From Aquirufa aurantiipilula (GTDB lineage Bacteria; Bacteroidota; Bacteroidia; Cytophagales; Spirosomataceae), in the NCBI RefSeq assembly GCF_019923745.1, contig NZ_JAANOG010000003.1, positions 186,001 to 250,000 of the forward strand: 64,000 nucleotides of DNA, in the 5' to 3' direction. The notes under the pieces were generated by a model. The model saw nothing but the letters and a program-made list of their open reading frames with translations. It was not told the origin of the DNA and made no database searches. Shown in pieces: positions 1 through 64,000 of this stretch (positions are counted from its first letter, which is position 1; each line of letters opens with the position of its first letter). Made by a program: the position numbers and the translations under genes.

Positions 1-884
1 GCCGTAGATCTCCCCGCAATGACGGTAGGTACATAATAGGTTCCATGTTTCTTCATCAATTCCATAATCTCTTCCGTCATGTAGGTTCCATGTTCAATGG
101 AGCTAACACCTCCTAAAACGGCACGTTTAATTCCATCTGCACCATGGGCATGTGCTGCTACTTTAAATCCATAATCCTTGGCCGTTTGTACAATGGCTTG
201 TACCTCTTCCACGGTAAACTGAGCACCCATTCCATCTTTGGCATAACTCAATACCCCACCTGTAGAAGCAATTTTAATGACATCGGAACCTTCTTTATAG
301 CGTTGTCTAACGGCTTTACGGGCATCATCGACTCCATTTATAATACCTTCCTCTGGACCCAAGTCTTTAGTATAATATTGGTTTACCCCATTAGTTCCAT
401 CCATGTGTCCACCGGTGGTGGAAATAGCAACCCCGGCAGCAAAAATCCTCGGTCCTTCTACCAAGCCATTGTTGATGGCATTCCTTAAATTAATGCTGAC
501 CAATCCACCCAAATCCCTTACGGTGGTAAATCCTGCCATCAAATTTTTCTTACCAAAGACCAAAGCTTGATATGCTTGATCTGCGGGATTTTTCACAAAG
601 CGATCCAAATAAGCATTGGGATTGGTTTCACTACGTAAATGAACGTGCATGTCAATTAAGCCTGGCATCACAGTTTTACTTTTTAAATCGATTACCTTAT
701 CCCCTTTTTCTGGATTGATAAAACCTGATGATACACTAACAATCTTTTTCCCTTGGACTGTAATCGACATATTGGGTAAGACCTTCAATGTTTTCACATC
801 AATTAAATTACCGCAATGAATGATGGTTTTTTGAGCTAAAATAGGCTGAACCGCCCACAATAGGATAAGTAGAATTTTTTTCAT
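1..884 (-). CDS. Secreted amidohydrolase family protein (imidazolonepropionase-like), 3' end outside window
   Basis: The reverse strand reads openly from an ATG at 884 to the window edge (about 294 residues, C-terminus missing). It starts with a signal peptide (MKKILLILLWAVQPILAQ). A metal-binding HxH motif (MPGLIDMHVHLR) lies near residue 75. A lysine in DVIKIASTGGV fits the bridging residue of the amidohydrolase superfamily, and the later histidines in VAAHAHG and SSIEHG fit metal or catalytic positions. The family hydrolyses cyclic amides or Xaa-Pro-type dipeptides with one or two metal ions. The signal peptide suggests a periplasmic enzyme; the substrate cannot be told. The gene is separated from aroA upstream by a perfect palindrome at 936-970. 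Confidence 0.85.
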   Translation of the reverse strand, partial: MKKILLILLWAVQPILAQKTIIHCGNLIDVKTLKVLPNMSITVQGKKIVSVSSGFINPEKGDKVIDLKSKTVMPGLIDMHVHLRSETNPNAYLDRFVKNPADQAYQALVFGKKNLMAGFTTVRDLGGLVSINLRNAINNGLVEGPRIFAAGVAISTTGGHMDGTNGVNQYYTKDLGPEEGIINGVDDARKAVRQRYKEGSDVIKIASTGGVLSYAKDGMGAQFTVEEVQAIVQTAKDYGFKVAAHAHGADGIKRAVLGGVSSIEHGTYMTEEIMELMKKHGTYYVPTVIAGRST

Positions 885-935
885 TGGATTGTTGATTTAG
901 CAATTTCGAAATTTCACCCTTGGCGAATGTACATG

Positions 936-970
936 TAGATTTGACAACCTTTCAAAGGTTGTCAAATCTA
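936..970. repeat. Perfect 35-bp palindrome (REP-like) between aroA and the amidohydrolase gene
   Basis: Two 17-nt arms around a single central base form a perfect inverted repeat; the left arm begins TAGATTTGACAACCTT. Each end reads TAGATTTG inward, which matches the Bacteroidota -7 promoter consensus TAnnTTTG on both strands (936-943 plus, 963-970 minus). The minus-strand copy could drive the amidohydrolase gene (ATG at 884). No T-run follows on either strand, so a classical intrinsic terminator is unlikely. It has the same architecture as the two palindromes around the RAYT gene at 47780, but a different sequence. Confidence 0.8.
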
Positions 971-1019
971 AGTGAAAAACGATAAAATCCTGCTATCTAC
1001 CTTAAGAAATCCAATATAC

Positions 1020-2261
1020 TTATTCCTTGGAATCTACTACTTTATCCACATGAGACCAAAAACTTGGATACGATTTTGCTACTACACCAGGCTCATGAAT
1101 GACGATTTCAGATAATAAACCTAATGGAGCAAATGCCATGGCCATACGATGATCATCGTAGGTTTCAAATTCAGGAACTGCTTGCTCTGGGATGGACAAG
1201 GCTCCTGATAATTCATATTTTAAACAAGGTTCCACCTCCAATAAATTTCCACCAATCTTCTGCAGTTCTTGTTGCAATGCAAAGACACGATCCGTTTCTT
1301 TTACTTTCAATGACTCAATTCCTGTTAGCGTCAAATGGATATTTTTAGCTGTAGCTACCACACAAATGGTTTGTGCTAAATCTGGACAATCGGTAAAATC
1401 CCAAGCCAAACTTGGTTTAGCATCACATTTTGTCAATAAAAAACCTCTTCCTGTATAAGTACTTTTAACGCCCATTTCAGCCATGATGTGCTGAATAGCT
1501 GAATCACCTTGCAATGAATTTTCCTTCAAGCCCAATAACTCCAAGGAAGCATCCTCAAAGGGAGATAAAGCCACCATGGAATACCAATAACTAGCTCCAG
1601 ACCAATCTGATTCCACCGCAAAAGGATTCACTTGATAAGGTTGAGCTGGGATGTTAATCACCGCCCTTTTCCAATCTGCCTCTGCTTGAATGCCAAAATG
1701 TTTCATTTGAGCCAGAGTCATTTCTACGTATGGTTTTGACCCTAATGAACCTGTTATAGTCAATTCCAAACCGGCTGGCAACAAGGGCGCCAACATTAAA
1801 ATAGCCGAAATAAACTGTGAACTTACATCTCCTCGAATGGATAAATTCCGATTACCCGCATAGCTAAATCCATTCAATTGCATGGGAGGATAACCCTCTT
1901 TATTCAGATAAGTGATGTCTGCTCCTAAAGCCCTTAAAGCATCGACCAAAATACCAATAGGCCGCTCACACATCCGTGGTGTACCCGTCATTTTTTTCTT
2001 TTGTCCTTTGATCGCATAATAAGCTGTCAAAAAACGCATGGTCGTGCCAGCATCTAATACATCAGCCACTTCACCATTTTCCGCCAATAAGCGAATCATG
2101 GTTTGGGTATCTCTCGCTTCAGCCAAATTAGACACATTGGATAATGCACCTCCTGCTAAGGCATTTATAATCAAAGCACGATTACTTTCCGACTTGGAAG
2201 CCGGTAATGGTATAATTTCTTGAAAGGATTTGTTTCTTGGGAATAGGCGAATTTGACTCAA
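1020..2261 (-). CDS. aroA: 3-phosphoshikimate 1-carboxyvinyltransferase (EPSP synthase)
   Basis: This enzyme makes 5-enolpyruvylshikimate-3-phosphate from shikimate-3-phosphate and PEP in the shikimate pathway. The N-terminal signature LPASKSESNRALI (about residues 19-31) supplies the substrate-binding Lys, Ser and Arg. The PEP loop reads AGTTMRFLTA (71-80), and the later SSQF, ESDWSGASYW, KETDR and DDHRMAMAF motifs fit the family. The length of 413 residues is slightly short for AroA (about 430). The loop has Phe where the E. coli enzyme has Pro101. It lies 13 bp after mraY, at the place where murD normally sits, and is probably cotranscribed with the cell wall genes. aroC is at the other end of the window. 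Confidence 0.95.
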   Translation of the reverse strand: MSQIRLFPRNKSFQEIIPLPASKSESNRALIINALAGGALSNVSNLAEARDTQTMIRLLAENGEVADVLDAGTTMRFLTAYYAIKGQKKKMTGTPRMCERPIGILVDALRALGADITYLNKEGYPPMQLNGFSYAGNRNLSIRGDVSSQFISAILMLAPLLPAGLELTITGSLGSKPYVEMTLAQMKHFGIQAEADWKRAVINIPAQPYQVNPFAVESDWSGASYWYSMVALSPFEDASLELLGLKENSLQGDSAIQHIMAEMGVKSTYTGRGFLLTKCDAKPSLAWDFTDCPDLAQTICVVATAKNIHLTLTGIESLKVKETDRVFALQQELQKIGGNLLEVEPCLKYELSGALSIPEQAVPEFETYDDHRMAMAFAPLGLLSEIVIHEPGVVAKSYPSFWSHVDKVVDSKE

Positions 2262-2274
2262 AACTAGGTAGCGC

Positions 2275-3486
2275 TTAGCGCAATTTTAAAGTGACAAGTG
2301 AAATAACAGCTAAAATAATACCCACAATTAAGAAGCGGATAACAATTTTAGCCTCATGGTAATTTTTCTTCTGAAAATGATGGTGCAAAGGGGACATCAA
2401 AAAGACCCGCCTTCCTTCTCCATATTTTCGTTTGGTATACTTAAAATAAGCCACCTGAATAATGACTGATAGATTTTCCACCAAAAAGATTCCACATAAT
2501 ACGGGAATCAACATCTCTTTACGAATAACAATGGCTAACGTAGCAATCACTCCTCCCAACATTAAACTACCTGTATCTCCCATAAAAACTTGGGCAGGGT
2601 AAGCATTGTACCATAAAAATCCAATACAAGCACCCACGAAAGCAGCACAAAAAATGGCCAACTCTCCCGAATTGGGAATAAACATCACATTTAAATATTG
2701 AGAGAATACTTTATTCCCCGACACATAGGCCAAAATGGCCAATGTCAAACCGATAATCACGGATGTGCCTGCTGCCAATCCATCCAATCCATCTGTAATA
2801 TTAGCTCCATTGGAAACAGCGGTAATAATAAAAATAACGACCAACACATAGACCACCCAAACATAATGATCAGGAATGAAATCTGGTAACAACATGTTGT
2901 AGTCAAACTGGTTATTCTTTAAAAAAGGTACCGTTGTCATCAATGATTTATGATCCGTGTAAGACTGTAAGGCCGTACCATCTGCTAATACACTCACTTT
3001 TGAAAATAACCGTACTTTGATATGCTCATTGAAATACATGGTCAAACCTACAATAATTCCTAGCCCAATCTGACCCACTATTTTAAAACGGCCCGATAAA
3101 CCATCTTTGTTCTTTTTAAAAACTTTAATGTAATCATCCGCAAAACCCACTGCGCCTAACCAAATGGCAGAAGTTAGTAACAGTACAATATATACGTTGG
3201 TGATTTTAGCAAACAGTAAGGTGGGAATAATCAGGGACAAAAGAATAATAAAGCCTCCCATCGTAGGGGTACCTTTCTTCTGCATTTGACCTTCTAAACC
3301 TAAATCACGAATTTCCTCGCCAATTTGAAGTCTTTGCAAACGATAAATTACCGCTTTACCCCAAATAGCTGCTATCCCTAATGAGGTGATGATAGCCATA
3401 AAAACGCGAAATGAAATATATTGAAATACCCCTGCTCCCGGAATGTTCCATTGCTTGTCTAGGTAATCAAAAAGGTAATACAACAT
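2275..3486 (-). CDS. mraY: Phospho-N-acetylmuramoyl-pentapeptide-transferase MraY
   Basis: MraY transfers phospho-MurNAc-pentapeptide to undecaprenyl phosphate and makes lipid I at the inner face of the membrane. The protein has about ten hydrophobic segments and the family motifs [29 protein letters not shown] and the His-rich [10 protein letters not shown] loop. The reading frame is open to an ATG at 3519, but the ATG at 3486 gives [12 protein letters not shown], the usual start of Bacteroidota MraY, so I use it (403 residues). Like other Bacteroidota copies it has a long insert before the second active-site loop. It sits between murE and aroA in the dcw-type operon. Confidence 0.96.
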
Positions 3487-3548
3487 ATTCCTGAAATTTG
3501 GATTAGATATTAAAAACAAAAATGCAAAATTTTATACCGATGTACAAA

Positions 3549-5009
3549 TTAATTCATAGCCCCAAAAGCTTCCTGAATAACTTGTTTATCATCGAAATCA
3601 TATTTCACACCTTGTATGTCTTGGTAAGTTTCATGTCCTTTCCCTGCCACTAAAATGATATCTCCTGCACCTGCCAATTGTCGAATAGCGTAAAATATTC
3701 CCTCTTTCCGATCAACCATTCTTGTCATTTTCACTTTATCTTCTTCACTTACTCCTGCTTCCATTTGATCCAAGATAAATTCTGGATCTTCCTTTCTTGG
3801 ATTATCTGAAGTAAGTACAAATGCGTCTGAAAATTTAGCCGCTAAGGCAGCCATGATAGGTCTTTTTCCCGCATCACGATTACCTCCACAACCTACTACT
3901 GTAATGATTTTTTGGTTTTTTGACCGAATCGCTTGAATGGTTTTCAAGACATTTTCTAAAGCATCAGGCGTATGAGCATAATCAACGATGGCCATTTTAT
4001 GTTGGCTGCCAGCCATTTGTTCAAACCGGCCTGGGGCTGTTTTCAAGCTTGATAATTGAATCAAAACCTCTAGAGGGTCTTCCCCTAAAATGATGGCCGT
4101 AGAATAAATAGCTAATAAATTATAGGCATTGAATGTTCCAATCAACTGAGCATGCAAATGTTGCCCATTGATTTCTAGCTGTAAACCAGACAGTCCATTA
4201 CTAATAATCTTAGCTTTATAATCCGCCGCATTCAATAATCCATAGGTATATTTTTTGGCTTTGGTGTTTTGCAACATCACCATTCCTCGCTTATCATCTA
4301 CGTTAGTCAAGGCAAATGCTGTAGCTGATAATGCATCAAAAAAACCTTTTTTAGCAGCTATATAAGCATCAAATGTCTCATGAAAATCCAAGTGGTCTCG
4401 CGTAATGTTGGAAAATATAGCCCCGCAAAACTGTACGGCAAATATCCTTTTTTGTACTACGGCATGTGAGCTAACTTCCATGAAAACATGACTACAACCC
4501 TCCTCTTTCATTTCTCTTAATAAGGCTTGTAAGCTTAAGGCATCCGGTGTCGTATGTGTCGCTGGAATAACCCGATCTTCAATCTTATTTTGCACGGTAG
4601 AAATCAAACCACAGCGGTGTCCCAATTTTCTAAATAACTCAAATAATAGGGTTACACTCGTCGTTTTACCATTGGTTCCAGTAATGCCAACTAGCTTTAA
4701 TTCTTTGGAAGGATGCCCATAAAACTCTGCTGCAGCCAAAGCCAAAGCTTCATTACTGTCCTTTACTTGAACACAAATCACATCAGAAGGAACTTCTTCA
4801 GGTAATTGTTCCACTACCCATGCCTTACATCCTTGTTCATACACTTGAGACAAGAATTGATGACCATCCACTTGGGTACCACGCATGGCAAAAAACAGAG
4901 AACCTGCTAATGCTTTTCGTGAATCAAAGCAAAGCATTTCAACCGATTGATCTTCACCTCTTATTTGTAATACAGGTATCGATTGAAATAAGGTCTGAAC
5001 TGATGCCAT
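3549..5009 (-). CDS. murE: UDP-MurNAc-tripeptide synthetase MurE (meso-diaminopimelate-adding)
   Basis: MurE adds the third amino acid to UDP-MurNAc-L-Ala-D-Glu in the cytoplasm, using ATP. The ATP loop GITGTNGKTTSV is near residue 108. The motif DNPRKEDP near residue 405 contains the DNPR sequence that in characterised MurE enzymes selects meso-diaminopimelate over lysine, so an mDAP-type peptidoglycan is predicted. The length of 486 residues is typical. The start codon is one base downstream of the ftsI stop, which suggests translational coupling. mraY follows after 62 bp. Confidence 0.96.
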   Translation of the reverse strand: MASVQTLFQSIPVLQIRGEDQSVEMLCFDSRKALAGSLFFAMRGTQVDGHQFLSQVYEQGCKAWVVEQLPEEVPSDVICVQVKDSNEALALAAAEFYGHPSKELKLVGITGTNGKTTSVTLLFELFRKLGHRCGLISTVQNKIEDRVIPATHTTPDALSLQALLREMKEEGCSHVFMEVSSHAVVQKRIFAVQFCGAIFSNITRDHLDFHETFDAYIAAKKGFFDALSATAFALTNVDDKRGMVMLQNTKAKKYTYGLLNAADYKAKIISNGLSGLQLEINGQHLHAQLIGTFNAYNLLAIYSTAIILGEDPLEVLIQLSSLKTAPGRFEQMAGSQHKMAIVDYAHTPDALENVLKTIQAIRSKNQKIITVVGCGGNRDAGKRPIMAALAAKFSDAFVLTSDNPRKEDPEFILDQMEAGVSEEDKVKMTRMVDRKEGIFYAIRQLAGAGDIILVAGKGHETYQDIQGVKYDFDDKQVIQEAFGAMN

Positions 5010-5010
5010 G

Positions 5011-7140
5011 CTACTGAAGTTGAATTTGTAATAATAAATTTTTTCGGGTAGGACTGCCTGCTGGTACAGATTGACTGACCACCGTACCTAAACCGTTAGC
5101 CTTCACTTTAAGTCCTCTATTTTCCAAGGTAAATAAGGCATCTCTTAAATTCATACCGATCACATTGGGAACGGTTTTGGCAGGAAAACTTAGAGGCGTA
5201 TTTTGCACCAATTGCTTATCCATTTTAAACTGCAACCAACTTCCATCTTCCTCTACTTTAGGTAATCCAAAATTGGAATACAATATAGTTTGGTCCATAG
5301 GATGAACCGTATGGCTCAATGAAGCCTTGTTTAATGAATCAGGTAAGGTGCCCGCCAATTTACGGTGCAACTTCATGTCACGTAGGTAAATATTGTCCGA
5401 AATTTCTTTAAAAACCGGTGCCGTAACTTGTCGAGCATACGTAGCTTCCGCATGTCCTTGCGGATTATCGATAGACACCAAAATGGTGTATTTAGGTTTT
5501 TTTACAGGGAAATAACCAATAAATGAGGTATAATATTTACCAGGTATGTATCTACCATTGATAATTCGCTGAGCTGTACCTGTTTTACCTGCAATACCAT
5601 AAGATGTACCTTTGATGTTATTGGCAGTTCCTTTGGTCACTACTCCCTCTAGCATACTTTGAATCTTTGCTAAGGTTTTTGGTGAACATAAAGGTGCTTG
5701 ATCTCTGACTTGACTAGCTCGGTAGTCTATCACCACTTCGTCTGCTCTAGTGGCTTTACTAACGATGATGGGCTGAACCCAATAGCCGTTATTGGCAATG
5801 GCATTGTAAAATGAAATCAACTGCAATGGGGAATATTGAGTTGAATAACCTACCGACGACCAAAGTAATTGAAAAGCATCCCATTTGGCTGGAACGGGAA
5901 AATTTGGTCTAGGATTCGGTTGAATTTGAAAATGCAAAGACTCAATTAAATGGTATTTTTTCAAATAATCATAAAATTTTGCCGGCTTGGAAGCAAAGAC
6001 CTTTTTCATGAGAACCATAGTACCCACGTTAGATGAACTTTCAATCACCTGAGCGACTGAGATGGTTCCCATGGGATGAGAGTCTGACATGGTTCCATTA
6101 TAATGATGGTATTTTCCATTTCCCGTAGAAACCGGCATATCCAAAGGCAAATCTGCCTCTTCTAACATAGCCATCATGGAAGGCAATTTAAACACTGAAC
6201 CTGGGTCCCTGGCTTCTCGTATGGCGTAATTAAAACTCTCTGAATACCCTGTTAGGGAATTTGCATTTTTGGATAAATTCGAAATTGCCTTGATTTCTCC
6301 TGTGGCCGTTTCCATCACAATCACCACGCCATAATCTCCTTCATAGGTGGTCATGGCTTTCATCAAAGCGGTTTCAACAATATCTTGAATGTTGATATCC
6401 AAGGTCGTGTAAATGTCTAATCCTGGCTTGGGAACTGATTCTTCCCCTCCTTCTACAGGACGCCAAGTGTTTTTATCCATTTTTTCAAATAGACCTTTTC
6501 CTGGTGTTCCTTTCAACTCCGCATTAAAACTCCCTTCAATACCTACAGCTACTTTATCTTTTAAATAGCCAACCGTACGATAAGCCATTTGTCCGAAAGG
6601 AGCGTAGCGTACATTGACTTTATCAAAAACAATCCCTGTTTTGGTCGCTTCGCCTAAATTAAATAAAGGGAATTTGGCGACCTTTTTACGTTCTTGAAAA
6701 TCAAGTAAACGGTTGTTCAGCAGCAAATAGTTTTTGCCATTCTTTTTCGCAGAAACAATTTTGTTCTTGTATTCTTCCGCAGTATGGTCCTGAAAAAAAT
6801 TCGCTAAAGCATTGGCCAGCTCATCTATATGCTCCTTGAATTTTTGTTCCGAAGTAGCATTACGATTGTACACCGAAGGATCAAGGCCTAAACGGTATTT
6901 AGGCAAAGAAGTAGCTAATAAACTTCCATCATCAGAATAGATATTGCCTCGGGTGGCATCTACGCTTCTTTCTTTGACGTAGGTATTGAACACATCGTTG
7001 CGTAAAGTGTCCCCATTAATGAATACTATTTTGTACAAATTGAAAACCAATATCACAAAGAGCATAATCACCACAACAAAAAAGAGGATGAAGCGCTTGG
7101 TGATAATCTCACGTATATTTTGTCTTTTGACCTTAGCCAT
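5011..7140 (-). CDS. ftsI: Septal penicillin-binding protein (FtsI/PBP3-type transpeptidase) with PASTA domain
   Basis: This is a class B transpeptidase that cross-links septal peptidoglycan. A short cytoplasmic N-terminus is followed by one membrane anchor (about residues 17-40), a dimerisation domain, and a transpeptidase domain with S315xxK (SVFK), SSN (369-371) and KTGTAQ (519-524). A single PASTA repeat, starting PNVIGMNLRDALFTL, ends the 709-residue protein (about 645-709). C-terminal PASTA domains are usual for Bacteroidota FtsI and absent from the E. coli protein. It lies between ftsL and murE with gaps of 3 and 1 bp. Confidence 0.95.
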   Translation of the reverse strand: MAKVKRQNIREIITKRFILFFVVVIMLFVILVFNLYKIVFINGDTLRNDVFNTYVKERSVDATRGNIYSDDGSLLATSLPKYRLGLDPSVYNRNATSEQKFKEHIDELANALANFFQDHTAEEYKNKIVSAKKNGKNYLLLNNRLLDFQERKKVAKFPLFNLGEATKTGIVFDKVNVRYAPFGQMAYRTVGYLKDKVAVGIEGSFNAELKGTPGKGLFEKMDKNTWRPVEGGEESVPKPGLDIYTTLDINIQDIVETALMKAMTTYEGDYGVVIVMETATGEIKAISNLSKNANSLTGYSESFNYAIREARDPGSVFKLPSMMAMLEEADLPLDMPVSTGNGKYHHYNGTMSDSHPMGTISVAQVIESSSNVGTMVLMKKVFASKPAKFYDYLKKYHLIESLHFQIQPNPRPNFPVPAKWDAFQLLWSSVGYSTQYSPLQLISFYNAIANNGYWVQPIIVSKATRADEVVIDYRASQVRDQAPLCSPKTLAKIQSMLEGVVTKGTANNIKGTSYGIAGKTGTAQRIINGRYIPGKYYTSFIGYFPVKKPKYTILVSIDNPQGHAEATYARQVTAPVFKEISDNIYLRDMKLHRKLAGTLPDSLNKASLSHTVHPMDQTILYSNFGLPKVEEDGSWLQFKMDKQLVQNTPLSFPAKTVPNVIGMNLRDALFTLENRGLKVKANGLGTVVSQSVPAGSPTRKNLLLQIQLQ

Positions 7141-7143
7141 ATC

Positions 7144-7533
7144 CTAATCGCTGTTTTTTCCTTCTTTAGATTGATCCATAACAACTTTAGTAGGCGGTGT
7201 TAAGCTTAGCTCCAAAGCGTATTTTTTCATGGCAATGGCCAAATAGCTTTGTTTACCAATCTTCATAAATTCCGCTTTTTGTGTAGTATAATCCGCACGA
7301 ATCTCCTCCAATTCTGCTTTGGTTTTGGCTATTTGGTGAATTTTACCGTCGGCTAACATCGAGTAGTAAATGTATACTAAAATCAAAAATGCGATAAAGC
7401 CTATGCGAAAAACCAATTTAACTGGTAATTCTCCACCAGTCAATGGATCCATATTGAACAAAAGGTCCAATATCCCTTCTTTTGGAACGGAATTTTTAGG
7501 AGCTTGTTCAGTATCAGAAACTTGTTTGGCCAT
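7144..7533 (-). CDS. ftsL: FtsL-like cell division protein
   Basis: A small bitopic membrane protein of 129 residues: cytoplasmic N-terminus, one hydrophobic helix (about residues 41-60), then a charged stretch with coiled-coil character (AKTKAELEEIRADYTTQK) in the periplasm. Sequence similarity to E. coli FtsL is not evident. The call rests on size, topology and position between rsmH and ftsI, which is the ftsL slot of dcw clusters. FtsL helps FtsB and FtsQ activate FtsW-FtsI. The start is one base after the rsmH stop. Confidence 0.8.
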   Translation of the reverse strand: MAKQVSDTEQAPKNSVPKEGILDLLFNMDPLTGGELPVKLVFRIGFIAFLILVYIYYSMLADGKIHQIAKTKAELEEIRADYTTQKAEFMKIGKQSYLAIAMKKYALELSLTPPTKVVMDQSKEGKNSD

Positions 7534-7534
7534 A

Positions 7535-8449
7535 TTATATTTTAGCTGCGATTCTCAATTTTGCACTTCGGGAACGGGGGTTTCTTTTTAATTCTTCTTC
7601 AGTAGCAGTAATGGGTTTTCGAATGACCGATTCTAAAGGTTTATGAACGACCCCAAACAAATCTTTATCTTCTTTACCATGGCTATCTCCCGTTCGTATG
7701 AAGTTTTTCACTAAGCGGTCTTCTAAGGAATGAAAGGACAATACTACCAATCTTCCCTCTGGAGCCAATAAATTAGCTGCTTGTTCTAAAAATTCTTCAA
7801 TAACTGCGAGTTCTTGATTCACCTCAATGCGCACCGCTTGAAACGCTTGAGCAAAGTACTTGAACTCGCGGGATCGTGGAGCTAATTTAGCCAATATTTC
7901 TTTGAATTCCGATGTGGTTTTTAGTGCTTTTTGAGTCCTTGCCTGAACCACCGCTTGGGCTAAAGTTCTGGCATTTTTAATCTCCCCATACATTCCAAAA
8001 ATCTTCTGCAAACTTTCAGCTGAATAGGAATTTAAAATCTCTGCGGCATCAGTGGAAGCGGATGGTCCCATACGCATATCCAATGGTCCATCAAATCGAG
8101 TAGAAAATCCTCTTTCAGCAGCATCCAATTGAAAAGAAGATACGCCAAAATCGGCCATAATACCATCCACTTGCTTGATCCCGTGTATCCTCAAATATTT
8201 CTGAATATGGCGGAAATTAGCTGTAATTAATTCCAATCGATCATCATCGATTTTCTCAGCTTGACGCCAAGCATCAGGATCTTGATCAAAGGCAAACAAT
8301 CTACCTTGAGGCCCTAATTTTTCCAAAATTGCTCTAGAATGCCCCCCTCCACCAAAAGTCACATCCACATAAATACCATCAGGCTTAATGGCTAATCCAT
8401 CAATGCACTCATGCAATAAAACGGAGGTATGGTAAGGGTTCTCGATCAT
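7535..8449 (-). CDS. rsmH: 16S rRNA (cytosine-1402-N4)-methyltransferase RsmH
   Basis: RsmH methylates N4 of C1402 in the ribosomal P site, using SAM. The N-terminal YHTSVLLHECIDGL and the SAM loop VTFGGGGHSRAIL are diagnostic, together with ADFGVSSFQLD, FSTRFDGPLDMRMG and VLSFHSLEDRLVKNF. An ATG at 8467 is in frame, but a TAnnTTTG promoter candidate at 8465-8472 overlaps it. The ATG at 8449 (MIENPYHTSVLL) is therefore preferred, giving 304 residues. This is the first gene of the minus-strand dcw group. mraZ, the usual upstream partner, is absent here: the divergent neighbour is a TlpA-like gene. Confidence 0.95.
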   Translation of the reverse strand: MIENPYHTSVLLHECIDGLAIKPDGIYVDVTFGGGGHSRAILEKLGPQGRLFAFDQDPDAWRQAEKIDDDRLELITANFRHIQKYLRIHGIKQVDGIMADFGVSSFQLDAAERGFSTRFDGPLDMRMGPSASTDAAEILNSYSAESLQKIFGMYGEIKNARTLAQAVVQARTQKALKTTSEFKEILAKLAPRSREFKYFAQAFQAVRIEVNQELAVIEEFLEQAANLLAPEGRLVVLSFHSLEDRLVKNFIRTGDSHGKEDKDLFGVVHKPLESVIRKPITATEEELKRNPRSRSAKLRIAAKI

Positions 8450-8464
8450 AGGGTCTATTCTAAA

Positions 8465-8472
8465 CAAATTTA
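8465..8472 (-). promoter_or_regulatory. Promoter -7 element candidate for rsmH/dcw operon
   Basis: The minus strand reads TAAATTTG, an exact match to TAnnTTTG, about 16 bp before the ATG at 8449. No convincing TTTG -33 box sits at the usual distance, so this is a moderate call. Confidence 0.45.
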
Positions 8473-8545
8473 CAAATTATCCTTTGGCCATTTCAGCAAT
8501 TTTCGAAATTGTCAGCATTTTTTTTAAAGCCGCCTTGCTTTGTCC

Positions 8546-8553
8546 TATCTTTG
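8546..8553 (+). promoter_or_regulatory. Promoter -7 element candidate for the TlpA-PAP2-nhaA operon
   Basis: TATCTTTG matches the Bacteroidota consensus TAnnTTTG. It ends 20 bp before the ATG at 8574 and lies downstream of the longer in-frame start at 8484, which supports the shorter protein. Confidence 0.5.
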
Positions 8554-8573
8554 CGCACAAGCATTTTAACATC

Positions 8574-9809
8574 ATGATAAAACGATATTTATTAATTGCC
8601 TTTCTCAATTTCTTTTTTGTTGGAAATTTAGCCGCCCAGTCAAGCAAAAATCCTCAATTGGGCTCATGGAGAGCAGAACTTCGATCTCAAGGAGGAGGCC
8701 TTCCTTTTAACCTAAGTGTAGCTGCAGGTAAACAGAAAAACACTTTTATAATTAAAGTCATCAATGGTTCCGAAAGCTTTCATTTGGGTGAATCCTATTT
8801 TCGAGGTGATTCTTTAGTAATACCTTTTGATCTATATGATTCAGAAATTGTAGCCCGCTTAGATGGCTCTCAAAAAATGACCGGTTATTGGATTAAAAAA
8901 CGAAATGGTAAATTTGTCAACCAGCTTCCCTTTTCAGCTTTATATGGTTCCAAGGAAAGATTCACTGGATTGAAAACCCCCAAAATCAATGTTAGCGGCA
9001 CATGGAATGTGGACATTGCTGTTGAGGATAAACACACCCCCAGTGTAGGTGTATTCAAACAAGTAGGTAACAAGGTCACAGGTTCCATTTTACAGACTTC
9101 AGGTGATTACCGTTTTTTACAAGGAAACGTTTCAGGAGATAGTCTTTTTGTAAGCTATTTTGATGGAAGCTTTGTCTTACTTTTTAAAACCAAAGTGATA
9201 GGAAAAGAAATCAACGGAACCTTATTCTCAGGATTTGCTACCAAAAAAGAAGTCAAAGGGAATTTAGATCCAAAAGCCAGCTTGCCTGATTTGAAAAAAC
9301 TAACCTTTCTAAAACCAGGATATGACCGTTTAAATTTCAGTCTTCCAACTCCCAAAGGCGAAACGATTAGTTTACAAGATGAGCGTTTCAAAAACAAAGT
9401 GGTCATTGTAGAAATCATGGGTTCTTGGTGCCCTAACTGCATCGATGAAGCTCGTTTTTTAGCTCCATTTTATTCCAAAAACAAGGCCAAAGGAGTAGAA
9501 GTAGTGGGTGTTTCTTTTGAATACTCCCCAGAGATGGCGGTTTCAGGCCCCAAAATCGAAAATTTCAAAAAGAAAATTGGTATTGATTATCCTTTAGTTT
9601 TTGGAGGAGTGCCTAATGATGAAACCATTGCACAAGTATTTCCCATGTTAAATAAGTTCTATGGTTATCCAACAACTTTCGTGATTGATAAAAAAGGAAA
9701 AGTTAGAGAAATTCACACAGGATTTTCAGGACCAGGAACGGGTTTGTATTATACGGATTGGGTTCAAGAATTTGAAAAAACCATCCAAACATTACTAAAG
9801 GAGAAATAA
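8574..9809 (+). CDS. TlpA-family thiol-disulfide oxidoreductase with N-terminal beta-rich domain
   Basis: A secreted thioredoxin-fold protein. The frame is open from 8484, but the ATG at 8574 starts directly at a signal peptide (MIKRYLLIAFLNFFFVGNLA) and follows a promoter candidate, so it is used (411 residues). Residues of about 30-260 form a beta-rich region of unknown function. The C-terminal TlpA domain has the redox motif WCPNC in EIMGSWCPNCIDEARFL and the cis-proline strand YPTTFVIDKKGKV. The family reduces disulfides in the periplasm. It overlaps the PAP2 gene by one base (TAATG). Confidence 0.85.
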   Translation: MIKRYLLIAFLNFFFVGNLAAQSSKNPQLGSWRAELRSQGGGLPFNLSVAAGKQKNTFIIKVINGSESFHLGESYFRGDSLVIPFDLYDSEIVARLDGSQKMTGYWIKKRNGKFVNQLPFSALYGSKERFTGLKTPKINVSGTWNVDIAVEDKHTPSVGVFKQVGNKVTGSILQTSGDYRFLQGNVSGDSLFVSYFDGSFVLLFKTKVIGKEINGTLFSGFATKKEVKGNLDPKASLPDLKKLTFLKPGYDRLNFSLPTPKGETISLQDERFKNKVVIVEIMGSWCPNCIDEARFLAPFYSKNKAKGVEVVGVSFEYSPEMAVSGPKIENFKKKIGIDYPLVFGGVPNDETIAQVFPMLNKFYGYPTTFVIDKKGKVREIHTGFSGPGTGLYYTDWVQEFEKTIQTLLKEK

Positions 9810-10519
9810 TGCCCTTACTCAAATATTTGCTGCTCATCGGCTTCTTTTTCTTCGGGATAGAACGTATAAGTTTTGGTCAAGAAAGGAAAAATGCTAAACT
9901 GAAGCCCTGGATAGCTCCCTTGAGTTTAACCTTAGGTGGATTGGCTTTTTATAATCAAGCTGCTCACGACAAACAAGTGATCTGGCATCATGACAACTAT
10001 GCAACATTTCAAAGTTCAGCAGATGATTTCTTACAATACAGCCCCACTTTAATCCATATTGGAGCTCGAATTTTAGGAGCCAATGCCATTCATAAAGGCA
10101 AAGAGCAGCTAGGACTATTCCTTCTTGGAACGGGTATCTATGTCATCAGCACCCAAGGTTTAAAACGAATAATCAACGAAACCCGTCCAAATGGAGCAGA
10201 ACATTCTTTCCCATCTGGACATACTGCTACTGCTTTTTTCGGCGCAACCCTTTTATCAAAAGAACTTGGCAAGGAATATCCTTGGCTAGCTGTAACAGGG
10301 TATACTTTAGCAGCAGGAACAGGTTACCTTCGCTTGGCAAATCATGAACATTGGCTAAGCGATGTCTTGGTAGGTGCTGGCATTGGCATTGCTTCAGCTG
10401 AATTAGCTTATTGTATTTATCCAAAATTGAAAGAGCGGTTTTCTAAATCGCAAGCTTTTCAATGGGAACCAAGGGTAGCCCCTAATTATTATGCAGCCAG
10501 TTTTAGTTATCATTTCTAA
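9809..10519 (+). CDS. PAP2-family membrane phosphatase
   Basis: A phosphatase of the PAP2/acid phosphatase superfamily, 236 residues. It has an N-terminal hydrophobic segment and the tripartite active site: KRIINETRP (KX6RP), the PSGH of SFPSGHTATAFF, and the R/H/D element in LRLANHEHWLSD. Such enzymes dephosphorylate phosphatidic acid, phosphatidylglycerol phosphate or undecaprenyl pyrophosphate; the substrate here is open. The ATG overlaps the stop of the TlpA-like gene by one base. nhaA follows after 26 bp, so the three genes probably form one transcript. Confidence 0.87.
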   Translation: MPLLKYLLLIGFFFFGIERISFGQERKNAKLKPWIAPLSLTLGGLAFYNQAAHDKQVIWHHDNYATFQSSADDFLQYSPTLIHIGARILGANAIHKGKEQLGLFLLGTGIYVISTQGLKRIINETRPNGAEHSFPSGHTATAFFGATLLSKELGKEYPWLAVTGYTLAAGTGYLRLANHEHWLSDVLVGAGIGIASAELAYCIYPKLKERFSKSQAFQWEPRVAPNYYAASFSYHF

Positions 10520-10545
10520 AATACATTCACTCATTTGCCCATTCT

Positions 10546-11679
10546 ATGAAGGTTACTAAACTATTTAAAGAATTTTTTGAAAGCGAAAAATCGAGTGGCA
10601 TCATCTTGATTTTTTGTACTCTTTTCTCCCTCTTTGTAAGTAATTCTGAATGGGGAAATGCATACCACCAACTTTGGAAAACAGAATTGATGGGCCATGC
10701 TCTGGAGCATTGGATTAATGATGGATTAATGACTATATTTTTCTTATTGGTCGGTTTAGAATTAGAACGAGAAATCTACATTGGAGAATTATCCAAAATC
10801 AAAGAAGCTTCTTTCCCTGTCATTGGTGCTTTAGGAGGCATGATTGTCCCGGTTATCATATATACCATATTCAATATTGGCACAGCAACCATTTCAGGAA
10901 GTGCCATTCCAATGTCCACGGATATCGCTTTTGCATTAGGTATCTTATCTCTTTTGGGCAATAAAGTCCCACTTTCGCTCAAGATATTTTTGACTGCATT
11001 GGCGGTTATCGATGACCTAGGTGCGATTGTGATCATAGGGACTTTTTATTCTAGCGGACTGGATTGGACCAATTTATTCTTGTCGTTGGGAACCTTTGCT
11101 TTGTTAGGAGGTATGAATTTTGCCCGTGTACGCTCCATTCCATTGTATTTATTGGGTGGCCTAGCTATGTGGTATTTCATGGGTCAATCAGGTGTTCATC
11201 CAACCATCACTGGGGTACTGTTGGCCTTTGCTATTCCATTTGATAAGGGCGATCAACAATCCATCTCCACCAAGATTCAACACTTTTTGCATAAGCCTGT
11301 CAGCTTTGGAATTTTACCCATCTTTGCTTTGGCCAATACTGCGATATTCTTAAATACCGAAACCACCAGTAAACTGTTTGAAACTTATAGTTTAGGTATT
11401 TTTACCGGCTTGAGCCTGGGCAAACCCATCGGTATTTTCCTTTTTTGCTTCATTGCTTCAAGTTTGGGAATTAGTAAATTACCCAAAGATCTTTCTTGGC
11501 CCACCATCATTGGAGTCGGTTTTTTAGGTGGTATTGGATTTACCATGTCCATATTCATTACCAACTTATCCTTTGATCAAGAGTCTATCGTAGACGTTTC
11601 CAAATTCAGTATTTTATTGGCTTCTTTGGTTTCGGCAATCATTGGTTTTAGTCTATTGAGCAAGACTTTGAAAAAGTAA
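10546..11679 (+). CDS. nhaA: Na+/H+ antiporter NhaA
   Basis: An inner-membrane sodium/proton antiporter of 377 residues with about 11-12 hydrophobic helices. The ion-binding aspartates are visible: Asp126 in PMSTDIAFALG and the pair Asp156-Asp157 in ALAVIDDLGAIVI, equivalent to Asp133 and Asp163/164 of E. coli NhaA. The start region FFESEKSSGIILIFC is typical. It is the last gene of a three-gene plus-strand group and ends at a bidirectional terminator. Confidence 0.96.
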   Translation: MKVTKLFKEFFESEKSSGIILIFCTLFSLFVSNSEWGNAYHQLWKTELMGHALEHWINDGLMTIFFLLVGLELEREIYIGELSKIKEASFPVIGALGGMIVPVIIYTIFNIGTATISGSAIPMSTDIAFALGILSLLGNKVPLSLKIFLTALAVIDDLGAIVIIGTFYSSGLDWTNLFLSLGTFALLGGMNFARVRSIPLYLLGGLAMWYFMGQSGVHPTITGVLLAFAIPFDKGDQQSISTKIQHFLHKPVSFGILPIFALANTAIFLNTETTSKLFETYSLGIFTGLSLGKPIGIFLFCFIASSLGISKLPKDLSWPTIIGVGFLGGIGFTMSIFITNLSFDQESIVDVSKFSILLASLVSAIIGFSLLSKTLKK

Positions 11680-11713
11680 TCAGCTGAAATTTCTGCTGGT
11701 ATTCATCGGGCAT

Positions 11714-11744
11714 AAAAAAAGGTTAGCTGTTCGGCTAACCTTTT
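11714..11744. terminator. Bidirectional intrinsic terminator between nhaA and aminotransferase
   Basis: A stem of GGTTAGC and GCTAACC (11721-11740) encloses a short loop. Seven A residues precede it, forming a U-tract for the minus strand, and TTTT follows on the plus strand. It lies between two convergent genes and can serve both. Confidence 0.85.
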
Positions 11745-11763
11745 CCTTTATAAAGAAATAATC

Positions 11764-12966
11764 TTATTTCAATTTAGCTACGGCATTTTTGATACGCTCA
11801 CAAGCTTCTTCTAATTGCTCGTCAGCTGCTGCCGTAGAAATACGCATGCAATTCGGTGCTCCAAAACCAGAACCTGCCACGGTGGCTACAAAAGCCTCTT
11901 GCAATAACCAGTTACAGAAATCGTCTGAATCATGGATAGTCGTTTTACCATCTGACTTACCATAGAAATAGGAAATATCAGGGAATGCATAAAATGCACC
12001 ATCTGGCATGTTAACTTTAAATCCTTCAATTTCACGCAATTTACCTACTACTAATTTACGGCGACGGTCATAGGCAGCTTTCATTTCGTAAGCATGATCT
12101 AATGTTCCGTTAAAAGCAGCAACAGCAGCTTTTTGAGCAATGGAATTCGTACCAGAAGTAACTTGACCTTGTAATTTCTCAACACCGTCAGCAATCCATT
12201 TGGCGGCAGCAATGAATCCAATTCTCCAACCTGTCATGGCATGACCTTTGGCTACTCCATTAACTGTGATTACACGGTCTTTAATTTCCGGAATAGAACC
12301 AATGGAGAAATGGCCTCCTTGAGTAAAGTTGATATACTCATATATTTCATCTGCCAAAACAAAGATGCGCTCATGACGAGCCACTACATTGGCGATATCA
12401 CGTAGTTCAGATTCTGTATAAACAGATCCCGTAGGATTATTAGGTGAAGCAAACATCACCATTTTAGTCTTAAGTGTAATAGCTGCTTCAAATTGCTCAG
12501 CTGTTACTTTGAAATTGTTTTCAAATGACCCTTGAACAATCACCGAAGTACCTTCAGCTAATTTCACCATCTCAGAATAAGAAACCCAGTATGGAGAAAA
12601 AATGATTACCTCATCACCTGGATCAATCAAAGCAGCAATGGCATTCGCTAATGAATGCTTTGCTCCTGTAGAAACAACAATGTTTTCAGAAGCCCATTCC
12701 AATCCATTATCACGCTTTAATTTGTTGGCAATAGCCATACGTAAATCTGGATAACCAGCTACTGGAGAATATCCATGAAAACCATCATCAATGGCTTTCT
12801 TAGCTGCTTCACAGATGTGAGCTGGAGTTTTGAAATCTGGCTCTCCTACCGATAAACTTATAACTTTATGACCTTGGGCGGCTAATTCACGTGCTTTTTT
12901 AGTCATTCCCAAAGTGGAAGACTCTTCTAAAGCTTGAATTCGTTGGGCTAATAATGATGATGACAT
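11764..12966 (-). CDS. Class I pyridoxal-phosphate aminotransferase (aspartate aminotransferase type)
   Basis: A cytoplasmic PLP enzyme of 400 residues. The substrate and cofactor motifs are SVGEPDF (about 39-45), PNNPTGSVY (175-183), DEIYEYI (206-212) and the Schiff-base lysine Lys240 in VAKGHAMTGWRIGF. The subfamily resembles AspC-type aspartate/prephenate aminotransferases of group I-beta, which exchange amino groups between aspartate and 2-oxoglutarate. The exact amino acid specificity cannot be read from sequence alone. It is a single gene with its own promoter candidate and a shared terminator. Confidence 0.9.
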   Translation of the reverse strand: MSSSLLAQRIQALEESSTLGMTKKARELAAQGHKVISLSVGEPDFKTPAHICEAAKKAIDDGFHGYSPVAGYPDLRMAIANKLKRDNGLEWASENIVVSTGAKHSLANAIAALIDPGDEVIIFSPYWVSYSEMVKLAEGTSVIVQGSFENNFKVTAEQFEAAITLKTKMVMFASPNNPTGSVYTESELRDIANVVARHERIFVLADEIYEYINFTQGGHFSIGSIPEIKDRVITVNGVAKGHAMTGWRIGFIAAAKWIADGVEKLQGQVTSGTNSIAQKAAVAAFNGTLDHAYEMKAAYDRRRKLVVGKLREIEGFKVNMPDGAFYAFPDISYFYGKSDGKTTIHDSDDFCNWLLQEAFVATVAGSGFGAPNCMRISTAAADEQLEEACERIKNAVAKLK

Positions 12967-13001
12967 AGTAGATAATCAATGCTAATTTTACAATTCGAAC
13001 G

Positions 13002-13033
13002 CAAAATTACCCTTTTCTAAATGGAATAACTAA
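13002..13033 (-). promoter_or_regulatory. Promoter candidate for the aminotransferase gene
   Basis: On the minus strand TTAG (13030-13033), 20 bp, then TAATTTTG (13002-13009) resembles the Bacteroidota pattern TTTG-N19/20-TAnnTTTG, about 36 bp upstream of the ATG at 12966. Confidence 0.5.
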
Positions 13034-13076
13034 TCATTTCTTGATAAATCGATTCGTGAATCTATCAAACGGTCGT

Positions 13077-14906
13077 TTACTTAGTGTGACTTAATTTGGC
13101 ATAAAGTCCCTTGGAATCCTGCATTAATTCCTCGTGCGTTCCCCTTTCCATAATCTTCCCTTTTTGTACCACCAATATTTGATCTGCATGCTGAATGGTA
13201 CTCAAACGATGTGCGATGACTAACACCGTTCTATTCTTCATTAAGTTAGTTAATGCAGCTTGAACCAATTTCTCAGATTCATTGTCCAATGCACTAGTCG
13301 CCTCATCCAAAATCAAAATGGGTGGATTTTTCAAAACGGCTCTAGCAATGGAAATTCGTTGTCGTTGTCCTCCTGATAATTTAGAACCTCTATCCCCGAT
13401 AAACGCCTGGTAACCTTCTGGATTAGCCATAATGAAATCATGTGCATTGGCAATTTTTGCGGCTTCTTCTACTTCTTCTTGACTGGCTTCTGTCCCAAAA
13501 GCTATGTTGTTAAATATCGAGTCATTGAACAACACGGATTCCTGAGTCACTATTCCCATCAAAGAACGTAAATCTTCCAAAGGCACTTGCTTAATGGGCA
13601 CATCATCGATCAAAATTTGACCCGAACTTGGATCATAAAAACGAGGCAACAAATCCGCTAAAGTAGATTTACCCCCTCCTGATGGACCAACCAAAGCAAT
13701 GGTCTTCCCTTTCGGAATCTCAAAACTAACTTGATCCAAAACAAGCTTGTCTTTTTGATAGGCAAAATTCACTTGATCAAAAACAATGCGATGCTGCAAT
13801 TCCTTCTTGGGTATAATCGGCTCCTCCGCTATGATACTCGGTTGAGTATCTAAAATTTCAATAATTCGGTCAGCACTAGCTACTCCTCGCTGAATACCAC
13901 TGAATGCATCTGCTATCGCTTTGGCTGGTCGCATTACTTGGGAAAATGTAGCAATAAAGGCTATGAAAGTTGAAGCACTTAGCTCTCCATCGCCAGAAAT
14001 CACCAAGGTACCTCCGTACAACAATATTCCCGTAACTACCAAAACTCCCAAACTCTCCGATACAGGTGAGGTTAATTCTTGTCGAAATACCATCTTCAAC
14101 AAAGAATGTCGGTATTTTCCATTTTCTTGTTGAAATCGTTGATCCATCATCGTTTCAGCCCGAAAGGCCTTCACCACGCGCATAGCGCCAAATGTTTCAT
14201 CCAATAAGCTAATCAAACCACTTAAATGCTGTTGCACTTCTCCGGCAGCTCTTCGCAATCGACGGGTAATGGTGGCGATAACTCCTCCAGAAAGCGGAAG
14301 TATCATCAGGGAAAACAGAGTCAATTTTCCTGACATGCTAGCCAAAAAGACAAAAAACAATACTAAAGAAAAAATCTCCTTGAAAGTCGCGGTAAAGGCC
14401 CGCCCGATACTATTTTCCACCTCCTGCACATCCGTGGTCAAGCGCGACATCAAATTTCCTTTCTTACGCTCGCTGAAATAACTCAAGTCCAAACGTATGG
14501 CTTGTTCAAATACGGCTTGTCGCAATGAAGCAATGGTATCAGCCTCCACCGTTTTCAATACACGTTGAGAAAAATACCGAAATATATTGGACAAAATCAC
14601 GGAAATCATAATGGCTCCACAAGCATATTGCAAGGCGCCAATTCTTCCATACTGTTCTAAAGCTCCGTAGAAATAATGATTAAAAGCAAAGGAGAAATAA
14701 TTGGGAGAAAAAGCAAATTCAGGTAAATTTCTATATAAGGCTATATTCGCTGTTGCGGCCTGATTAAATAGCACATTTAATAGGGGGATCAACAAAGTAA
14801 AATTCAAGATTCCGAATAAGCTTGCCAAAAGTGAAAATCCAAAATATGGAAATATATACTTCCGAATGGAAACGGCGTAGCTAAGTAGTCGGAGATAGGT
14901 TTTCAA
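13077..14906 (-). CDS. ABC exporter, MsbA-like (fused permease and ATPase)
   Basis: A 609-residue half-transporter with an N-terminal six-helix domain (about 1-330) and a C-terminal nucleotide-binding domain. The ATPase motifs are complete: Walker A GPSGGGKSTLAD, the Q-loop in GIVTQESVLFND, the signature LSGGQRQRISIARA, Walker B PILILDEATSALD and the H-loop VIAHRLST. MsbA-type exporters flip lipid A-core or other lipids and drugs across the inner membrane. The divergent glycosyltransferase next to it fits a role in envelope glycolipid export, but this is inference. Confidence 0.9.
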   Translation of the reverse strand: MKTYLRLLSYAVSIRKYIFPYFGFSLLASLFGILNFTLLIPLLNVLFNQAATANIALYRNLPEFAFSPNYFSFAFNHYFYGALEQYGRIGALQYACGAIMISVILSNIFRYFSQRVLKTVEADTIASLRQAVFEQAIRLDLSYFSERKKGNLMSRLTTDVQEVENSIGRAFTATFKEIFSLVLFFVFLASMSGKLTLFSLMILPLSGGVIATITRRLRRAAGEVQQHLSGLISLLDETFGAMRVVKAFRAETMMDQRFQQENGKYRHSLLKMVFRQELTSPVSESLGVLVVTGILLYGGTLVISGDGELSASTFIAFIATFSQVMRPAKAIADAFSGIQRGVASADRIIEILDTQPSIIAEEPIIPKKELQHRIVFDQVNFAYQKDKLVLDQVSFEIPKGKTIALVGPSGGGKSTLADLLPRFYDPSSGQILIDDVPIKQVPLEDLRSLMGIVTQESVLFNDSIFNNIAFGTEASQEEVEEAAKIANAHDFIMANPEGYQAFIGDRGSKLSGGQRQRISIARAVLKNPPILILDEATSALDNESEKLVQAALTNLMKNRTVLVIAHRLSTIQHADQILVVQKGKIMERGTHEELMQDSKGLYAKLSHTK

Positions 14907-14977
14907 TGAGAATCTTTCTTAAATTTAGGCCAAATTACTACAATTTTAACAAACAAATTAGAATTTATACCCTTTCA

Positions 14978-15919
14978 ATGCCCTCAATACAGAATAACGA
15001 AGCGAAGCACCCCTTGATTTCCATCGTCATGGCTTGTTACCAGGGCGAGAAATATGTGGAAGAACAGATTCATAGTCACTTAAACCAAGATTATCCGCAT
15101 CTTGAATTCGTGTATTTAGATGATGCCTCTACCGATCGCACCTGGTCTATTCTTCAAGAAATGGCTCTGAAAGATGCTCGTATTAAAATCTTCCAAAATG
15201 AGAAAAACCTGGGCTATGTCGGCAGTTTTGAAAAAGCAATACAATTGGCTCAAGGTGAATGGATAGCGTTATCTGACCAAGATGATATTTGGGAAAAACA
15301 AAAACTAAGTCGATTATACCATACTATTGGATCTCACTCCCTTATTTATGCTGATTCTCAGCTTATTGACGATAAAGGAAATGAGCTTCCTCAAAGAATG
15401 TCGGACCTGAAAAATCAAATTCCATATACCAGTCCACTGATGTATACCTTTGGTGCTTGGGCGCCAGGACATAGTATGTTATTCCAAAAATCCATCTTAA
15501 AACATGCATTTCCTTTTCCGCGATTTGTTTCTCATGATTATTACATCGGCTTTCTGGCTACCTGCTTTCAAGGTGTTACCTATTTACCCGAAATCTTGGT
15601 ACACTACCGACAGCATGATCAAAATGCTATAGGTGCCAATCTAAAAAAAGCTCCTAAACATTATGCTACTAGAAAACAACGTGACCTGCGTATACAGCAG
15701 CGCGTTCAATTGTTAGCTGAATTTTGTCCGGAAGAAAAAGCCTTAGAAAAACAAGTATTAAGGAAACTAGCACGCGACTTTTGCTCCACTAACCTTTTTG
15801 CTCGAATCAGAAGAACATATTTGGTTATGAAATACCGAGATGAGATGTTAGCCTACAAAAAAAAGGGAGCACTCTCCAAATGGCTTTACCCATTTAAACT
15901 ACTATTCACCATATATTAA
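14978..15919 (+). CDS. Family 2 glycosyltransferase
   Basis: A GT-A fold glycosyltransferase: SIVMACYQGEKYVEEQI begins the nucleotide-binding region, FVYLDDASTDRTW and IALSDQDDIWEKQKL carry the acidic metal-binding residues. The frame is open from 14906, but the ATG at 14978 (MPSIQNNEAKHPLIS) lies at the usual distance from the fold and avoids overlap with the ABC exporter, so I prefer it (313 residues). It resembles rhamnosyl/galactosyl transferases of polysaccharide clusters; the sugar is unknown. Its stop shares TTAA with the stop of the next gene on the other strand. Confidence 0.85.
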   Translation: MPSIQNNEAKHPLISIVMACYQGEKYVEEQIHSHLNQDYPHLEFVYLDDASTDRTWSILQEMALKDARIKIFQNEKNLGYVGSFEKAIQLAQGEWIALSDQDDIWEKQKLSRLYHTIGSHSLIYADSQLIDDKGNELPQRMSDLKNQIPYTSPLMYTFGAWAPGHSMLFQKSILKHAFPFPRFVSHDYYIGFLATCFQGVTYLPEILVHYRQHDQNAIGANLKKAPKHYATRKQRDLRIQQRVQLLAEFCPEEKALEKQVLRKLARDFCSTNLFARIRRTYLVMKYRDEMLAYKKKGALSKWLYPFKLLFTIY

Positions 15920-16809
15920 GCCTTGAACCGCAAGCTGATTCGGTAATACCAATTTTTGAGATAAACCCAAAAAGGAATGTATCTTTTTTGTAGTGGTCCA
16001 TCAAATGGTTTCCCTCTTTGTAAGTAGTATTTGGAAAAAGTCCCTGAGCTCATACCCCAGGTCCGAATGAATTGATAATATCCTTTATTTTGTTTGACTC
16101 TTTTGACAGAAATAGATCCAAAATGATATACTCGGCAGCGAGCTACACCTTTGAAAAATCGTACACCAGCCTGCCATAATTTCATCGAAAAATCAGGATC
16201 TGAATACATACCGGGAGAAAACTCTACACTATAGCCCCCTACCTGATCCCATAGATCTTTATGAACTACATTGGGTGGCCAAGTACTTCCTTGCCAATCA
16301 TGTTTCTCCCATGTATTCCATTCTTTCAATAATCGATCTTCCTCAAAGGTTTCCAGATTATAGCCATAAGCCTGTTCTATCGAACAATTACTTTGAGCTC
16401 TAGGCTCAATCATAGTGGCAGAAATAAAGAAATTATGATCTGGGCAAGCCAAAACTTCTTCTTGTAAAATACCATCCCAATTGGGTAACACATACATGTC
16501 GTCATTGAGATATAGCAAGTAATCTGCCTTAGCCAATTTTCGCATGGCATTCATGGCATAGCATACACCGACATTTTCCTTACTGTAAGAATAGGCAATA
16601 TCTCCTTGTGCTTTTATCCATTCCAGTGAGCCATCCGAACCTTCATTCAGATGTACTACCAACTGGTATGAAGTAGTAGAATGCTGACGTATGCTTCGGA
16701 TGCAATGTTGAAGAAATGCCAAATTGTTCCATGTAGGAATCATTATGGTGAAAAATGGCTTGTCATCTGAAACTTGCCGCGGGAAATAGGAAATTTTCTC
16801 TTCCATCAT
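15916..16809 (-). CDS. Family 2 glycosyltransferase
   Basis: A 297-residue GT-A glycosyltransferase. TIMIPTWNNLAFLQHCI starts the donor-binding fold, and LLYLNDDMYVLPNWDG carries the NDD metal-binding site. It probably acts on cell-surface glycans at the cytoplasmic face of the membrane; acceptor and sugar are unknown. The start overlaps the stop of the preceding glycosyltransferase gene by one base, and the two are the last genes of a group that begins with the T9SS-type protein and nuoB-nuoC. Confidence 0.82.
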   Translation of the reverse strand: MMEEKISYFPRQVSDDKPFFTIMIPTWNNLAFLQHCIRSIRQHSTTSYQLVVHLNEGSDGSLEWIKAQGDIAYSYSKENVGVCYAMNAMRKLAKADYLLYLNDDMYVLPNWDGILQEEVLACPDHNFFISATMIEPRAQSNCSIEQAYGYNLETFEEDRLLKEWNTWEKHDWQGSTWPPNVVHKDLWDQVGGYSVEFSPGMYSDPDFSMKLWQAGVRFFKGVARCRVYHFGSISVKRVKQNKGYYQFIRTWGMSSGTFSKYYLQRGKPFDGPLQKRYIPFWVYLKNWYYRISLRFKA

Positions 16810-17684
16810 TAGATCATTCGGTAGTTTTTATATTCCCCTATTCTTCTACCTGTCCAATCTTCTATTTGCTGCAATACCTTTCTTCGTAAGCTCATCCGCT
16901 TTCTTAATTCTTTAGGATCCACATGAAAAGGCCAATTTTGCTGAGCTACTCGGGCTTGCATCACTTGTGGATGTGTCCCATCAAAAAGAGTCAATCGCTC
17001 AGCATTTCCATAATCAAACTGATAATCTTGAGGTACATTAGCCTCTAGCCAAGCATCATCATGATAAAACTGAGTAAAGTTTCTTACTTTATTATTTAAT
17101 CCTTGTGGAGGTTTCACCCAACCATAATGAAAAATATGGGCTGGAATTAACTTGACTTGTATCTTTTTCCCAGCTTTTCTGAATCCCTGAGCATCCTTGT
17201 ATGAATGTACATCTGGATGAAATTTGACTACCCTTATTTCCCGACGATACCAGCGCCGAGATACCGCTACATGATTATAGGACCCATAAAAATGGCGGTA
17301 GTTGAATAATAAACCTTCCACAGCTGAATCATTCAAATACTGCTCCATGGATTGTTGAATGATGGGCAAATCATTTTCATGTACGCATTCATCCCCTTGT
17401 ATATAAAAAGCCCAATCCGTGTCGGGTGAAATTGCCGCATAGGCCTTATCTGTTTCTAAGGCGAAAGTTCTTCCTCCTTCTCGCTGGCTATCATCCCAAA
17501 CGGTCTCAACAATTTTAATTTTATGGGAAGGAATGCTTTGAATTAAGGCCAACGTATCATCCTCTGATTTACCAACAGCCACTACAAATTCATCACAAAT
17601 AGGTAGAATGGATGTTATTGCCTCCACAATGGCATAATCATTTTTGATGGCATTCCGAATGAAAGTAAAGCCTGCTATTTTCAT
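16809..17684 (-). CDS. Glycosyltransferase family 2-like protein
   Basis: A 291-residue protein starting MKIAGFTFIRNAIKNDYAIV, with CDEFVVAVGKSEDDTLALI and a presumed metal site in WAFYIQGDECVHE. This pattern matches the WaaE/KdtX-like branch of GT2 proteins that modify lipopolysaccharide cores or glycoproteins. The function is inferred only at the fold level. It begins 4 bp after nuoC on the same strand and overlaps the next glycosyltransferase by one base, so it is probably cotranscribed with the respiratory genes. Confidence 0.75.
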   Translation of the reverse strand: MKIAGFTFIRNAIKNDYAIVEAITSILPICDEFVVAVGKSEDDTLALIQSIPSHKIKIVETVWDDSQREGGRTFALETDKAYAAISPDTDWAFYIQGDECVHENDLPIIQQSMEQYLNDSAVEGLLFNYRHFYGSYNHVAVSRRWYRREIRVVKFHPDVHSYKDAQGFRKAGKKIQVKLIPAHIFHYGWVKPPQGLNNKVRNFTQFYHDDAWLEANVPQDYQFDYGNAERLTLFDGTHPQVMQARVAQQNWPFHVDPKELRKRMSLRRKVLQQIEDWTGRRIGEYKNYRMI

Positions 17685-17688
17685 CAGA

Positions 17689-18180
17689 CTAATATTTTAC
17701 TTGAATACCGTGGTAGGTATCAGGTTCTTCATAATCCTTTCTTAATGGATGACCTTTCCAGTCTTCTGGCAATAAGATTCTTCTTAAATCGGGATGACCC
17801 GTAAATTTCACACCTACCAAATCAAAAGCCTCTCTTTCATGCCAATCGGCTGTTTTCCAAATATGAGAAACAGTAGACACCTCTGGTAATGACCCATCAG
17901 CCGATAAACGTGGCACTACAATTCGTAGATGAAATGTCAAATGGTTGGGTATGGAATAAAGGGTATAAATCAATTCTATATCACCTTTGTCGGGACCATT
18001 ATCCAAAGCAGTTAAGCAAGACAATGAATCAAAATAAGATACGGGGTTTCTCCACAATAAATCACATACGGGAACCAAATCATCGACTTCTAAAGTAACC
18101 CGACTATTCGCCTCTTCGAAGTTCAGGCTTTTTCCCAAACTTTGTTCTATCAATTCTTTGATATGTAAAACAGCGTTCAT
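17689..18180 (-). CDS. nuoC: NADH-quinone oxidoreductase subunit C
   Basis: NuoC belongs to the peripheral arm of complex I. The C-terminal signature is clear: HEREAFDLVGVKFTGHP followed by LRRILLPEDWKGHPLRKDY. The length of 163 residues is normal for a free-standing NuoC (not fused to NuoD). It starts 10 bp after nuoB. The next gene downstream is a glycosyltransferase, not nuoD, so the complex I genes are split in this genome. Confidence 0.94.
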   Translation of the reverse strand: MNAVLHIKELIEQSLGKSLNFEEANSRVTLEVDDLVPVCDLLWRNPVSYFDSLSCLTALDNGPDKGDIELIYTLYSIPNHLTFHLRIVVPRLSADGSLPEVSTVSHIWKTADWHEREAFDLVGVKFTGHPDLRRILLPEDWKGHPLRKDYEEPDTYHGIQVKY

Positions 18181-18190
18181 GCGAGTTCGT

Positions 18191-18703
18191 TTAAGAGATG
18201 GCTTCCAAAATACGGGCTGGAACTACCAAACTTTCTTGTTGAATTTTCTCTTGCAATTTAATGATACCACCTAATAAAGCTTCGGGTCTTGGTGGACACC
18301 CAGGCACATAAACATCCACTGGAATTATCCGATCCACACCTTTGACCACATGGTATCCATGATCCCAATAAGGTCCGCCACAGTTGGAACAAGAACCCAT
18401 GGAAATCACATACCTTGGCTCAGGCATTTGCTCGTATAAACGACGAATCCGATCGGCCATTTTGAATGTAACAGTACCAGCTACAATCATCACATCTGAC
18501 TGACGAGGGGAAGGGCGAGGAAACACCCCAAATCGATCTAAATCATAACCCGATGCAAAAGCCTGCATCATTTCTATCGCACAACAAGCTAGACCAAAGC
18601 TCATAGGCCACAAGGAGCTGGCTCTAGCCCAGTTGAGTAAATCTTCAACTTGACTAATCACAAATCCTTCCGACTGAAACTGTTGGTCTAATAAGCTTTT
18701 CAT
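18191..18703 (-). CDS. nuoB: NADH-quinone oxidoreductase subunit B
   Basis: NuoB carries cluster N2, the last Fe-S cluster before quinone in complex I. Four cysteine ligands are visible: the tandem Cys40-Cys41 ([11 protein letters not shown]), Cys105 ([10 protein letters not shown]) and Cys136 ([14 protein letters not shown]). The length of 170 residues is typical. nuoA is not upstream; instead a T9SS-type sorting-domain protein ends 3 bp before it. Confidence 0.96.
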
Positions 18704-18706
18704 ATA

Positions 18707-19441
18707 TTATCTTACAATGGTCAAATTGCCATAAATAGTCCCATATTCCTCACTAGGGGTAATGCGGTACATGTAGGTTCCAGAGGGCAAATCCTTCCCA
18801 TTAAACTTCCCTTTAAAGGGCTTTTCTTCGTATTGATATCCCGTACTTTCAAAAACAGGTTGACCCCAACGATCAAAAATCACAATGCTGGCATCAGGAT
18901 AATTGTATAAATAATCAATAAACCATTCATCATTGGTATCATCTGAATTCGGCGTAATGGCATTGTAAGGGTGAATTTTAACTAAAACCACCACGTCAAT
19001 GGTAGCAAAACTCTGACATGGTTGACCCGTAGTAGCGTCTTTACCAACTCCCGTAATAAAATAGGTTAACGTAAAACTTGTACCTTCTAAATCCTGATGA
19101 CTCTGTATTATTTTCTGAATATCGAAGGTCGTATTTAATCGAGTAGAATCCGTTACGCCAATCTCCTGCCCTCTATTGGTACCAGCTAATGTCCATGTCC
19201 ATTTAATTTCGGCATTTTGAGCACCATTGACAGGAATAGGAATAGGGTTTGGGTAAGGTTCACCTAAAAGGCGATTGGGGGAAAACACCACCACTTTCTT
19301 TTCTGTCGCTACCCACACAGGACATTGAGCCCATGAGGCAATACTCGTCCCCAATAAAAAGAACAGCAACAATACGTGCTTTACGCGAGTTAAAGAAGGG
19401 TATTTTAATCTAGAAATTAATAAAGTGTTTGTTAAAAACAT
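18707..19441 (-). CDS. Secreted protein with gliding-motility-associated (type B, CHU_C) sorting domain
   Basis: A 244-residue protein with a long signal peptide (cleavage probably after SIASWAQ, about residue 38), a beta-rich middle part, and a C-terminal domain of about 85 residues. NAITPNSDDTNDEWFID, VIFDRWGQPVFES, the GKDLPSGTYMYRI region and the end GNLTIVR are the hallmarks of the type B sorting domain recognised by the type IX secretion system. The protein should therefore be exported across the outer membrane. The cargo part is short and has no recognised domain. It is unusual upstream of nuoB, with a gap of only 3 bp. Confidence 0.85.
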   Translation of the reverse strand: MFLTNTLLISRLKYPSLTRVKHVLLLFFLLGTSIASWAQCPVWVATEKKVVVFSPNRLLGEPYPNPIPIPVNGAQNAEIKWTWTLAGTNRGQEIGVTDSTRLNTTFDIQKIIQSHQDLEGTSFTLTYFITGVGKDATTGQPCQSFATIDVVVLVKIHPYNAITPNSDDTNDEWFIDYLYNYPDASIVIFDRWGQPVFESTGYQYEEKPFKGKFNGKDLPSGTYMYRITPSEEYGTIYGNLTIVR

Positions 19442-19504
19442 AAAGCTTAAAAAATTCTCCCTAAGGTTTTGTAAATATACCTAAATTCACAAAATTTTTA
19501 TGGA

Positions 19505-21604
19505 ATGCCCATGACCCATTTTTTTGAAACAGATTTAGCCTTGCTGCGTGGAATGACACCCGCACGACTTAGCCTGCTTCAAATGGAATTAGGTCTATTT
19601 ACCTATGGCGACTTAATTCAGTACTTTCCCTTTCGTTACGAAGACCGTACAGCCATTTATCCGATTGATCAAATTACCGAACAATTGGAGCATGCCCAGT
19701 TTGTCGGGCGAATTCGTTACAAAGAAAAAATCGGTCAGGGACCCAAGCAAAGACTTGTTGCTCAATGTTGCGATGAATCGGGTTGCATTGAGTTAGTCTG
19801 GTTTCAAGGCATTAAATGGCTTGAAAAAACCTTAACGCCCGGGGTTGATTATTTATTTTATGGCAAGCCGACCAGCTTCAATGGGCAAATGCAAATTACT
19901 CATCCAGAAATGGAAGTGTATAAAGGAAAAGCTCAAAATGACACCTATTTCCATCCTGTATATTCCTTAACTGAAAAATTAAGAAAAAAATACATCGATA
20001 GTAAAGTAATGGCCCAACTGCAAAAAAATCTATTGCATTTGGCATTCCCTTACATCCGAGAAACGCTTCCCCCAGAAATAATTCAGCAATTCAAACTTAT
20101 TTCAAAACAAGAAGCTTTATACCACATTCATTTACCTCAATCGGAGAATTGGTTACATCAAGCAAAAAGACGCTTGAAATTTGAAGAGCTATTCTACAAC
20201 CAGCTCCGATTAATCAAACAAAATTTAGTTAGAAAAACGGCCTTCCCTGGTCAAGTTTTTTCTTCAGCGGCCTTGTTAACTAATTTCTATCAGAATCACA
20301 TGCCCTTTGAATTAACCAATGCGCAGAAAAAAGTGATTCGAGAAATTTTTCAAGACATGAAATCGGGGCAGCAGATGAACCGGCTTCTCCAAGGTGATGT
20401 AGGTTCTGGAAAAACCATCGTGGCTTTCATCGCCATGCTTTTAGCCATTGATAATGGCACACAAGCCTGCTTGATGGCTCCCACTGAAATTTTAGCCGAC
20501 CAGCATTATCAAGGTCTCAAGAAATTTGCTGATTTATTGGATATACAAATATCTAAATTGACGGGTTCTACCAAAAAGAAAGATCGACAAGTTTTACATG
20601 AAGATTTAGCCTCAGGCAAGCTGCAAATTTTGGTGGGAACACATGCCATTTTTGAGGACGTCGTTCAATTTCACAATTTGGGATTATGCATCATTGATGA
20701 ACAACATCGTTTTGGTGTAGCTCAAAGAGCCAAACTGTGGGATAAAAACAAACAGACTCATCCGCATGTCATGGTAATGACGGCCACACCGATCCCGCGT
20801 ACTTTAGCTATGACATTGTATGGAGATTTAGATATTTCCATCATTGACGAAATGCCAGCAGGTAGAAAAGCCATTCAAACCATTCATCGCTATGATAGCC
20901 ATCGTTTACAGGTGTTTGGTTTTATCCAAAATGAACTGAGCAAAGGCCGACAAGTTTATATCGTCTATCCCTTGATTGAAGAATCTGAAAAAATGGATTT
21001 CAAAGATTTAATGGATGGATTTGAAAGTATTTCTAGAGCTTTTCCCGAAGTGCCTTTAGGAATTCTTCATGGCAAAATGAAGTCGGCTGATAAAGACTTT
21101 GAAATGGCCCGCTTTGTCAAAAATGAAACTAAAATCATGGTAGCCACTACGGTCATTGAAGTGGGTGTCAATGTCCCTAATGCCAGTATCATGATCATTG
21201 AAAGTGCTGAAAGATTTGGTTTGGCGCAATTACACCAACTTAGAGGACGGGTTGGGCGAGGTGCCGAACAAAGTTATTGCATATTGATGACAGGCTATAA
21301 ATTAAGTGCAGATACCAAAAAAAGGGTTGAAACCATGGTCAGAACCAACAATGGTTTTGAGATTGCTGAAGTTGATTTACAATTAAGGGGTCCAGGTGAT
21401 TTAGGTGGGACGCGTCAAAGTGGCGCCATTGATCTGATGATTGCGGACTTGGCCAAAGACGGCGAAATTTTAAAAGTTGCTAGAGAAACGGCACAAAAAA
21501 TATTGGACGAAGATCCACAGTTAACATTACCCAATCACCAGATGATACGCGAACAAGTTGCCCATCAACGTAGGGACACGACCAACTGGGCTAAAATTAG
21601 CTAG
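19505..21604 (+). CDS. recG: ATP-dependent DNA helicase RecG
   Basis: RecG remodels stalled forks and branches Holliday junctions. The 699-residue protein has an N-terminal wedge/OB domain (HAQFVGRIRYKEK onwards), helicase motif I LLQGDVGSGKTIVAF, motif II IIDEQHRFGVAQR, motif III VMTATPIPRTLAMT, and motif VI LHQLRGRVGRGAEQSYC, then the TRG-like region and a C-terminal hook. Starts at 19505 or 19511 are both possible. Its stop overlaps the stop of yqgE on the other strand in the tetranucleotide CTAG. Confidence 0.96.
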   Translation: MPMTHFFETDLALLRGMTPARLSLLQMELGLFTYGDLIQYFPFRYEDRTAIYPIDQITEQLEHAQFVGRIRYKEKIGQGPKQRLVAQCCDESGCIELVWFQGIKWLEKTLTPGVDYLFYGKPTSFNGQMQITHPEMEVYKGKAQNDTYFHPVYSLTEKLRKKYIDSKVMAQLQKNLLHLAFPYIRETLPPEIIQQFKLISKQEALYHIHLPQSENWLHQAKRRLKFEELFYNQLRLIKQNLVRKTAFPGQVFSSAALLTNFYQNHMPFELTNAQKKVIREIFQDMKSGQQMNRLLQGDVGSGKTIVAFIAMLLAIDNGTQACLMAPTEILADQHYQGLKKFADLLDIQISKLTGSTKKKDRQVLHEDLASGKLQILVGTHAIFEDVVQFHNLGLCIIDEQHRFGVAQRAKLWDKNKQTHPHVMVMTATPIPRTLAMTLYGDLDISIIDEMPAGRKAIQTIHRYDSHRLQVFGFIQNELSKGRQVYIVYPLIEESEKMDFKDLMDGFESISRAFPEVPLGILHGKMKSADKDFEMARFVKNETKIMVATTVIEVGVNVPNASIMIIESAERFGLAQLHQLRGRVGRGAEQSYCILMTGYKLSADTKKRVETMVRTNNGFEIAEVDLQLRGPGDLGGTRQSGAIDLMIADLAKDGEILKVARETAQKILDEDPQLTLPNHQMIREQVAHQRRDTTNWAKIS

Positions 21605-22170
21605 TTCAGATTGGGGTCATCGGGATAAGTAGACAATACTCGATAGTCGCCACCTTTATCAAACAAGACTTTCCGCCACAAGTTCAAGGTGGGTTCATCA
21701 AAAACATATTCAGCTTTGGCGGGATGTAACATCCATGCATTGGATTTCACTTCTCGTTCTAATTGACCCGCGCCCCAGCCAGAATAGCCAATAAAAAATT
21801 TGATCTCTTCAAATCCAATTTCTCCCCCAACCACTAATTCGATAGCCCGTTCAAAATCTCCTGACCAAAATATCCCTTCTCCTATCTCTATTCCATCAGG
21901 AATCAAATCAGGTCTTCGATGTACAAACTGCATGATGGTAGGATCCACTGGGCCACCTGAATAAAGCGGCACATCTTCCATGACCTTTTCGTCCATATAG
22001 GAATCCAACACTATTTCCTGCCTTTGATTTAACACCAATCCAAACGAATGAGAAGAAGAATGTTCACATAATAATACCACGGAACGATGAAAAGAAGGGT
22101 CCTCCAAAAATGGTTCAGAAACCAAGAGCATACCTGGTTTTAATTCCAATGGAGCATTTTTCTTAGGCAT
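21601..22170 (-). CDS. yqgE: YqgE/AlgH family protein
   Basis: A 189-residue member of the YqgE/AlgH (DUF179) family, recognised from LKPGMLLVSEPFLEDPSFHRSVVLLCEH, split here as LKPGMLLVSEPFLED and FHRSVVLLCEH, and from FGLVLNQR, YSGGPVD and GYSGWGAGQLE. The biochemical function is unknown. In other bacteria the gene neighbours ruvX/yqgF; here it is convergent with recG and divergent from folK. Confidence 0.92.
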   Translation of the reverse strand: MPKKNAPLELKPGMLLVSEPFLEDPSFHRSVVLLCEHSSSHSFGLVLNQRQEIVLDSYMDEKVMEDVPLYSGGPVDPTIMQFVHRRPDLIPDGIEIGEGIFWSGDFERAIELVVGGEIGFEEIKFFIGYSGWGAGQLEREVKSNAWMLHPAKAEYVFDEPTLNLWRKVLFDKGGDYRVLSTYPDDPNLN

Positions 22171-22203
22171 AAAAAAGAAATTTGTAAGTTTGTTAGAAAT
22201 GAA

Positions 22204-22698
22204 ATGACCATGGCCACCAACATGTACCTCTCTTTGGGAGGCAATCTAGGAAATACCCTTGAAATTTTTAAAAATGTCTATCCAATTCTTGAAAAAAAAA
22301 TAGGGCCTATACTTCATTTTTCTTCTATTTATCAAACGAAAGCTTGGGGAAATACCCAGCAAGCTGACTTCCTAAACCAAGTGCTTGAATTAAACACAGA
22401 ACTGAATCCTCAGGAATTAATCGCTCAACTATTGAACATTGAATCCGAATTAGGCCGTGTAAGAAAACAACAATGGGAGGCTAGAATCATCGACTTGGAC
22501 ATTCTATTTTATGGAAATCAAATCATCCAAGAAAGTAATTTACAAATACCTCACCCCTTTTTACCTCAACGAAAATTTGTATTAATTCCTTTGGCAGAAA
22601 TTGCTCCAAATTTGATACACCCAATCTTAAAGAAAAGTATAGACAATCTTGTAATAGATTGTCCAGATAGTTCTGAAGTTAAAAAATTGGATTTATAA
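22204..22698 (+). CDS. folK: 2-amino-4-hydroxy-6-hydroxymethyldihydropteridine pyrophosphokinase
   Basis: HPPK transfers pyrophosphate from ATP to 6-hydroxymethyl-7,8-dihydropterin in folate synthesis. MYLSLGGNLGNTLEIF, FSSIYQTKAWG, ADFLNQVLEL, ELGRVRKQQWEARIIDLDIL (Mg-binding Asp pair) and IPHPFLPQRKFVLIPLAEI are all present in the 164-residue protein. ATGs at 22204, 22210 and 22219 are possible starts. The stop overlaps the stop of the convergent hydroxylase gene by 6 bp. folA is at 35004, so the folate genes are scattered. Confidence 0.94.
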   Translation: MTMATNMYLSLGGNLGNTLEIFKNVYPILEKKIGPILHFSSIYQTKAWGNTQQADFLNQVLELNTELNPQELIAQLLNIESELGRVRKQQWEARIIDLDILFYGNQIIQESNLQIPHPFLPQRKFVLIPLAEIAPNLIHPILKKSIDNLVIDCPDSSEVKKLDL

Positions 22699-23337
22699 AT
22701 TCTCCTGAACCTTATTCTTATCCATGGTATCCATGGTACCAAATACATAATCCCAAATAGGAGAAGAAACACCAAATACCGCATTTCCATCTTTATAGTG
22801 ATGAACAGCATGGTTTACCCAAAGCATTTTAAAATAATTCTTGGGAGGAGGATAAGCGTGAACACAATAATGCACCAATAAATAAGAAGCATATCCCCAA
22901 ATGAATCCAGGAAAGAAGGCAAAAGCATAATTATTTAGTGCAAAATAAGAAATAGAAAAGAGCAGACCTACCACCAAAATGGCAATCACCGGAGGCATTG
23001 CTAAACGAGTCTTGTCTTTGGGATATTCATGATGAACGCCATGTGCAATGTACTGAAATTTAGATCTAGCCTCAGTAGTAGGTTCAATGTGGTAAATACT
23101 GCGATGCACCCAATATTCGATGAAGGTGAACCCGAAAAATCCAATTAAAAATAAGCCTAAAATAACTCTGTTATCCAATACCGCATACGTGAAAGCAAAG
23201 TACAAAAGCACCATACCTGTCAGAAAAAATAAAGTTACTGGTATCGCAATGTGTGTTCTTGACAACCTCTCTAAAATAGGATTTTCAAATAATTGCTTTG
23301 AACCCGAATGCTTCGGACGTATGTTTTGTTTTTCCAT
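22693..23337 (-). CDS. Fatty-acid/sterol hydroxylase family membrane protein
   Basis: A 214-residue membrane enzyme of the fatty acid hydroxylase superfamily with the di-iron histidine clusters HRSIYH, HGVHHEYP, HYCVHAYPPP and NHAVHHY. Four hydrophobic segments flank them. The order and spacing (HX3-4H, HX2HH, HX2HH) resemble fatty-acid 2-hydroxylases, which in Bacteroidota could make the 2-hydroxy fatty acids of sphingolipids or aminolipids. A carotenoid hydroxylase (CrtZ-like) is a second possibility. The substrate is inference. Confidence 0.8.
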   Translation of the reverse strand: MEKQNIRPKHSGSKQLFENPILERLSRTHIAIPVTLFFLTGMVLLYFAFTYAVLDNRVILGLFLIGFFGFTFIEYWVHRSIYHIEPTTEARSKFQYIAHGVHHEYPKDKTRLAMPPVIAILVVGLLFSISYFALNNYAFAFFPGFIWGYASYLLVHYCVHAYPPPKNYFKMLWVNHAVHHYKDGNAVFGVSSPIWDYVFGTMDTMDKNKVQENL

Positions 23338-23411
23338 ATCTCGAATTTTTAGAAAAAAATCGGAATTGAATTGATAGTAGACTTAGGCTTTGAACACAAA
23401 ATTAATAGAAA

Positions 23412-24575
23412 CTATTCGCTATCCAAAAGATTCTGAGTTGGGAATTTCCAACTTTGACTTATGATCCTTTGATAGTAGTTTTCATAAAGAGGAAGTATTT
23501 TCTCAATATCAAATAACTTGGCTCTCTCCAAGGAATTCTTCTTCATTTGGGTTAACAAAACTTCGTCTGAAAGTAGTTTAATGGTATTTTTGGCCATATC
23601 ATCGATATCGCCTATTTCACTCACATAGCCTGTTTCGCCATGAATATTCACTTCGGTTATTCCTCCTGCATTGGATGAAATTACAGGAACTTCACAAGCC
23701 ATTGCTTCCAAAGCAGCTAATCCAAAACTTTCTTTTTCAGAGGTCAAAAAGAAGACATCAGCCAAAGAAAGTGCTTCCTCAATAGTATCCAATTTTCCTA
23801 AAAAACGAACATCTCCTTGTACTCCCAAATCCCGACATAAGGCTTCGATCGCCGAACGTTCTGGCCCATCTCCTACTAATAATAATTTGGAAGGAATCTC
23901 TTTCCGAACTTTCTCAAATACATGAATGATGTCTTCAATTCTTTTAACTTTTCGAAAATTGGAAGTATGCATCAATAGCTTTTCTCCATGGGGACAAATG
24001 GCTATCTTAAAATGTTCTTTAGCTTGTTTTTTAAATCGTTTTAAGTCAATAAAATTTGGAATCACTTCAATCGCACTTAAAATCTCAAACTCTGCATAGG
24101 TATCATTTCGAAGACTTTCTGATACCGCTGTAACGCCATCCGATTCATTGATGGAAAAAGTTACGACAGGTTCAAAGGATGGATCCCTTCCTACAAGTGT
24201 TATATCTGTACCGTGCAATGTGGTAATTACTGGCACGTGAATACCTTTATATTTTAAAATTTGCTTCGCTAAATAAGCCGCAGAAGCATGAGGAATGGCA
24301 TAATGAACATGTAGTAAATCTAGCTTTTCATTGATGGTGACATCCACCATTTTACTGGCTAAAGCCGACTCATAAGGTAAGTACTGAAATAAGGGATAGG
24401 AGGCCACACTTACCTCATGATAAAAAATATTTTCGGAAAAGAAATCCAATCTTGGTGGCTGAGTATACGTGATAAAATGCACTTCATGACCAGCCGATGC
24501 TAGGGCTTTTCCTAACTCGGTTGCCACAACCCCACTTCCCCCATACGTTGGGTAGCAAATGATTCCTATTTTCAT
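23412..24575 (-). CDS. bshA: N-acetyl-alpha-D-glucosaminyl L-malate synthase BshA
   Basis: BshA joins GlcNAc from UDP-GlcNAc to L-malate in the first step of bacillithiol synthesis. It is a GT4 (GT-B fold) protein of 387 residues. The N-terminus MKIGIICYPTYGGSGVVATE, the stretch DLLHVHYAIPHASAAYLA and the C-terminal donor site ESFGLAALEAMACEVPVISS match BshA rather than general GT4 enzymes. The organism therefore probably uses bacillithiol as a low-molecular-weight thiol. bshB and bshC are not in the window. It is divergent from purN. Confidence 0.92.
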   Translation of the reverse strand: MKIGIICYPTYGGSGVVATELGKALASAGHEVHFITYTQPPRLDFFSENIFYHEVSVASYPLFQYLPYESALASKMVDVTINEKLDLLHVHYAIPHASAAYLAKQILKYKGIHVPVITTLHGTDITLVGRDPSFEPVVTFSINESDGVTAVSESLRNDTYAEFEILSAIEVIPNFIDLKRFKKQAKEHFKIAICPHGEKLLMHTSNFRKVKRIEDIIHVFEKVRKEIPSKLLLVGDGPERSAIEALCRDLGVQGDVRFLGKLDTIEEALSLADVFFLTSEKESFGLAALEAMACEVPVISSNAGGITEVNIHGETGYVSEIGDIDDMAKNTIKLLSDEVLLTQMKKNSLERAKLFDIEKILPLYENYYQRIISQSWKFPTQNLLDSE

Positions 24576-24638
24576 GTTCCGATTTTAACCTGAAGAAACA
24601 AAACTTCAATTTTTGCCTAAAGGTTCCGCAATATGGCC

Positions 24639-24646
24639 TAAATTTG
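24639..24646 (+). promoter_or_regulatory. Promoter -7 element candidate for purN
   Basis: TAAATTTG matches TAnnTTTG and ends 21 bp before the TTG start of purN. A TTTG at 24612-24615 is 23 bp upstream, somewhat far for a -33 box. Confidence 0.5.
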
Positions 24647-24667
24647 TAAGAAAATAATCGTTTAGGC

Positions 24668-25237
24668 TTGAAAAACATCGTCATTTTTGCTTCCGGATCA
24701 GGTTCCAATGCGGAAAAAATCATTCAACATTTACAGGGTTCCTCGCTAGCTCAGGTTAGTTGCATTTATTGCAATAACCCAGAAGCAGGGGTCATTGAAC
24801 GTGCCAAAAGACTGCAAGTCCCTTGTCGCGTTTTCTCCCGAGAAGAATACAAAAATGGAATTGTCTTAAGTGAAATTCAAGCATTACAAACCGACTGGAT
24901 TGTGTTAGCTGGATTTTTATGGTTAATTCCAAGCAGCTTTGTGCAAGCATATCCACAACGCATCATTAACCTTCACCCAGCTCTTTTACCTAAGTTTGGA
25001 GGAAAAGGAATGTACGGACACTTTGTACATGAAGCTGTTATTGAAGCAGGAGAAAAAGAATCAGGTATCACCATTCATTTTGTAAATGAGCATTATGATG
25101 AAGGTGCTATTATCCATCAAAGTTCATTTAGCATTGATCCTGGCGACAGCCCGGAGGATGTCGCCAGAAAAGGCCAGGTTCTTGAGCACCGTGATTTTCC
25201 GGTAATTATTGAAAAACTGATTAAGCAATCAAACTAA
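24668..25237 (+). CDS. purN: Phosphoribosylglycinamide formyltransferase (GART)
   Basis: PurN formylates GAR with 10-formyl-tetrahydrofolate in purine synthesis. The protein begins (TTG)KNIVIFASGSGSNAEKII. The catalytic Asn and His are in INLHPALLPKFGG, and the Asp in NEHYDEGAIIHQ. No ATG lies upstream at a suitable distance, so a TTG start codon at 24668 is used; a promoter candidate just upstream supports this. The length of 189 residues is normal. It abuts the stop of the efflux gene on the other strand with no spacer. Confidence 0.93.
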   Translation: MKNIVIFASGSGSNAEKIIQHLQGSSLAQVSCIYCNNPEAGVIERAKRLQVPCRVFSREEYKNGIVLSEIQALQTDWIVLAGFLWLIPSSFVQAYPQRIINLHPALLPKFGGKGMYGHFVHEAVIEAGEKESGITIHFVNEHYDEGAIIHQSSFSIDPGDSPEDVARKGQVLEHRDFPVIIEKLIKQSN

Positions 25238-26662
25238 TTACCAGCCTCCACCTAAAACACGGTATAACTGGATAGCATGTATCCAGCGTTTTCTTGAGAT
25301 TTCCAATAATTCCAACTCCGAACGTAATGCGTTTTGTTGGGCAGTTAGAACCTCCAAATAATTAGCTTTAGCTGTAGTAAACAAGGTGCCCACCGTAGCA
25401 ATAGCCCCTTTGGTCAACATTACTTCTCGTTCTTTCAACTGATCCATCCTTTGTAAATAGGCCAAGGACTTTACCTGAGTATCCCATTCCAAAAAGCCTT
25501 TTAATAAGGCATTTTGATAGGTTAAATCGAGAGCTTTCCAACGAGCATTTTCTCGACTAATATTAGAATATAAAGCCGAACGATTTAACCAGGGTGCTGT
25601 AATTCCCCCTATCAATTGATAGGCCATGGAGGTAGGCAACTGAAATAAATAAGCTGGTTGGAATCCTTGCACTCCTAACATACCTGATAATACCACAGAT
25701 GGTTTCAAGGCTAAATCGGCACTTTGCTTGTTCAGTAATTGGGCTTCCAATTCTAACCTTGCCTGACGCACATCGGGTCTTCTTTCCAATTGATCAATCT
25801 GAATTTGAGCATACAAGGAGCTATCCAAGGAACAATTAAATGGATACTGAGAACGAGCAATTTTTTTATTAGGTTGATTTAACCAATAACGAAGTTGATT
25901 TTCCAATTCCGTGATTTGTTGCAACACCAAACCTTCCTGGGCTCTTGAATTTAACCATTGTGCCTCCAACTGCTGAACTGCTGACTCATTCACCACACCC
26001 GCTTCTTTTTGAATTTTAACCAAGTTCAAGGCACTAAATTGTATGCCAATATTGGTTTTCAAAATGTCCAATTCTTGATCCAATGCCACCAATTGTCCAT
26101 ACATACCCGCTACTTCAGAAACCAAAGAAGTAATGTACCATTGTTGGCCTGATTCGGTTGCTAAATACCTCAAAGCACTTGCTTTTTTACGCTTTGAAAG
26201 TTTCCCCCAAATATCCACTTCCCAAGAAGATTGAAGCCCTATCATCACATCAGGTAAATGCTCAGGAATGATCTGATCTTTGGAAATATTAGGCGAAAAT
26301 TGGGTATCGTAATTACCGACCCCATCCATGGTATATTTACTGAATTTCCTCAAACTCGGTTGAATAACTCCAGAAACAGTCGGCTTCATAGCTCCCCGAT
26401 CAAAGGTATATTGAGCCCGACTAATGGCAAGATTTAGGAATCCAATCTTAATATCATTACTACGAATTAAGACTGAATCAATCAATTGCACCAATAAACT
26501 ATCCTTTTTCCAACAGGCTTCTATACTGGATACAGACTGCCCAACATCTTTCATTCGATAGGCTTCTAATTCTGCATCGATTTTACGTGCATCTCGAAAA
26601 ATGGCTTGCTGACAAGACAGCAAGCTCATGGAAAATATACTTATTATGACGATTAGACGCAT
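25238..26662 (-). CDS. Outer-membrane efflux lipoprotein (TolC/OprM-like)
   Basis: The outer-membrane channel of a tripartite RND pump. The start at 26662 gives MRLIVIISIFSMSLLSCQQ, a lipoprotein signal with Cys17 as the lipid anchor; the frame is open to 26713, but that extension would run into the permease gene. The 474-residue protein has two helical repeats of the outer membrane efflux family, with LQSSWEVDIWGKLSKRKKAS and LERRPDVRQARLELEAQLL as markers. The start is one base after the permease stop. The gene order is adaptor, permease, channel. Confidence 0.9.
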   Translation of the reverse strand: MRLIVIISIFSMSLLSCQQAIFRDARKIDAELEAYRMKDVGQSVSSIEACWKKDSLLVQLIDSVLIRSNDIKIGFLNLAISRAQYTFDRGAMKPTVSGVIQPSLRKFSKYTMDGVGNYDTQFSPNISKDQIIPEHLPDVMIGLQSSWEVDIWGKLSKRKKASALRYLATESGQQWYITSLVSEVAGMYGQLVALDQELDILKTNIGIQFSALNLVKIQKEAGVVNESAVQQLEAQWLNSRAQEGLVLQQITELENQLRYWLNQPNKKIARSQYPFNCSLDSSLYAQIQIDQLERRPDVRQARLELEAQLLNKQSADLALKPSVVLSGMLGVQGFQPAYLFQLPTSMAYQLIGGITAPWLNRSALYSNISRENARWKALDLTYQNALLKGFLEWDTQVKSLAYLQRMDQLKEREVMLTKGAIATVGTLFTTAKANYLEVLTAQQNALRSELELLEISRKRWIHAIQLYRVLGGGW

Positions 26663-26663
26663 A

Positions 26664-29600
26664 TTAAACCTTGGGTTTAGAAAATTTAGCTGATATAGTG
26701 GCAAAGACAACAAACAATCCTGGAATAAGAATCAATCCTCCTATAGTTCCTAAAATCATCCCTCCAGCAGAAGCTGTCCCAATGGTTCTGTTCCCTATGG
26801 CACCTGCTCCACTTGAAATCATCAAAGGAATCAATCCAGCTACAAAGGCAAAGGAAGTCATTAAAATAGGTCGTAAACGAGCAAAAGCTCCTTGCTTAGC
26901 CGCATCAATAATACTGACTCCTTGTTTCATTTGCGCCAAGGCAAATTCCACAATCAAAATGGCATTTTTACCCAACAATCCGATGAGCATAACCATAGCC
27001 ACCTGAGCATAAATGTTGTTTTGTAATCCAAATACCTGTAAGAATAGATACACGCCAAAGGCTCCCATTGGCAAAAAGATTAGCACCGGGAATGGCATAA
27101 GGAAGGATTCGTATTGAGCTGAAAGCAATAAATACACAAATACCAAACAAATGATAAAAATGAAAATAGCTTGATTCCCTGCCAAAAACTCTTCACGGGT
27201 CATACCTGACCATTCTATGGTATATCCTCTAGGAAGATTTTTCGCCGCTTGTGCTTGAATTTCCTTTAAGGCCTCCCCGGTACTGAAACCAGGAGCTGGC
27301 TCCCCATTCACCATGGCAGAAGTAAACATATTGAATCGAGTCAACTGCTCTGGTCCATATACCCTACGCATCTTCATAAACGACGAATAAGGCACCATTT
27401 CTCCATCCTTATTTTTGGCATAAAATTTCATAACATCATCAGGATGAATTCGATAACTCGGGTCCACTTGCACCATAACTTTGTACATCTGTCCAAATCG
27501 GATAAAGTTAGTGGCGTAAAAACTACCCAATAAAGTTTGTAAATTATCCATGGCCGAAATCACATTGACCCCTTTCTGAGCAGCCGCTGATTGGTCAACT
27601 TCCAACATATATTGAGGGAAAGTTGGGTCAAAGCTGGAAAAAGTATTTTGAATGGATGCGGACTCATTCAGTTTTTTAGCAAACTCTAATGTCACGGCAG
27701 AAAGTTTTTGCAAATCTCCACTACCCGATCTGTCTTGCACACGGAATTCAAATCCAGAAGCATTTCCAAAACCAGGCACTGCCGGTGGTGGAATAAGTTG
27801 AATGCTCGCTTCTTTAATTTCCTTGGTTTTTTCGCGAACTTCATCAATTACCTGATCTAAGTTTTTATCACGTACATCCCAGGGTTTTAAGGTCACAATA
27901 CCCATACCAAAAGAAGCTCCGCTTCCGTCTGTCAATAAGCTAAATCCTGCCAAACTTGAAAAAGATTCAATGGCAGAAACACTCTTAATTTGCTTATAGA
28001 CATCATCCATCACTTTTTCGGTTCTTTCCAAGGTAGCTCCCGATGGTGTCGTTACATTGACATACAAAGTTCCTTGATCTTCCGTTGGAATAAAACCCGT
28101 AGGTACTTGTCGTACCAAAAAGACGGTAGCCAAAGTAAAAATCCCCAGCGTTCCCCACATGATGGTTCTACGATGGATAAAAAATTGTACCACACCTAAA
28201 TACTTATTCGCAATCTTATCATATCGATGATTGAAGGCTATGAAGAATCTGCCCAAGATATTTTTATCATCTAAATGGGGCTTTTTTAACAGCAATACAC
28301 AAAGAGCTGGGGTTAAGGTTAAGGCCGTTAATCCTGATAAGGCAATGGATATAGCCATAGTTACCGAAAACTGCCTAAAGAAAACTCCCACTGGTCCAGA
28401 TAAAAAGGCCACCGGCACAAATACCGAAACCATGACCAAGGTTATGGCCATAATGGCTCCAGAAATTTCAAACATGGCTTCTTTGGTAGCAGCAAGAACT
28501 GACATGTTCTTTTCTTCCATTTTGGCATGGACCGCTTCTACCACGACTATGGCATCATCCACGACAATACCAATGGCTAATACCAAAGAGAATAGTGTCA
28601 GCAAATTGATAGAGAAACCAAAAAAGAGCATGAAGCTAAAGGTTCCAACCAACGATACGGGTACTGCAATGATGGGTACTAAAGTTGCTCTCCAATCCTG
28701 CAAGAAGATAAACACCACCAATGCCACCAATAAAAAGGCTTCCAAAAGTGTTTTTATTACCTCATGAATTGATGCATCTAAAAAGCGAGATACGTCATAA
28801 CTAATCGTATAACCCATACCCGGAGGAAAGGTGCTAACTTTTAATTCTTCTAAGCGTTTCTTGACATTAGCAATAACCTCTGCGGCATTAGATCCAGGTC
28901 TTTGCTTCAATAAAATAGCAGCCGATGGCTTTCCATTTTCCTTCGATAAAACATCATAATCCAAAGAGCCAAACTCAATATCGGCTACATCTTTTAAGCG
29001 CAATAATTGACCAGATTCGGTTGACTTGATGATGAGATTTTCATACTCTGCCACTTGGGTAAACTTACCGGTGTATCGAAGAACGTATTGCAAGGCTTGA
29101 GCTCTTTTACCTGAGCTTTCCCCAATTTTACCTGGTGCGGCTTCTACGTTTTGACTCCGCAATGCCGCTACTACGTCATCCGCTGAAAGTTTATAGGCAA
29201 ACAATCGATCTGGGTGTAACCAAATACGCATGGCATACTCACGCTGACCCATAATGTCCGCAAAACCCACCCCATTGATACGCTTTAATTCCGGCAACAC
29301 GTTGATGTCCGCGAAGTTGTAAATAAACTTTTCATCGATGCTGGGATCTGAACTTAATAAGTTCACATACAGCAACATACTGTTTACCTCTTTCTCCGTC
29401 ATTACACCGGCCTTAATAACTTCTTCAGGCATTTCGTCCAAAACCGTCTGTACCCTGGTTTGAACGTTTACGGCCGCCACGTCAGGATCAGTACCTACTT
29501 CAAAATAAACCTGAATAATACTTGTCCCGTCATTTCCAGAAACGGAAGTCATGTAGGTCATTCCTGCCACGCCATTAATGGCACGTTCCAAAGGCGTCAC

Positions 29601-29783
29601 TACGGCTTTCGCACATACTTCCGCATTAGCTCCTGTATATTTCGTTGTAACCGTTACCGCCGGAGGAACAATATCCGGAAACTGCGTAATGGGTAATTGT
29701 TGCATAGAAATAACTCCCAAAATCACAATGAAGAGGGAAACAACAATGGCCAGAACCGGTCGGGTTATAAATTTTTGTACCAT
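26664..29783 (-). CDS. RND efflux permease (HAE1/AcrB family)
   Basis: A 1039-residue inner-membrane pump with 12 predicted helices and two large periplasmic loops. Proton-relay residues are visible: the Asp pair in GIVVDDAIVVVEAVHA (TM4) and the Lys in LLGKNAILIVEFALAQM (TM10). The start QKFITRPVLAIVVSLFIVI and the porter-domain sequence PPAVTVTTKYTGANAEV are typical of hydrophobe/amphiphile (multidrug) pumps and not of heavy-metal CzcA pumps. It exports drugs, detergents or bile-type compounds from the periplasm. It sits between adaptor and outer-membrane channel genes. Confidence 0.95.
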   Translation of the reverse strand: MVQKFITRPVLAIVVSLFIVILGVISMQQLPITQFPDIVPPAVTVTTKYTGANAEVCAKAVVTPLERAINGVAGMTYMTSVSGNDGTSIIQVYFEVGTDPDVAAVNVQTRVQTVLDEMPEEVIKAGVMTEKEVNSMLLYVNLLSSDPSIDEKFIYNFADINVLPELKRINGVGFADIMGQREYAMRIWLHPDRLFAYKLSADDVVAALRSQNVEAAPGKIGESSGKRAQALQYVLRYTGKFTQVAEYENLIIKSTESGQLLRLKDVADIEFGSLDYDVLSKENGKPSAAILLKQRPGSNAAEVIANVKKRLEELKVSTFPPGMGYTISYDVSRFLDASIHEVIKTLLEAFLLVALVVFIFLQDWRATLVPIIAVPVSLVGTFSFMLFFGFSINLLTLFSLVLAIGIVVDDAIVVVEAVHAKMEEKNMSVLAATKEAMFEISGAIMAITLVMVSVFVPVAFLSGPVGVFFRQFSVTMAISIALSGLTALTLTPALCVLLLKKPHLDDKNILGRFFIAFNHRYDKIANKYLGVVQFFIHRRTIMWGTLGIFTLATVFLVRQVPTGFIPTEDQGTLYVNVTTPSGATLERTEKVMDDVYKQIKSVSAIESFSSLAGFSLLTDGSGASFGMGIVTLKPWDVRDKNLDQVIDEVREKTKEIKEASIQLIPPPAVPGFGNASGFEFRVQDRSGSGDLQKLSAVTLEFAKKLNESASIQNTFSSFDPTFPQYMLEVDQSAAAQKGVNVISAMDNLQTLLGSFYATNFIRFGQMYKVMVQVDPSYRIHPDDVMKFYAKNKDGEMVPYSSFMKMRRVYGPEQLTRFNMFTSAMVNGEPAPGFSTGEALKEIQAQAAKNLPRGYTIEWSGMTREEFLAGNQAIFIFIICLVFVYLLLSAQYESFLMPFPVLIFLPMGAFGVYLFLQVFGLQNNIYAQVAMVMLIGLLGKNAILIVEFALAQMKQGVSIIDAAKQGAFARLRPILMTSFAFVAGLIPLMISSGAGAIGNRTIGTASAGGMILGTIGGLILIPGLFVVFATISAKFSKPKV

Positions 29784-29792
29784 AGTTCTTGC

Positions 29793-30914
29793 TTAAAGTG
29801 TTTTAGATTTTTCCAAAATGCGACGCATAGGAATATACTCTCCTTTGATCTTTTGTCCTTGTTTAACTAATTGAATTCCTTCCACCAAAATGGTATCCGA
29901 GGAGCTAAATCCTTTTACTAAATAAAAGTGCGGCATCCGAATTTCAGGTATTAAACTTTTCATCTTCAAAATCCCTGTTTTATCCTTGACAAAAACATAA
30001 TTTTTCTCCTGAATTTCGAATACCGCCTTTTGTGGTAATAACCAGTAACCATTCACCTTTTTAGGCATTTGAACGCGACCAGAAGAACCATGTTTCAACA
30101 GTTTTTCTGGATTATCAAATCTTGCTCGAAAAGCGATATTACCTGTATTCTTATCAAACTCACCTTCAATCGTTTCCACTTTACCCATGTAAGGATACAA
30201 TTCCCCATTGGCCAATAATAATGAAACCGAAGTATTGTGTTTAAAGCCCTCGCCTAACTCCGCAAATGCCAAATATTCCTTTTCAGAAACATTGAAATAG
30301 GCAAATACATTTTTAGTGTCGGATAAAGTGGTGAGTAAAGTTCCCTCGTCAACTAAGCTACCTGATTTGAAAGGTAAACGGTCTACAACGCCATCAAATG
30401 GTGCCCGAATAGAAGAGTATTCTACGCGTAATTGAGCCGCTTTCACATGCGCTTCAGCTTCCTCTTTTTTCGCTTTTAATCCTTCTATTTTAGCTAGGGC
30501 AATGGCTAATTGGTTTTTCGCAATGACATTTTTCTCCACCAATAATCGTGTATTGATCAATTCCAACTCCTCGGCTTTGATGTCCGCCATGGTTTGATTC
30601 AACACTGATTTGGCACGCATCACTTCGGCCAAATATTCCAAATTATTAATGGTAAATAAGACTTGTCCTTTACGAACCGCTTTTCCTTCATCCACATGTA
30701 TTTTATCCAAATAGCCTTTTACTCGGGCCCGTATTTCTACGTTATTGATGGCATTGATATCTGCCACAAACTCCTGAGAAATTGTCGTATCCATTTGAAT
30801 AGGTACACTGACTTCTAGACTGGAAATCTCCTGACTATTGTTTTCGTTTTTGGTACCACATGCTTGTAAAAGGAGTATACCCATACAAAACACTAGCTTA
30901 GACGCTCGATTCAT
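29793..30914 (-). CDS. RND efflux periplasmic adaptor lipoprotein (membrane fusion protein)
   Basis: A 373-residue AcrA-like adaptor. The signal MNRASKLVFCMGILLLQACG has a lipobox with Cys19. The biotinyl-lipoyl-like domain starts at INAINNVEIRARVKGYLDKI, followed by a helical hairpin (about 100-160, MADIKAEELELINTRLLVEK) and the second lipoyl half at YSSIRAPFDGVVDRLPFKSG. It links the permease to the outer-membrane channel. The first gene of the core tripartite unit, it starts one base after the stop of a small secreted protein. Confidence 0.92.
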   Translation of the reverse strand: MNRASKLVFCMGILLLQACGTKNENNSQEISSLEVSVPIQMDTTISQEFVADINAINNVEIRARVKGYLDKIHVDEGKAVRKGQVLFTINNLEYLAEVMRAKSVLNQTMADIKAEELELINTRLLVEKNVIAKNQLAIALAKIEGLKAKKEEAEAHVKAAQLRVEYSSIRAPFDGVVDRLPFKSGSLVDEGTLLTTLSDTKNVFAYFNVSEKEYLAFAELGEGFKHNTSVSLLLANGELYPYMGKVETIEGEFDKNTGNIAFRARFDNPEKLLKHGSSGRVQMPKKVNGYWLLPQKAVFEIQEKNYVFVKDKTGILKMKSLIPEIRMPHFYLVKGFSSSDTILVEGIQLVKQGQKIKGEYIPMRRILEKSKTL

Positions 30915-30915
30915 T

Positions 30916-31197
30916 TTACTTTTCTTTAGTTTCGGCTATTGCCTGTTGTTTATAAGAACTACGTGCCAATCCTTTGCTCACAGCTACTTTTTGTTCGATC
31001 AATGTCTCTCTTTTTCTGTACTTCGGTGTCTCATGACTCGTTTGTTGAGAATACCCTTTTTCGATGACTTGAATAACTTTAGCTTCGGACTTTACATTTT
31101 TATTAAGCTGGGCTTTATAATTAGCTGGTACTTGGCTAATCCCTATGTGTGCACAGCATACACATAGCATTAACATGAAAAATTTCATATGATTCAA
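30916..31197 (-). CDS. Small secreted protein of unknown function upstream of the efflux genes
   Basis: A 93-residue protein with an N-terminal signal peptide (MKFFMLMLCVCCAHIGISQ) and a mature part of about 70 residues rich in Lys, Gln, Glu and Ser, without a recognised domain. ATGs at 31197 and 31188 are both possible starts. Its stop is one base before the adaptor start, which suggests translation coupled to the efflux operon. It may be a periplasmic accessory of the pump, but there is no direct evidence. Confidence 0.6.
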   Translation of the reverse strand: MNHMKFFMLMLCVCCAHIGISQVPANYKAQLNKNVKSEAKVIQVIEKGYSQQTSHETPKYRKRETLIEQKVAVSKGLARSSYKQQAIAETKEK

Positions 31198-31280
31198 ATT
31201 AATAGATGCGCGAAAGCCTTAAGCTTCACCCACCTGTTACAAGAAATGTTTTATTGTGTTTTGTTTCTAATTGTGCGGAT

Positions 31281-31601
31281 TTAGACCGACAATTGGGGAG
31301 GAGGACAAATCATGTCCAAGGAAATATCCTGATACGGATTAGCTTTCAATGAAAGTACTAAATCCGATTGAATCACTTGAAACAATTGAAAATGAGGTGC
31401 AGGTTGTAAAAGAAAAGCAAATCCCTCTTCTTCCATATCTTCTACTTCATCAGAAGTTTGACCTGCAGAATTGATGTCAGAGAACTGATCTACCCAAACT
31501 TTAGATGTTTCGTGGGAATTCTTAATCGTGCTCAAAATCAAACTGTCGTTTATCATCAAAACGGCAAGTAAAAAAAAGCACCACGTTAATAAATTCCTCA
31601 T
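31281..31601 (-). CDS. Small protein with N-terminal hydrophobic signal, function unknown
   Basis: A 106-residue protein. Residues 1-28 are hydrophobic (MRNLLTWCFFLLAVLMINDS), a signal peptide or anchor; an acidic stretch (SDEVEDMEEEGFAF) follows, and the end reads DMICPPPQLSV. From memory, small secreted proteins ending in a Pro-rich motif occur upstream of efflux operons in Bacteroidota, but the His/Cys residues of the metal-linked ones are absent here. It lies 83 bp upstream of the other small gene. A 28-bp imperfect palindrome sits 22 bp before its ATG. Confidence 0.55.
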   Translation of the reverse strand: MRNLLTWCFFLLAVLMINDSLILSTIKNSHETSKVWVDQFSDINSAGQTSDEVEDMEEEGFAFLLQPAPHFQLFQVIQSDLVLSLKANPYQDISLDMICPPPQLSV

Positions 31602-31623
31602 CTAGGCAAATAAAATGTCATTT

Positions 31624-31651
31624 GGTTTAAACAAGTATACATGATTAAACC
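31624..31651. promoter_or_regulatory. 28-bp imperfect palindrome, operator candidate for the efflux operon
   Basis: The outer arms GGTTTAA and TTAAACC surround a core GTATAC; 12 of 14 base pairs are symmetric. It lies 22 bp upstream of the start at 31601, where a repressor or activator would bind. No regulator gene lies in the operon, so a regulator would have to be encoded elsewhere. Confidence 0.5.
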
Positions 31652-31696
31652 CAAAAACTACAAAATCGTTTTAATAAATATAAAATCTCTCTCTTC

Positions 31697-31948
31697 TTAC
31701 TCCTTGATTTCCTCAAAAGGAACGTAGTCACCATCGTCAGCTTTAGTCGTCCGAGGCTTGGATTTAGCTTGGGGTGGTACATAGTCCACATCAATGCTCC
31801 CTTCTCTCTTGGTGGCCTCCTTTTGTCGATATGCCTGTTCAGATTGCTGTCTATGTACTTGAGTGATGATATAACTCTTAAACAGCAATTTGAACAAAGG
31901 CCTAATGACGTAGATAAACAAGAAAATAAGTCCGAGAATCTTTAACAT
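31697..31948 (-). CDS. DUF4834-like small membrane protein
   Basis: An 83-residue protein with one N-terminal hydrophobic helix (LKILGLIFLFIYVIRPLFKLLF) followed by a charged tail with two similar short motifs, VDYVPPQ and GDYVPFEE. This layout fits the DUF4834 family of Bacteroidota; the function is unknown. It begins 18 bp after the carB stop and may be part of the same transcript. Confidence 0.65.
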   Translation of the reverse strand: MLKILGLIFLFIYVIRPLFKLLFKSYIITQVHRQQSEQAYRQKEATKREGSIDVDYVPPQAKSKPRTTKADDGDYVPFEEIKE

Positions 31949-31966
31949 GTTTCTATTTTTTGTCTA

Positions 31967-34795
31967 TTAACGACTTAAATATAAATTTCGTTCCCCATAC
32001 ACCTTCCTGAAAAACTCATCTTTCAAATCATCAATGAAATATATGGCTTCCCCAGTGGATTTCATCTCGGGACCTAATTCCATGTTGACATTCGGAAATT
32101 TATTGAAAGAAAATACAGGAATCTTTATGGCGTATCCTTTTTTAACAGGTTTGAAATCAAAATCCTTTACTTTTTTATCCCCAAGCATCACCTTTGTAGC
32201 ATAATTTACATAAGGCTCTTGATAAGCTTTACAAATAAAAGGTACCGTTCTAGAAGCTCTAGGGTTAGCTTCAATGATGTACACAACTTCATTTTTAACA
32301 GCGAATTGAATATTCAACAATCCTTTTGTCTTTAAAGCAACCGCAATTTTCTTCGTATGGTCTTCAATTTGCTTGATGACGTTTTCAGACAAATCAAATG
32401 GAGGTAAGACAGAATGTGAATCTCCTGAGTGAATTCCAGCAGGCTCAATATGCTCCATTACACCAATAATGTATACATCTTCTCCATCACAAATGGCATC
32501 TGCCTCCGCTTCAATCGCATTTTCAAGGAAGTGATCTAATAAGATTTTATTCCCCGGAATATCACGCAAAATATCTACTACATGTTGCTCCAATTCTTGT
32601 TCGTTGATGACAATCTTCATGGATTGACCACCCAAAACGTAACTTGGACGCACTAATAATGGATATCCTAACTCACGACCTAAAAGCACCGCATTATCAG
32701 CATCTTCACAAACGCCAAATTTAGGATAAGGAATATCTAAATCTTTCAAAAGACTAGAGAAAGCTCCCCGATCTTCTGCCAAATCCAACGCTTCAAATGA
32801 AGTACCTAAGATTTTAATGCCATATTTAGATAACTTCTCAGCTAATTTCAAAGCGGTTTGACCACCCAATTGTACGATTACTCCTTCCGGTTTTTCATGT
32901 TGAATGATGTCATAGACATGCTCCCAAAATACAGGTTCAAAATATAATTTGTCAGCAATATCAAAATCCGTAGAAACAGTTTCAGGATTGGAGTTGATCA
33001 TGATGGTTTCATATCCTGCTTCCTTAGCGGCTAAAACACCGTGTACACAAGAATAATCAAACTCAATTCCTTGACCGATGCGGTTAGGGCCAGAACCTAG
33101 AACCACTACTTTTTTACGGTCAGAAGACTTGGATTCATTATCCATGGAGTCTGTACTTTGACCAAAAGTGGAATAATAATATGGAGTTTTTGCTTCAAAT
33201 TCCGCTGCGCAAGTATCCACACATTTGTATAAACGCTTAATTCCAAGGTTGTTACGCTTATCGTACACCTCAGATTCTAAGCAACGTAAGGCATGAGCAA
33301 TTTGACGATCTGCAAATCCTTTGTGTTTAGCTTCTTCCAATAAATCTGTTGGAATGCTAGCTAAGGTAAAACGTTCAATTTCTTTTTCGACACGTACCAA
33401 ATCTTCAATTTGGTTCAAGAACCATTTATCTATACGTGTTAGTTGCTGAATGGTCTTGAAAGAGATTCCCATTTTAAAGGCATCATAGACATGGAACAAA
33501 CGATTCCATGAAGGATTAGCCAAAGAATGCATGATAGCATCTTGATCTCTCAATTCCTTTCCGTCAGCACCCAGACCATTACGCTTAATTTCCAAGGATT
33601 GACAAGCCTTTTGCAATGCCTCTTGGAAATTACGGCCGATTCCCATGGTTTCTCCTACCGACTTCATTTGAAGACCTAATGAGCGATCAGCTCCTTTGAA
33701 TTTATCAAAATTCCAACGTGGAACTTTCACAATCACGTAATCTAAAGCTGGCTCAAAATAGGCTGAGGTCGTTCCAGTGATGGCATTACTCAACTCATCC
33801 AAGTTATAACCAATGGCCATTTTGGCTGCAATTTTTGCTATCGGATAACCAGTCGCTTTAGAAGCCAATGCCGATGAACGAGAAACACGAGGGTTAATTT
33901 CAATGGCAATGATTTCATCCGTTTCAGGATTCAGTGCAAATTGAACATTACATCCACCCGCAAATTTTCCAATCGCATTCATCATCATGATAGCCATATC
34001 ACGCATACGTTGGTATATCGTATCTGGCAAGGTCATGGCTGGAGCCACTGTAATGGAATCTCCAGTATGAATACCCATTGGGTCAAAATTCTCAATGGAG
34101 CAAATGATGATAACGTTACCTAAATTATCACGTAATAACTCCAATTCATATTCTTTCCAGCCCATGATGGACTGTTCAACCAAAACCTCATGTGTAGGTG
34201 ATGCATGTAAACCTTTATTTAAAGCAGCATCAAAGTCCTTAGGATCATTCACAAATCCACCACCTGTTCCACCCAAGGTAAATGATGGACGAATTACTAA
34301 GGGGAAACCTGTTTCTTGAGCAATTTCTTTTCCTTCTAGGAATGAACGAGCTGTTCTTCCTTTACACACTCCCACTCCCAACTCCAACATTTTCAAACGG
34401 AATTTCTCCCGATCTTCTGTGGTTTCGATGGCTTTTATATCAACCCCGATTATTTTCACTCCGTATTTTTCCCAAACACCCGCTTCTTCGCAATCGATAG
34501 CCAAGTTCAAAGCTGTTTGACCACCCATGGTTGGTAACACTGCATCTATTTGATGTCTCTCCAAAATATGAATGATGGAAGCTCTATCTAATGGCTTCAA
34601 ATACACATGATCGGCGTTCATAGGATCCGTCATGATGGTAGCAGGGTTGGAATTGATCAGAATCACTTCGATTCCTTCTTCTAGCAAGGAACGAGCAGCT
34701 TGAGAACCAGAATAATCAAACTCACAGGCTTGACCAATTACAATAGGACCAGAACCGATAATCAGAACGGAACGGATAGATAAATCTTTTGGCAC
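31967..34795 (-). CDS. carB: Carbamoyl-phosphate synthase large subunit without the C-terminal regulatory domain
   Basis: CarB makes carbamoyl phosphate from bicarbonate, ammonia and two ATP, for arginine and pyrimidine synthesis. Both ATP-grasp halves are present: the first from SVLIIGSGPIVIGQACEFDY, the second from KVVVLGSGPNRIGQGIEFDY (about residue 555). The protein ends soon after LGPEMKSTGEAI, at 942 residues, where the E. coli enzyme (1073) continues with an MGS-like allosteric domain. UMP and ornithine control through that domain should therefore be missing. carA is not adjacent. Confidence 0.95.
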   Translation of the reverse strand: MPKDLSIRSVLIIGSGPIVIGQACEFDYSGSQAARSLLEEGIEVILINSNPATIMTDPMNADHVYLKPLDRASIIHILERHQIDAVLPTMGGQTALNLAIDCEEAGVWEKYGVKIIGVDIKAIETTEDREKFRLKMLELGVGVCKGRTARSFLEGKEIAQETGFPLVIRPSFTLGGTGGGFVNDPKDFDAALNKGLHASPTHEVLVEQSIMGWKEYELELLRDNLGNVIIICSIENFDPMGIHTGDSITVAPAMTLPDTIYQRMRDMAIMMMNAIGKFAGGCNVQFALNPETDEIIAIEINPRVSRSSALASKATGYPIAKIAAKMAIGYNLDELSNAITGTTSAYFEPALDYVIVKVPRWNFDKFKGADRSLGLQMKSVGETMGIGRNFQEALQKACQSLEIKRNGLGADGKELRDQDAIMHSLANPSWNRLFHVYDAFKMGISFKTIQQLTRIDKWFLNQIEDLVRVEKEIERFTLASIPTDLLEEAKHKGFADRQIAHALRCLESEVYDKRNNLGIKRLYKCVDTCAAEFEAKTPYYYSTFGQSTDSMDNESKSSDRKKVVVLGSGPNRIGQGIEFDYSCVHGVLAAKEAGYETIMINSNPETVSTDFDIADKLYFEPVFWEHVYDIIQHEKPEGVIVQLGGQTALKLAEKLSKYGIKILGTSFEALDLAEDRGAFSSLLKDLDIPYPKFGVCEDADNAVLLGRELGYPLLVRPSYVLGGQSMKIVINEQELEQHVVDILRDIPGNKILLDHFLENAIEAEADAICDGEDVYIIGVMEHIEPAGIHSGDSHSVLPPFDLSENVIKQIEDHTKKIAVALKTKGLLNIQFAVKNEVVYIIEANPRASRTVPFICKAYQEPYVNYATKVMLGDKKVKDFDFKPVKKGYAIKIPVFSFNKFPNVNMELGPEMKSTGEAIYFIDDLKDEFFRKVYGERNLYLSR

Positions 34796-34864
34796 GGGAT
34801 GAATTTATTTTGTATCAATAGAAAACAAATTTTTAGACCTTTACACTTAGGCTCAAAAATTGTA

Positions 34865-34872
34865 CAAAGTTA
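34865..34872 (-). promoter_or_regulatory. Promoter -7 element candidate for carB
   Basis: The minus strand reads TAACTTTG, an exact TAnnTTTG match, about 70 bp upstream of the carB ATG at 34795. No good -33 box is seen. Confidence 0.45.
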
Positions 34873-34978
34873 GCAGTTGAAGCCCGAATTGGGAAACGTT
34901 ATTGAAAATAAAAATCAGGAATTTTAAGCACATAGACCTTTTACCTGATTTGATTTCTTTTCGTCCCATTATTTCCCG

Positions 34979-34986
34979 TAATTTTG
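34979..34986 (+). promoter_or_regulatory. Promoter -7 element candidate for folA
   Basis: TAATTTTG fits TAnnTTTG and lies 17 bp before a GTG at 35004. It sits inside the reading frame that begins at 34902, so it argues that translation starts at the GTG. Confidence 0.5.
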
Positions 34987-35003
34987 ATAAAAATAAAAAT
35001 CCC

Positions 35004-35495
35004 GTGATCAAAATAATCGTGGCTTGTGATGAAAAAAACGTCATCGGCAAAAACAATCAACTCATTTGGCACCTTCCGGCAGACCTAAAACATTTCAAAA
35101 ATTTGACCACCGGACATTCCATCATCATGGGAAGAAAGACTTTTGATTCCATTGGGAAAGCCTTACCAAACCGCAATAATTTGGTGGTCAGTCGACAAAA
35201 CCACCTCCAAAGCGAAGGCATTATTCTTTGTCAATCTTTGGACGAAGCCATTTTAAAAGCAAAAAGCCTTTCCAGAGATGATATTTTCATCATTGGAGGA
35301 GCTGAAATTTACAAACAAGCGCTGGAGATTGCTGACCAAGTCATTCTAACACGCTTGCATGATTATTTTGACGGTGATGCCTTTTTTCCCGAACTTTCTG
35401 GCCAAGAATGGGAAATCATACACACTGAAAGAGGTATAACCGATGAAAAAAATCCCTATCAGTATAGTTTTTTAACTTACCAAAGAATCCAATAA
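35004..35495 (+). CDS. folA: Dihydrofolate reductase
   Basis: DHFR reduces dihydrofolate with NADPH. From the GTG at 35004 the protein reads (V)IKIIVACDEKNVIGKNNQLI, then WHLPADLKHFKNLTTGHSII, MGRKTFDSIGKALPNRNN and IIGGAEIYKQALEIADQVIL, all standard DHFR blocks. This start gives 163 residues, the usual size. The in-frame ATG at 34902 would add 34 residues not found in the family and would precede a promoter candidate. Its stop is one base before moaE. Confidence 0.94.
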   Translation: MIKIIVACDEKNVIGKNNQLIWHLPADLKHFKNLTTGHSIIMGRKTFDSIGKALPNRNNLVVSRQNHLQSEGIILCQSLDEAILKAKSLSRDDIFIIGGAEIYKQALEIADQVILTRLHDYFDGDAFFPELSGQEWEIIHTERGITDEKNPYQYSFLTYQRIQ

Positions 35496-35496
35496 C

Positions 35497-35916
35497 ATGG
35501 AAAGAAAAGTGGCATTATTGGAGCAAGCCATCCAGCTGGATGCATTTTATCCCTTTTTGCAAGATGATATGGCCGGAGGAATTTGCTTATTTATCGGTAC
35601 CATTCGAAATAAAAATCAAAACAAAGACGTGAAATCACTGGATATGGAAGCTTACCCGCCCATGGCCGTGAAACAAATAAACCTATTGATTGATCAAGCT
35701 GGTTCAAAATGGCCCATACAAAAAGTGGCGATGGCTCATCGAACAGGTCCTTTGCAAATTGGAGATATTGCCGTACTTATTGGGGTAACTTGCGTACATC
35801 GTGCCGAAGCATTTCAAGCTTGTCAGTGGCTTATCGACCGACTAAAAGAAGAAGTACCCATTTGGAAAAATGAATTTTATGAAGATGGCTCGTCTTGGTT
35901 AGTTCCCCACCCTTGA
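35497..35916 (+). CDS. moaE: Molybdopterin synthase catalytic subunit
   Basis: MoaE puts the dithiolene sulfurs into cyclic pyranopterin monophosphate, taking sulfur from MoaD. The 139-residue protein has FIGTIRNKNQNKDVKSLDME, the AYPPMA motif, HRTGPLQIGDIAVLIGV, VHRAEAFQACQWLIDRLK and the active-site stretch VPIWKNEFYEDGSSW. No other molybdenum cofactor gene is visible in the window. It is one base downstream of folA, and its last 40 bp overlap the 3' end of the LuxE-like gene on the other strand. Confidence 0.93.
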   Translation: MERKVALLEQAIQLDAFYPFLQDDMAGGICLFIGTIRNKNQNKDVKSLDMEAYPPMAVKQINLLIDQAGSKWPIQKVAMAHRTGPLQIGDIAVLIGVTCVHRAEAFQACQWLIDRLKEEVPIWKNEFYEDGSSWLVPHP

Positions 35917-36956
35917 GCTAACATCAAGTTACAACCTCTTTGCTCCGAATTATCAAATCGACCTAACACCTTAAATCGTATTCCGTCTGCTTCCAATGAA
36001 CCTAAATCCTTGGTTTCGATAAAAGAACAGGAATCGACATTGGCTAGGTCAATGACCTTAATGCCACCTACTCTTCCTGATTGCGTAACTTGTCCAAAGG
36101 GATCATTGACTTCCCTCAATAAAACTCGCATGCTGATTCCAGGTGTAAAAACGCCCCCTTTATCTGCATAGGCTTGTGAAAATAACTCCGTCATACCATA
36201 TTCTGAAGCTATTTGTGGCAAATACATTTTTTCTTCAAGGAAAGCATGAACTTCTTCACGTAACCATTCCTCTCTTCTCCCTTTCATCCCTCCTGTTTCC
36301 ATCACCATGATGCGTCCCTCAGCAACGGCATCTTTCCAAAACGAAAAATCTTGCCCACTATCTACCCAATCCAATAAACCAAAAGTTACTCCCATCAACC
36401 AAATCTTACGTTTAGTTTGCAAGGCAGCTTTCAGATTTTCAACCAATACATCATATTGATTTAAATAAAATCCAGCCAAATCTGAACCCGACTGCTTAAT
36501 GAAATAATCCATCATGAAGACCAAAGATGAAGTGCTTCTTTCTAGATAAGATGGCAAAAGAGCGAAAATATGGTAGTCGGATAATGGACCGTAATTCGAC
36601 TCAAAAATCCGCTTAGCTTGTTTTTGATAAAATTCAGGATCACATACTATGTGTTTTGAAGGGATTTGCCCGGTAGTACCTGAACTTTCAAATTGAAATA
36701 AAATGGGGGCAAAGCCCGATTGCACCAAATGATTTTTAAACAACTCAATTGGCAAAAACGGGATATCGGAAATTTTAGAAATGCTATTAGCATCCACTCC
36801 CAATAATCCTAGATACAAATGATACAAGGGATTATGGACAGCCTGATATTGAAAAATGTCCAAAGCGAGGCTTTCAAAATCAGCCTCTTGCATCTGATTT
36901 ACACGATTCTTCAAACTCAAAGAAAGGCTTTCCCAATCTTCGCTTCCACTCTGCAT
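35877..36956 (-). CDS. LuxE/PaaK-like adenylating acyl-protein ligase
   Basis: A 359-residue protein of the ANL-related LuxE group. The phosphate-binding motif is FESSGTTGQIPSKHI, and ASEYGMTELFSQAYA with the later FKVLGRFDNSE matches adenylate-forming enzymes. Such proteins activate fatty acids as acyl-AMP and pass them on to a reductase or carrier; no luxC-like partner lies next to it. The frame opens at a TTG (36980), but that codon is in a promoter candidate, so the ATG at 36956 (MQSGSEDWES) is used. Its C-terminus overlaps moaE by 40 bp. Confidence 0.8.
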   Translation of the reverse strand: MQSGSEDWESLSLSLKNRVNQMQEADFESLALDIFQYQAVHNPLYHLYLGLLGVDANSISKISDIPFLPIELFKNHLVQSGFAPILFQFESSGTTGQIPSKHIVCDPEFYQKQAKRIFESNYGPLSDYHIFALLPSYLERSTSSLVFMMDYFIKQSGSDLAGFYLNQYDVLVENLKAALQTKRKIWLMGVTFGLLDWVDSGQDFSFWKDAVAEGRIMVMETGGMKGRREEWLREEVHAFLEEKMYLPQIASEYGMTELFSQAYADKGGVFTPGISMRVLLREVNDPFGQVTQSGRVGGIKVIDLANVDSCSFIETKDLGSLEADGIRFKVLGRFDNSEQRGCNLMLAQGWGTNQDEPSS

Positions 36957-36977
36957 AGCTTTTTTTGAAATTATGCA

Positions 36978-36985
36978 CAAAATTA
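36978..36985 (-). promoter_or_regulatory. Promoter -7 element candidate for the LuxE-like gene
   Basis: The minus strand reads TAATTTTG, 21 bp upstream of the ATG at 36956, and covers the alternative TTG start at 36980. No -33 element was identified. Confidence 0.45.
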
Positions 36986-37029
36986 ATGCAAATCATTAAC
37001 TTTACGCTTCTAATGAGCATCGAATCTTC

Positions 37030-37584
37030 ATGATTAAACTAGGTAGTCTCTTCATCATCACCGCATTGTGCACTTGGGTATTCTTTGCCTGTGTCCAAGA
37101 ACCTGATTATGGCACTACTCCTAATATTGAATTTGAGTCCATTAAAAAAATCACCAAAATTAGTAATGATGGTTTTGGCGGTAAAGCCAAAATTGATTCC
37201 GTGGTGATGACCATTAAGTTCCAAGATGGAGACGGGGATTTAGGTATTACAACTGCAGAGAAAAACTCAGATCCTAAATACAAAGACTACCGCAATTTTG
37301 AGGTAGATGTTTTATTCAAGAAAAATGGCAAATTCATTCCAGTAACTTTTAGCCCCAAATTAGGAGGCTTAATGAATTTTCCCTTTAAACCAGACCAAAA
37401 ACCAGGTCCCATCGAAGGATATATTTCCTATTCCACTCAGTTTGTGTATGCTTTTTACAAAGGTTATTCTCCCGATTTCACTGAAAAAAACGATACATTA
37501 GCTTTCCGAATTTCCATTAAAGACAAAGCATTTCATCAAAGCAATACGATTGAGACGAGTCCAATCGTAATTTTTCAAGACTAA
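37030..37584 (+). CDS. Lipoprotein of unknown function
   Basis: A 184-residue protein with a lipoprotein-type signal (MIKLGSLFIITALCTWVFFA, then Cys21). The mature part is beta-rich with the acidic loop FQDGDGDLG, which resembles a calcium-binding loop. Proteins of this type in Bacteroidota are annotated only as hypothetical lipoproteins. The gene is 8 bp upstream of the DPP-IV-type peptidase and probably cotranscribed with it. Confidence 0.7.
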   Translation: MIKLGSLFIITALCTWVFFACVQEPDYGTTPNIEFESIKKITKISNDGFGGKAKIDSVVMTIKFQDGDGDLGITTAEKNSDPKYKDYRNFEVDVLFKKNGKFIPVTFSPKLGGLMNFPFKPDQKPGPIEGYISYSTQFVYAFYKGYSPDFTEKNDTLAFRISIKDKAFHQSNTIETSPIVIFQD

Positions 37585-37592
37585 ATATCCTT

Positions 37593-39779
37593 ATGATTCT
37601 ACGTTTTTACCGCATCCTCAGCTTCGCTGTTATTTTTCTATTGGCTCAGGTGAGCTTGGCTCAAAAAAGTGTTAGCCTAGAAGACGTTTGGCAAAATTAT
37701 ACCTTCCGTCAAAGAAGTATTCAAAACCTAAATTGGACTCAGGATGGGCAGCATTATACCGAATTAAAGGAGGGTAAAATCATTAAATATTCGGTAGTAG
37801 ACCCTCAAAAATCTGAAGTTCTTTTTGATGAAGAACAGTACCGAGTAGCTGGTAAAAAAATCAATGTTCAAGCATTTAGTTTATCTTCTGACGAACATAA
37901 AATTTTAATTTCTACCGAATCTGAACAAATTTATCGCCGCAGTTCGAAAGAGAATAATTTCATTTTTGATCGTCAAAATAAATCCATCATACCATTATCC
38001 AAGGCAGGTAAACAAATGCATGCTAGCTTCTCTCCTGATGGCAAAAAAGTGGCTTTTGTTCGAGAAAACAACTTATTTTTAGTGGATTTAGTTTCGGGTA
38101 AAGAAAAAGCAATTACGACTTCTGGCAAGTTTAATCACCTCATTCATGGCGCTTGTGATTGGGTATATGAAGAAGAGTTTTCTTTTGCTAAAGCCTTCCA
38201 ATGGTCGCCAAACAGCAAAAAAATAGCCTACTATACTTTTGATGAGACCAAAGTACCTGAATACAACATGCAAATGTGGGGGGAATTGTATCCCAAAGAT
38301 TACCGTTTCAAATATCCTAAAGCAGGTGAAGCCAATTCCATAGTGACTCTTAGTGTGTATTCTTTAGTGAATCAAAAAAACATTCCAATTCAGGTTGGAA
38401 AAGACAAAGATCAATACATTCCAAGAATGAAATGGACGGCTAGCTCGGATTGGGTTTCTTTTATCCGCTTAAACCGCCTTCAAAATCACATGGAGATACT
38501 TCATGCTTCTGCTAAGGATGGTTCATCCAAATTGATTTATGAAGAAAGAAGTGCTACTTCATTGGAAATTGAATCAGTCGGAAATGACATCATGTATTTG
38601 GCTGACCAAAAACGTTTTATTTTCTCTTCTGAAAAATCAGGATTTAAGCATTTATATCTTGCAGAAATTGCTACTGGAAAAGTAGAAGCGATTTCTCAAG
38701 GCAGTTGGGATGTGGATGATTTTTATGGATATGATGAAAAAAGCCAAACACTCTATTTCAATGCTGCATCGAAATCGGCTATTCAAAGAGAGGTCTATAA
38801 AATTCAATTGGATGGCACTAATCTGCAAATGATTTCTCAACAAGCAGGTACTAACACAGCTAATTTCAGCCCTGACTTCTCTTTTTACATGCTCTATTTT
38901 AGTTCTGCCAAAGAACCTTTACAAATCAGCTTAAAAAGTAGCCAAGGTACCTTAATTCGCGTGCTGGAAGAAAACAATAAATTAAAGCAGCAGTTGAAAG
39001 ACTATGCTATCTCAACACGTGAATTTTTTCAAATTCCTCTAGCCAATGGGGAAAAGTTAAATGCCTATACCATCAAGCCTAAAAACTTTGATCCAAATAA
39101 AAAATATCCCGTTTTAATGCACGTATACGGTGGACCTGGAAGCCAGCAAGTGTTGGATGCCTATCCCGTTAGCAACGATTTTTATTGGTATCAAACCTTA
39201 TTAGATAAAGGCTACTTAATTTATTGTGTGGATAATCGCGGTACAGGAGCTCGAGGTGTAGATTTCAAAAAAATAACGTATCAAAATCTAGGTAAAATTG
39301 AGGTACAAGATCAAATTTATTCGGCACAATATTTGGCTAAATTACCGTATGTGGATGCTTCTCGTATAGGAATTTGGGGCTGGAGTTATGGCGGATTTAT
39401 GTCGTCAAATTGCCTAATGCAAGGTGCTGATGTATTCAAAACGGCTATTTCTGTAGCTCCGGTTACTAACTGGCGTTTTTATGATAGCATTTATACGGAA
39501 CGTTATCAAAGGACACCTCAAGAAAACGCCAAAGGCTATGATGAAAACTCACCAGTGAATCATGTCAACAAATTAAAAGGAAATCTTTTATTGGTACATG
39601 GAACAGGTGATGATAATGTACATTTTCAAAATGCGGTGGCCTTACAAGAAGCTTTAATTAAAGCCAACAAGCAATTCCAAAGTTTTTATTATCCTAATAA
39701 AAATCACAGCATTGCAGGAGGAAATACCCGATATCATTTATACCAAATGATGACCAACTTTCTCTTGAAGAATTTATAA
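37593..39779 (+). CDS. Dipeptidyl-peptidase IV-type prolyl oligopeptidase (S9 family)
   Basis: A 728-residue secreted serine peptidase with a signal peptide (FAVIFLLAQVSLAQ). A beta-propeller (about 30-480) carries the DPP-IV hallmark DWVYEEEF, whose glutamates bind the substrate N-terminus. The alpha/beta-hydrolase domain has the nucleophile in GWSYGGFMSS, the acid in HGTGDDNVHFQN and the histidine in NKNHSIAGG. It should remove Xaa-Pro dipeptides from peptides in the periplasm. Its stop overlaps the stop of the convergent gene by 6 bp. Confidence 0.92.
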   Translation: MILRFYRILSFAVIFLLAQVSLAQKSVSLEDVWQNYTFRQRSIQNLNWTQDGQHYTELKEGKIIKYSVVDPQKSEVLFDEEQYRVAGKKINVQAFSLSSDEHKILISTESEQIYRRSSKENNFIFDRQNKSIIPLSKAGKQMHASFSPDGKKVAFVRENNLFLVDLVSGKEKAITTSGKFNHLIHGACDWVYEEEFSFAKAFQWSPNSKKIAYYTFDETKVPEYNMQMWGELYPKDYRFKYPKAGEANSIVTLSVYSLVNQKNIPIQVGKDKDQYIPRMKWTASSDWVSFIRLNRLQNHMEILHASAKDGSSKLIYEERSATSLEIESVGNDIMYLADQKRFIFSSEKSGFKHLYLAEIATGKVEAISQGSWDVDDFYGYDEKSQTLYFNAASKSAIQREVYKIQLDGTNLQMISQQAGTNTANFSPDFSFYMLYFSSAKEPLQISLKSSQGTLIRVLEENNKLKQQLKDYAISTREFFQIPLANGEKLNAYTIKPKNFDPNKKYPVLMHVYGGPGSQQVLDAYPVSNDFYWYQTLLDKGYLIYCVDNRGTGARGVDFKKITYQNLGKIEVQDQIYSAQYLAKLPYVDASRIGIWGWSYGGFMSSNCLMQGADVFKTAISVAPVTNWRFYDSIYTERYQRTPQENAKGYDENSPVNHVNKLKGNLLLVHGTGDDNVHFQNAVALQEALIKANKQFQSFYYPNKNHSIAGGNTRYHLYQMMTNFLLKNL

Positions 39780-41201
39780 TGATTTGAGAATTTGATAGAC
39801 GTCGGGATTCAAGCGGTAGGTAAACATTCGCTGATCTTTCTCGTCGGTATGGACATCTAAAATTTGATCCTTACCTAGTAAAAGACGAAGCGATTTTGTC
39901 AAATTCTCAAACATCTTGGCCCTAAATTGTCGCTGTGATTCAGGTGAACTTTTATGCTTGCCAAAAAATGCAATGATTTGATGACCTGAAATATAGCCAG
40001 TGGTATAATTCAAAATCAGAAAATCTAGCAGCATTTTTTCGTTTTCCCCTAACATGATTTTTAGCTGTTTTGAAAGTCTTTTCTTTTTCCATTTTTGGAA
40101 TAAAAAGAAGGCTAAAACGATAAAGCCTATGGCTACCAAAATGAAAGAACCCTCGATGATGGACTGATACCAAGGTACTTGATTTAATTTCCCAAGGTAA
40201 TCTGCCTCACGTAGTACATCATTCACCATCAGTCGATAATTTTTGACATTATTCGGTGAAACTTGAGTGGATAAATTAGTCCAAATCAACGTATCTCCAT
40301 TGATATGCAATGCCTTATCAAAATTGCCCGTATAGGCACCTTCCAGGACTAATCGATTCGTATTTTTCCAACAATAGGTTTTGAAATCATCTAATACATC
40401 AATGATGTACACGGTATCATAGTTCTTTTCCCGACCAGATTTATCCAATAAAAAGAAATACCGGCCATTGAATAAATAATAACGAGCAATGTCCTTTTCT
40501 AGAAAGGATTTGATTTCCTCCAATTCAATGGACCCCTGAATGACAAATTCACTGGTGGAAAAATTGTATTCATATATATTCCAATCAACCAAATCCTGCC
40601 GCCTGGTATCCGTATCATTGACTGAGTGATTCCCCATGGTTATGAACCTATCTCGACTGGGAACATAAGCCGTTAAACCCATCGTGATCGCAGGTGGAAC
40701 ATCACCTTTAGCTTGTATACTCAACCATTCTTTTCCATCGGCATTGTATTTTGTTAGAATATTGGTAGAAGTCCAAAATCCATAGCCTCCAAAAGAATAT
40801 AAAATTCCGTTTCGATAAAATGTATGGCTTAAACAATTCGCTCCTCGGTAATAGGTCTCATCAATTCGCTTGAGTGCCAATTGCTTTTTATTGATTTGAT
40901 ATACTTGGTTGGTACAGGATATTAAAAGATATGCCCAATCAGAATTTTCAATTTTATATTCTTTCACGGCATAATTGGCCGAAATCAAATCTGCTTTTTC
41001 GACATTTTCAAGGGATAGTACACCTAAATTTGACCAAGGAAGTCCATTTTTGGTTCTAGAAAGCTGATTAGTTTCAAAATCAATTTTATAAAAATAGCCC
41101 GTACTTGAACTAAACCATTCTAAAGTTTGGGCCAAGACATTTACATGAATCAACAAAAAAAGACTTAAAATGTAGCTGCCTAGACGCATAGTAGAATTCA
41201 A
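39774..41201 (-). CDS. Single-pass membrane protein with kelch-like ectodomain and possible winged-helix tail
   Basis: A 475-residue protein that I cannot assign to a known family. A signal peptide (LGSYILSLFLLIHVNVLAQ) is followed by a periplasmic region of about 320 residues with kelch-like strands, for example LYSFGGYGFWTSTNI and DRFITMGNHSVND. One membrane helix lies at about 350-370 (FILVAIGFIVLAFFLFQKWK). The last 100 residues are cytoplasmic: helices in EKMLLDFLILNY, SGHQIIAFFG and FRAKMFENLTKSLRLLLG, then a beta pair ILDVHTDEKDQRMFTYRL. That order suggests a winged helix. ATGs at 41201 and 41189 are possible starts. Confidence 0.7.
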   Translation of the reverse strand: MNSTMRLGSYILSLFLLIHVNVLAQTLEWFSSSTGYFYKIDFETNQLSRTKNGLPWSNLGVLSLENVEKADLISANYAVKEYKIENSDWAYLLISCTNQVYQINKKQLALKRIDETYYRGANCLSHTFYRNGILYSFGGYGFWTSTNILTKYNADGKEWLSIQAKGDVPPAITMGLTAYVPSRDRFITMGNHSVNDTDTRRQDLVDWNIYEYNFSTSEFVIQGSIELEEIKSFLEKDIARYYLFNGRYFFLLDKSGREKNYDTVYIIDVLDDFKTYCWKNTNRLVLEGAYTGNFDKALHINGDTLIWTNLSTQVSPNNVKNYRLMVNDVLREADYLGKLNQVPWYQSIIEGSFILVAIGFIVLAFFLFQKWKKKRLSKQLKIMLGENEKMLLDFLILNYTTGYISGHQIIAFFGKHKSSPESQRQFRAKMFENLTKSLRLLLGKDQILDVHTDEKDQRMFTYRLNPDVYQILKSL

Positions 41202-41302
41202 ATGGATAATAAAAATGCAATTTTTTCAAGCAAAATTGTTAAATACTTCGGAATAGATTGAAATGCCATGCCCAATTTTTCAACAAAATTGGCTAATTTT
41301 AC

Positions 41303-41335
41303 GGATTAAAGTTTAATCCATAGCATGGATTAAAC
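41303..41335. promoter_or_regulatory. Overlapping palindromes upstream of psd (operator or hairpin)
   Basis: Two inverted repeats share a half. The first is GGATTAAA and TTTAATCC around one base (41303-41319). The second is GTTTAATCCAT and ATGGATTAAAC, perfect 11-bp arms around a 3-base loop (41311-41335). They lie just after a -7-like TAATTTTA (41294-41301) and 14 bp before the psd ATG, covering the expected transcription start. Confidence 0.55.
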
Positions 41336-41349
41336 CATACTAATCGCTT

Positions 41350-42012
41350 ATGACCCTACACAGAGAAGGAAAAACAATCTTATTGACAGCTATTGTCATC
41401 GTTTTAGCTATAAATGCTTTAGTGGCATATTTTTTACCTGAGCAAGTTTACATCAGAGAAGCAGTAGTCGTTGTTACAGCTGTATTTTATTTGCTTTTGG
41501 TCCAGTTTTTCCGCGTCCCTAAACGTGTAACACCTATCAATCCTCAGGACATCATTGCCCCAGCAGATGGTAAAGTCGTGGTCATTGAAGAAGCCGTAGA
41601 AAGCGAATACTTCAAAGATAAGCGTAGACAAGTTTCAATTTTCATGTCGCCTATCAACGTACACATTAATTTTAACCCTATTTCGGGTATCGTTTCTTAT
41701 TTCAAATACCACCCGGGTAAATATTTGGTAGCTTGGCATCCAAAATCGAGTACGGAAAATGAGCGTACAACCTATGTCGTGAAGCATGAAAACGGAACAG
41801 AAGTTTTATTCCGCCAAATAGCTGGTGCATTGGCTAAGCGTATTTGCTGGTATGCCAAAGAAGGAGATGCTGTGGTTCAAGGAACAGAATTTGGCTTCAT
41901 CAAATTTGGTAGTCGTATTGATATTTATCTTCCTTTAGATGCTGAAATCTGCGTTAAATTAGACGATAAACCCGTTGGAGGAGAAACTGTTATTGCCAGA
42001 CTCGCTCAATAA
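41350..42012 (+). CDS. psd: Phosphatidylserine decarboxylase family protein
   Basis: Psd converts phosphatidylserine to phosphatidylethanolamine at the inner membrane. The 220-residue protein belongs to the short (type II-like) group: two N-terminal membrane segments, then IIAPADGKVVVIEEA, VSIFMSPINVHINFNPISG and the cleavage motif in FIKFGSRIDIYLP, where the serine becomes the pyruvoyl group after self-cleavage. No pssA gene is adjacent. Overlapping palindromes precede it. Confidence 0.93.
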   Translation: MTLHREGKTILLTAIVIVLAINALVAYFLPEQVYIREAVVVVTAVFYLLLVQFFRVPKRVTPINPQDIIAPADGKVVVIEEAVESEYFKDKRRQVSIFMSPINVHINFNPISGIVSYFKYHPGKYLVAWHPKSSTENERTTYVVKHENGTEVLFRQIAGALAKRICWYAKEGDAVVQGTEFGFIKFGSRIDIYLPLDAEICVKLDDKPVGGETVIARLAQ

Positions 42013-42086
42013 CCATTCATCATTTTCAGTAATTTCTATGTAGGAAGAGAATTTCCTAGGGTGTATTTTTATTAAAAATCTACGCC

Positions 42087-42590
42087 ATGTTTAGACAATT
42101 AACCGACTTTTATCGCGCTTGGGCTTACGAATCAGAAAGCTCCATCAAAATGTTTCAGGCTATTGAAGCGGGCCATTTTCAAGATAATCCTAGCGAAAAC
42201 TTCAGGAGCATGGCTAGATTATCATGGCATATTACGGAATCCATTGCCGAGTTATTGCATCACGCTGGGCTAAAGGAAGTAAAAGGAATTGTGGATGCCA
42301 GTGGTGAAAAAAATGACCTAAATAAGCTCATTTCTGAATATCAAAAATCATCTGAATCTTTGATTTTGGCATTAAAAAACCAATGGACTGACGAGATGCT
42401 CGGGGAGAAAGTTCCCATGTACGGAGATCATTGGGAAAGAGGCGCAGTTTTAAGCATACTTATTCGTCATCAAACACATCATCGAGGTCAGTTGAGTGTA
42501 TTGATTCGACAAGAAGGCCTTACTGTTCCTGGTATGTACGGACCTTCTAAGGAGGAATGGATTGCTATGGGAATGAAACCTTTGGCATAA
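42087..42590 (+). CDS. DinB-family protein
   Basis: A 167-residue four-helix-bundle protein of the DinB/YfiT-like superfamily. The metal-binding histidines fit His48 (LSWHITESIAELL) and the pair around His128-His132 (RHQTHHRGQLSVLI). DinB-like proteins include thiol-dependent S-transferases, such as bacillithiol S-transferases; that would fit the bshA gene in this window, but this is inference. It is convergent with the Fe-S operon, with a gap of 3 bp. Confidence 0.85.
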   Translation: MFRQLTDFYRAWAYESESSIKMFQAIEAGHFQDNPSENFRSMARLSWHITESIAELLHHAGLKEVKGIVDASGEKNDLNKLISEYQKSSESLILALKNQWTDEMLGEKVPMYGDHWERGAVLSILIRHQTHHRGQLSVLIRQEGLTVPGMYGPSKEEWIAMGMKPLA

Positions 42591-42593
42591 GGC

Positions 42594-43088
42594 TTAAGAC
42601 CAGGAGGGATAATTTTTTTCTATCAAATCAATAATAGCTTGCAAGCCTTCTCGGTCAATCTCACTAAAATCATCCAATTGATCGGAATCCACATCCAAGA
42701 CCATCAACACCTCACCTGCAGAATCCATCACCGGCAATACGATTTCGGATTTGGAAGCAGATGCACAGGCAATATGACCCGGAAATTCATCGACATTGGG
42801 GACAATAATACTTTCTTGAGTTCGATAGGCATGACCACAAACACCTTTATGGTAAGGAATGCGCGTACAAGCTACTGGACCTTGAAAAGGACCAAGAACC
42901 AATTGATCTTGTTTATTTAGATAAAAACCCACCCAAAAAAAGCCAAAATACGAATGAATTGCTGCCGCGATATTGGCTAAATTGGCATATAAATCTGTCT
43001 CTCCTTGGAGGAGAGCTTCTACTTGAGGAATGAGGGCATGGTATTTATCGGCTCTGCTACCCTCCACAATTTGTAAATCTTCTGCCAT
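42594..43088 (-). CDS. msrC: Free methionine-(R)-sulfoxide reductase (GAF domain)
   Basis: fRMsr reduces free Met-R-sulfoxide with thioredoxin. The 164-residue protein is one GAF domain with the three catalytic cysteines Cys74 (VACTRIP), Cys84 (KGVCGHA) and Cys108 (HIACASAS). Their spacing of 10 and 24 residues is the same as Cys84/94/118 in the E. coli enzyme. It is the last gene of the tight minus-strand operon that begins with the Fe-S membrane protein. Confidence 0.9.
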   Translation of the reverse strand: MAEDLQIVEGSRADKYHALIPQVEALLQGETDLYANLANIAAAIHSYFGFFWVGFYLNKQDQLVLGPFQGPVACTRIPYHKGVCGHAYRTQESIIVPNVDEFPGHIACASASKSEIVLPVMDSAGEVLMVLDVDSDQLDDFSEIDREGLQAIIDLIEKNYPSWS

Positions 43089-43091
43089 AAA

Positions 43092-43586
43092 TTATACGGA
43101 TGCGGCTACAAAATACTTTTTAAGCCAAGAGTCTTTGGCTTTGCTTGGCCAATTAGCTTTAAAATCTGCCAAATCATTGACTTGAGGTGTGGCAATGAAG
43201 GACTCTGAGCTAATTTGTCCAGCAGCTACTGCTTGCTTGACGCTTAATAGAGGAAACAATGTCAAAGAATCTTCTTGAACCAAAGCCACTGAACGATCAA
43301 AGAAATCAATCCCTAATTGAAATGCCAGGTCTTTAAACCATCCTGTTGAAGCATCGATGGAACAACCTGAAGCAGCGTTGTGTTTTTCATCAACAGCAAT
43401 TACAATAATCTGATTGTATCGGATTTGGAATGAACCAGCTAATGGTGCACCATGGGCATTCCAATCTTGAACGGCCTGTTTTAAATAAGACTGAACAAAG
43501 TTATTTTCTTGCTCATTAAAAGCCCTATTGGCTTGGTAAATCCAAACGCGAGCATGGGCCGGCAATTGTTGAAATTCTACGTACAT
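43092..43586 (-). CDS. Conserved hypothetical protein
   Basis: A 164-residue soluble protein starting MYVEFQQLPAHARVWIYQAN, with DEKHNAASGCSIDASTGWF in the middle and a C-terminal KAKDSWLKKYF. Homologues in Bacteroidota are, as I recall, sometimes labelled ABC transporter ATPase, but no Walker motif is present, so I reject that name. The function is unknown. It is 4 bp after the CCG-domain Fe-S gene and 3 bp before msrC. Confidence 0.7.
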   Translation of the reverse strand: MYVEFQQLPAHARVWIYQANRAFNEQENNFVQSYLKQAVQDWNAHGAPLAGSFQIRYNQIIVIAVDEKHNAASGCSIDASTGWFKDLAFQLGIDFFDRSVALVQEDSLTLFPLLSVKQAVAAGQISSESFIATPQVNDLADFKANWPSKAKDSWLKKYFVAASV

Positions 43587-43590
43587 ATTT

Positions 43591-44367
43591 TTATATCATG
43601 GTTTGCTGAACTAATTCAGCCAAATCTACTACTTGTATTTCTTTATCTTTACCGTGTTTATTCAATCCATCTTGAATCATGACCATACAAAAAGGACAAG
43701 CTAAAGCTACCTTTTGAACACCCGAGTCGATGATTTCTTGTGAACGTTTGGTTTGGATGTCGATACTCCCTTCTTCTGGCTCTTTAAACACTTGAGCACC
43801 ACCCGCACCACAACACAAGCCTTTAGTTCTACAACTTTTCAGTTCTTTTAGTTCCTTTTTCAGTCCATGAATAATTTCACGAGGGGCTTCATAAATTCCA
43901 TTGCCCCGACCTAAATAGCATGAATCATGAAAGGCAACAGCTTCTTTTTCTTCTTCTTTTAGTTGAATTTTACCTGCTGCCAACAAATCAGCTAATAACT
44001 GACTGTGGTGTATGACATCGTAAGTTCCTCCCAATTCTGGATATTCATTTTTCAAAGTATTGAAGCAATGAGGACAAGCCGTCACAATTTTTTTCACGCC
44101 ATACATATTCAACACCTCTATGTTGGACATAGCCTGCATTTGGAATAAAAACTCATTTCCACTTCTACGAGCAGGATCTCCCGTACATGATTCCTCTGTT
44201 CCAAGGACCGCAAATGAAATTTCTAGCTTTTGTAAAATTTCACAAAAAGCCCGCGTTACTTTTTTATGACGATCATCAAATGAACCAGCACATCCAACCC
44301 AAAACAAAAACTCTGGGCTTTCTCCTTTGGCTGCCCATTCGGCCATCGTACTTATCTTCAGTTCCAT
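43591..44367 (-). CDS. CCG-domain (Fe-S)-binding protein (HdrB/LutA/GlpC-like)
   Basis: A 258-residue protein with two cysteine-rich CCG domains: the first covers FWVGCAGSFDD to TACPHCFNTLKNEYPELGG, the second HDSCYLGRGNGIYEAP to GLCCGAGGAQVFKEP and ALACPFCMVMIQ. These domains bind Fe-S clusters in HdrB-type heterodisulfide reductases and in lactate oxidation complexes. It probably pairs with the membrane Fe-S protein 1.9 kb upstream in the same operon and passes electrons between quinone and an unknown partner. Confidence 0.87.
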   Translation of the reverse strand: MELKISTMAEWAAKGESPEFLFWVGCAGSFDDRHKKVTRAFCEILQKLEISFAVLGTEESCTGDPARRSGNEFLFQMQAMSNIEVLNMYGVKKIVTACPHCFNTLKNEYPELGGTYDVIHHSQLLADLLAAGKIQLKEEEKEAVAFHDSCYLGRGNGIYEAPREIIHGLKKELKELKSCRTKGLCCGAGGAQVFKEPEEGSIDIQTKRSQEIIDSGVQKVALACPFCMVMIQDGLNKHGKDKEIQVVDLAELVQQTMI

Positions 44368-44368
44368 G

Positions 44369-45250
44369 CTATTCTGTTTTCGACTTATTTTGTTGACGCA
44401 TTTGTTCTACTGTTAATCTAGAACCATCGGGACTCCATCCGGGAGGACCTATCAGATAATTCCAAGCGGCTTTAAGACTTTTGGAATGAACAATATCTTT
44501 ACATATCTGCATCCATTCAAAAAAAGCAATTTTGGCAGGATTATAACTTTCAATCTGTTTAGTTAAGCCATAATGTGGTCTTTGGTTTTCTTGTTGGAAA
44601 GAACCAAACATCCGATCCCAAATAATCAATACACCAGCATAATTCGTGTCTAAATATTCTAAGTCTGTGCCATGATGCACTCGATGATGAGAAGGAGTAT
44701 TAAAAATATATTCAAACCAATTGGGCATTTTTTTGATCAGTTCGGTATGAATCCAATACTGATACAAAAGGCTAATTTGTTGAAAAAAGAATACGATAAA
44801 AGGGTGAACTCCTATTACTAAAATCCAGGTATAAAATAAAAATGCTCCGGATAAATTACCAGTCCAAGTTTGACGTAAAGCTGCGGCTAAATTGTACTTC
44901 GGAGAAGAATGATGGACCATATGGGAAGCCCAAAAATAACGTACTTCATGGGAGATCCGATGAAACCAATAGTAGGTAAAATCGTCGGCAAAAAAGGCAA
45001 ATACCCATACCCACCACCAAGAAATGGAAAGATCAAATAAACGCCAATGATCATAAACATAAAAATAGCAGACGTAAATAACCGATTTGGTCAACAAACC
45101 AATGAAAAGATTCCCAAGTCCTAAACCGATGGAAGTCAAAGAGTCTTTTGTCTCAACAAAATCCCGATGTTGTTTGAAAACGACATAGGATTCTAAGATG
45201 ACCGTAATCAAAAAGAAAGGAACTGCATATAGAATTAAATTCGGTGTCAT
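44369..45250 (-). CDS. Sterol desaturase/fatty-acid hydroxylase family membrane protein
   Basis: A 293-residue di-iron membrane enzyme with histidine boxes FHRISHE, HMVHHSSPKYN and HHRVHHG, about four to five membrane segments, and a typical C-terminal TDLEYLDTNYAGVLIIWDRM. This family hydroxylates or desaturates sterols, fatty acids, carotenoids or alkylglycerols; the substrate is unknown. It is in the tight operon with two Fe-S electron carriers, one of which could feed it electrons (inference). Confidence 0.85.
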   Translation of the reverse strand: MTPNLILYAVPFFLITVILESYVVFKQHRDFVETKDSLTSIGLGLGNLFIGLLTKSVIYVCYFYVYDHWRLFDLSISWWWVWVFAFFADDFTYYWFHRISHEVRYFWASHMVHHSSPKYNLAAALRQTWTGNLSGAFLFYTWILVIGVHPFIVFFFQQISLLYQYWIHTELIKKMPNWFEYIFNTPSHHRVHHGTDLEYLDTNYAGVLIIWDRMFGSFQQENQRPHYGLTKQIESYNPAKIAFFEWMQICKDIVHSKSLKAAWNYLIGPPGWSPDGSRLTVEQMRQQNKSKTE

Positions 45251-45254
45251 AATT

Positions 45255-46250
45255 CTAAGGTAGATGTACGATTTCTTTCAAAAATTGGATACTTGCTTTC
45301 AAAGGCAAATCGGTTCTCTTGGCCAAAATATCCGACGTAATGACATGATTTTCAGCTAAAGGGAAAGCCATTTCCTTTTTCTGTGCGGGATTCGTGCCAA
45401 GGTAAGGAAACATATGGCGCATAGCTTTTACGGAGACAACGGGGTCTTGGTGTGCATCATCTTTGTAATAATAACCCATGAATACTGGGCATTTTACTTG
45501 CTCAAAAACCTCGTCGGTCATTTGATTGGTTAAAAAATTCTGCAATTCTACTGCCCCTTCTAAACGGTAGTGCAAATTCCAATATTGGTCATGGGCTGGA
45601 TTTTGAGCAGGGATATCCCGGTAATCACTACCTACAACTTTTCTGGCTAATTGAAGACCCCAAGGATTATCCATCAAAACAGCCGCTGGATCGGCAATGG
45701 CTATACAAGGACTAAACAACAATAATGCTTTGATTTCAGGGTGACGGGAAGCCAAAGATAAGGACAAGGCTCCTCCAAATGAGGTGGCTAACACGATAAC
45801 GTTTTCCCCCATTTTTTTGGCTAGGGCTAATTGATTCTCCACACTCTCATAATAATCGTCGGCCGTAACATGCTGCAATACACTATCCGAAGTAACAAAA
45901 CCATGTCCAGCTACGCGGGTCAGAAGTAAATTGGCACCAAATGCTTTCGCTATTTGACGGTGTACTGGATTTCCTTCCATCTGGGAAGCAGAAAAACCAT
46001 GCACATACATGAAAACCCATTTTGTTTTTTGGGGATTCAAAGAATCTGCCCAGACAATTTTGGCTTCATTATTCGCTTTAATTTGTGGGTAGGCCCCTTC
46101 TTTATCTTGTAAATACTGAGCTATTGCAGGCAGTGAATCAGGAATATTTTTCCAAGTAACACCTCGGTTTAATTGAGGAGTTTGCGGGCTTGGTCCCAAA
46201 GTAAAAAATAAGATGAGCCCAAGGATTATGGGTATAAATACTTTTTTCAT
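45255..46250 (-). CDS. Membrane-anchored alpha/beta hydrolase
   Basis: A 331-residue protein with a hydrophobic N-terminal anchor (VFIPIILGLILFFTLG). The alpha/beta-hydrolase core has the oxyanion region in MYVHGFSASQ, the nucleophile Ser157 in LATSFGGALSLSLAS, an acidic residue in GYYYKDDAHQDPVV, and His in LAENHVIT. It resembles carboxylesterases and lipases; the substrate is unknown. It is the second gene of the operon, 4 bp after the Fe-S membrane protein. Confidence 0.8.
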   Translation of the reverse strand: MKKVFIPIILGLILFFTLGPSPQTPQLNRGVTWKNIPDSLPAIAQYLQDKEGAYPQIKANNEAKIVWADSLNPQKTKWVFMYVHGFSASQMEGNPVHRQIAKAFGANLLLTRVAGHGFVTSDSVLQHVTADDYYESVENQLALAKKMGENVIVLATSFGGALSLSLASRHPEIKALLLFSPCIAIADPAAVLMDNPWGLQLARKVVGSDYRDIPAQNPAHDQYWNLHYRLEGAVELQNFLTNQMTDEVFEQVKCPVFMGYYYKDDAHQDPVVSVKAMRHMFPYLGTNPAQKKEMAFPLAENHVITSDILAKRTDLPLKASIQFLKEIVHLP

Positions 46251-46254
46251 ATGC

Positions 46255-47577
46255 TTATGATTTAGCCCAATTTAAACGATCCGATGGATTAAATTTCCAG
46301 GGGGCTTGATTTGTTTCAATGTTTGAAAACATACTATTCCATGCAGCAGGGGCATCCGATTGCTCCATGATTTGATAGCGGCGTAATGCCAAAATGATAT
46401 TTAGGGGGGATAACTCCATGGGACAAGCTTCAACGCATGCCTGACAGGTTGTACAGGCTCTCAATTCTTCCGCAGAAATATAATCGCCTAATAATGATTT
46501 CCCATCTTCTTGCCATTGGCCTTTATTCTTAACCAAACCTTGCCCAACTTCTTCCAAACGGTCACGAGTATCCATCATAATCTTTCGAGGAGATAGTGCT
46601 CGACCTGTTTGATTGGCAGGACACTGTTCTGTACAGCGGCCACATTCGGTACAAGAATAGGCATCTAGGGCATTTTTCCAGGTTAAGTCCATCACATCTT
46701 TTGCTCCAAAACGTAATTGTTCAGGGGTAGTGGCATTGGCTTCAACGGGTTGACCTAACATCAATTTTACTTCATGGGTGACGGATGGCATATTGCCCAT
46801 TTTACTTGAAGGTTCAAGACTAGAAAAGTAAGCTGCAGGAAATGCAAAGAAAATATGTAGGTGCTTGGAATATGTGACATAAAGGGCAAATCCCAATATT
46901 CCGATGATGTGAAACCACCAAGCTACCCTTTCCAGTGTCAATAATACAGGTGTGGAAAGCTGGGTTAAAAAGGGCATTACATGCTGCGAAACTAAAAATG
47001 AACCAACAGGCTCAAAATGAGCTACTTGCCTCTCTTGCAGAATGGCATCACTTGCATTCATGGTCCATAGAGCTAACATGAGGATACATTCAATCGCCAA
47101 AATGGTGTAAGCATCTTGAATCGGGAAACCTTTCAATTCCCGATGAGAATCGGATCGTAGTCGCTGTACATGAATCACCCCTCTTCTTAAAAAAAATACA
47201 ATACAGGCCAAAAAGACTCCCAGAGATAGTAGTTCAAAAAAGTTGAGCAAAAAGGGATAAAGCTCTCCCAAGAATGGGGCAAAAACACGATGAGTACCTA
47301 AAATCCCATCAATGACAATTTCCAAAATCTCAACATTGATTAATACGAATCCTATGTAAATCAAAAAGTGAAAAATGCCGACCAAGGGTTTATGGAACAT
47401 TTTTTTCTGGCCAAATGCCAAAAGAATGACCCTTTTCCAACGTTCACTAGGGTGATCATTCAGTTCCATGGGTTTGGATAATCGAATGCTAGCTAGTATA
47501 AGTTTAAATCGTTGCGTTACCAAATAGCCCAACCCGACTAGTACTAAAATAAAAAGTACTTGGAGAAAAATATGCAT
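46255..47577 (-). CDS. Membrane (Fe-S) protein, NarI-like/HdrC-like
   Basis: A 440-residue integral protein. The N-terminal half has five or six membrane helices of the respiratory cytochrome b (NarI/DsrM-like) type; the C-terminal half has two 4Fe-4S motifs, CTECGRCTEQCP and CTTCQACVEACP. It probably exchanges electrons with the quinone pool and with the CCG protein encoded in the same operon. The frame is open to 47622, but the ATG at 47577 starts at the first membrane helix, and the longer start would lie inside a palindrome at 47612-47644. Confidence 0.85.
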   Translation of the reverse strand: MHIFLQVLFILVLVGLGYLVTQRFKLILASIRLSKPMELNDHPSERWKRVILLAFGQKKMFHKPLVGIFHFLIYIGFVLINVEILEIVIDGILGTHRVFAPFLGELYPFLLNFFELLSLGVFLACIVFFLRRGVIHVQRLRSDSHRELKGFPIQDAYTILAIECILMLALWTMNASDAILQERQVAHFEPVGSFLVSQHVMPFLTQLSTPVLLTLERVAWWFHIIGILGFALYVTYSKHLHIFFAFPAAYFSSLEPSSKMGNMPSVTHEVKLMLGQPVEANATTPEQLRFGAKDVMDLTWKNALDAYSCTECGRCTEQCPANQTGRALSPRKIMMDTRDRLEEVGQGLVKNKGQWQEDGKSLLGDYISAEELRACTTCQACVEACPMELSPLNIILALRRYQIMEQSDAPAAWNSMFSNIETNQAPWKFNPSDRLNWAKS

Positions 47578-47611
47578 GATTGATGAGTGTTTTGCTGAAT
47601 CTTTTTCCCTT

Positions 47612-47644
47612 AACGCTGTCAAGGTTTAAAACCTTGACAGCGTT
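47612..47644. repeat. Left REP-like palindrome of the RAYT module
   Basis: A 33-bp inverted repeat: arms AACGCTGTCAAGGTT and AACCTTGACAGCGTT (15 nt each, perfect) around TAA. The same arms recur at 48424-48456. It lies 136 bp upstream of the transposase ATG. Confidence 0.9.
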
Positions 47645-47779
47645 GTTGAAATGCCAATAAAGCTAACTTTTTTTAATCAAACTTTTCATCACATTTCTGA
47701 TATTTTTTACCAATTATTTAAGATTCAGTTTTTAACAAAATCAGGAGATTTGTTCCATACATTCTAATAATCACTAATC

Positions 47780-48400
47780 ATGAAAAAAAATACAGAAGCA
47801 ATGGTTCCGGATCAGTTGTACCATGTCTTTAACCGTGGAATAAACCGAACTAAAATTTTTAAAGAATATAGGAACTACCGGTTTTTCCTTAGAAAATATC
47901 AAAAATATATCTGCCCAATTGCTTATACTTATGCTTATTGTCTAATTGGAAACCACTTCCATTTTCTTCTTAGAATTAAACCTGCTCAAGAAATTTTTGA
48001 ATTCAAAAAAATAAAAACAGAACAGAGAGAACATATTGACCTTTCCAAATTAATTGCAAGGCAATTTGGAACATTGTTTAATTGTTATGCGCAGGCATTT
48101 AATAAGACGAATGACCGAACAGGTGGGCTATTTGAAAACCCGTTTCGAAGGATAAAGGTGGAAGATGAAATCTATTTCACTCAGCTTATCAAATATTTGC
48201 ACTTTAACCCCGAAAATCATGGTATTGTTTCTGATTTCAGGCAATACAAAAATTCCTCTTATCATGACATTTCAACCATGAAAAAGAGCTTTGTAGATAA
48301 AAAATCAGTTTTGGAATATTTTGGAGGAATCGAAGAATTCAAACATTTTCATACTTCCAGAGTGGATGAAAAACACATTATCAATTTATTGTTAGAATAA
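47780..48400 (+). CDS. REP-associated tyrosine transposase (RAYT, IS200-like Y1 transposase)
   Basis: A 206-residue single-domain HUH endonuclease. The start DQLYHVFNRGINRTKIF, the metal-binding His59-Phe60-His61 (LIGNHFHFLLRI) and the helix with the presumed catalytic Tyr139 (LIKYLHFNPENHGIV), followed by NSSYHD, match the RAYT family. In characterised members the enzyme cleaves single-stranded REP hairpins. Two 33-bp palindromes with identical arms flank the gene. No tnpB and no target duplication are visible. The coding DNA and the 135 bp before it look more AT-rich than the neighbours. Confidence 0.9.
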   Translation: MKKNTEAMVPDQLYHVFNRGINRTKIFKEYRNYRFFLRKYQKYICPIAYTYAYCLIGNHFHFLLRIKPAQEIFEFKKIKTEQREHIDLSKLIARQFGTLFNCYAQAFNKTNDRTGGLFENPFRRIKVEDEIYFTQLIKYLHFNPENHGIVSDFRQYKNSSYHDISTMKKSFVDKKSVLEYFGGIEEFKHFHTSRVDEKHIINLLLE

Positions 48401-48423
48401 ATTGAAATTCCATTCGTTTTCGC

Positions 48424-48456
48424 AACGCTGTCAAGGTTTCGAACCTTGACAGCGTT
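48424..48456. repeat. Right REP-like palindrome of the RAYT module
   Basis: The same 15-nt arms as at 47612-47644, with TCG as the central triplet in place of TAA. It begins 24 bp after the transposase stop and ends 9 bp before the uvrA stop codon. The outer flanks also look alike in inverted order: TTTTTCCC before the left copy, GGAAAAA after the right copy. Confidence 0.9.
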
Positions 48457-48465
48457 AGGAAAAAT

Positions 48466-51303
48466 CTAAGCCATATTCAACTCCTTCAATAAAAATCTTC
48501 CCGTATGACTTTGCTTCACTCGGGCTACTTCTTCAGGAGTTCCTTCGGCTATTATTTGCCCACCAGCAAGTCCGCCTTCTGGACCTAAATCTATCACATG
48601 GTCAGATACCTTAATGACATCTAAATTATGTTCAATAATCAACACCGTATTGCCGCGATCCACCAATTTTTGGAGCACTTCCAATAATAATTTTACATCT
48701 TGAAAATGTAAACCTGTAGTTGGCTCATCCAGCACATACAAGGTCTTTCCTGTATCTTTTTTAGACAATTCCTCCGCCAATTTCACCCGCTGTGCCTCAC
48801 CTCCAGATAAGGTTGTGGCATGTTGTCCTAAAGTAATATACCCTAAGCCTACCTCCAATAAGGTTTTTACTTTACGGTAAATCTTGGGTTGATGTTCAAA
48901 AAACTCCAATGCTTGCTCCACTGTCATATCCAATACATCGGATATTGACTTGCCTTTAAAGCGAACTTCTAAGGTCTCCCGATTAAATCGTTTGCCTTTG
49001 CATGATTCACATTCAACCAAGACATCCGGCAAAAATTCCATCTCGATTTTCTTCCTACCTGCTCCTTCACAGCTTTCACATCGTCCCCCTTTCACATTGA
49101 AACTAAATCTTCCTGCTTTATAACCTCGAATTTTAGATTCAGGCAACTCACAATACAAGGTTCGAATATCACTATACATATTGGTATAGGTGGCAGGATT
49201 GGAACGAGGTGTCCTACCAATGGGCGATTGATCTACCTCAATCACTTTATCAATCAATTCTAAGCCCTCGATTCCTTTGAAATCTTTAGGATCTCTTTTG
49301 GTTCTGTCGAAATGTTGTTTCAACTTTAGTACAAGCGTATCATGTATCAAAGTTGATTTACCAGAACCTGAAACGCCAGTGACCGAAATCATTTTTCCTA
49401 AAGGAATACTGACCGTCACATGCTTCAAATTATTTCCTGAAGCTCCTATTAATTTAATCTCTTTATCTGTTCCCTTTCTACGCTTTTTCGGTATTTCTAT
49501 GGCTAATTGTCCATTTAAATACTGTGCCGTAGGAGTTTGTAATTTCAAAAACTCAGCCGGTGTACCTTGTCCAACGATGTGACCTCCATGTCTTCCGGCA
49601 CCAGGACCTATGTCCAACAAATAGTCAGACTCCAACATCATGTCTTTATCATGTTCTACTACCAACACACTATTTCCCAAATCCCTCAAATCCTTTAAGG
49701 CATGAATTAATTTTTCATTATCGCGCTGATGTAATCCAATACTTGGCTCATCCATGATGTATAAAACTCCAACAAGTTGCGTTCCAATTTGCGTGGCCAA
49801 ACGAATACGTTGTGCTTCTCCACCTGATAAGCTCTTCATAGGCCGATCAAGGGTCAGGTAATTCAAACCAATTTGAGTCAAAAACCCAATTCGCTTCTGT
49901 ATCTCCTTCAATACTTCTACTCCAATCTGTTGTTGACGATCAGAAAGTCGTAAATACAATCCCTCAAACCAATTTTCCAAGGTCGAAATGTCCATTTGAG
50001 CCAATTCGCCAATATGTTTGTCATCAATTTTGAAACAAAGTGCTTCTTTTTTCAAACGATAACCCTGGCAATCTGGACAAGTCTTCACTTCCAAAAAATC
50101 CTTTAACCAATCTTGCGTTTTCTCTGATCCACTCTCTTGTTGCCTTTTCAAAAAATGGATTATCCCATCATACTTGGTCGTCCATTCCGTGCCCACATAT
50201 TTCTTAGATGGAACAGGTACAGGTTCATCCGTACCATAAAGCATCATTTCAACAGCTTTTCTGGGGAACTTAGCAATGGGTGTTGATAAACCAACTTGGT
50301 AAGGCTTCAATAATACTTCCAATTGCTTAAAAATCCATAAATCCCGGTATTCACCTATTGGAGCTATTGCTCCACGTATAATACTTAATTCAGGATCTGG
50401 AATTACGGATTCCTCCGTAATTTCTTCTACTTGACCTAAACCATTGCAGGTTGGACAAGCCCCATATGGACTATTGAATGAAAAAGTATTTGGGGCAGGT
50501 TCATCGTATGATAAACCCGTCTTGGGATCCATTAAAGTTTGAGAAAAATAATGAAGCTTTTCTTTTTCATCTAAAATGAATACCTGACCCTTGCCTACAT
50601 TCATGGCTGTTTGCAAACTTTGGGAAATCCGAAAACGGTCATCCTCTTTCACCACCAATCGATCCACCACAATCTCAATATCATGCACCTTGAATCGATC
50701 CACTTGCATTTTAGGCTCCAATTCCATAATCTCCCCATCCACCCGCACTTTGGTATATCCCCACTTGGCTATTTGTACAAATAACTCTCTGTAATGCCCT
50801 TTTCTCCCTTTTACTACAGGGGCCAATAACTGTACTTTGCTCCCTTGAAATTGCTGTAAAAGTGTATTGATAATTTGGTCAACCGACTGCTTGACCATTT
50901 TTTCCCCAGAAAGGTAACTATAGGCCTCAGAAGCGCGCGCAAATAGCAAGCGTAAAAAGTCATAAATCTCCGTGGTAGTACCTACGGTAGACCTTGGATT
51001 TTTAGAAGTCGTTTTTTGCTCTATCGAAATTACTGGAGAAAGACCTTCAATCTTGTCTACATCTGGACGCTCCATATTACCCAAAAAGCTTCTGGCATAA
51101 GCCGAAAAACTTTCCATATAACGCCTTTGGCCTTCGGCATAAATGGTATCAAAAGCTAAGCTTGACTTTCCGGAACCGGAGATACCGGTAATAACGACTA
51201 ATTGATTTCTAGGAATTTGAACGTCGATGTTCTTTAAATTATGCTCACGAGCACCTAAAACTTCAATGTGAGAAAACCCTGTTAAATCTTTAGGTGGCTG
51301 CAT
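48466..51303 (-). CDS. uvrA: Excinuclease ABC subunit A
   Basis: UvrA finds bulky DNA lesions and loads UvrB in nucleotide excision repair. The 945-residue protein has two ABC ATPase modules: Walker A GISGSGKSSLAFDTIYAEGQ near residue 38 and GVSGSGKSTLIHDTL near 640, with signatures SLSGGEAQRIRLAT and TLSGGEAQRVKLAEE. Zinc-binding motifs CPTCNGLGQ, CPDCQGYR and CESCEGAG-X20-CESCKG are intact. The gene stands alone between the TonB receptor and the RAYT module. Confidence 0.97.
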   Translation of the reverse strand: MQPPKDLTGFSHIEVLGAREHNLKNIDVQIPRNQLVVITGISGSGKSSLAFDTIYAEGQRRYMESFSAYARSFLGNMERPDVDKIEGLSPVISIEQKTTSKNPRSTVGTTTEIYDFLRLLFARASEAYSYLSGEKMVKQSVDQIINTLLQQFQGSKVQLLAPVVKGRKGHYRELFVQIAKWGYTKVRVDGEIMELEPKMQVDRFKVHDIEIVVDRLVVKEDDRFRISQSLQTAMNVGKGQVFILDEKEKLHYFSQTLMDPKTGLSYDEPAPNTFSFNSPYGACPTCNGLGQVEEITEESVIPDPELSIIRGAIAPIGEYRDLWIFKQLEVLLKPYQVGLSTPIAKFPRKAVEMMLYGTDEPVPVPSKKYVGTEWTTKYDGIIHFLKRQQESGSEKTQDWLKDFLEVKTCPDCQGYRLKKEALCFKIDDKHIGELAQMDISTLENWFEGLYLRLSDRQQQIGVEVLKEIQKRIGFLTQIGLNYLTLDRPMKSLSGGEAQRIRLATQIGTQLVGVLYIMDEPSIGLHQRDNEKLIHALKDLRDLGNSVLVVEHDKDMMLESDYLLDIGPGAGRHGGHIVGQGTPAEFLKLQTPTAQYLNGQLAIEIPKKRRKGTDKEIKLIGASGNNLKHVTVSIPLGKMISVTGVSGSGKSTLIHDTLVLKLKQHFDRTKRDPKDFKGIEGLELIDKVIEVDQSPIGRTPRSNPATYTNMYSDIRTLYCELPESKIRGYKAGRFSFNVKGGRCESCEGAGRKKIEMEFLPDVLVECESCKGKRFNRETLEVRFKGKSISDVLDMTVEQALEFFEHQPKIYRKVKTLLEVGLGYITLGQHATTLSGGEAQRVKLAEELSKKDTGKTLYVLDEPTTGLHFQDVKLLLEVLQKLVDRGNTVLIIEHNLDVIKVSDHVIDLGPEGGLAGGQIIAEGTPEEVARVKQSHTGRFLLKELNMA

Positions 51304-51324
51304 ATTTTGCTACAAATCAATCCA

Positions 51325-51332
51325 CAAAGGTA
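51325..51332 (-). promoter_or_regulatory. Promoter -7 element candidate for uvrA
   Basis: The minus strand reads TACCTTTG, a TAnnTTTG match 21 bp before the uvrA ATG. Its -33 region falls within the terminator of the upstream TonB gene. Confidence 0.5.
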
Positions 51333-51363
51333 CAAAAAAAAGGCTGCCCGGATAGGACAGCCT
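51333..51363 (-). terminator. Intrinsic terminator of the TonB receptor gene
   Basis: On the minus strand AGGCTGTCC pairs with GGGCAGCCT (one G-U pair, 5-base loop) and runs into eight or more T residues, 18 bp after the receptor stop at 51382. Confidence 0.88.
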
Positions 51364-51381
51364 CAATAAAAATTTGAGTGA

Positions 51382-54261
51382 TTATTTATTCAATAACTCG
51401 TCAAATGTGATGCTCACATAATAGATGCTACCCACTGTTGGATTTCCCCAACCTGTAGTATAAGCTGTACCTAATAGATTTGAAGCTCCTAATTTAACAA
51501 TGGATTTAATGCTAGATAACTTCTTGCTAATTTGTGCATCTAAAGTACTGAATGAAGGGATAACACTTTGCTGAGTTTGGTTTAAGATTTGGTTAACAAA
51601 GCTTGATTGCCAAACATATTCATCTTGGTATCTCCAAACCGTGCTGAAGCCCCATCCTGAACCACCAATGTTGCGGTTTCCTAAAGTAATGTTGGTACGA
51701 TAAGCCGGTGTATTAAATGCCAATTGATAATTACTTAATCCACCATTATCATTAACTGCATTATAAGAAACGTTACCTCCTAATGTCCAGTTAGATGGAA
51801 GACGGTAGTCTAAACTTAAACCCCAACCACTCGTTTTAACTAGGTTGTCTACGTTGGATGGGAAAGAAAACACTTTATTACCAACTACTGTTTTATCATT
51901 GTGTTGTTGAGGAGTTTGAACTACAACTTGACCAGCTGAGAAATTGGTAAAGGTACTTTGGTAGTAATAGAAATCAGCTAATAAATTGTTCCCTAAATTT
52001 CCTTTATATCCTACTTCAAACGTACGAACTTGCTCTGGTTTCCAAGCTTTAGCCGTATATACTTCTGGTTTTCCGGCTAATACAGATTGAAGTGTTAATG
52101 AATTACCAGACAATTTATAACGATCTTGTACTACTGGCAAACCTCCTAATAATCTTGCCGAAGGAGTATTTAAATCAATGTATTGATCCTGTGTGGTTGG
52201 AATACGGAAACCTGTTTGATATGATGCTCTGAAGTTCGATTGTCCAACAGTATAAACACCCGATAATCTTGGGCTATACTGACCTTCAAAGTTTTCATTT
52301 TTATCATAACGCATCGATCCAGTTAACTTGAACTTATCCTGGAACATTTTCTTAGCCAATTGCAAATACCCGCCGTATTCGTTAATAGAAAACTCTTGTC
52401 CATTATCTTGACGAGCGAATAAAGATCCTTCTGAATTCAAAGCATAAACACGGTAGTTAGCACCAACCAACATTTCAAATTTATCGTTCAACATCTCACT
52501 GAAGTTGTACATACCTTCATAGTGATACAAAGCCGATTTGTCTAAGAAACGAGCTCCTTGAGGAAGTGGCTTGCCTTTAATAGCCTCCACTGCGGTGGTA
52601 AATGCCGCTGTGCCTGGGATCAAACGACCTGCATCTGCTGCAGCACGTGCATTGTTATGATAGGTATTGAAAGCTGCTTGTGTAGTCGCAATCGCATTTC
52701 CAACGGCTAAGGTTGGATTACCTGTTTGTGCTAAAGTCGTTCCTAGAACAGTTCCAAAGTTCGTCAATGCTTGTGTAGCAAATGCGCCAAAATACTGTGG
52801 ATACCAAGTAGTACTTGGTTTGGCTGCTTCATTAACAATTTGGCCTAAAGTTCCTGTGGCATAAGCATCGCCAGAATTTTCTTGTGTAGTATAAGCACGT
52901 AAGAAGAAATTAGAGCCTTTTAATTCTGCTTTGTATTGACCCATGCTAAAGTTTTTGATCGAGTAACGATCTGCCCCGGTATACACGGTAGTACCTTGAC
53001 CATAAGATCCTTGCAAGATCAACTCCACTTTATCATTAAAACGATAATGCAAAGCTGCATTAAATTTCATGTTACGGTTTGCATAAGAAGCTAAATCACG
53101 CTCAGCATAACCTTCACGTGAAATATTTACATTAGGAACAATGTATCCCAAAATGGCTGTTGGAGATAATAAACCTCCAGTAGCTCTTGAAATTTGGTTG
53201 ATACCTGCTGTTAATGGATTCGTAGGATCTCCTAATACGGGAGTTAATGAACTTAACATATTGACATTCGTCTCGTCTCCGTAAATATTCACACCATTGT
53301 AGGCTAAGTTCGTAGAACGACCACCTAAACCTAAAGTTCTACCGTTCAATAAACTCTGATCACGGTAATCTGATGCTTGCCAATCTTCGGCACTTAATGT
53401 ATTAAAATTCAATTTGAAGGCAACCTTGTTGTTGAAAGCTTTTGCATAACGAATAGAAATATCACTGTAAGGTGTGTTTTGAACCGTACGGTTAGGAGCA
53501 TCCATAAATCCTCCTTTGATTTGCGCACTTAAACCTTGGTATAAAAATGGACTCTTAGAGTTCATTAACACGATACCGTTCATGGCATTTGGACCATATA
53601 AAGCAGAAGATGCTCCTGGCAAAACTTCCACATTCTCTAAATCTAATTCTGAAATTCCGACAATATTACCAACGGAGAAGTTCAAACCTGGTGCTTGGTT
53701 ATCCATACCGTCAATCATTTGAACCACACGAACGTTTCCGTTACTACCAAAACCTCTCATGTTAATGGATGAAAAAGAAACCGATTGAGTAACCATTTCC
53801 ACACCTTTTAAATTACGAAGAGCGTCATAAAAGGAAGCAGAAGGTGTTTCTCTGATGCTTCTAATATCCATTTTCTCCACTGATACAGGGGATTTCATCA
53901 CACTTTCTTCCACTCTACTGGCAGAAACGACTACATCTTGACCTAGTACGGATTGTTCTTTTAAATTGATTTTTAAATCTGTTTTATTTCCAGAAATAGC
54001 AATTTCTTGTCTTTCATATCCGACCATAGAAACTACAATAGTGAATGGAACGGGAGTGGAAGTACTCAATGAGAAACTTCCTTTAGCGTCTGTAATTGTT
54101 CCGATTACTTTCCCTTTAACGGCGATACTAACACCGATTAAAGCTTCTTTGGAAGCTGCATCTGAAACTTGACCTCCTACTTTCGTTTGAGCAAGCACAG
54201 AAAAACTCATCAAAAACAGAACTAAAATAGCGGGTAGGAATTTGGTAGATAGTCTTTTCAT
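51382..54261 (-). CDS. TonB-dependent outer-membrane receptor with carboxypeptidase-regulatory domain
   Basis: An outer-membrane transporter of about 959 residues from the ATG at 54261 (MKRLSTKFLPAILVLFLMSF, signal peptide ending VLAQ); an ATG 21 bp upstream is also in frame. Domain order: carboxypeptidase-regulatory-like beta domain (VGGQVSDAASKEALIGVSIA), plug (VVVSASRVEESVMKSPVSVE, then LENVEVLPGASSALYGPNAM) and a 22-strand barrel ending VSITFDELLNK. No SusD-like partner follows, so a siderophore, vitamin or peptide substrate is as likely as a glycan. It has its own promoter candidate and terminator. Confidence 0.92.
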   Translation of the reverse strand: MKRLSTKFLPAILVLFLMSFSVLAQTKVGGQVSDAASKEALIGVSIAVKGKVIGTITDAKGSFSLSTSTPVPFTIVVSMVGYERQEIAISGNKTDLKINLKEQSVLGQDVVVSASRVEESVMKSPVSVEKMDIRSIRETPSASFYDALRNLKGVEMVTQSVSFSSINMRGFGSNGNVRVVQMIDGMDNQAPGLNFSVGNIVGISELDLENVEVLPGASSALYGPNAMNGIVLMNSKSPFLYQGLSAQIKGGFMDAPNRTVQNTPYSDISIRYAKAFNNKVAFKLNFNTLSAEDWQASDYRDQSLLNGRTLGLGGRSTNLAYNGVNIYGDETNVNMLSSLTPVLGDPTNPLTAGINQISRATGGLLSPTAILGYIVPNVNISREGYAERDLASYANRNMKFNAALHYRFNDKVELILQGSYGQGTTVYTGADRYSIKNFSMGQYKAELKGSNFFLRAYTTQENSGDAYATGTLGQIVNEAAKPSTTWYPQYFGAFATQALTNFGTVLGTTLAQTGNPTLAVGNAIATTQAAFNTYHNNARAAADAGRLIPGTAAFTTAVEAIKGKPLPQGARFLDKSALYHYEGMYNFSEMLNDKFEMLVGANYRVYALNSEGSLFARQDNGQEFSINEYGGYLQLAKKMFQDKFKLTGSMRYDKNENFEGQYSPRLSGVYTVGQSNFRASYQTGFRIPTTQDQYIDLNTPSARLLGGLPVVQDRYKLSGNSLTLQSVLAGKPEVYTAKAWKPEQVRTFEVGYKGNLGNNLLADFYYYQSTFTNFSAGQVVVQTPQQHNDKTVVGNKVFSFPSNVDNLVKTSGWGLSLDYRLPSNWTLGGNVSYNAVNDNGGLSNYQLAFNTPAYRTNITLGNRNIGGSGWGFSTVWRYQDEYVWQSSFVNQILNQTQQSVIPSFSTLDAQISKKLSSIKSIVKLGASNLLGTAYTTGWGNPTVGSIYYVSITFDELLNK

Positions 54262-54307
54262 GTTGATAAATTTAGATAACATTGTAGATATGGCACGAGA
54301 CCATAAA

Positions 54308-54315
54308 CAAATCTA
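54308..54315 (-). promoter_or_regulatory. Promoter -7 element candidate for the TonB receptor gene
   Basis: The minus strand reads TAGATTTG, 46 bp upstream of the ATG at 54261. A TGTG about 18 bp further upstream could be a weak -33 box. Confidence 0.5.
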
Positions 54316-54599
54316 AGGAAGAAAATAGAATTGCACACTCATTTTATTAAAAAATTACTAGTTTTTCAATAAATACTTAAATATTGGCCTTTCCCTAGGA
54401 TTCCTTGAAAATAGGCCATTTCAAAAGAACTTTAAATCCATTGAAATTCTTGTTAGCTTTGAATTGAAATTCCAAGTTTCTAAGATATATTCCTTCATTT
54501 ATTTTGGAATGAGCATGATGCTTTATGGAACATTCTGATTAGTCAAGGACAAGAATTCTACTAAGCATTCGTTCAAATGAATTGAACGCATAATAACGT
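54316..54599. other. Intergenic region between the TonB receptor and manC
   Basis: The 338 bp between the two divergent genes hold no open frame that looks coding. I see the two promoter candidates, and an inverted repeat CGTTCAA and TTGAACG (54570-54588, 5-base loop) that ends 12 bp before the manC ATG. A wide-looped TGGCCT/AGGCCA pair at 54385-54418 is probably chance. Confidence 0.5.
54431..54461 (+). promoter_or_regulatory. Promoter candidate for manC
   Basis: TTTA (54431-54434), 19 bp, then TAGCTTTG (54454-54461), close to TTTG-N19-TAnnTTTG. It predicts a leader of about 130 nt before the ATG at 54600. Confidence 0.5.
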
Positions 54600-55664
54600 A
54601 TGAAAGACAATTACCTCATCATCATGGCTGGCGGAATAGGCACTCGCTTTTGGCCAATCAGCAGAAGCGCAAATCCAAAGCAATTTCACGATGTTTTAGG
54701 TGTTGGCAAAACAATGCTTCAACAAACCGCTGAGCGTTTTCAAGGTATCATTCCTCAAGAAAACATCTATGTAGTTACCAGCGATGAATTTGCAGGATTA
54801 GTTGAGGAGCAATTACCGTTTTTAAGTAAAGAGCAAATATTAAAGGAGCCTTTGCGTAAAAATACCGCTCCCTGTATTGCATATGCGACGTATAAAATCT
54901 CCAAGAAGAATAAAAAAGCGAAATTCGTGGTTGCTCCGGCAGATCATGTCATTTTAAAAGAACAGGTATTTCAAGAGAATATTAAAACGGCTTTAGCTGT
55001 CGCCGAAGAGGATGTTTTTGTGACTTTAGGAATTATCCCTACTCGGCCGGATACGGGATATGGTTACATTCAATATGTCCCAAGTGAAAATAAGGCTCAA
55101 AGAGTAAAGACATTTACCGAAAAACCCAACCTTGAATTAGCCCAAGCTTTTTTAGAAAGCGGGGATTATGTCTGGAATGCTGGCATATTTGTTTTTAAAC
55201 TTCCTACTTTCAAAAAGGAATTAGAGAAGCATCAATCCCGAATGGCGGAGCAATTTGAAGAAGGATTATCTCATTATTACACCCCAGAAGAGGATTCATT
55301 CATCAAAAAGGTCTATGGAGTTTGTAAAAACATTTCCATGGATGTGGGTATCATGGAAAAAGCACAAGAAGTCAAAGTGATTCTTTCTGATATTGGATGG
55401 TCTGACCTTGGCACTTGGCAGTCTTTGTATGAAATCAATGAAAAAGATGTGAATCATAATGTGATTGAAGGCAATGTCATCACCTATGATACACAAAATT
55501 GCATCATCAAAACCCCGTCTGAAAAACTAGTAGTCATTCAAGGACTGAAAGGTTTTATTGTAGCTGAACATGGAAACGCACTCATGATTTGTCCCAAAGA
55601 CCAGGAACAAGAAGTAAAGAAATTTGTGGAGGAAGCTACTTCTCTTGACCCTAAGTTTAGTTAG
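54600..55664 (+). CDS. manC: Mannose-1-phosphate guanylyltransferase
   Basis: The enzyme makes GDP-mannose from mannose-1-phosphate and GTP, for surface glycans. The N-terminal nucleotide loop is MAGGIGTRFWPISRSANPKQ, and the sugar-binding parts include VVAPADHVI, FTEKPNLELAQAFLESGDYV (in FVFK context) and DIGWSDLGTW. The 354-residue length shows only the guanylyltransferase part; the fused isomerase domain of E. coli-type ManC (about 470 residues) is absent. It stands alone and its stop overlaps the stop of the MerR-family gene by 8 bp. Confidence 0.92.
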   Translation: MKDNYLIIMAGGIGTRFWPISRSANPKQFHDVLGVGKTMLQQTAERFQGIIPQENIYVVTSDEFAGLVEEQLPFLSKEQILKEPLRKNTAPCIAYATYKISKKNKKAKFVVAPADHVILKEQVFQENIKTALAVAEEDVFVTLGIIPTRPDTGYGYIQYVPSENKAQRVKTFTEKPNLELAQAFLESGDYVWNAGIFVFKLPTFKKELEKHQSRMAEQFEEGLSHYYTPEEDSFIKKVYGVCKNISMDVGIMEKAQEVKVILSDIGWSDLGTWQSLYEINEKDVNHNVIEGNVITYDTQNCIIKTPSEKLVVIQGLKGFIVAEHGNALMICPKDQEQEVKKFVEEATSLDPKFS

Positions 55665-56541
55665 TATTCGCAATCTCAATCAGATCTTGAAAATTTCGTA
55701 AAACTTGGATTTTCTCGGGTACATCATGACCTAGAGCCAATAATTGATATCCAGTTAATAAAAATTTCGAATTCGGTATTCTTTCAACCAATTGATTCAA
55801 ATAATCCGACATCTCATCGGGATTGGGTTGAGAAGTAAATACACTCAGGATATAATCCGGTTGATGAATTTCATGTGCCAAAACCAATTCTTCAAATGGT
55901 AAAGATTGTCCCAAATAAATTACCTTATGTTTTCTAGCGCGCAATAAATAATTGGCGAAAAGTAAACCTATTTCATGCAATTCCCCTTCGGGTAAATACA
56001 ACAAGAATTTTTTGGCATTGGGCTTATGGCTTAAATCTTGTTGATCAATAGCAGCTATAACTTTTTGACGAATCAAATGACTGATAAAATGTTCTTGTGC
56101 TGGTCCTACGGAGCCTGACAACCACAAAGTTCCCAAGCGTAACATAAATGGATGAATGATTTGAATTAAATAATCCTCAAATCCATGCTTTTGAATGATG
56201 TTTTTAGTTAATTGTTGAAACATAGCCTCGTTCAATTCCAACATGGAAATTGTTAAAGCTTGAATCTGATCGGGAAAATGAAGTGTTTCTTCTGATAATC
56301 GAAGTAAATTGGCAGAGCGCTCACTATCGCTCATTTTAGCAATTTCGGAAATTTTGAACTCCCCTCTATTTTGCAAAATAGCAATATTCAATACCAACTT
56401 TAACTCCTCATCTCCATAGGTACGGATGTTGGTATCAGTCCTTTCCGGATTCAGTATGCCATATCTTTGCTCCCAAATCCGCAAGGTATGAGCTTTTATG
56501 CCACTAAGATGTTCTAAATCTTTAATTGAATAAACACTCAT
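55657..56541 (-). CDS. MerR-family regulator with cobalamin-binding domain (CarH/LitR-like photoreceptor)
   Basis: A 294-residue regulator. The N-terminal MerR winged helix (YSIKDLEHLSGIKAHTLRIW) binds DNA. The helical bundle has W140-x9-E150-H151 (LWLSGSVGPAQEHF), the motif that caps adenosylcobalamin in CarH. The Rossmann-like part has E187-L-H189-x-x-G192 (EGELHEIG), where the His would be the lower cobalt ligand. CarH represses carotenoid genes in the dark and releases DNA in light. Two weak points: the His that follows the Trp in Thermus CarH is Leu here, and the later SxL/GG elements read SVF and GY. A CruF-like carotenoid gene lies 59 bp upstream on the same strand. Confidence 0.85.
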   Translation of the reverse strand: MSVYSIKDLEHLSGIKAHTLRIWEQRYGILNPERTDTNIRTYGDEELKLVLNIAILQNRGEFKISEIAKMSDSERSANLLRLSEETLHFPDQIQALTISMLELNEAMFQQLTKNIIQKHGFEDYLIQIIHPFMLRLGTLWLSGSVGPAQEHFISHLIRQKVIAAIDQQDLSHKPNAKKFLLYLPEGELHEIGLLFANYLLRARKHKVIYLGQSLPFEELVLAHEIHQPDYILSVFTSQPNPDEMSDYLNQLVERIPNSKFLLTGYQLLALGHDVPEKIQVLRNFQDLIEIANTN

Positions 56542-56600
56542 AAGGTATTATCTATTTTAAGCTAACATGATAAGACCGCTAATTGTTTTCACATAGCTGA

Positions 56601-57233
56601 TTAAGCTTGTAAAAAAATCCAATGTCCCAAGAAAAACATGAACTGTAATAGTAGTATCCACCTAAATAAAGAGGATTTACTAGTAAATTCTCCTGATTGA
56701 ATTACCCAATGAAAAAAGAAACTCACGAGCCACCAAGCACCAAAGTTTTGAATGGGTACCTGCCCTCCTGACCACTGCCAAAAATCAAAATGTATAGCTA
56801 CTGGTTCTATTAATAAATCTAAAGCTGTCATCAAACCCGCTCCCAAAGCGGCTCTTCCTATCTTACCGCCAACGTTCCATTCTTCAACAACGGCACTTGA
56901 TCCTAATAATAAGATAAGCCAATTAATACCAATGGTGATGGGGGCGTCCAACAATTTAAAGCCTAAAGTTTCTCCATAATGATACACCCCAAATATTTTC
57001 CCTGTCCTTACGCCAACTACCTCTAAAAACCATGCTGCCACCACAATTCCACCTAAGGTCAGGTAGGCTGACATACTTGGTTTGGGAAAATAAAACAAGC
57101 AGATGAAACCAGTAAACCACAAGGTTAAAGGAACCAATGAAACAAATAATTCCTTGGTCGCTGGCAAGTTCATGCCTACTAAACCTGCGGCATACAATAC
57201 GATGAGAAATCTTTTTAAATATACTCCAGACAT
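56601..57233 (-). CDS. Carotenoid biosynthesis protein (CruF/DUF422-like)
   Basis: A 210-residue protein with six or seven hydrophobic helices. WFLEVVGVRTGKIFGVYHYG, then LLDAPITIGINWLILL and LGAGLMTALDLLIEPVAIHF, match the CruF/bisanhydrobacterioruberin hydratase family. It would hydrate carotenoid psi-ends in the membrane, or act on a related carotenoid. It is followed by the CarH-like regulator and preceded by the NYN gene (gap 24 bp), and may be on one transcript with them. No other carotenoid gene (crtB, crtI) is in the window. Confidence 0.8.
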   Translation of the reverse strand: MSGVYLKRFLIVLYAAGLVGMNLPATKELFVSLVPLTLWFTGFICLFYFPKPSMSAYLTLGGIVVAAWFLEVVGVRTGKIFGVYHYGETLGFKLLDAPITIGINWLILLLGSSAVVEEWNVGGKIGRAALGAGLMTALDLLIEPVAIHFDFWQWSGGQVPIQNFGAWWLVSFFFHWVIQSGEFTSKSSLFRWILLLQFMFFLGHWIFLQA

Positions 57234-57257
57234 ATCACAAATTTCAATATAAAAATA

Positions 57258-57878
57258 CTAGGACCATTCATCTGGCCTCTCCAAAACAAAACCATCTTTC
57301 TTTCTAACATGCAAAGGAAATTGATTTTCTACTAATTTCTTTCTACCAATCATTTGAAATGCTCTAGCCACCTCTACAACGGACTCATTTCTTCTTAATG
57401 GAGGGAAAAATACAACGACAGATTTATCCAAAAAATGCTCATTCACACTTTTTATGCAAGGAACAAAATCACTATCTCCGGAAACTACAATGGCGATATC
57501 GTATTGATCTTGAAATGCATCCATCAGCAAATGAGTTGCCAAGTTTACATCCGTCATTTTCTCATTGGGGATAATCCAGCTATTTCCACATTTTCTACAA
57601 TCCGTAAATTTAGCTTGATACGAACCATAAATTAAATTCACACCCGTGGATTCTAATGCTTCCAAATAAGTCGTTTGACGCTTTTGCTTGGGGGGATTAT
57701 GAGTAATCCGACTTGTAAAATATTTAATCTCCACGAGTTCTTGGTTGGAGCGCAAAAAACTACGAATAAGCTTATCTACATTCAGCCATTTACAATTTCG
57801 AAACCCGGCATCGATCATTCCAAAATACAAATTGGAACCATCCACGTATGCCTTAACTCGATATTTTTTATCCTTCAT
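57258..57878 (-). CDS. NYN-domain (PIN-like) protein
   Basis: A 206-residue protein of the NYN/LabA-type nuclease family. Acidic active-site residues are visible in AYVDGSNLYFGM, EKMTDVNLATHLLMDAF and VVSGDSDFVPCI. CRKCGNSW may bind a metal with other residues. NYN proteins are predicted or proven RNases. The frame is open to 57995, but that extension runs through two palindromes and a promoter candidate, so the ATG at 57878 (MKDKKYRVKAYVDGSN) is chosen. Confidence 0.82.
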   Translation of the reverse strand: MKDKKYRVKAYVDGSNLYFGMIDAGFRNCKWLNVDKLIRSFLRSNQELVEIKYFTSRITHNPPKQKRQTTYLEALESTGVNLIYGSYQAKFTDCRKCGNSWIIPNEKMTDVNLATHLLMDAFQDQYDIAIVVSGDSDFVPCIKSVNEHFLDKSVVVFFPPLRRNESVVEVARAFQMIGRKKLVENQFPLHVRKKDGFVLERPDEWS

Positions 57879-57901
57879 GAACTTATTTCTCCAATGAATT
57901 G

Positions 57902-57909
57902 TATCTTTG
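57902..57909 (+). promoter_or_regulatory. Promoter -7 element candidate, plus strand (CE15 esterase)
   Basis: TATCTTTG matches TAnnTTTG. It would give the esterase transcript a leader of over 100 nt that includes the palindromes at 57923-57967. Confidence 0.35.
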
Positions 57910-57922
57910 TACAAGAACTTCT

Positions 57923-57967
57923 CCAAAGATAGCATCTTTGGAATGATGCCCCACCTAGGTGGGGCAT
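57923..57967. promoter_or_regulatory. Two adjacent palindromes in the NYN/esterase divergent region
   Basis: First, CCAAAGAT-AGC-ATCTTTGG (57923-57941). Second, a perfect 22-bp palindrome centred on CCTAGG (57946-57967) with arms ATGCCCCACCT and AGGTGGGGCAT. The first contains a minus-strand TATCTTTG (57924-57931), a promoter match for the NYN gene; the second covers the -33 position of that promoter. On the plus strand the GC-rich stem is followed by a T-rich run, so it could also be an attenuator. Confidence 0.55.
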
Positions 57968-58031
57968 TTACTTTTTCAGAGCTATCCTGTTTCATGAATA
58001 ATTAAAGGAATTATTTGAGTAATATCGTTGA

Positions 58032-59402
58032 ATGAATCTTCTTACGATGAAACCAACATTATCCTTTCCCCTGTTTTTTTTACTCCTAGTTTCATGGAAT
58101 GGCTTGGCTCAAATACCTAGAACAGCTGAACAAGATAGTATCATAGCCGAACGAAATAGAAAAACGCAGGCTGATTATGAGCAAATGTTACAGCAATTAA
58201 ACATTCAAAGCATTCGGCCTGGTGTGAATGGAAGTAATCCTAAAGCTCCCAATGCAGCCAATTATGATGAATCTAAAGCGACCATTTTCCCAAATTTACC
58301 CGCAGCTTTGCAGTTAAAGAATGGAAAGTGGGTGGATTCCAAAAGAACTTGGAATTACCACCGCAAACCTGAAATTGTAGAAGATTTTGAAAGAGAGATT
58401 TATGGACGTATACCAGATAACATTCCACCGATTACTTGGAAAATAATCTCCACAGAAAACAAAACCATGGCCGGTTTTCCTGTGGAAATTCAAAAATTAA
58501 TTGGGACGGTCGACAATAAACGATTCCCTTCCATATCCGTTCAAATAGAAGTAAGCATAGGATTTAGAAAGGATATTAAAAAAGCTATGCCCGCAATGAT
58601 GGAATTGGCATGGGTGTTTCCTCCAGGCATGAATCGACCGCCAGCGCCAGCCAATGAAATTCCATGGACAGAACAAGTGATCGCCAAAGGATGGGCCTTT
58701 ATTCAATTAAACCCTACTAGCGTTCAAGCAGATAATGGGGCTGGTTTAAAATCAGGCATTATTGGATTGATGAATCGTGGGGAATTTAGAAAAGCCGACG
58801 ATTGGGGCTCTTTGCGGGCCTGGGCATGGGGTGCGAGTAAAGTATTGGACTATTTGGAAACTTTACCACAAATCAAATATACTCACGTGGGCATAACTGG
58901 ACATTCGCGCTATGGTAAAGCGGCAGCGGTGGCCATGGCATTTGATTCACGCTTTGCCATCGGCTATATCTGTTCTTCAGGTGCTGGTGGACTGAAATTA
59001 TACCGCAGAAATTATGGAGAGTTGATTGAGAATGTCGCAGCAAAAAATGAATACCATTGGATGGCTGGGAATTTTTTAAAATATGCAGGACCGTTGCAGT
59101 GGAACGACCTAGCAATTGATGCCCATGAGTTAATTGCGCTTTGTGCTCCAAGGCCAATATACATAGGTGTGGGTGGAAATGGAGATAGTTGGGCAGATCC
59201 TTATGGAATGTATTTGGCAGGAAAAGAAGCAAGTCCAGTCTATGAATTACTTGGAAAAAAGGGCTTGATTTCTGATCGTGCACCTGTAATTAACGAAGCT
59301 AAAACCGAAGGTGAAATTGCTTTTCGTATGCATGATAAAGGCCACGTTACAGGCCCCAATTGGCCCAATTTCATCGAGTTTGCATCCAAATACTTGAAAT
59401 AA
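58032..59402 (+). CDS. CE15 glucuronoyl esterase-like protein
   Basis: A 456-residue secreted alpha/beta hydrolase. A signal peptide (TLSFPLFFLLLVSWNGLAQ) follows; the ATG at 58047 is an equally good start. The nucleophile motif GITGHSRYGKAAAVAMAFD matches the GxSRxGK of carbohydrate esterase family 15; downstream, NFLKYAGPLQWNDLAIDAHE, ALCAPRPIYIGVG and the catalytic His in MHDKGHVTGPNW fit. CE15 enzymes cut ester links between lignin and glucuronic acid on xylan. No other carbohydrate enzyme lies near it, so whether it works on plant material is open. Confidence 0.85.
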   Translation: MNLLTMKPTLSFPLFFLLLVSWNGLAQIPRTAEQDSIIAERNRKTQADYEQMLQQLNIQSIRPGVNGSNPKAPNAANYDESKATIFPNLPAALQLKNGKWVDSKRTWNYHRKPEIVEDFEREIYGRIPDNIPPITWKIISTENKTMAGFPVEIQKLIGTVDNKRFPSISVQIEVSIGFRKDIKKAMPAMMELAWVFPPGMNRPPAPANEIPWTEQVIAKGWAFIQLNPTSVQADNGAGLKSGIIGLMNRGEFRKADDWGSLRAWAWGASKVLDYLETLPQIKYTHVGITGHSRYGKAAAVAMAFDSRFAIGYICSSGAGGLKLYRRNYGELIENVAAKNEYHWMAGNFLKYAGPLQWNDLAIDAHELIALCAPRPIYIGVGGNGDSWADPYGMYLAGKEASPVYELLGKKGLISDRAPVINEAKTEGEIAFRMHDKGHVTGPNWPNFIEFASKYLK

Positions 59403-59524
59403 ATGATAAATTGTAAATTATAAATTGTAAATGATAGCTGTTGGAAGTGGTATCATGCTGTATTCCCAATTCTTCATTCTTAATTCTACATTCTGCATTA
59501 AAAGATTAGGGAGAAAATAGCAAC
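59403..59524. repeat. Degenerate 14-bp-period repeats downstream of the esterase
   Basis: TAAATTGTAAAT occurs twice, 14 bp apart (59407-59418 and 59421-59432). After a TGATA/TATCA stem, a second unit, AATTCTTCATTCTT, recurs as AATTCTACATTCTG (59468-59481 and 59482-59495, 12 of 14 identical). From memory, AT-rich units of this type are common between genes in Bacteroidota. No gene is present. Confidence 0.6.
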
Positions 59525-59558
59525 AAAAAAAGTCCCAGTATGAATACTGAGACTTTTT
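59525..59558 (-). terminator. Intrinsic terminator of tRNA-His
   Basis: On the minus strand GTCTCAGTA pairs with TACTGGGAC around TTCA, then a run of seven T residues. It starts directly behind the 3' end of the tRNA. Confidence 0.88.
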
Positions 59559-59559
59559 G

Positions 59560-59634
59560 GGCGGATGATGGGATTCGAACCCACTACCCCTGGTACCACA
59601 AACCAGTGCTCTAACCGAGTGAGCTACAACCGCC
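59560..59634 (-). tRNA. tRNA-His (GTG)
   Basis: The minus strand folds as a cloverleaf: extra G(-1) facing C73 (a hallmark of tRNA-His), D stem GCTC/GAGC, anticodon stem CTGGT/ACCAG with loop TTGTGGT (anticodon GTG), and T loop TTCGAAT. CCA is not encoded. The acceptor stem has a T-T mismatch at positions 5 and 68; otherwise it is paired. Confidence 0.95.
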
Positions 59635-59685
59635 ATTTGGGATTGCAAAAATACACAAATCAAGGTACATCGCAAATCCGAATCG

Positions 59686-59720
59686 AAAAAAAATGGGGAT
59701 AAAACCGAAATTTTATCCCC
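59686..59720 (-). terminator. Intrinsic terminator of the superoxide dismutase gene
   Basis: GGGGATAAAA and TTTTATCCCC form a perfect 10-bp stem with a 6-base loop (59695-59720). On the minus strand it runs into eight T residues, 6 bp after the sod stop at 59727. Confidence 0.9.
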
Positions 59721-59726
59721 CTTCTT

Positions 59727-60338
59727 TTATTTCTGTGCTGCTAAATATCTTTTTTCAGCTGCATTCCAATCGATAACATTCCAAAATGCATCCACGTAAT
59801 CCGGACGCTTATTTTGGAATTTCAAGTAATAAGCATGCTCCCACACGTCTAAACCAATCACAGGAAAACCTTTAACATCAGCTACATCCATCAATGGATT
59901 ATCTTGATTAGGCGTAGAAGAAACAGCAATAGAGCCATCTTTTTGAGCAACTAACCATGCCCAACCAGAACCAAAACGGGTAATACCTGCTTTTTTGAAT
60001 TCTTCCTTGAAAGCATCAAATGAACCAAATTTAGCATCAATTGCTTTGGCTAAAGTTCCCACTGGAGCTCCACCACCATTGGGTGATAAAATATTCCAGA
60101 ACAAATCATGGTTATAATGTCCACCGCCATTGTTACGAATAGCTGGGCTTAAGCTAGAAATATGACTGAATAATTCTTCTAAAGATTTTCCTTCAGATGG
60201 ACTGCCTGCTACGGCTGCATTCAAATTGGTCACATAAGCATTGTGGTGACGGTCATGGTGTATTTCCATGGTTAATGCATCAAAATGCGGTTCTAAAGCA
60301 TTGTTTGCATAAGGTAAGGGTGCTAGTTCAAAAGCCAT
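59727..60338 (-). CDS. sodA: Superoxide dismutase (Fe/Mn family)
   Basis: A 203-residue cytoplasmic enzyme that converts superoxide to peroxide and oxygen. The metal ligands are His27 ([13 protein letters not shown]), His77 ([11 protein letters not shown]) and the Asp and His of [13 protein letters not shown]. The GGGH sequence is more like manganese or cambialistic forms than the iron type (which has AAQ), so sodA is the better symbol; the metal is a guess. It is a single gene with its own terminator. Confidence 0.93.
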
Positions 60339-60428
60339 AATATAGGTTTTAAAAATATGTAAATTTGTCTTTAATCGTATCCAATATCAGGATGCGTAGG
60401 TCTTAAACAAGTAAACCATGGTTTCGGT

Positions 60429-60869
60429 TCACCTACGCATGGAAAAAAACTCTTTCAATAAAGATTCTGACTCTTCTGCTCTTATTCCTCCAAGTATTTC
60501 CGTTTTAGGGTGCAAAACAGACTGCCCCACACGTTCAAATCCTCGTTTTTCTTCTTTTGCTCCATAAACTAGTCTACCCAATTGCGACCAATATAATGCG
60601 CCAGCACACATCAAACAAGGCTCTAATGTCACATACATCGTGCAATCTTTCAAATATTTGGCTCCGATTGTTTGCGCCGCTGAAGTAATCGCGATCATCT
60701 CAGCATGGGCTGTCACATCCGTTAACACTTCCGTTTGATTATAGGCCTTAGCCACTACTCGCCCTTGGCAAACCACCACAGCACCTACAGGTATTTCTTC
60801 CTCATCTAGGGCCTTTTGAGCTTGCATGAGCGCCAACCCCATGTAATATTCATCTTCCTGACTCATCAT
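60429..60869 (-). CDS. tadA: tRNA adenosine(34) deaminase-like nucleoside deaminase
   Basis: TadA converts A34 to inosine in tRNA-Arg(ACG). The 146-residue cytidine-deaminase-fold protein has zinc ligands His55 (TAHAEMIAI, with catalytic Glu57), Cys85 and Cys88 (EPCLMCAGAL). The final YGAKEEKRGFER and the basic C-terminus fit TadA; guanine deaminase is less likely. Its start overlaps the aroC stop by one base. Confidence 0.88.
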   Translation of the reverse strand: MMSQEDEYYMGLALMQAQKALDEEEIPVGAVVVCQGRVVAKAYNQTEVLTDVTAHAEMIAITSAAQTIGAKYLKDCTMYVTLEPCLMCAGALYWSQLGRLVYGAKEEKRGFERVGQSVLHPKTEILGGIRAEESESLLKEFFSMRR

Positions 60870-61954
60870 TAGGCAGGCATTTGAATCACCCGATTTCTCA
60901 AATAAAAGTCCAAAATCACAATAGCTGCCATAGCCTCCACGATAGGAACTGCTCTTGGAACCACACAGGGATCATGGCGACCTTTTCCAGAAACGGTAAT
61001 CTTATCACCCTTCTCATTGATGCTATCCTGATCTTGCATGATGGTGGCTACTGGTTTAAATCCTACTCGGAAATAGATAGGTTCTCCATTGGATATCCCT
61101 CCTTGAATACCACCCGAATGGTTGGTCAAAGTGCGCACGGTACCATCAGCTTCTTTCACAATGACGTCATTATGCTCTGAACCCTTCTTTTCTACACCAT
61201 CAAAACCACTGCCATATTCAAAACCTTTTACAGCATTGATGCTCAACATAGCTTTACCCAACTCAGCATGTAATTTATCAAACACCGGTTCGCCTAAACC
61301 AACTGGACAACCTGTGATATAAGCTGAAACAACTCCTCCTACTGAATCTCCCTGTTTACGAATCTCATCAATATAATGAAACATTTGATCTGCCATTTCA
61401 GGATCTGGGCAACGCACCGCATTCGTTTCCGTTACACTTAAATCCAATTGTTCAACAGGCCTTAGTAGTTTTAAGGTTCCTACTTGAGAAACATAAGCAG
61501 TAATTTTTACGCCCAATTGAGCTAAGACCAATTTAGCCAATGCCCCAGCAGCCACACGGGCAACCGTTTCTCTAGCCGAACTACGTCCGCCTCCTCGATA
61601 ATCCCTTAATCCATATTTAGCAAAATAGGTGTAATCCGCATGGGAAGGTCTAAACTGATCAGCAATGTGGGAATAATCCTTAGAACGCTGGTCGCCATTC
61701 CAAACTAACATGGCTATGGGAGTACCCGTAGTTTTTCCTTCAAATACTCCAGATACCACTTCAATACTATCCGCCTCTTTTCTTTGGGTAGTAATTCTGG
61801 ATTGCCCAGGCTTTCTTCTATCCAATTCCGACTGAATGAATTCTAAATCAAATGAAATTCCTGCTGGACAGCCTTGAACCACGACACCTACTGCCGCTCC
61901 ATGTGACTCACCAAAAGTACTAATCTGAAATATTTTCCCGTAAATACTCCCCAT
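60869..61954 (-). CDS. aroC: Chorismate synthase
   Basis: AroC forms chorismate from EPSP with reduced flavin. The 361-residue protein has [19 protein letters not shown] at the start, [11 protein letters not shown]-type sequence [55 protein letters not shown], and [19 protein letters not shown]. It is cotranscribed with tadA downstream, and follows the BatD-like gene by 6 bp. With aroA, two shikimate steps are encoded in the window, far apart. Confidence 0.96.
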
Positions 61955-61960
61955 ATCGCT

Positions 61961-63382
61961 TTATTTTTTTGTTTTCCAAATCAGGAAAACCAAGACTACA
62001 AAAATTGAAAAAATGGTCAAATTAGCTAATTGTCGCCAATTCACCCACCTATTCCACACCACCGTATCTGAATTCAAGTTCTCAATTCCTCGGTACAAAC
62101 CCTCCATTTCACGACTTGTATTCACGCGTGAATCTGATGGCTGGCCCTGAATTTCTACATCAATCTTTGATCGTAACGTATCAAACTTTTCTGTACGTGT
62201 GTTAAAATAAATCCAGTAAAAATACTGCTTTAATGCAAATTTACCCGGTTGTTTAGGAATAATCTGTATAATTTCTGTTATATCTCCCAACATTTTATCC
62301 ATGGACGGATACACAGAACTTTGTGTAGATAGTCGATTAAAATCCATAAAGTAATCCGATTCCAGCCCTTTTGAATCCCATAAAATACCATTCCCATCAC
62401 CGATGATACTGGACGTATACAATACTTGCTCTCCTGTTTTTGCCTGATTTTTAGAAATGGATTCTTTCAAGGTGTATATCCCTACAGGTACTTTGTTTGC
62501 CAAAGGATGATTGGGTAAAGACCTAGGTTGAATCAACAAAGCAGGAGATTTAAAAACCATCGGAATAGATTTTACTTCGCCAGCGATTTTTTCCTTTTTC
62601 AGAATCTGTAAGCTAAGGGAGGGAATTTGAATAGGACGATTATTTAATGCAAAATAAGTGGCTTGAAAAAAACGATATTCGGTATATTTTTTCTGATTGA
62701 TTTCTACTTTAGAAACTTTTTCAACTTGCAAACCAAAACTTTCTTCCCAACAATTCCTCGGTCTTAGTTGTTGAATTAATTTAGGTAATTGAATATCATT
62801 TCGGTCAAATTCTAGCTCTTGGGTATTATTTTCAGGTACAAACAAGGAAAATTTCAAGGTGAAACCTTGCCCAACAAAGGGCCGAACATGATTACTAGCC
62901 ACCAATAAAAAGGGTTGATTCGCTTTTGCCAACACTTCGTCGGCAAGAGAAACTTCATCAGGATTATTTTCTACAGTGGGCCCAGTACTTAGATTCACAG
63001 AAATGTAAAAGGGTTCAAACTTTTGAGCCTGTTGATTGACGACTACTTCATCAGAAGGAATGTAAAACTGCCCTACTCCTAATGCTTGATAGTGCTGAGA
63101 ATAAATTATGCGTTGTTCTATTTGTCCATTTTGATAATTGGAGGACTTCCCTCGACTTATCCCCAACTTTTGAAAATTGGCTAATTCGGGAAATTTATAA
63201 GTAATGGATTCGGGGTTTGTTCCATTGGCGGGCACTGTTATGGAAATTACAAAAGTTTCGTCCTGATTGATATTTTTTGAACCAATCTGAATGGAAAAAT
63301 CTACTTTGTTTTGAGCGAACAAAGTTTGAAAGCCAAAAATTAAATAAAGAAATAAGCCCAAGAAGGCATTCCGTGAATTCAT
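61961..63382 (-). CDS. BatD-like membrane protein
   Basis: A 473-residue protein with a signal peptide (FLGLFLYLIFGFQTLFAQ), beta-sandwich repeats and one C-terminal membrane helix (LTIFSIFVVLVFLIWK). The N-terminal VDFSIQIGSKNINQDETFVI and the FTLKFSLFVPENN stretch fit the BatD (oxygen tolerance) family, usually coded with BatA, BatB, BatC and BatE. None of these is next to it here, so it may be a stand-alone copy. The function of the family is uncertain (stress tolerance). Confidence 0.78.
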   Translation of the reverse strand: MNSRNAFLGLFLYLIFGFQTLFAQNKVDFSIQIGSKNINQDETFVISITVPANGTNPESITYKFPELANFQKLGISRGKSSNYQNGQIEQRIIYSQHYQALGVGQFYIPSDEVVVNQQAQKFEPFYISVNLSTGPTVENNPDEVSLADEVLAKANQPFLLVASNHVRPFVGQGFTLKFSLFVPENNTQELEFDRNDIQLPKLIQQLRPRNCWEESFGLQVEKVSKVEINQKKYTEYRFFQATYFALNNRPIQIPSLSLQILKKEKIAGEVKSIPMVFKSPALLIQPRSLPNHPLANKVPVGIYTLKESISKNQAKTGEQVLYTSSIIGDGNGILWDSKGLESDYFMDFNRLSTQSSVYPSMDKMLGDITEIIQIIPKQPGKFALKQYFYWIYFNTRTEKFDTLRSKIDVEIQGQPSDSRVNTSREMEGLYRGIENLNSDTVVWNRWVNWRQLANLTIFSIFVVLVFLIWKTKK

Positions 63383-63425
63383 TCCGGCAATTTAAGCAAT
63401 TGTCCCAAGCTCTTTAGGCTAGTTC

Positions 63426-64000
63426 CTAAAAAACTTTAAATCGGAATGATAATCCTAAGGCTGCATACCAGGTATTCTCAATTTGTAAACTTTTTCCTGC
63501 AGATATATCCAATTTGAGGTCATCATTGATGTAATAAGCCAAACCGCCGTCTACCCATTGATCGGTTTGACTAGAAGAAGGCATCCTCCCGAAAACCTCT
63601 ACATAAGCATATCCTCGTTTACCTATATTCATATTGGGGGCAAAACGGTAAATCGCCTCTACTGACCCATTGCTGTGCACTTCCGCTCCTACATTATATC
63701 CGAGTCCAAATCCTTTAGGAAAATCATGTTGAATAGTGAAGACAAAATCCCCCACAGAGTGGCGTTCATTATTTCGCTCACTCTCATCTCTTTTTTGGTC
63801 ATTCACCCGATAATGGGCGATTAAGGAAACTCGAGCAAAGGATTTCTCTGGAAACAATATGGCATATTTGAATCCTACAGCATCCGATTGATAAGTAGAA
63901 CGACCGCCCTCTTGTCCCCAGACCGAGGTATAGCGAGCTTCCCAGCGTTTCCCTAAACCAATTTTCATCAAAGATGTAGGATATGTTAAGGACATCTCTC
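63426..64000 (-). CDS. Outer-membrane beta-barrel protein, 5' end outside window
   Basis: At least 189 residues, open to the window edge; an ATG at 63995 is in frame but probably internal, because the barrel strands continue from it (TYPTSLMKIGLGKRWEARYTS). Alternating polar/aromatic strands and a C-terminal ALGLSFRFKVF with a final Phe mark an outer-membrane barrel. The pattern resembles the phenol-degradation MetA-like transporter family. It is 43 bp before the BatD-like gene. Confidence 0.7.
   Translation of the reverse strand, partial: EMSLTYPTSLMKIGLGKRWEARYTSVWGQEGGRSTYQSDAVGFKYAILFPEKSFARVSLIAHYRVNDQKRDESERNNERHSVGDFVFTIQHDFPKGFGLGYNVGAEVHSNGSVEAIYRFAPNMNIGKRGYAYVEVFGRMPSSSQTDQWVDGGLAYYINDDLKLDISAGKSLQIENTWYAALGLSFRFKVF

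Follow-up and report, generated by a model that had tools for sequence, protein, structure and literature searches.

The role that REPs and RAYTs have for the cell is a long-standing question. RAYTs of E. coli are described as recognising and nicking single-stranded REP hairpins (PMC8266576; PMC3733652). In the best-known cases the REP copies are reported to turn over (PMC8049555), which makes it difficult to detect selection acting on any one copy; for REPINs, an ancestral spread followed by vertical inheritance under selection has been proposed in the same work (PMC8049555). Here, we describe a REP-RAYT system of the freshwater bacterium Aquirufa in which single REP sites can be traced across species at near-saturated synonymous divergence, and in which two RAYT-REP families within one non-pathogenic genome serve as a built-in specificity control. 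REP-RAYT is a known kind of system, and the Aquirufa pair is claimed as a variant of it, not as a new class. Judging from sequence comparisons, it is quite probably a domesticated and vertically kept REP-RAYT pair (REPtron), whose RAYT would act on its own 33-nt palindrome, a repeat that would have spread in the past and would now be used by the cell.

The RAYT1 locus and the closest described systems

The window is the whole stretch of 64,000 nt that was analysed (C34:186001-250000 of the 3.08-Mb genome G000, Aquirufa, Bacteroidota). It holds the gene RAYT1 with a palindrome on either side and, further upstream, a site of a second palindrome family:

937..969, no strand assigned: family-2 REP, variant AGATTTGACAACCTT, conserved here in the five genomes compared
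47612..47644, minus strand: upstream family-1 REP, 33-nt palindrome 15-3-15, centre TAA
47780..48400, plus strand: RAYT1, 206-aa HUH/Y1 protein with NHFH (58-61), Y139 and SS at 159-160
48424..48456, plus strand: downstream family-1 REP, 33-nt palindrome 15-3-15, centre TCG

The preliminary description had placed the RAYT gene between two matching 33-bp palindromes, and their exact positions, the identical arms (AACGCTGTCAAGGTT / AACCTTGACAGCGTT) and the centres TAA and TCG were all confirmed. The upstream palindrome is 135 bp from RAYT1 and the downstream one about 25 bp. By the C...A mark at the palindrome edges (described below), the upstream copy, with T at 47611 and G at 47645, reads in reverse and the downstream copy, with C at 48423 and A at 48457, reads forward; the two are mutually inverted, with the C facing the gene. 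The similarity that had been noticed outside the palindromes in inverted order (TTTTTCCC / GGAAAAA), as possible ends of a mobile unit, is present at this locus as a 42-nt inverted repeat (88%). Over the 49 copies in the genome, however, pairing at positions 2-20 outside the palindrome was not above that of shuffled flanks (lowest p 0.09), which is indicative that the outer similarity is mostly a T-rich/A-rich bias. An Rfam search of window positions 47000-49000 gave no match.

RAYT1 has the tyrosine motif Y139-L-H-F-N-P, and NHFH and Y139 are invariant or near-invariant among 18 aligned RAYTs. Its top curated family was NF047646 (REP-associated tyrosine transposase; E 2.7e-10, 40.3 bits, below the cut-off of 80); Pfam Y1_Tnp (17.1 bits, cut-off 23) and Ribosomal_S21 (19.1 bits) were likewise below cut-off. 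A sequence search of solved structures found no match to RAYT1. For its AlphaFold model (mean pLDDT 70; residues 144-168 under 50), the first PDB match was a structure of E. coli RAYT together with a REP hairpin (4er8; E 4.6e-4, TM 0.43 by query), and the next were IS608 transposases. The motifs, the top family and the fold match agree with the earlier reading of the gene as a RAYT-like HUH/Y1 transposase with HFH and a catalytic Tyr. From this family and fold, RAYT1 would be expected to recognise the single-stranded hairpin that its own 33-nt palindrome forms, and to nick or rejoin the adjoining DNA with Tyr139.

Like TnpA-REP with REP/BIME of E. coli, RAYT1 is a single-copy Y1 HUH gene between inverted palindromes that recur intergenically; in both organisms each RAYT has its own repeat family, and 4er8 is the nearest solved structure. 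Unlike those of E. coli, the Aquirufa REPs are without the GT[AG]G foot, have a fixed length of 33 nt, A...T ends and quasi-palindromic arms, and are mostly single copies at sites common to species. Among the TnpA-Y1 subclasses of Quentin et al. 2018 (PMC6006769), subclass 2.6 of Bacteroidetes is described with REP-like structures that are without GT[AG]G and have copies elsewhere in the genome, a serine motif after the core and a HUH-Tyr distance of about 82; the structures are characterised there as weaker, atypical and detected by hand. RAYT1 shares with it the absence of GT[AG]G, the recurrence of the REPs in the genome, SS after the core and a HUH-Tyr distance of 80, and it may fall within this subclass, although the Aquirufa REPs, unlike the structures so described, are strong 15-bp stems of fixed length. 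With subclass 2.4, also of Bacteroidetes, which is described as allowing NHFH and as carrying REP copies inside the RAYT gene with the frame intact (PMC6006769), RAYT1 shares NHFH, and several relatives' loci have in-frame REPs inside the RAYT gene. Compared by eye with the published descriptions, the motifs of RAYT1 fit neither subclass fully (e.g., F for the conserved W, and Y-L-H-F-NP). The TIRtrons (TIRYT) of Di Nocera et al. 2013, given as inverted repeats around a Y1 gene, some of them palindromic and genome-repeated (PMC3733652), resemble RAYT1 as a Y1 gene between inverted palindromic repeats that recur in the genome; the GGGGWSAS reported for them is not in the 42-nt repeats flanking RAYT1, and the Aquirufa repeat is one short palindrome of fixed length. 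The HUH/Y1 catalytic fold is also that of IS200/IS605, from which RAYT1 differs in having Y...NP and not Y...Q and in being one copy without near-identical copies (RAYT2, described below, is 41% identical).

Pairing of each RAYT with its palindrome and the shape of the repeat

We followed the co-occurrence of gene and palindrome in 99 genomes (G000 and 98 relatives). RAYT1 homologues at 75-87% are present in G005, G016, A. nivalisilvae (G020), A. beregesia (G024) and A. ecclesiirivi (G033), and the family-1 palindrome (<=2 mismatches) is limited to G000 and these five among the 99, at 35-50 places per strand; it occurs in none of the 40 genomes that have only other RAYTs of this kind (0/40). 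Palindromes in relatives lacking the gene, which the preliminary description had named as evidence against a REP-RAYT pair, were not encountered among these genomes. As the six genomes are close relatives, the co-occurrence counts for about one event.

A second and separate pairing is found in the same genome. RAYT2 (contig C44), 41% identical to RAYT1, is flanked on both sides by another 33-nt palindrome (AGATTTGACAACTTT-N3), which is present at 18 places in G000, at 14-19 places in the same six genomes and at 1-3 places in four others. One of these four (G040) has its own RAYT adjoining the family-2 palindrome, a protein only 49% identical to RAYT2. Across 14 RAYTs, the distance between the proteins correlated with that between the arms (Mantel rho 0.40, 5/5000 permutations as high; rho 0.34 and 26/5000 without G005). 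One RAYT relative on an IMG/VR viral contig (L237, IMGVR_UViG_3300028388_004838; 36%) has no 33-nt palindrome in its 3.5-kb locus, and viral carriage was set aside.

To describe the repeat itself, 31 RAYT loci of relatives (the window, L076 and L077-L105), many of them closely related to one another and with about 12 different arms, were scanned within 400 bp for a 15-3-15 palindrome that begins with A, ends with T and has <=2 mismatched pairs. There were 26 loci with such a palindrome, 22 on both sides, with like arms in 22/22, and four on one side (L084, L089, L096, L099), and five without (L088, L090, L091, L094, L095). We then took a fresh set of Bacteroidia loci, the 29 best-scoring matches, one per genome, where 60 of the 296 genomes searched in the class had a match. 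At least one palindrome (<=1 mismatch) was found at 24/29 and none at 5/29; 38/40 of the palindromes start with A and end with T, and like arms were found in 7/7 of the loci palindromic on both sides, which are only 7/29. In 810 kb of G007, taken as a control, 11 palindromes of this kind were counted whatever their ends, which amounts to an expectation of about 0.017 per locus. Some loci have other shapes (e.g., 13-5-13 or 15-6-15 in L240 and L248), and the A...T 33-nt rule is strong, though not general. A shape rule of this kind would permit REP families in Bacteroidia to be found by program and not by hand.

A quasi-palindrome (7-1-7) is also seen within each 15-nt arm. Pairing between positions i and 16-i was found in 61/84 cases over 12 arms (shuffles: mean 22.6, sd 4.0; 0/20000 as high) and in 165/203 cases over 29 fresh-locus arms (shuffles: 57.2, sd 6.4; 0/5000 as high), the arms of both tests being partly related; alternative dyad centres in the arm gave 0.07 to 0.44. 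The 33-mer can therefore be written as 7-1-7-3-7-1-7, and the middle base of the arm is its most variable base. An edge mark, C before and A after the palindrome or in reverse T before and G after, is present in 37/49 family-1 copies, and the bases directly outside are complementary in 5/49, fewer than the shuffle mean of 20.3. Flank logos of the 37 oriented copies hold only C at -1 and A at +1; GT[AG]G is absent from the family-1 33-mer and has no consensus in the flanks either. The length of 33 nt equals 11 codons, and REPs of this length also occur within RAYT genes: the RAYT ORFs of the fresh set (L240-L268) contain 12 palindromes, 12/12 in the same codon phase and 11/12 shortly after the HUH motif, in several cases with arms similar to those outside the gene; others are in L082, L089, L092 and L084 (2 mismatches), and RAYT1 of the window has none. 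We met no account of a fixed 33-nt A...T double-dyad REP in the literature as consulted; the 2.6 REPs in the supplement of PMC6006769 may include 33-nt palindromes.

This symmetry could also be read in another way, namely that a nucleoid or regulatory DNA-binding protein of the host binds the palindromes and that the RAYT genes merely lie between two of them. The four heptads do resemble a double-stranded site for a dimer or tetramer, and the constraint is strong at every compared copy; nevertheless, the arm sequence tracks the identity of the adjoining RAYT across species, and one genome has a separate palindrome family for each of its two RAYTs; we therefore hold this explanation to be highly improbable. 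It is possible, though on the doubtful side, that within the REP-RAYT reading these repeats form a separate Bacteroidia class, with four related heptads and a C...A-like edge mismatch, without the GT[AG]G foot and recognised by their symmetry (perhaps by two RAYT dimers), and that in Aquirufa every copy, most often where convergent genes end, would be a fixed site under selection at which the domesticated RAYT performs a standing task for the chromosome.

Placement of family 1 in the genome

With <=2 mismatches allowed, the RAYT1-REP arm matches the 3.08-Mb genome at 58 places on the forward strand and 57 on the reverse, as against 1 and 5 with the reversed-arm control, so that its recurrence is above chance. 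Palindrome centres were located at 49 places, and there are at least 53 family-1 sites, namely 49 ordinary ones and 4 'inside-out' ones with the two arms swapped, which may still fit because the arms themselves are quasi-palindromic. The 53 listed sites are all outside called ORFs of >=80 aa, except that two of them reach about 10 nt into an ORF end. The many intergenic copies anticipated in the preliminary description are thus there, and the case of only two copies in the genome, which it had set against a REP family, did not arise. The copies are, however, not 'often paired' as it had supposed: most of the listed sites are solitary and only three pairs have a spacing of 168-169 bp, unlike REPINs, of which the usual unit is two inverted REPs.

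Among the 53 listed sites, 30 lie between convergent genes, 17 between tandem and 6 between divergent ones (neighbouring ORFs of >=60 aa). Of the gaps of >=40 bp in a control block of 263 kb with a coding coverage of 0.94 (ORFs of >=80 aa), 17/104 were convergent (16%), so that by gap count the excess has p 3e-11, where the block itself contains 11 REPs and close pairs are non-independent. Such a bias would suit two-way transcription terminators or hairpins of mRNA 3' ends, with the RAYT link as a by-product, and the 15-bp stem would fold well in RNA. This explanation is rather improbable and has little support, as no terminator-like site was found at the RAYT1 locus and a T-rich tract follows the stem directly in only 5/49 copies; moreover, a stem needs pairing and not a fixed sequence, and here the sequence is fixed and RAYT-specific. 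For a REP-RAYT pair in the service of the cell, the bias towards convergent gaps suggests a task at gene 3' ends, and our guess would be one in transcription ends, collisions or supercoiling.

The distribution over the contigs is uneven. The contig with dnaA (C11, 442,895 bp) has 0 of the 53 listed sites (chance 2.7e-4), and C11 together with C44 (265,478 bp), the latter picked post hoc, also has 0 (chance 1e-6). In G024, the dnaA contig (C10) has a single family-1 place among the matches listed, 663 kb from dnaA, and in G020 a copy lies 227 kb from dnaA; the origin region may possibly be avoided by REPs. GC skew in the G007 samples was too noisy for placing the terminus. At L038:2982-3721, two small genes, toxin-antitoxin-like as judged by eye, lie between two REP copies whose flanks are the same, and at L049:3076-4156 (C34:160575-161655) a family-1 REP and a 131-aa IS200-like Y1 gene are about 650 bp apart.

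Conservation of sites between species and mobility

We compared the block C34:100001-362912 with its counterparts in G016, G024, G005 and G033. All 7/7 family-1 sites of this 260-kb block are common to the five genomes. Family 2 has four sites in it in G000, of which that at C34:277023 is missing from G005; one family-2 counterpart lies outside the compared stretches of G016 and one outside those of G033, the latter being found genome-wide. Over ten sites aligned in four or five genomes, the arms were identical in 2712/2760 comparisons (98%), the 3-nt centre in 214/276 and the 30-nt flanks in 3232/5520 (59%, a low value because the comparison is ungapped). The RAYT1 genes of the compared genomes have a DNA identity of 73-85%, dS of ~1.1 or more where NG86 is computable and dN/dS of 0.04-0.07; gene and palindromes are both under constraint. 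In what we consulted of the REP-RAYT literature, we met no account of single REP sites conserved between species at such divergence.

Site-specific variants are often retained: the AACCTT variant and an inside-out copy are found in five genomes (with changed inner arm bases of the latter in G024), and four further variants are kept in G033; two G000 variants are consensus in G033, with both arms changed together. This retention favours selection at each site over copying from one master.

The region between uvrA and the Fe-S gene is the only clear empty site in comparison with G007. There, the two genes are adjacent in the same order and 36 bp apart, without RAYT or palindromes, and in the window 888 bp separate the uvrA stop from the Fe-S ATG at 47577; the empty site that had been looked for in a relative thus exists. 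In G007, whose site is empty, neither a family-1 palindrome nor, at E 1e-8, a RAYT of this kind is present, so that RAYT1 and both palindromes were either gained as a block or lost from G007. For single palindromes, no insertion footprint was resolved against G007 at nine aligned places, where the intergenic DNA is too diverged. In three stretches of G007 (L179, L190, L205), other repeats stand where G000 has REPs (e.g., GATTATAGAGTAGAGA with its inverse).

The empty site, the about 50 copies and the inverted copies around the gene could be taken for a selfish mobile module in which RAYT and REPs are still transposing and copies are recent or turning over. Local copy changes between G033 and G000 would agree with it, namely three copies versus one (L218 vs L071) and two copies with 1.7 kb between them, a REP-cassette-REP arrangement, versus one (L228 vs L060). 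We consider this very unlikely, since there is one RAYT1 per genome carrying it, the sites are shared between species, and the arms have stayed constant at a synonymous divergence close to saturation; over 20 stretches of G033, 34 family-1 sites map to 31 sites of G000 and none is at a wholly new place (0/34). Of the mobile REP-RAYT module first suggested, the REP-RAYT part is supported, by the copies, the match across genomes and the empty site, and present mobility is not, with one RAYT copy at the same place in five genomes.

That the compared copies are almost unchanged in place across species suggests an old mobile-DNA system that is now in the service of the cell. For the domesticated pair, the most likely history is an ancestral spread followed by vertical inheritance under selection. 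In an ancestor of the Aquirufa clade, the RAYT would have spread the palindrome into intergenic DNA; thereafter, gene and palindromes would have been inherited vertically, with every palindrome held near-constant, and for this reason the cell probably uses RAYT and REPs together.

Two of the RAYT1 genomes carry an interrupted gene. RAYT1 of G016 (L080) has an in-frame TAG, yet palindrome counts of 45-47 are retained, which speaks against the domesticated pair, and a RAYT of G005 (G005:C51:155733-156290) has an in-frame TAA with the palindromes still there. Lastly, some gene cassettes that have a REP at either end in one species are missing from another or shorter there (L228:316-2102 vs L060:3010; L220:14685-16535 vs L074:3022-4009), differences that look as if REPs had acted as recombination sites.
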